Source of the DNA: Deltaproteobacteria bacterium
GTDB taxonomy: Bacteria; UBA10199; SBBF01
DNA: 15,300 nucleotides
NCBI GenBank assembly: GCA_016207765.1
Contig: JACQOY010000029.1
Location: forward strand, 1-15,300
Direction of reading: 5' to 3'
This document shows, piece after piece, positions 1 to 15,300 of the stretch (positions are counted from its first letter, which is position 1; each line of letters starts with the position of its first letter). Position numbers and translations under genes: made by a program. The notes below the pieces were generated by a model. The model searched no databases, was not told the origin of the DNA, and saw only the letters and a list, made by a program, of their open reading frames with translations.

Positions 1-57
1 CTATTAAAATATCAATAAATTTCAAATAGTTAAAACTTAACCGTTCAGATATAAATC

Positions 58-315
58 ATGCGTCACCACGTTCGAAAAGGACTTGTTCTGGTTTTTGGCC
101 TTACCCTCCTGGCTATCGGTATTGCCATGATTGTTCTGCCCGGGCCCGCCTTTGTTGTTATTCCGCTTAGTCTCGTTGTTCTGGGGAGCGAATTTCTCTG
201 GGCTCGGCGGTTGCTTGGAGGGATGAGGGCAAAAGCCCATCATCTTCGGTTGCGTGTTGCCGATCATCGTAAACGTTCGGCAGAAAAGAGAAAGGCCAAG
301 AAATCAAGGGGTTGA
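58..315 (+). CDS. PGPGW-type small membrane protein
   Basis: An 85-residue protein probably embedded in the inner membrane; its biochemical role is not known. Residues 8-46 hold two closely spaced hydrophobic segments joined around a PGPAF turn (residues 29-33), followed by SEFLWARRLL. This LPGP...EFxWARRLL pattern is typical of the PGPGW putative transmembrane family. The C-terminal third (residues 54-85) is strongly basic (many Arg/Lys/His) and probably faces the cytoplasm. The ATG at 58 is used because the hydrophobic part starts right after it; no clear ribosome binding site precedes it, and the 57 bases upstream are very AT-rich. It lies 60 bases ahead of the next gene on the same strand. 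The family assignment is fairly safe; function is unassigned. Confidence 0.8.
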   Translation: MRHHVRKGLVLVFGLTLLAIGIAMIVLPGPAFVVIPLSLVVLGSEFLWARRLLGGMRAKAHHLRLRVADHRKRSAEKRKAKKSRG

Positions 316-375
316 GTCGATGGGAGCTTGACATTTCAAATCAACTTCACTACACCAAAAAGAGTAGCCCCTTCC

Positions 376-723
376 ATGTCAAAGAAAATTATTAAACTGT
401 GCAAAGAAGACGACTGCAAAAATGAGCAAACCACGATGGGTTATTGTCGTTTTCACTACCTGAAAAACTGGAAGAAAATCCGGGAAAAACAACGCAAGAA
501 AGCCATCGCCAATTTGAACAAGTATGTCGAACATATCATGAACAAACATCCGGAAAATTATGTCGAGACCATCAAGCAGGATTTGCGTTTCTCCGACCGG
601 TTCCAGAAGAAGGCGGAAGATTTTTTCGCCGATGAGGATTTCCACGACATCATGGAAGGGGTGAATATCGAGGAAGAGGTGGAGAATATTCTCGATAACC
701 TGAAAGTCGACGAAACGTTCTGA
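376..723 (+). CDS. Small Cys/His (putative zinc-binding) protein of unknown function
   Basis: A 115-residue protein starting at the ATG at 376; a TTG at 328 would add 16 residues but the longer N-terminus has no recognisable content. Residues 9-31 carry a Cys-x4-Cys-x10-Cys-x2-His cluster (CKEDDC...GYCRFH) like the short zinc knuckles seen in small HNH-like or DNA-associated proteins. A very basic stretch (residues about 34-47, KNWKKIREKQRKK) follows, then an acidic, helix-rich tail rich in Asp/Glu. It sits 14 bases upstream of miaB in the same direction, so co-transcription is likely. I do not recognise a named family. Zinc binding is inferred from the ligand spacing only; a nucleic-acid-binding role is possible from the basic patch but unproven. 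Confidence 0.7.
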   Translation: MSKKIIKLCKEDDCKNEQTTMGYCRFHYLKNWKKIREKQRKKAIANLNKYVEHIMNKHPENYVETIKQDLRFSDRFQKKAEDFFADEDFHDIMEGVNIEEEVENILDNLKVDETF

Positions 724-737
724 AGTTTTCCCTCCGT

Positions 738-2090
738 ATGAAAGCCTTCATCAAAACCTACGGTTGCCAGATGAACGAGCAGGATTCGCTCCAAATGAAG
801 GGCTTGCTGACGCGAATAGGATACGTAGGCGCCTCGGAGCCGTTCGACGCCGATTTGATCCTGATGGTCACCTGTAGCATCCGTGAAAAAGCGGTTCACA
901 AGGTTTACAGCGACCTGGGACGGTTGCGGCCGCTTGTCGAGAACAATCCCAACCGTATTATCGGACTTGCCGGATGCGTTGCCCAGCAGGAGAAGGAAAA
1001 TCTGCTCAAGCGTTTTCCGTTTCTCGATCTCGTGTTTGGCCCCGACGCGATCGGTCGGCTTCCCGAAATGGTCGACTCGGTGCGCCGGAGCCGCGAAGAG
1101 AAAAAGAGACGGCCGATTGTAGAAACACGCTTCTCTTCCCGAAAGGATTTCGAGTTCGTCAATCTGATCGCCCAGGATGATGAAGGCAAGGTAAAAGCTT
1201 ATGTCACGATCCAGAAGGGATGCGACAATATCTGTTCGTTTTGCATTGTCCCATCGGTCCGCGGGTCCGAGGTTTCCCGTCCGAGCGACGATATCGTCAA
1301 AGAGGTGCGGGAGCTGGTTTCATTGGGGGTGAAGGAAGTTACGTTGCTCGGTCAAAACGTCAATTCCTACGGCAAAAAATTCCCCGGTGAAATCTCGTTT
1401 GTCCGCCTGCTCCGCCGCATTGCCGCCGAAACGGATATTCAACGTTTGCGCTTTACCAGTTCGCACCCTCAGGACGTGGGGGACGATCTTGTCGAATGCT
1501 ATGCCGACCTCAAGGTTCTTTGTTCCCATTTTCATCTGCCGGTGCAGTCGGGTTCCAACAAGGTATTGGCCGCCATGCGAAGGTATTATACACGCGAGAA
1601 TTATCTCGATATCATCCGGAAACTAAAGGGGGTACGCCCGGATATCGCCATCACAACCGATTTGATCGTCGGTTTTCCGGGTGAAACGGAAGAGGATTTC
1701 CGGCAGACGCTCGGTCTGGTTCGTGAGGTTGGATTTGACTTGGGCTACTCCTTTGTCTATTCACAACGTCCGGGAACAAAGGCCGCCCGAATCAAAGACG
1801 ACGTTACCTTGGCGGAAAAGGAGACCAGACTCGGGATATTGCAGGCTTTGCAAACAGAGGTTGCTCAATCCAAAAATAACGCCCTGCTCCATAAAGTTGT
1901 TGAGGTGCTGGTTGAAAAGGAGGATGATTTCGGGCAGAATTTGATTACCACCAGGTGGCTTGGAAGGACAAGTTCGAACAAGATTGTCCATATATCCATC
2001 GGACCGGCGGCCCGGGAATTGATTGGGGAGACAGTGGCGGTCCGGATTACAAAGGCCAATCCTTATTCCCTTGTGGGGGAGGTTGTTTGA
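738..2090 (+). CDS. miaB: tRNA-2-methylthio-N6-dimethylallyladenosine synthase MiaB
   Basis: This 450-residue radical SAM methylthiotransferase converts i6A37 to ms2i6A37 in tRNAs that read UNN codons. The N-terminal UPF0004 domain has the three auxiliary-cluster cysteines at Cys10 (YGCQMN), Cys46 (TCSIREKA) and Cys80 (GLAGC). The radical SAM CxxxCxxC motif is Cys162/Cys166/Cys169 (GCDNICSFC), followed by PSVRGSE. The last ~65 residues form a TRAM RNA-binding domain ending in ITKANPYSLVGEVV. The exact REKA context at Cys46 and the NPYSLxGE ending favour MiaB over RimO or MtaB. Length is normal for the family. The ATG at 738 gives an N-terminus starting directly at the conserved MKAFIKTYGCQMN, although no good Shine-Dalgarno precedes it. 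The stop codon directly abuts the next start, so the genes are translationally adjacent. Confidence 0.96.
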   Translation: MKAFIKTYGCQMNEQDSLQMKGLLTRIGYVGASEPFDADLILMVTCSIREKAVHKVYSDLGRLRPLVENNPNRIIGLAGCVAQQEKENLLKRFPFLDLVFGPDAIGRLPEMVDSVRRSREEKKRRPIVETRFSSRKDFEFVNLIAQDDEGKVKAYVTIQKGCDNICSFCIVPSVRGSEVSRPSDDIVKEVRELVSLGVKEVTLLGQNVNSYGKKFPGEISFVRLLRRIAAETDIQRLRFTSSHPQDVGDDLVECYADLKVLCSHFHLPVQSGSNKVLAAMRRYYTRENYLDIIRKLKGVRPDIAITTDLIVGFPGETEEDFRQTLGLVREVGFDLGYSFVYSQRPGTKAARIKDDVTLAEKETRLGILQALQTEVAQSKNNALLHKVVEVLVEKEDDFGQNLITTRWLGRTSSNKIVHISIGPAARELIGETVAVRITKANPYSLVGEVV

Positions 2091-2600
2091 ATGATCAATG
2101 ACACGATGATTCGAATGAAAGTGACCGGCCTGACGATCGACCCGTTTACCAACATGCCGATCATCATCCTCAAGGATTTGGATGAAAAGATGGCGCTTCC
2201 CATCTGGATCGGCCTTATCGAGGCCTCTGCCATCGCCACGGAGCTCGAAAAAATTGAACTTTCCCGGCCGATGACCCATGATCTGATGCGGAATATTCTG
2301 GATACTCTTCAGGTAACCGTTACGCGGGTGGAAGTGACCGATTTGACCGACAATACTTTTTTTGCCCTCATTTATCTGAAAAAGGACGGAAAGGAATTTA
2401 TCATGGACAGCCGCCCGTCGGATGCCATTGCATTGGCCCTGCGGACAAAAGCCGAGATTTATGTGGATAAAAAAGTCATGGATAAATCGCGTCGGATCGA
2501 TCTTTCCAAACAGGTCGATTCGGGGCAGGTGAAAGAACAAAAATGGACAGAGCTGTTGGAAAATCTCAACCCCGAAGATTTCGGCAAATACAAGATGTGA
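2091..2600 (+). CDS. Bifunctional nuclease family protein (DUF151/BFN domain)
   Basis: A 169-residue protein of the DUF151 family, named after a plant bifunctional nuclease. Most bacterial members have no tested role. Diagnostic motifs are visible: LPIWIGLIEASAIA (residues about 36-49), SRPMTHDL (about 58-65) and the strongly conserved SRPSDAIALALR (about 106-117), followed by YVDKKVMD. Length fits the bacterial family. The start ATG at 2091 immediately follows the miaB stop codon, and a GGAGG-like sequence lies 8 bases upstream inside the 3' end of miaB. miaB and DUF151 genes in one transcription unit suggest a link to RNA metabolism, but that is only contextual. Family is certain, nuclease activity is not. 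Confidence 0.9.
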   Translation: MINDTMIRMKVTGLTIDPFTNMPIIILKDLDEKMALPIWIGLIEASAIATELEKIELSRPMTHDLMRNILDTLQVTVTRVEVTDLTDNTFFALIYLKKDGKEFIMDSRPSDAIALALRTKAEIYVDKKVMDKSRRIDLSKQVDSGQVKEQKWTELLENLNPEDFGKYKM

Positions 2601-2998
2601 TATCCCCTTTAAGATCTCATTTGCGGTTTTGGCTTCCCCCGGCCGTTTGTTACTTCATCATTCTTTTTTTCTCGGTGGTTGGTGTGCCCGATCCTCTCGA
2701 AAAGGTAACGGCGGGTCTTGACAAAGTTCTCCACTTTCTTGAATTTTTGGTTTTGGGTGTTTTATTCGGACAGGCGGTTTTGAAAGAGCGCCATTACCAA
2801 AGGGTGCCGTTTCGAACCAAGTATCTTGTCGTCATCGCGGCCCTTGTCCTGTCGGGGATGGGGGAGTTGCTTCAATTTTTAAACAGCGAGCGTTCTCCCG
2901 AGCTGTTTGACTATTTTTCAAATGTGGCCGGATTTGGAACGGGGCTTTTGTATTGGCAGGGGCTTCGGGCTGTCCGGAGAAAGCATTTTCCCGGGTGA
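2597..2998 (+). CDS. VanZ-like family membrane protein
   Basis: A predicted polytopic inner-membrane protein of 133 residues from a GTG at 2597. That start overlaps the preceding stop as GTGA. A longer frame from 2543 exists but overlaps the previous gene by 58 bases and adds a polar, unlikely N-terminus. Hydrophobic segments lie at about residues 10-27, 41-57, 74-90 and 108-120. The VanZ-family signatures are DKVLHFLEF (conserved Asp-Lys-x2-His) and GELLQFLNSERSPELFDYFSNVAG (shown by its key residues E, Q, R and the D-x2-SNxxG element). VanZ of enterococci contributes to teicoplanin resistance, but most chromosomal homologues have no known role. It is probably co-translated with both neighbours. 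Confidence 0.82.
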   Translation: MISPLRSHLRFWLPPAVCYFIILFFSVVGVPDPLEKVTAGLDKVLHFLEFLVLGVLFGQAVLKERHYQRVPFRTKYLVVIAALVLSGMGELLQFLNSERSPELFDYFSNVAGFGTGLLYWQGLRAVRRKHFPG

Positions 2999-3525
2999 TT
3001 ATTCCGTTCAACAAGGTCAGCCCCCGAATTCATCCAGGTGTTTTCATCGCTCCTCAGGCTGTTGTCGTCGGCGATGTGGAGATCGGAGAGGGATCGTCAA
3101 TCTGGTTTCAGACCGTTGTCCGTGGCGATGTGAATTCCATCCGCATCGGGAAAAGGACGAACATTCAGGACCTTTCGGTGGTGCACGTTTCGAACGCCGA
3201 CGGACCGAAGCCCGCAAAAACAGTGATCGGCGATGACGTCACCGTCGGCCATCGCGTTATTCTTCATGGATGCACCATTGGCAACGCCTGCTTGATCGGC
3301 ATGGGATCGATTATCATGGACGATGTGGTGGTGGGGGAGGGCTCTTTTATCGGCGCCGGGTCGCTTGTCACCGAGGGGATCGTCATTCCACCGGGGCAGT
3401 TGGCCCTTGGCCGTCCCGCCAAGGTGATTCGCCCCTTAACCGACAAGGAGCGGGCAATGATTCCGTATCTTTCGAATCACTATGCCCGGCTGGCTGAGAG
3501 TTATTTGAAGCAGGGAATACGGTAA
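2995..3525 (+). CDS. Gamma-carbonic-anhydrase family protein (left-handed beta-helix)
   Basis: A 176-residue hexapeptide-repeat protein of the YrdA/CaiE/gamma-carbonic-anhydrase group. These proteins are trimeric, with metal held between subunits. Numbered from the GTG at 2995, the three histidine ligands are present: His64 (VVHV), His86 and His91 (VGHRVILHG). The supporting residues Arg43, Asp45, Gln58 and Asp59 of the RGD...NIQD core are also present, so catalysis (CO2 hydration) is chemically possible. Many family members with these residues are nevertheless inactive or uncharacterised. I prefer the GTG at 2995 because it overlaps the previous stop as GTGA and leaves the family-typical short N-terminus; a TTG at 2953 would add 14 residues. 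It is the last gene of the plus-strand cluster and ends 5 bases before the convergent brnA stop. Confidence 0.92.
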   Translation: MIIPFNKVSPRIHPGVFIAPQAVVVGDVEIGEGSSIWFQTVVRGDVNSIRIGKRTNIQDLSVVHVSNADGPKPAKTVIGDDVTVGHRVILHGCTIGNACLIGMGSIIMDDVVVGEGSFIGAGSLVTEGIVIPPGQLALGRPAKVIRPLTDKERAMIPYLSNHYARLAESYLKQGIR

Positions 3526-3530
3526 GGGTA

Positions 3531-3818
3531 TTATGGATGGTGTTCGATATTTTTTTCAGCCGATTTCTTTTCTTGGGCTTTTTCCGAAAGCCACACCTTA
3601 ATCAAGGCCTGGTAGGCAATGTCCATTCCCGCCGCGATTCGTTTGATTTGAGTCAGAAGGGGTACGGGAAGCCTGAGAGAAATCGACTGCACCGGCGGTT
3701 CATAAACCAGATTGACCCGGTTTTTTTCCGACAGATCCAATGCCTCGGTGGCATCGTGCTGATCCCAATAGGCTGTCATTTCGTCTTCAGTGGGAGTGTT
3801 TCTTTTTTTCTTCGACAT
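3531..3818 (-). CDS. brnA: BrnA-type antitoxin (CopG-like ribbon-helix-helix)
   Basis: A 95-residue antitoxin of the BrnT/BrnA type II system. The N-terminal half (TAYWDQHDATEALDLSE) is the toxin-contacting, acidic segment. The segment around residues 45-78 (SISLRLPVPLLTQIKRIAA...YQALIKVWLSEK) is a ribbon-helix-helix dimerisation and DNA-binding domain of the CopG-antitoxin type. It is translated from inside the toxin gene: its ATG at 3818 lies 32 bases before the toxin gene ends, with an AGGAG Shine-Dalgarno 5 bases upstream. BrnA proteins normally bind their toxin and autorepress the operon; the candidate operator is upstream of brnT. The toxin-first order is normal for this family. Confidence 0.9.
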   Translation of the reverse strand: MSKKKRNTPTEDEMTAYWDQHDATEALDLSEKNRVNLVYEPPVQSISLRLPVPLLTQIKRIAAGMDIAYQALIKVWLSEKAQEKKSAEKNIEHHP

Positions 3819-4092
3819 ACCAGCTCCTTTCTTTCTGGCTCATCGGTCGGGCACTGATGACTCGCACCCGATCGCCCCTCAAGGTAAAGGCGACAAACAG
3901 CGTTTTTCCGGCGCCTGTTTCGCCAAAACAGACATACCGCTTTTCCTCTTCCGAAGAATGACGGGTATCCGGATAAATCAACGGTTTGCCAAAAAATACC
4001 TCCTCGGCCTCCTCGCAGGTAACAGTGTGTCTTTTAAGGTTTTTATTTTTGTTGCCCTCATCCCAGTCAAACCCGGAATATGTTATATCCAT
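3787..4092 (-). CDS. brnT: BrnT-family ribonuclease toxin
   Basis: A 101-residue toxin with a RelE-like fold, which in characterised members acts as a ribosome-independent RNase that stops translation. Family signatures are the FDWDEGNKNKNLKRH element (residues 8-22), EEAEEVFF (27-34), the DTRHS turn (42-46), and the C-terminal GDRVRVISARPMSQKERSWY stretch (73-92), whose Arg/Ser/Arg residues are the usual catalytic candidates. The length is only slightly above the family norm, and no disabling change is seen, so it is probably functional. The gene starts 9 bases downstream of an excellent sigma70-type promoter, which implies an almost leaderless transcript. An alternative downstream start would cut into the conserved FDWDE block, so the ATG at 4092 is retained. 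Confidence 0.92.
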   Translation of the reverse strand: MDITYSGFDWDEGNKNKNLKRHTVTCEEAEEVFFGKPLIYPDTRHSSEEEKRYVCFGETGAGKTLFVAFTLRGDRVRVISARPMSQKERSWYVEEKKKHSH

Positions 4093-4099
4093 CGATGAG

Positions 4100-4114
4100 A
4101 TATTGTAGCAATAT
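4100..4114. promoter_or_regulatory. Candidate autoregulatory operator of brnTA
   Basis: The sequence ATATTG-TAG-CAATAT is a perfect 6-bp inverted repeat with a 3-base centre. One arm covers most of the brnT -10 box. Further upstream, three CATAT direct repeats fill the spacer. Binding of the ribbon-helix-helix antitoxin here would block the promoter, which is the usual control mode of this toxin-antitoxin family; the binding itself is inferred. Confidence 0.5.
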
Positions 4115-4130
4115 GAATATGATATGTCAA
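4102..4130 (-). promoter_or_regulatory. Promoter of brnTA, sigma70 type
   Basis: On the minus strand a perfect TTGACA (-35, at 4130-4125) and a near-perfect TACAAT (-10, at 4107-4102) are separated by exactly 17 bases. Transcription should begin around 4095-4096, only 3-4 bases before the brnT ATG at 4092, so the message would be practically leaderless. Confidence 0.75.
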
Positions 4131-4187
4131 AAATATATTTTATGAATTACTAATAAGAAATTAATAATACACAACTTTTTTGCAGGG

Positions 4188-4328
4188 ATGCCTATGGGAA
4201 GGCAGAGCATATTGATGGGAGAAAACGTTGGGGGCGAGCCGATCGAAGCCAACGTTTCTTTGAGCGAACCATCCGGCGCGGGCATTTGGATGAAAAAAGA
4301 CCTTGCTTTATTTTCCATGATTAAGTAA
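4188..4328 (+). other. Doubtful 46-codon open frame with internal inverted repeat, between the two toxin-antitoxin modules
   Basis: An ATG-started 46-codon frame preceded at 3 bases by AGGG would give a small acidic-to-neutral peptide (central part GENVGGEPIEANVSLSEP). I recognise no family. A 9-bp inverted repeat (AAACGTTGG at 4223-4231, CCAACGTTT at 4249-4257) lies inside it around a 17-base loop. The stop codon TAA overlaps the -10 box of the next promoter. The surrounding DNA (4131-4187) is AT-rich and shows no other signal. It may be a real small gene, a remnant, or part of a dispersed repeat; the coding evidence is weak. Confidence 0.25.
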
Positions 4329-4331
4329 GAT
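4303..4331 (+). promoter_or_regulatory. Promoter of the RHH/RelE toxin-antitoxin operon
   Basis: TTGCTT (-35, 4303-4308) and TAAGAT (-10, 4326-4331) are spaced by 17 bases. The start of transcription is expected near 4338, inside the TATCTAG repeats, and a strong ribosome binding site follows at 4348. Confidence 0.55.
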
Positions 4332-4332
4332 T

Positions 4333-4349
4333 TATCTAGATCTATCTAG
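4333..4349. promoter_or_regulatory. Tandem TATCTAG repeats, candidate antitoxin operator
   Basis: TATCTAG occurs at 4333-4339 and 4343-4349, i.e. with a 10-bp period, so both copies face the same side of the helix. The junction also contains the palindrome TAGATCTA. The position between the predicted transcription start and the AGGAGG Shine-Dalgarno (4348-4353, 8 bases before the ATG) suits autorepression by the ribbon-helix-helix antitoxin encoded next. Binding is inferred. Confidence 0.5.
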
Positions 4350-4361
4350 GAGGATTCAGTT

Positions 4362-4583
4362 ATGTCTCGGGAAGAAGCCTTGGCGACCAAATTGCCGGCG
4401 GACCTTAAAAGAAGCCTCGATTCGGTGTGTAAAAAATTGGGGTTGAGAAAGAATTTTGTGATTGAATCGGCGTTGCGCGAAAAATTGGAGGACTTGCTCG
4501 ATAGGCACGATCTGCAGGAAGCGGTCCGTGAAGCCACCGGTTTTCACGATTGGGAGCCCATCAAAAAAACGCTTAAAAATTAA
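4362..4583 (+). CDS. Ribbon-helix-helix antitoxin of a RelE/ParE-type module
   Basis: A 73-residue protein. Residues 8-47 (ATKLPADLKRSLDSVCKKLG...FVIESALREKLEDLL) fit a CopG/ParD-like ribbon-helix-helix: a short beta strand, then two amphipathic helices, which dimerises and binds operator DNA. The C-terminal tail (residues 50-73, with FHDWEPIKKTLKN) should wrap around and neutralise the toxin. It has a canonical AGGAGG ribosome binding site and is followed after 5 bases by the toxin gene, so the pair is clearly an operon. The specific subfamily (RelB, ParD or other) cannot be fixed by eye. Confidence 0.85.
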   Translation: MSREEALATKLPADLKRSLDSVCKKLGLRKNFVIESALREKLEDLLDRHDLQEAVREATGFHDWEPIKKTLKN

Positions 4584-4588
4584 TTTCC

Positions 4589-4843
4589 ATGAGTTACCGT
4601 ATTATCCTGGAAACGCGAGCCAGAAAGGAATTCCTCGATCTTCCGCGGGAAGTTCAGATGAAAATCGGCGATATTTTTGACGATTTGAAGGCGAACCCCC
4701 GCCCTCCCGCTTCGAAAAAGTTGACTGGTCAGGAGGGGTATCGCATCCGCAAAGGGGATTACCGGATTCTTTACACCGTTAACGACAGACAATCGTCGGT
4801 CACCATTTATCGTGTCGGCCATCGAAGAGAAGTGTACCGCTGA
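4589..4843 (+). CDS. RelE/ParE-family toxin
   Basis: An 84-residue toxin of the RelE/ParE superfamily. The pattern is complete: YRIILETRARKEFLDLP at the N-terminus, IFDDLKANPRPPASKKLTG in the middle, then the core strand block YRIRKGDYRILYTVNDRQ and the ending VTIYRVGHRREVYR. The RxGDYRIxY and xxxVGHRxxVY elements are those of RelE-type mRNA interferases, so ribosome-dependent mRNA cleavage is more likely than gyrase poisoning; this is inferred. Length is normal and no disabling mutation is visible. It follows its antitoxin gene by 5 bases. Confidence 0.9.
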   Translation: MSYRIILETRARKEFLDLPREVQMKIGDIFDDLKANPRPPASKKLTGQEGYRIRKGDYRILYTVNDRQSSVTIYRVGHRREVYR

Positions 4844-5025
4844 AATGATTGGTCAAATAGTCGCCTCCCTCGCCGCCGCACGATTGGTGGCGCCAGGGGC
4901 ATTTTGCTTATCTTCCTCGTTTCGGCTCAGATCATATTTTTTCGTAACGAACCCACTCGATTGGGAGATGACCCAAAAATCGTTTTGCTTGATATCAGCG
5001 CGCACGATGGGCTATATCGCTAACG
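4844..5025 (+). other. Intergenic stretch with an orphan hydrophobic open frame
   Basis: No gene with a standard start fits. In the same frame as the RelE-type toxin, immediately after its stop, 59 codons remain open up to a TAA at 5021-5023, only 2 bases before the GTG of the next gene. They would encode a basic segment (SRLPRRRTIGGARG), a hydrophobic stretch (ILLIFLVSAQIIFF) and a polar end (KIVLLDISAHDGLYR), the shape of a signal-anchored membrane protein. The only start codon is a TTG at 4904 with AGGGG 4 bases upstream, inside the hydrophobic part. It may be a gene start lost when the toxin-antitoxin module was acquired, or chance. Confidence 0.3.
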
Positions 5026-5574
5026 GTGGCGGCCATTGTCAAAAAAGAAGAGAACGAAAAGCTCCTTCAGGCCCGGCAGAGTTTCATCGAGGGGGCGGGG
5101 CGGATTTCGGCCTCGCTCCTCGGCATTTTGAACCGCGTTTGCGGTCAGATTTATGCGCTCCTTTTTCTCTCTCCCGAGCCGTTGTCGCTGGACGATATTG
5201 TGGCGGAGCTGGGGGTATCGAAGGGAAATGTGAGCGTCAACATCCGCGTTCTGGAGGACTACAAGCTGGTAAAAAAAGTTTGGGTGAAGGGGACGCGAAA
5301 GGATTATTATCAGGCGGTCGACACGCTCCCCACCAAGATCATCAAGGAATTTTTTGAAAAAATCAGGCGGAATATCCGCGACAGTCTCGACATGATCGAT
5401 GATTGTTGTGCAACAGTCGATGGAGCGAAAGGGGTCGAGAGTGAGGCCCAATTCATGCTTGAACGCCTGAAACGGATTCAGTCCTTTTATAAAAACGCCA
5501 ATTTTCTCTTCGAAGCGATCTATTCCGGCCAAAAAATAGATACGAGTGTTTTGAAAACAGTGATTGAAGGATAG
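5026..5574 (+). CDS. GbsR/MarR-family transcriptional regulator
   Basis: A 182-residue cytoplasmic DNA-binding regulator of the GbsR (COG1510) branch of the MarR superfamily. The N-terminal helix FIEGAGRIS (residues about 20-28) leads into a winged helix-turn-helix: QIYALLFLSPEPLSLDDIVAEL, then the recognition segment GVSKGNVSVNIRVLEDYKLV and the wing VKGTRKDYYQAVD. The conserved SKGNVSxNxRxLE and GxRKDYY are the strongest evidence. The C-terminal half is helical, likely for dimerisation and effector binding. Start is a GTG at 5026 without a clear ribosome binding site. Known relatives respond to choline or other small molecules; the ligand here cannot be told. The TTTAGA-type dyad in front of the next gene is a plausible target. 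Confidence 0.88.
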   Translation: MAAIVKKEENEKLLQARQSFIEGAGRISASLLGILNRVCGQIYALLFLSPEPLSLDDIVAELGVSKGNVSVNIRVLEDYKLVKKVWVKGTRKDYYQAVDTLPTKIIKEFFEKIRRNIRDSLDMIDDCCATVDGAKGVESEAQFMLERLKRIQSFYKNANFLFEAIYSGQKIDTSVLKTVIEG

Positions 5575-5698
5575 CAAACAAAGAGGGCCTCTTTGGACTG
5601 AGCAATTTTCGTTCCCGCCAGCCACATCCGCCGGCGAGACAGCTCAACTCATGGCGGCTTACGAAAATTGCGAAGGGAAAGGGGCTCTCTTTGTTTGC
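5574..5698. repeat. Long imperfect inverted repeat (about 125-base hairpin)
   Basis: It begins at the last base of the regulator's stop codon. The outer arms 5574-5594 and 5678-5698 pair over 21 positions (19 Watson-Crick, 2 G-U in RNA); the first 12 (GCAAACAAAGAG) are perfect. After a small internal loop, 5602-5612 (GCAATTTTCGT) pairs perfectly with 5661-5671. A third stem of 7 bp (5617-5624 with 5652-5658, one bulged A) encloses a 27-base loop. No T-run follows, so a simple intrinsic terminator is unlikely. The nested symmetry suggests a miniature inverted-repeat element, a REP-like sequence or a structured RNA. Confidence 0.8.
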
Positions 5699-5714
5699 GA
5701 AGTGATGAATTTTG

Positions 5715-5743
5715 TTGACACCCCCGTCTCCTTTCTGTACAAC
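5715..5743 (+). promoter_or_regulatory. Candidate promoter of the radical SAM gene
   Basis: A perfect TTGACA (5715-5720) and TACAAC (5738-5743) are spaced by 17 bases; transcription would start near 5750, giving a leader of about 90 bases. A second, weaker candidate (CTAACA at 5748-5753, TATATT at 5771-5776, also 17 apart) would start inside the dyad at 5782-5801. Confidence 0.55.
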
Positions 5744-5781
5744 CACCCTAACAAAAACGAAGTAAATTCATATATTTAGAA

Positions 5782-5801
5782 CGTTTAGAAAACTCTAAAC
5801 G
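5782..5801. promoter_or_regulatory. Operator-like dyad upstream of the radical SAM gene
   Basis: CGTTTAGA-AAAC-TCTAAACG is a perfect 8-bp inverted repeat with a 4-base centre, 36 bases before the start codon. A further TTTAGA copy lies at 5775-5780. It sits downstream of, or at, the predicted transcription starts, a place from which a repressor could block expression. The GbsR/MarR-type protein encoded just upstream is the natural candidate to bind it (inference). Confidence 0.55.
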
Positions 5802-5837
5802 CTCATCAATCCGGACAATAAACACAAGGAGGATGCC

Positions 5838-7724
5838 ATGGGGAAAGCCCTAGAAACAACCTTAGCTAAAACAGCCAAAGCGGCATGGAGCGTGTTCCAA
5901 GCCGTGAATAAACGGATTCCGGAAGGGAAACCCTTTCAACCGGTATGGGCCGATCGTCCTCTTTTAAAAAGTTATGAAAAGGTAAAGCCCCCCCTTGGCT
6001 GGCCGCGTGAAACCGATTCTCTTTGCCCCGACTGTGTCAAGGAAACGCGGGCCAAAATCATCAATGGGGAAATCAGCGTTGATGTTCTTCGCAACGAAAA
6101 GCCGGCCGAAATCAAATCCAAAATTATCGAGCGGGACGGCAAGATCTGGATGGTGAAGGATTGCCTCAAACATGGTCATTACGAAGATGTCATGGCCATC
6201 GATCCAAAATTTTTGCAACGGATGGAAGACCTCTATCCGGGAAGTGATTTTTACGCCCCGCACAAAATCCGCGAGCATGGCAGTTCCTCCATTACTTACG
6301 GCCGCGGTTCCGTGATGACTATCGACCTGACCAATCGCTGTAACATGATGTGCGACCCCTGCTTCATGGATGCCAACCAGGTCGGCTATGTACACGAACT
6401 CAGCTTGGGCGAGGTGAAGAAAATACTGGATGATTCCATTTCGGTCAAACCGAGACGCCAGATGTCGATCCAGTTTTCCGGCGGGGAACCGACCATTTCG
6501 CCTCATTTTATCGAGTCCATCAAGTATGCCAAGGAAGTCGGCTACTTTTCAGTTCAATGTGCCACCAATGGAATCCGCTTTGCGGAGGATCCCGAGTTTG
6601 CAAAGAGGGCCTATGAAGCCGGTTTGCGGATCGCCTATCTCCAGTTTGACGGAGTCGGGAATGAAAACCATGAGCACCGCAAAATCGGAAACCTCTTCGA
6701 CATCAAGCTCCGGGCGATGGAAAATCTCTACAATGCCGGGATCGACATTGTGCTGGTTGTTACCATCGTCAATACGGTGAACGACCACCAGGTGGGGAGG
6801 ATCATCGAATTTGCCGTTCAGAACAGCGATAAAATCAGCTTTATTTCGTTTCAACCGGTATCGTTTACCGGACGCGACGAAGATATCACCCCGGAATTGC
6901 GCCATGCCCAGCGCTATACGCTGTCGCATCTGGCCCACGATGTGAAAAAACAGACCGGCCTCACCGAACCGCTTCGCGACTGGTTTCCGCTTTCAGCTGT
7001 TGCCCCGTTTTCCGATTTTACCGACATGATGAAGGGCCCTGACCAGGATTGGGGAACGCTGAAGTGCGGCTGTCATCCCAACTGCGGTGTCGGAACGGTT
7101 CTGTTAGTCAATAAGGAGACCAAAGAATTTGCTCCTCTGGGCGAAATGCTCGATATCGAGCAGTTTCTCAAAGATGTCACCGTTATCAACGACGCGGCCC
7201 GGGGCCCTAAATCGTCTAAAGCCCAGATGGCGATGGCCATTTTGAAGAATTACAATCCGGCCAAGGCGCCGAAAGGTTTCGAGCTCAAGGATCTCATTCA
7301 AAAGTTCGACAAACAAAGCGGGGGCTCGATGGGGGGGGAATACGGTGTCGGGGCTGAGCGCAAAAAAGACAAATGGCTTTTCATGTTCGTTGCCGGCATG
7401 TGGTTTCAGGATCTCTGGAACTACGATTTCCGCCGAACGGAACGCTGCATTATTCCCTACGGGACGCAGGAAGGGGAGATATCCTTCTGTGCCTACAACA
7501 CGGGCGTCGGCTGGCGTAACATTGTCGAAAACATGTACAAGGTGTCGAGTGTCGGGAAATGGTACAAAGAGAAGGGGCGGCATCCTGTTTATGCCGATGG
7601 CAAGCCGGTGGACCTGCCCAGTTTTGACAATACGCTCAAGGTGCCTGGGCTTCCCAGTTACGATGCCGCCGCCAAGGCCTATAGCCGAAAAGTAGCCGTT
7701 GAAAAAAAGGTCGTGAACGCCTAG
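5838..7724 (+). CDS. Radical SAM protein, MJ0619/Tes (tetraether lipid synthase)-like
   Basis: A 628-residue radical SAM enzyme resembling COG1964/MJ0619, the family containing archaeal tetraether lipid synthase Tes and bacterial membrane-spanning-lipid synthases. Features in order: a rubredoxin-like N-terminal metal site (Cys63-PD-Cys66, then Cys109-LK-His112-G); the radical SAM motif Cys168/Cys172/Cys175 in DLTNRCNMMCDPCFMDAN; the GGEPT SAM-binding loop (215-219); and candidate auxiliary-cluster cysteines at 410, 412, 416, 537 and 551. A start with AAGGAGG 5 bases upstream is convincing. Tes joins lipid tails of two membrane lipids by C-C bonds; here the neighbouring CDP-alcohol phosphatidyltransferase supports a lipid substrate. 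What this protein joins, or whether it is another COG1964 enzyme, cannot be decided from sequence alone. Confidence 0.72.
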   Translation: MGKALETTLAKTAKAAWSVFQAVNKRIPEGKPFQPVWADRPLLKSYEKVKPPLGWPRETDSLCPDCVKETRAKIINGEISVDVLRNEKPAEIKSKIIERDGKIWMVKDCLKHGHYEDVMAIDPKFLQRMEDLYPGSDFYAPHKIREHGSSSITYGRGSVMTIDLTNRCNMMCDPCFMDANQVGYVHELSLGEVKKILDDSISVKPRRQMSIQFSGGEPTISPHFIESIKYAKEVGYFSVQCATNGIRFAEDPEFAKRAYEAGLRIAYLQFDGVGNENHEHRKIGNLFDIKLRAMENLYNAGIDIVLVVTIVNTVNDHQVGRIIEFAVQNSDKISFISFQPVSFTGRDEDITPELRHAQRYTLSHLAHDVKKQTGLTEPLRDWFPLSAVAPFSDFTDMMKGPDQDWGTLKCGCHPNCGVGTVLLVNKETKEFAPLGEMLDIEQFLKDVTVINDAARGPKSSKAQMAMAILKNYNPAKAPKGFELKDLIQKFDKQSGGSMGGEYGVGAERKKDKWLFMFVAGMWFQDLWNYDFRRTERCIIPYGTQEGEISFCAYNTGVGWRNIVENMYKVSSVGKWYKEKGRHPVYADGKPVDLPSFDNTLKVPGLPSYDAAAKAYSRKVAVEKKVVNA

Positions 7725-7830
7725 TACTACGATAATTTAGTTTTTACTTAGCGAAGCGTTTGTAAAAACAATATTAATAAGTACTTGTGCCATTCAAAAA
7801 GAAAAAAAATTAAATGGTCAAGGTACTAGG
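7720..7830. repeat. Nested inverted repeats between radical SAM and phosphatidyltransferase genes
   Basis: The 118-base gap is bounded by perfect 8-bp inverted repeats, CCTAGTAC (7720-7727, overlapping the stop codon) and GTACTAGG (7823-7830). Inside are two hairpins. The first has perfect arms GTTTTTAC (7740-7747) and GTAAAAAC (7762-7769) around a loop containing GCGAAGC, known as an unusually stable DNA mini-hairpin. The second pairs 7781-7794 with 7813-7826 (GTAC, TTG/CAA and CCATT/AATGG blocks with small bulges) around an A-rich loop. The whole is AT-rich compared with flanking genes. It could be a small non-autonomous element or a processing/attenuation site; no U-tract typical of an intrinsic terminator follows. 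Confidence 0.6.
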
Positions 7831-7842
7831 GTCGTTGCCTCG

Positions 7843-8616
7843 ATGAATTTCAATTCCATCTGGATCTCTCTGGGGCCTCTCATCGGTTTTAATGTCCTCC
7901 TTTTAAGCACTGTCCTTGTTTTTCGTCCCGTCTACCGAAAAAGAGACCGTCTCAAAGAAGTTGAAGAACGCCCTGCTTCCAGGTTGTTGAACCGTTGGAT
8001 GAGGGAATACTGGCTTTGGCTGACCGATCCCTTTGTCCGCCTTTTTGTCCGCCTTGGCATTTCGCCCAATACACTGACAACCATCGGTGTTGTTATTGGT
8101 TTTATATCGGGTTATTTTTTCTGGAAAGGGCACTTTGGTTTGGGGGGTTGGCTCATGATCTTTGGAGCGACCTTCGATACTTTTGACGGCCGGGTCGCCA
8201 GGGCCACAAACCGTGAAAGCAAATCGGGGGCTTATTACGATTCGGTGATGGACCGGATTTCCGAAGGGACGGTGTTTATCGGCTTGGCGCTTTATTATCA
8301 CAATCACTGGGCCCTCTGGATTGTGCTGGCGGGGCTTCTTGGCGCTTTTATGGTCAGTTACACGCGGGCCAAGGGGGATTCGAACGGCATCAGTTACGAG
8401 GGGGGTTCCATGCAACGGCCGGAACGGATCGTTTATCTCGGCGTCGGCGCCATTTTTGCCCCGGTGTTCGGGCATTTTCTCAAGTTTCTTTCACCCAATA
8501 TCAACGATTATCTCTATCTTCTTCCTCTTGGGTTTGTCACCCTTATGTGCTGGAGCACCTCGTTTAATCGGATACATACCGTGATGAAACGCCTCGACGA
8601 AAAATCGGGAGGCTGA
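7843..8616 (+). CDS. CDP-alcohol phosphatidyltransferase family protein
   Basis: A 257-residue integral membrane enzyme that swaps the CMP of a CDP-activated lipid for an alcohol head group. The family signature DG-x2-AR-x8-G-x3-D-x3-D is complete: Asp112, Asp115-Gly116, Ala119-Arg120, Gly129, Asp133 and Asp137. These aspartates bind the divalent metals. It has an N-terminal hydrophobic segment (about 7-28), an amphipathic linker, and several further membrane segments (about 76-95, 100-112, 141-168, 195-215, 220-240). The head-group acceptor (glycerol phosphate, inositol phosphate, serine or other) cannot be told. The ATG at 7843 has no good Shine-Dalgarno. Lying next to the Tes-like gene on the same strand, it may supply phospholipid for that enzyme; this is inferred. 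Confidence 0.9.
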
Positions 8617-8629
8617 TAGTTTCTCTTTC

Positions 8630-10636
8630 ATGAATGGTTTAAACCGGCTCGGCCGCGAAAAAAGCCCCTATCTTTTGCAACATAAGAACAATCCGGTGCA
8701 TTGGTATGCTTGGGGGGATGAGGCTTTTGAGGCGGCTCGGGAGCAAAACAAGCTTATCTTCCTTTCCATCGGCTATTCCACCTGCCATTGGTGTCATGTG
8801 ATGGAACATGATTCATTTGAAAAAGAGGAGGTGGCCGATCTCCTCAACAAACATTTCATCAGTATCAAGGTTGACCGGGAAGAGCGGCCGGACCTCGACC
8901 AAATCTACATGGAAGCGGTGATGGGAATGACCGGAAGCGGGGGGTGGCCGATGTCTGTCTTTCTGACTCCCGATCTGAAACCGTTCTACGGCGGAACCTT
9001 TTTCTGGCGGCCGCAGTTTCTTCAGCTTCTGGCCGGACTTCAGAAGATGTGGGAGACCGATCCGGAAAAAATTCGAACCTCCGGCAGGGAAATCGCCGAT
9101 TATCTGTCTGACAAACCAAAACGGGCCCTTCAGGGAAAACTGGGGGAAAATACGCTCCGCCAGGCCTTCTCCCTTTATTCCACGAGCATTGACGGCGTGT
9201 ACGGAGGATTCGGGCATGCACCGAAGTTTCCGCGATCGACCGATCTTTCCCTCTTATTGCGCATTCATCGCAGAACCGGGAGCACCGAAGCCTTGGCGAT
9301 GGTGGAAGTGACTCTCGATAATATGGCGCGAGGCGGAATCTATGACCATTTGGGGGGCGGGTTTCATCGTTATTCCACCGACGCCGAATGGCTTACTCCC
9401 CATTTCGAAAAAATGCTCTATGACAACGCCCTTTTGGCTTGGACCTATCTGGAGGCTTATCAGGTAACACAGAAGCCGATGTATGCCTCCGTTGCCCGTG
9501 AGACGCTCGATTATATCTTGCGTGATATGACCAGCCCTGATGGAGGGTTCTATTCCGCCGAGGATGCCGACAGCGAAGGGGTGGAGGGAAAATTTTATTG
9601 CTGGATGGAAGATGAACTGGAGAAAGTCCTGACACCGGAGGAATTCGAAAAGATTAAAAATATCTATGGCGTCTCCCATGACGGAAACTTTGAACACGGG
9701 ATGAATATCCTTCATCTCTTAAGAAAATATGACTGGCCGGTCAAAGACGATCCTTTGATCAAGAGCGCCCATCGAAAGCTTTTCGATATCCGGGAAAAAA
9801 GAATCCATCCGCTGAAAGACGACAAAATTTTGACCGACTTAAACGGCCTGATGATTTTTTCGCAGGCCTTGGGGTATCAGGTTTTGGGCGATGAAAAATA
9901 CCTGAAAGCGGCGCAGGGTGCGGCGCGGTTTATTGGGAAAAAACTCTACCGTAACGGGGCCCTGTTGCATCGCTATCGGGACGGAGAGGCGGGCATCAAC
10001 GGCTTTGTGAACGACTATGCCTTTTTCATCCACGGGTTGATTGGTTTATTTGAATCTGATTTTGACCCGAAATGGCTCTTGTTGGCGGAAGAGCTCCAAG
10101 GGAAACAGGATGAGCTGTTTTGGGATTCCAGGGAAGGGGGTTATTTTTTCACCGCCGCAAACCAAGCCGATCTGATTGTCCGGAAAAAAGAGATGCACGA
10201 CGGGGCCTGCCCCTCCGGAAACTCCGTGTCGGCCCTGAACCTGCTGAGGTTCTCGGGCCTTACATTTAACACGGGGTACTGGGACAAGGGGGAGGGGATT
10301 TTTGCGGCCCTGGCGGGGGATGTGGGGCGGTATCCGGCCGGTTATTCAATGACGCTGATTGCGCTGGATTACCTGCTGGATGCCTCCAAAGAAATAGCAA
10401 TTATCGGGCCTTCGTCTCGCGAGGCGATGGCTTATCTCTACAGGACGTTTTTGCCCAATAAAGTTCTCGCGATGTCGGTGGGTCCGGTAAACGACATTCC
10501 CCTCTTGAAGGGGCGCGAGGCGATTGACGGCAAAGCGACTTTTTATGTTTGTGAAAATCAAACGTGCCGGCTCCCCACAAACGATATTGAAGCGGCCAAA
10601 AAAATCATTTTAGATTTCAAGAAGTACGATCTCTAG
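8630..10636 (+). CDS. YyaL/SPATA20-type thioredoxin-domain protein (COG1331)
   Basis: A 668-residue cytosolic-looking protein with two parts. The N-terminal DUF255 thioredoxin-like domain contains the family hallmark [18 protein letters not shown], the Cys52-His-Trp-Cys55 pair ([14 protein letters not shown]), [15 protein letters not shown] and [22 protein letters not shown]. The C-terminal ~450 residues form an (alpha/alpha)6 barrel related to N-acylglucosamine 2-epimerases, with repeated [17 protein letters not shown] and [17 protein letters not shown] motifs. The combination is conserved from bacteria to human SPATA20; its reaction is not known. Length is normal. The ATG at 8630 gives the canonical N-terminus but lacks a strong ribosome binding site. 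It is 13 bases after the phosphatidyltransferase, hence probably the same transcript. It converges with metH, only 15 bases apart, without visible terminator. Confidence 0.93.
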
Positions 10637-10651
10637 TCTCCCCCCCTTTAT

Positions 10652-13600
10652 TTATTCCCTCTTGTCATCACCGGCTGATTCTCCCACACCAAAGTAAATA
10701 CAGTCGGGATGATGAAAGACAATTGCCGAAACGCTGGCGTCGGGGTCCATCATGAATCCTTCCGTCAGTTGGATGCCTATTTTGTCCGGCTGGATCAATT
10801 TCCAGATTCCCGTTTGATCCTCCAGATTGGGACAGGCGGGGTAACCGAAACTGTAGCGCTTGCCGCGGTATTTGGCGGTGAAGCGATCCTTCATGGTCAT
10901 CTCCTTTGGGTCGGGAAAGCCCCAGTCCTCGCGGATCCGTCGATGGAGCCATTCGGCGCACCCCTCGGCCGTCTCGAGGGCTAGGATGTTCAAGGTATGG
11001 GATTTGAGATAGTCCCCCTTGTTTTTCCATTCCTCCGCGATTTCGCGGATTCCGAAACCGGCGCTGACGGCAAACAAGACGACATGGTCCCTGAAGACAC
11101 CCCTCTCCCTGACCCTCTCCCCCAAGGGGAGAGGGGAATTATTTCCCCCCCCTCCCTTGAGGGGAGGGGGTTGGGGGGAGGGTGGCAAGATAAAATCGCT
11201 AAGACAAAGGCCGTCCTCTTTTCGCTGACGGTGAAAATGGAAGGTGTGTACCGGTTTTTTGCCGTTGGGGTCGAAAAGATGAATCGAATTCCCATCGCCC
11301 TCCGCCTCAAAAAACTGCCAGACCGATTTTACTTTCATGAATTTGAGCGCTTCCTCTTTTACTTTTTCAACTTGTTCGTCCAAAGCGATTGCCTTTGGGT
11401 CGCGATCGGCCAGTTTGTTTTCGAAATTTCCCTTGAAGCCCAAGTGGCGGACATAGAGCATCAGGGGATTGATGTAGCCCCAGAGTTCTTTGAGTTGGGG
11501 GACATCCCGGACTTTTCGATCCAGATAAGGGGCCGGGGGGGTCGGGATGTCGAGGCGGACTTTTTTGCTTCGGATGGTGGATTCGGGGGAGAGGGGGCCA
11601 CCGGAGGGGGCCATCCCTACCGGTTCCGCCATTTGTTTGCGGTACTCCTCCTCCAATTCCTTTTTCATCGTCGGATCCCGCAATTTATTGGCCAAGGCAA
11701 GACCGGTCATGGCATCTTTCGAGTATAGAACCAGCTGTGTGTAGCTTGGGGCGATTTTTTTGCGGGTGAACTGATCCGAAAGGGCGGCGCCGCCGACAAG
11801 AATCGGGATTTGAATGCCGGCCTCCTTCAAATCGCCCGCAGTAATGGTCATTTGCTGGGCCGATTTGACGAGCAGGCCCGAGAGGCCGATGATATCGGGC
11901 TTGTGCTCATGATAGGCCTTGATGAGCTCCTCGGGAGGGACCTTGATCCCGAGATTGATCACTTCGTAACCGTTGTTTTTTAAGATGATCTCAACCAGAT
12001 TCTTGCCGATGTCATGGACGTCCCCTTTTACGGTCGCCAAAAGGATCTTCCCTTTGGTGGTCACCTCCGATTTTTCCATGAATTGTTCCAAATGGCCCAC
12101 CGCCGCCTTCATCGCCTCGGCCGATTGAAGCACCTCGGCCACAATCAGTTCATTGTTGTTGAAGAGACGTCCCACCTCGCTCATTCCAGCCATCAGGGGG
12201 CCGTTAATGATGGCGAGCGGCTTCGCGCCTTCTTTTAATTTCAGATCCAGATCGGCGATGAGGCCGTCTTTGGTTCCCTGGATGATGTATTGGGCGAGGC
12301 GTTCGTCCAGCGGCAGTTCCGCTGTGGGTTTTTTTTCTTTTTTAGCGGCGCCACGATAAAATTCGGTGATGACGGTAATGTTGGTTTTATTGACAGCTAT
12401 TTTTTGTTCCCTTGTCTGTTTGCGCCAATCGGCAGGCATGGTCGGATCGGACGATCGATTAAGCAACAAGTCCTCGGCCAATTTGTGTTCCTTTTCGGGA
12501 ATGGAGGCGTATCGCTCCAACTTTTCGGCATTCACAATCGCCAGATCGAGCCCGGCCTTGGTGCACTCATAAAGAAATATCGAGTTCACCACCTCCCGGG
12601 CCGCCGGGGGGAGGCCAAACGAGACATTCGAGATGCCCAGTATCGTACGACAGTTTGGAAAGTTTTGCCGGATGAGCCGGATTCCCTCGATAGTCTCCAC
12701 AGCGCCGCCGATGTAATTTGCATCACCAGTCGCACAGGGAAAGACGAGCGGGTCAAAAATAATATCGGTTTCAGGTACGCCATATTTCTTTGTCAGCAGG
12801 TCATAAGAACGTTCGGCAATCGCCAATTTTCGTTCGCGCGTGAAGGCCTGAGCTTGGACCGGATCTTCATCGATACAACCAACCACCACTGCCGCTCCAT
12901 ACTTTTTTATTAAAGGCACAACGTGCCCGAACTTTTCCTCTCCATCTTCCAGATTGATGGAATTGATGATTGATTTTCCCTGACAATAGGTGAGCGCCTT
13001 TTCAACCGCCTCCGGATGGGTCGTGTCGATCATGATCGGCGCCTTGATCTTGCGGATCAGTTTTTCGTAAAAGGGTTCGATGTCTGGCAGTTCATCGCGG
13101 TCTGTGCTTTGGAGACAGACATCGACCACTTGGGCGCCGTTTTTGACCTGCCGCCTGGCGATATCGGTGGCTTCGTCCCATTTTTCGCCATTCACCAAAT
13201 CTTTGAAAAGGCGCGATCCGATAACGTTCGTTCGCTCGCCGACGAGCAGAGGCCGATTGTCCGCGGTGGCCTCGACTAGTTCGATACCGGAGAAGAAGAC
13301 ACGGTTTTTGGAACCATGCGGCGAGCGGCGTGGTTTTTTCCCCTCGGTCATCTGCGCGATGGCGCGAATGTGATTGTGTGTGGTTCCACAGCAGCCGCCG
13401 ACGATGTTGATCCATCCGTTGTCAATGAATCGCTCCAACTGCCTGGCCAGCGATTCCGGTGTTTCGAGGTATTTACCGTCTTCGTTGGGGAGGCCTGCGT
13501 TGGGATAACAGGAGACAGCCGGATCGGCCAGCTCATGGATCGTCCTGATATGGTCGGTCATGAATTCGGGTCCGGTGGCGCAGTTTAGACCGATGGCCAG

Positions 13601-14290
13601 GAGATCAACGTGAGAAAGCGAAACCACAAAAGCGTCGGCCGCCTGACCGGCAAGCATGGTTCCCATCGGTTCGATGGTTCCGGAGATGATCAAGGGGACT
13701 TTTTTGTCCGATTCCTGAAAGGCCTGATGAATGCCGATGACGCCCGCCTTGATATTTCGGGTGTCTTGGCAGGTTTCCAGAAGGAAGAGATCGACACCGC
13801 CGTCCAACAGGCCTAAGGCCTGTTTTTTAAAGTGATCAATGAGTGCTTCAAAGGTCACTCCTCCCGTGACGGTGATGGCCTTCGTCGTGGGGCCCATCGA
13901 GCCGGCGACAAAACGGGGTTTCTTCAGTGTTGAGAATTCCATTGCCGCCTTTCGGGCCAGTTCGGCGGCGGTTTTGTTGATCAGATGGGTTTTATCCTGA
14001 AGACCGTATTCCGCCAAGACCAACGGGGTGGCGCCGAAGGTGTCTGTTTCGACGATATCTGAACCGGCTTCAAAGTATTTCCGGTGGATGTCGAGAATCA
14101 CATCCGGGCGGGTGAGGACCAGGTTTTCGTTGCACCCTTCGAGGGAGGAACCCCCGAAATCGTCCGCGGTCAAATTTTGTCTCTGAAGCATCGTCCCCAT
14201 CGCCCCATCAAGGACCAAGACCCGCTCTTTAAGGAGATCCCTAAGATCATTGATTGTGGAAGAGACAGCGCCGCGGGTTTTTTTTATCAT
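10652..14290 (-). CDS. metH: Cobalamin-dependent methionine synthase
   Basis: A ~1212-residue modular enzyme that moves the methyl group of 5-methyl-tetrahydrofolate via cobalamin to homocysteine. Domains in order: homocysteine-binding barrel with zinc ligands Cys237 (GLNC) and Cys300-Cys301 (GGCCGTTHNH); pteroate-binding barrel starting near GERTNVIGS; cobalamin cap and Rossmann domain with DVHDIGKN, where His759 is the cobalt ligand; and the C-terminal S-adenosylmethionine reactivation domain with RGKRYSFGYPACP. I choose the ATG at 14290: it overlaps the preceding stop as ATGA, whereas the GTG at 14299 adds 3 residues. Residues about 1036-1066 are an extra proline/glycine-rich segment encoded by an inserted repeat (see 11099-11185). 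Being last in the operon, it has no own promoter visible. Confidence 0.96.
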   Translation of the reverse strand: MIKKTRGAVSSTINDLRDLLKERVLVLDGAMGTMLQRQNLTADDFGGSSLEGCNENLVLTRPDVILDIHRKYFEAGSDIVETDTFGATPLVLAEYGLQDKTHLINKTAAELARKAAMEFSTLKKPRFVAGSMGPTTKAITVTGGVTFEALIDHFKKQALGLLDGGVDLFLLETCQDTRNIKAGVIGIHQAFQESDKKVPLIISGTIEPMGTMLAGQAADAFVVSLSHVDLLAIGLNCATGPEFMTDHIRTIHELADPAVSCYPNAGLPNEDGKYLETPESLARQLERFIDNGWINIVGGCCGTTHNHIRAIAQMTEGKKPRRSPHGSKNRVFFSGIELVEATADNRPLLVGERTNVIGSRLFKDLVNGEKWDEATDIARRQVKNGAQVVDVCLQSTDRDELPDIEPFYEKLIRKIKAPIMIDTTHPEAVEKALTYCQGKSIINSINLEDGEEKFGHVVPLIKKYGAAVVVGCIDEDPVQAQAFTRERKLAIAERSYDLLTKKYGVPETDIIFDPLVFPCATGDANYIGGAVETIEGIRLIRQNFPNCRTILGISNVSFGLPPAAREVVNSIFLYECTKAGLDLAIVNAEKLERYASIPEKEHKLAEDLLLNRSSDPTMPADWRKQTREQKIAVNKTNITVITEFYRGAAKKEKKPTAELPLDERLAQYIIQGTKDGLIADLDLKLKEGAKPLAIINGPLMAGMSEVGRLFNNNELIVAEVLQSAEAMKAAVGHLEQFMEKSEVTTKGKILLATVKGDVHDIGKNLVEIILKNNGYEVINLGIKVPPEELIKAYHEHKPDIIGLSGLLVKSAQQMTITAGDLKEAGIQIPILVGGAALSDQFTRKKIAPSYTQLVLYSKDAMTGLALANKLRDPTMKKELEEEYRKQMAEPVGMAPSGGPLSPESTIRSKKVRLDIPTPPAPYLDRKVRDVPQLKELWGYINPLMLYVRHLGFKGNFENKLADRDPKAIALDEQVEKVKEEALKFMKVKSVWQFFEAEGDGNSIHLFDPNGKKPVHTFHFHRQRKEDGLCLSDFILPPSPQPPPLKGGGGNNSPLPLGERVRERGVFRDHVVLFAVSAGFGIREIAEEWKNKGDYLKSHTLNILALETAEGCAEWLHRRIREDWGFPDPKEMTMKDRFTAKYRGKRYSFGYPACPNLEDQTGIWKLIQPDKIGIQLTEGFMMDPDASVSAIVFHHPDCIYFGVGESAGDDKRE
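11099..11185. repeat. G/C-rich palindromic repeat inserted in frame in metH
   Basis: Two adjacent hairpins stand out from the metH coding sequence. CCCTCTCCCC (11113-11122) pairs with GGGGAGAGGG (11126-11135), and CCCCCTCCC (11148-11156) with GGGAGGGGG (11162-11170); short C-rich and G-rich flanks extend the symmetry. On the metH strand it encodes the peptide PPLKGGGG...SPLPLGERVRERG, a translated-repeat signature found, to my knowledge, in many unrelated proteins and intergenic regions of diverse bacteria. It lies between the conserved CLSDF and DHVVLFAVSAG parts of the reactivation domain and keeps the frame. Exact ends are uncertain by a few bases. Confidence 0.8.
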
Positions 14291-15075
14291 TCGAACCACC
14301 GTCTTTCTCGGAGCCCCTTTTTGAGAAGTATTTCCGATTCACTCCAGACGCGGGCATGAATTTTTTTTATCTGCTTCATATTATCGGCCTCTGACGGCTT
14401 AAGCCTGTATTTAATCGGTTTCCCGAGATAATGAACGATTTTACGGGGACAGGGAAGGCCGCCGAGCCCCAAAAAAACCGGAAAGGGAAAATAGCGATGG
14501 AACATTTTACCGGCCAAATGTCGGGTCGATTTTTCAAAAATATGATAGACATCGTCGATCCCAACCGACATGCAGGGGACAATCGGCGCCTTCGCCAAAA
14601 CAGCGGTTTGAACAAATCCGATCCGGTCTTCCCACATCAACTGATATTTCATGCCGGAGGGTTTCATTCCTTCCCGTTCCCCTCCCGGAAAAACGCAAAC
14701 GAGCTCTCCTTTTTTCAAGAGTCGGACAGCATTCTCAGGTTTTGCATCAACCATTCCGATGTTCAAGGCCACTTCTCTTAAAACCGGAATTCGCCATGAG
14801 CGCCGATGAACCAATACGCGGATTCTCCGCCCCGTTTGTCGATATATTCTCCGGCCGAGAAGAATAAGATCGAGGGGTATAAAACCATGATTTAATACCA
14901 ATAGAGCGGGAGAACGGGAAGGAATATTGTCAATCCCGACCACATCGTAGCGAAAATACCTTTCTACAAGCCGCAAACTTCCAAGAAAGTATTTGAGAAT
15001 TTTGGAGTCGTTGAAATAAAGGTGGTCTTCGTCCCCGGGGCGGTAGGGATTAAAGAGGATGTCTTTCTTGGACAT
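14287..15075 (-). CDS. Lysophospholipid acyltransferase family protein (MGAT/TMEM68-like)
   Basis: A 262-residue glycerolipid acyltransferase homologue, probably at the inner face of the membrane. The acyltransferase motif is LNHGFIPLDLILL with His63 and Asp69. The H-x5-D spacing is that of the MGAT/TMEM68-like branch, not the H-x4-D of classical PlsC. The second motif is VFPGGEREGMK (Gly131-Gly132-Glu133-Arg134-Glu135), followed by RIGFVQTAVLAKAPIVPCMSVG, the usual GFxxxAxxxxxPIxP strand. The acyl donor and acceptor are unknown. Its ATG overlaps the thiolase stop (TAATG) and its stop overlaps the metH start (ATGA), so the three genes form one tightly coupled operon. Together with the thiolase it suggests fatty-acid or lipid turnover. 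Confidence 0.87.
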   Translation of the reverse strand: MSKKDILFNPYRPGDEDHLYFNDSKILKYFLGSLRLVERYFRYDVVGIDNIPSRSPALLVLNHGFIPLDLILLGRRIYRQTGRRIRVLVHRRSWRIPVLREVALNIGMVDAKPENAVRLLKKGELVCVFPGGEREGMKPSGMKYQLMWEDRIGFVQTAVLAKAPIVPCMSVGIDDVYHIFEKSTRHLAGKMFHRYFPFPVFLGLGGLPCPRKIVHYLGKPIKYRLKPSEADNMKQIKKIHARVWSESEILLKKGLRERRWFE

Positions 15076-15300
15076 TACACCTTCCGATCAATAATCGTCG
15101 TCACACCCATTCCCATGCCGACACATAAAGTGACCAGTCCGTAGCGTTTGTCCTGCCGCTCGAGTTCATCCAGCACCGTTCCGAGAAGCATCGCCCCGGT
15201 GGCTCCCAGTGGATGCCCCAAGGCGATTGCGCCGCCGTTGACGTTGACCTTTTCGAGGGGAATTTCCAGGTCTCTGGATACCGCCAATACAACCGGTGCA
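15075..15300 (-). CDS. Acetyl-CoA/3-ketoacyl-CoA thiolase, C-terminal part (cut by window end)
   Basis: The last 74 residues of a thiolase, an enzyme that makes or cleaves 3-ketoacyl-CoA. Visible are the conserved [18 protein letters not shown] block with its catalytic histidine (GHP) and the C-terminal [15 protein letters not shown], where the cysteine is the second catalytic cysteine. The active-site nucleophile cysteine and the N-terminal domain lie beyond base 15300. The frame is open to the edge, so the gene starts outside the window. The C-terminal CVGMGMG instead of the commoner CxGGGxG is a known variant. Whether it is biosynthetic (acetoacetyl-CoA) or degradative (FadA-like) cannot be told from this part. 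Confidence 0.92.

Follow-up and report, generated by a model that had tools for sequence, protein, structure and literature searches.

The 628-aa radical SAM enzyme encoded in the window (the whole stretch of 15,300 nucleotides that was analysed) belongs to a common bacterial clade of Tes-like proteins that are predicted to hold three metal sites instead of four. On balance, it probably couples two acyl or alkyl chains of complete phospholipids at their tail ends. Bacterial Tes homologues were already proposed as brGDGT enzymes in 2022 (Zeng 2022; Halamka 2022); the three-site variant, the operator preceding its gene and the commonness of the clade are new here.

The enzyme gene lies between a regulator gene and a head-group gene (Table 1). 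This order is kept in relatives of the class and is not due to chance. ORF coordinates, family scans and class conservation agree with the three genes and the order that the sequence-only reading had given. In the regulator, PF12840 and PF12802 were over their cut-offs, and the best NCBIfam model was CudC (GbsR type; 64.9 bits against a cut-off of 218, residues 11-169). The best NCBIfam model for the enzyme was Tes (NF045702; 345.3 bits, below the curated cut-off of 450). The 257-aa gene exceeded the cut-off of PF01066; its best NCBIfam models were PI- and archaetidylinositol-phosphate synthases (NF052561, NF040950 and NF045883 with 135.7, 135.1 and 117.4 bits respectively), each below cut-off.

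Table 1. Features of the locus (positions in the window).
Feature	Position	Strand	Details
GbsR/MarR-type winged-helix regulator	5026..5574	+	182 aa, GTG start; PF12840 30.9 bits, PF12802 29.2 bits
Promoter-like TTGACA-17-TACAAC	5715..5743	+	from sequence; TACAAC box is our own reading, not listed by the promoter scan
Operator-like element CATATATTTAGAACGTTTAGAAAACTCTAAACGC	5769..5802	+	tandem TTTAGAA (9-bp period), GTTTA-N8-TAAAC inverted repeat
Perfect palindrome CGTTTAGA-AAAC-TCTAAACG within the operator	5782..5801	+	1 match in the window, 0 in 200 shuffles
Tes-like radical SAM enzyme	5838..7724	+	628 aa; PF23545 and PF04055
Rubredoxin-type site C63, C66, C109, H112	6024..6173	+	alignment; kept in 212/212
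Residues 139-158, HG(S/T)S-x-I-x-YGRG region replacing the Tes CPxDCGxCxxH cluster motif	6252..6311	+	alignment, census
SAM-cluster motif C168xxxC172xxC175	6339..6362	+	kept in 212/212
C-terminal cluster ligands C416, M521, C537, C551, with Y541	7083..7490	+	each kept in 212/212
CDP-alcohol phosphatidyltransferase, inositol-phosphate-synthase-like	7843..8616	+	257 aa; PF01066 66.7 bits

Archaeal Tes was the closest solved structure to the window enzyme. The Tes fold spanned 476 residues (the whole core), far above the other chains listed, with 29-31% identity. The cysteine layout described earlier was present (CPDC and CLKHGH, CNMMCDPC, and the late cysteines 416, 537 and 551). Compared to MJ0619 (archaeal Tes or GDGT-MAS, 7tol/7tom), the window enzyme has 54 extra residues ahead of the first CxxC, 22 in the rubredoxin loop between CxxC and CxxH, and 41 at the C-terminus, and it lacks the cysteines of the N-terminal [4Fe-4S] cluster. 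These cysteines (the second CxxxCxxC; C73, C77 and C80 in MJ0619) were absent from all 212 query-type proteins, but present in 119 of the 120 best relatives listed for MJ0619 and in 17 of 17 bacterial true Tes proteins. The histidine at the column of MJ0619 H83, which we assume to be a ligand of this cluster, was kept in 212 of 212 query-type proteins. C416, M521, C537, C551 and Y541 correspond to C338, M439, C455, C470 and Y459 in MJ0619, where conservation points to C338, C455 and C470 as the cluster cysteines. The radical intermediate of MJ0619 is reported to sit at the C-terminal cluster (PMC9433317). Met439 and Tyr459 were considered as proof of coupling chemistry and then dropped: they are described as non-essential in MJ0619, variants of both retaining robust activity (PMC9433317), which makes their conservation less telling. 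Thus the MJ0619-type layout claimed by the sequence-only reading stood as regards the Tes fold, the SAM cluster and the C-terminal ligands, but three metal sites were found rather than four. The N-terminal helix was considered as an amphipathic membrane anchor, on which two tests disagreed (best 18-residue segment matched by 392 of 5000 shuffles, whole helix by 97 of 5000). At the presumed second lipid pocket, shuffles were as amphipathic as helix 483-493 in 87 of 5000 cases, as helix 440-453 in 351 and as helix 456-470 in 4369.

Proteins with a BLASTP score above 500 bits to the window protein were counted as query type, and those above 400 bits to locus L104 or above 340 bits to MJ0619 as true Tes. 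Census and tree were made after manual removal of duplicate loci from single genomes, and the 212 rows are distinct sequences. The 111 P proteins of the census are best matches listed and, consequently, near relatives of the query; the 120 'archaeal' rows are the best matches listed for MJ0619, and are archaeal where the source is named. With two TrsS-like proteins as the outgroup, query-type proteins formed their own clade (support 100/100) and archaeal rows were grouped at 99/95. The query-type clade joined the bacterial branch at 99/96 through a very long stem (2.3 changes per column); other attachments were not rejected (p-AU of 0.096 and 0.10). The placement implied by the sequence-only reading was not upheld as worded: in this tree the clade stands outside the archaeal and bacterial true-Tes sets, and the window protein falls short of the Tes cut-off. 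A group of matches in acidobacteria scoring about 270 bits was suspected of being a paralogue; the five retrieved (class of G078) were all query type.

In the home class (that of the window), 23 of 46 genomes carried the query type, five true Tes, none both and 18 neither. For groups around named loci elsewhere we use Terriglobia, Blastocatellia and Vicinamibacteria as our own class names. The Tes model matched at E ≤ 1e-60 in at least 145 of 151 genomes of Terriglobia, the class around Acidobacteriaceae ZG23-2, and in at least 73 of 78 in the class of a Pyrinomonadaceae genome. Among the matches listed, true Tes was present in 15 and 5 of these genomes respectively, and the query type, estimated by score band with the weak band assumed to be query type, in about 138-143 of 151, 71-73 of 78, and 44 of 80 in a third class. 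Sorangium and Minicystis also carry the query type, as do 9 of 112 Myxococcota. Mutual exclusion of the two types holds in the home class, but was rejected as a general rule because acidobacterial genomes with both break it. Both types occur together in G069, G070, G152, G200, G444 and G399. Of the ten Terriglobia-class genomes with both types among the matches listed, four have the two genes 0.2-5.7 kb apart.

Isolates from both of these classes have iso-diabolic acid: it is reported at 11.8-30.4% in six strain columns of an Edaphobacter study (PMC11354219) and at 26.8-49.2% in five strain columns of an Occallatibacter study (PMC12935467), and Chloracidobacterium contains it (PMC12816986). 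MAGs labelled Edaphobacter sp. and Terracidiphilus sp. carry the query type, as does the Chloracidobacterium genome G068, placed in the Pyrinomonadaceae class; gene distribution and lipid phenotype are compared here at the level of class or genus rather than for individual strains. Two Tes homologues are present in Solibacter usitatus, which is reported to make brGDGTs but to have no detectable iso-diabolic acid (PMC10087280).

The same promoter and operator were present before the query-type gene in 20 of 20 examinable class genomes; in three further class genomes with this gene the sequence begins or ends too near for an operator check. In 20 of 20 regions (the window and 19 class genomes), TTGAC preceded the operator by 57-66 bp. 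Of 19 upstream regions, 17 held TTTAGAAYGTTT with at most one mismatch, against a mean of 0.06 and a maximum of 2 in shuffles. The operator profile scored 42.7 in the window and 40.7 when the window was left out, while the null maximum was 8.4. All 27 profile matches above 11 in 327,434 bases around Tes-family genes sit at Tes-family genes. One-mismatch copies of the TTTAGAAYGTTT core are also present at a distance from such genes (position 713 on the minus strand of the window, 1970 in L140, 6430 and 17499 in L150), and alone the core is less specific than the 34-bp profile. The operator also precedes four of the five true tes genes of the home class, which were absent from profile building; as the same promoter and operator precede both, the query type and true tes share one regulatory slot. 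Outside the window's class, none of the 74-75 regions upstream of the genes at loci L007-L083 carried the operator.

A homologue of the regulator lies directly upstream of the enzyme gene in eight genomes, including that of the window. A GbsR-type regulator probably switches expression at the operator, presumably in response to a signal that it senses; the inducible expression suggested by the sequence-only reading fits the adjoining regulator gene and the dedicated operator. The element at 5769-5802 might instead work in the 5' leader RNA through hairpin control, since it is palindromic and falls in the transcribed leader if TTGAC is the -35 box. However, the fixed half-site spacing, maintained in the variant half-sites GTTCA-N8-TGAAC of one true tes locus of the home class, fits a dimeric protein, the neighbouring GbsR-type gene fits a protein site, and no Rfam family reached its gathering score in the window. 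We consider leader control improbable.

The head-group gene adjoins the query-type gene in 17 of 23 class genomes (11 on the same strand, 6 on the opposite) and true tes in 0 of 5. Its orthologue (at least 198 bits) was present in 43 of 46 genomes of the class, irrespective of whether they have a Tes-family gene, and for this reason it looks like a general PI-phosphate synthase. Inositol-phosphate synthase (PF01658) was found in 41 of 46 class genomes, including that of the window. Clustering of the genes flanking 99 loci (several loci per genome in some cases) revealed no conserved lipid neighbours outside the home class; like the operator, the lipid neighbourhood is confined to it. The claim of a lipid-gene cassette was thus upheld for the home class as regards adjacency, but the head-group gene is not exclusive to it. 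The commonest other flanking clusters were QueG-like (15, three of them home-class), ABC-transporter ATPase-like (12) and HpnH-like radical SAM (7), names that are our own reading of the sequences. A PlsA/Ger-like gene was considered as an ether-lipid partner and rejected: PF09989, found in the window's genome in a 1202-aa BcrAD_BadFG and DUF2229 protein, occurs in 22 of 46 class genomes with no clear association (12 of the 23 query-type genomes, 4 of the 5 that have true Tes and 6 of the 18 that lack both).

The proposed steps are modelled on archaeal Tes, for which they were proposed with evidence. The SAM cluster would cleave SAM to a 5'-deoxyadenosyl radical, which would abstract hydrogen from a lipid chain end. 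A sulphur atom in the C-terminal [4Fe-4S] cluster would then hold the chain-end carbon, and attack on it by a second chain radical would create the C-C bond. The product in bacteria would be a membrane-spanning phospholipid of the diabolic- or iso-diabolic-acid type, and home-class substrates may include phosphatidylinositol-type lipids from the neighbouring gene. Two phosphatidic acids from bacteria are reported as bound to MJ0619, whose head-group pocket would accept inositol (PMC9433317). The proposal resembles Mss (Thermotoga, Clostridia), in which radical SAM tail coupling leads to (iso-)diabolic acid and whose AlphaFold models are reported to have the Tes catalytic architecture (PMC13274423, PMC11767167). 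In Thermotoga maritima, which makes diabolic acid, the Tes model has a match at E ≤ 0.001 and none at 1e-60, which makes it unlikely that its Mss is of the query type.

The radical might modify the lipid tail differently, by cross-linking intramolecularly, by closing a macrocycle or by inserting sulphur at the C-terminal cluster, without joining two lipids. MJ0619 and MA_1114 are reported to make macrocycles, and MJ0619 at limiting SAM to give a sulphur-bearing lipid (PMC9433317, PMC8941075). The fold and cluster ligands of the window enzyme are the same, yet its stem is long and one metal site is lost in all 212 proteins; a changed substrate would fit both, which counts against tail joining, and the co-occurrence of both types in some genomes suggests divided tasks. 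By contrast, the replacement of one type by the other behind the same operator in the home class (n = 46) favours the same task, and iso-diabolic acid requires a coupling enzyme where the query type is the commonest Tes-family protein. We therefore regard another tail modification as rather unlikely.

A substrate other than a membrane lipid (e.g. a pterin, quinone or peptide), with accidental lipid neighbours, appears more doubtful still. Some relatives are labelled 7,8-dihydro-6-hydroxymethylpterin dimethyltransferase in databases, but PMC9433317 found no corroboration for the pterin annotation of MJ0619 and put lipid coupling in its place. The N-terminal zinc ribbon and radical SAM core are common to TrsS-like proteins (NF045646, 219 bits); against the window protein these score far lower (143 and 77 bits for the outgroup pair), and their C-terminal ligands differ. 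The near-universal head-group gene could be adjacent through inherited linkage, but the adjacency persists through strand flips, and the operator is common to true tes. An ordinary archaea-derived Tes making isoprenoid tetraethers is very hard to credit, even with archaeal Tes as the closest solved structure and a p-AU of 0.10 for grouping archaeal and query-type proteins: the window type forms a clade apart from the archaeal rows, lacks the N-terminal cluster cysteines and scores below the Tes cut-off.

Joining of lipid tails remains our preferred reading. Weighing against it are the score below the Tes cut-off, the confinement of operator and lipid neighbours to the home class, the absence of detectable iso-diabolic acid from Solibacter usitatus, the occurrence of the query type in Sorangium, Minicystis and 9 of 112 Myxococcota, and the 18 home-class genomes with neither type. 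Tail joining is also the role that Zeng 2022 and Halamka 2022 proposed for a set of bacterial Tes homologues, to which the window protein would probably belong by their cut-offs. Here, that label covers at least two types, told apart by the N-terminal cluster cysteines and, as far as the accessible text of those studies goes, not separated there. The literature describes the tail-to-tail coupling enzyme of Acidobacteria as not yet known and Tes activity in bacteria as unconfirmed (PMC10087280, PMC11868695). Acidobacteria are a presumed source of brGDGTs, which serve as past-temperature proxies. Because the query-type clade is near-universal in two acidobacterial classes with iso-diabolic acid and keeps the Tes working clusters, the tail-joining role is directly testable.

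Tentatively, and at somewhat less than even chance, we suggest that the three-site clade is the missing iso-diabolic acid enzyme of aerobic Acidobacteriota; that in an uncultured Deltaproteobacteria-like class, under a GbsR-type operator, it makes regulated membrane-spanning phospholipids, perhaps inositol-headed; and that the N-terminal cluster was dropped when ester-linked iso-fatty acyl chains took the place of ether-linked isoprenoids as substrates. The clade is a natural experiment on the role of the Tes N-terminal cluster, and HG(S/T)S-x-I-x-YGRG versus CPxDCGxCxxH is a marker splitting two groups lumped as bacterial Tes. The operator provides a cis element for finding regulated tail-joined lipids in uncultured bacteria.

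The regulator, Tes-like radical SAM and phosphatidyltransferase genes that the sequence-only reading had grouped as a cassette were all found, and all lie on the forward strand (see table). The window is contig C166 of an assembly of 1.89 Mb in 256 contigs (84% complete), in which the next-best matches to the Tes-like enzyme score 25 and 17 bits. The MAG 'Deltaproteobacteria bacterium RIFCSPHIGHO2_02_FULL_40_28' belongs to the same taxonomic order (locus L004 in genome G076; match coordinates identical to those in G006).

Coordinates of the cassette and of other features (window positions unless a locus is named)
Feature	Location	Strand	Basis or remark
GbsR/MarR-type regulator	5026-5574	+	ORF and family scans
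Radical SAM protein, 628 residues	5838-7724	+	ORF and family scans
CDP-alcohol phosphatidyltransferase (head-group gene)	7843-8616	+	ORF and family scans
BrnT/RHH-like pair, toxin-antitoxin-like	3531-4092	-	named by sequence reading; just upstream of cassette
ParE-type toxin (PF05016)	4589-4843	+	just upstream of cassette
Inverted arms GCAAACAAAGAG / CTCTTTGTTTGC	5574-5585 / 5687-5698		around ~100 bp between regulator and enzyme genes; perhaps a small repeat element
Low-complexity insert PPSPQPPPLKGGGGNNSPLPLGERVRERG	11099-11185	-	within MetH-like ORF; looks like in-frame insertion of a repeat element
CoA-activase/DUF2229 protein, 1202 aa	L133:3415-7023 (G000:C73)	-	own genome; with its partner reminiscent of PlsA/Ger ether-lipid reductase
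Partner of the former, 534 aa	L133:1702-3306 (G000:C73)	-	no Pfam or NCBIfam match
Fusion of PI-phosphate-synthase-like gene to type I phosphodiesterase (PF01663) domain	L145:6889-9216 (G042)		domain scan
Remnant of Tes-like gene, 61 residues	L142:9810-9992 (G005)		beside intact head-group gene; genome without the enzyme

The metal sites were compared in an alignment of 212 window-type proteins (101 from loci plus the window, 111 from protein search) with the best 120 listed matches to MJ0619, the archaeal reference Tes, and 17 bacterial true Tes. MJ0619 carries a rubredoxin-like iron, the SAM cluster and two auxiliary clusters, according to PMC9433317. In the same account the N-terminal auxiliary cluster, held by C73, C77, C80 and a His, lies at the surface and has an unclear role, while the C-terminal one has a labile Met439 and probably stores the substrate radical. 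The rubredoxin site, the SAM cluster, C338, M439, C455, C470 and Y459 (MJ0619 numbering) are kept in 212/212 window-type proteins. One of the four metal sites is missing from the window type: C73, C77 and C80 are absent from all 212 aligned window-type proteins and present in 119/120 of the best listed MJ0619 matches and in 17/17 bacterial true Tes. The His at the His83 column, assumed here to be the fourth ligand of that cluster, is kept. Because the MJ0619 variants Y459F, Y459L and M439A remain robustly active (PMC9433317), conservation of the Cys ligands weighs more than that of Met and Tyr. Tyr459, reported as strictly conserved across archaeal enzymes though not essential (PMC9433317), is replaced by Gln or His in the five true Tes of the home class (L103-L107). 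The sequence-only interpretation was partly right: the window enzyme most likely works like Tes, but it ought not to bear that name, since the test for a defining metal site found it lacking.

Among the 46 home-class genomes, 23 carry the window type (at least 289 bits to the Tes model NF045702), five a true Tes (>500 bits), 18 neither and none both. A perfect palindrome, CGTTTAGA-AAAC-TCTAAACG, lies between the regulator and enzyme genes of the window (none in 200 shuffles). The 12-mer TTTAGAAYGTTT was found with at most one mismatch in 17/19 home-class upstream regions (15 exact; shuffles, mean 0.06 and maximum 2) and with at most two in 20/20 when the L143 genome was added; in all 20, a TTGAC precedes it by 57-66 bp. 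With one mismatch, the 12-mer occurs at four additional places in the DNA searched. A 34-column profile built from the 20 sites was tried on 327,434 bases from the home class, made up of the window and L133-L152 (training sites included; stretches picked around Tes-family genes, not whole genomes), and 27/27 matches above 11 directly precede a Tes-family gene. Left out of the profile in turn, the sites scored 20.9-41.5, and the maximum in 1500 shuffled regions was 8.4. Outside the training set, the operator precedes four of the five home-class true tes genes (32.0, 22.5, 21.9 and 17.5), and at three of these a TTGAC lies 62-63 bp upstream; the profile scan found none at the fifth, L107. None was detected in 74-75 upstream regions of L007-L083 (Acidobacteriota, Myxococcota and others). 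We infer that the GbsR-type protein binds this candidate operator. Its gene is directly upstream of the enzyme gene in eight genomes including the window's and next to the head-group gene in G042. In G028, G033 and G023 the distance is 3.8-7.4 kb, and the stretches examined of G002, G008, G013, G018 and G020 did not show the regulator gene.

In 17/23 window-type genomes the head-group and enzyme genes are neighbours (by coordinates, 11 on the same strand and six tail to tail), and in one more a fragment of the head-group gene lies 1.5 kb away. The head-group gene is beside true tes in 0/5 true-Tes genomes of the class. Because an orthologue (at least 198 bits) is present in 43/46 home-class genomes and inositol-phosphate synthase (PF01658) in 41/46, it is best read as the putative general PI-phosphate synthase of the class. 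The remnant in G005 marks a loss of the Tes-like gene. ORFs of 760-784 aa, as long as the G042 fusion, suggest the same PF01663 fusion in G014, G024, G027, G029, G039 and G044. Beyond the home class, seven loci (L010, L018, L037, L045, L048, L056, L068) have a second radical SAM gene, named HpnH-like by sequence reading, next to the Tes-like gene, at a median of 61 bp.

A tree of 68 rows places all 29 rows of the window type in one clade (support 100/100), whose stem measures 2.3 changes per column, and the archaeal rows in a separate clade (99/95). The window type joins the bacterial branch (99/96), the outgroup rows being very long. AU tests did not reject the window type as outermost Tes branch (p 0.096), its grouping with archaeal Tes (p 0.10) or a single bacterial true-Tes clade (p 0.42).

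The Tes model matched 141/247 Acidobacteriota at E<=1e-60 (28 over the 450-bit cut-off). In sets drawn class by class, the same threshold gave 145/151 genomes for the class of Acidobacteriaceae ZG23-2 (15 over), 73/78 for that of a Pyrinomonadaceae genome (5 over) and 45/80 for that of a gp6 genome (1 over). At 1e-75 it matched 9/112 Myxococcota, none over the cut-off. By score band, nearly all below-cut-off matches among those listed would be of the window type, as were all five weak-scoring matches retrieved. The complete genomes of the myxobacteria Sorangium cellulosum So ceGT47 (G061), Minicystis rosea (G062) and So ce26 (G063) hold one three-site copy each. Both types occur together in ten genomes among the matches listed (class of Acidobacteriaceae ZG23-2), four with the two genes close: 245 bp apart on the same strand (L186), 835 bp apart and divergent (L187), and 3.4 and 5.7 kb apart on the same strand (L178 and L179). 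This is a further association with Tes, and it also hints at a division of tasks.

Apart from the classes cited below, the acidobacterial class names are our own assignments for the surveyed groups. In a survey of seven Acidobacteria subdivisions, iso-diabolic acid was reported from 1, 3, 4 and 6 (PMC13274423); Terriglobia comprise SD1, SD3 and SD2 (PMC11354219), and Blastocatellia include Chloracidobacterium (PMC12816986). Iso-diabolic acid makes up 11.8-30.4% in recent isolates (PMC11354219) and 26.8-49.2% in further ones (PMC12935467). The acidobacterial coupling enzyme is described as still unknown (PMC10087280) and bacterial Tes activity as unconfirmed (PMC11868695). Points against a lipid link are that in S. 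usitatus iso-diabolic acid was undetectable, yet brGDGTs are made (PMC10087280), that only about half of the gp6-class genomes hold the window type, and that gene distribution and lipid data were compared above the strain level. As a control, the diabolic acid maker Thermotoga maritima gave no Tes-model match at 1e-60.

Bacterial Tes homologues as such were already known: Zeng 2022 listed 456 and proposed brGDGT synthesis (PMC8941075), Halamka 2022 proposed it by Tes homologues for S. usitatus (PMC10087280), and Lloyd 2022 noted homologues in organisms without known biphytanyl chains (PMC9433317). In the titles, starts of abstracts and passages covered, no paper described a clade with three metal sites, an operator for it or any activity; clade and operator are new relative to the literature surveyed. 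Of the new evidence, the shared operator argues most strongly that the window type and true Tes do equivalent jobs in the home class.
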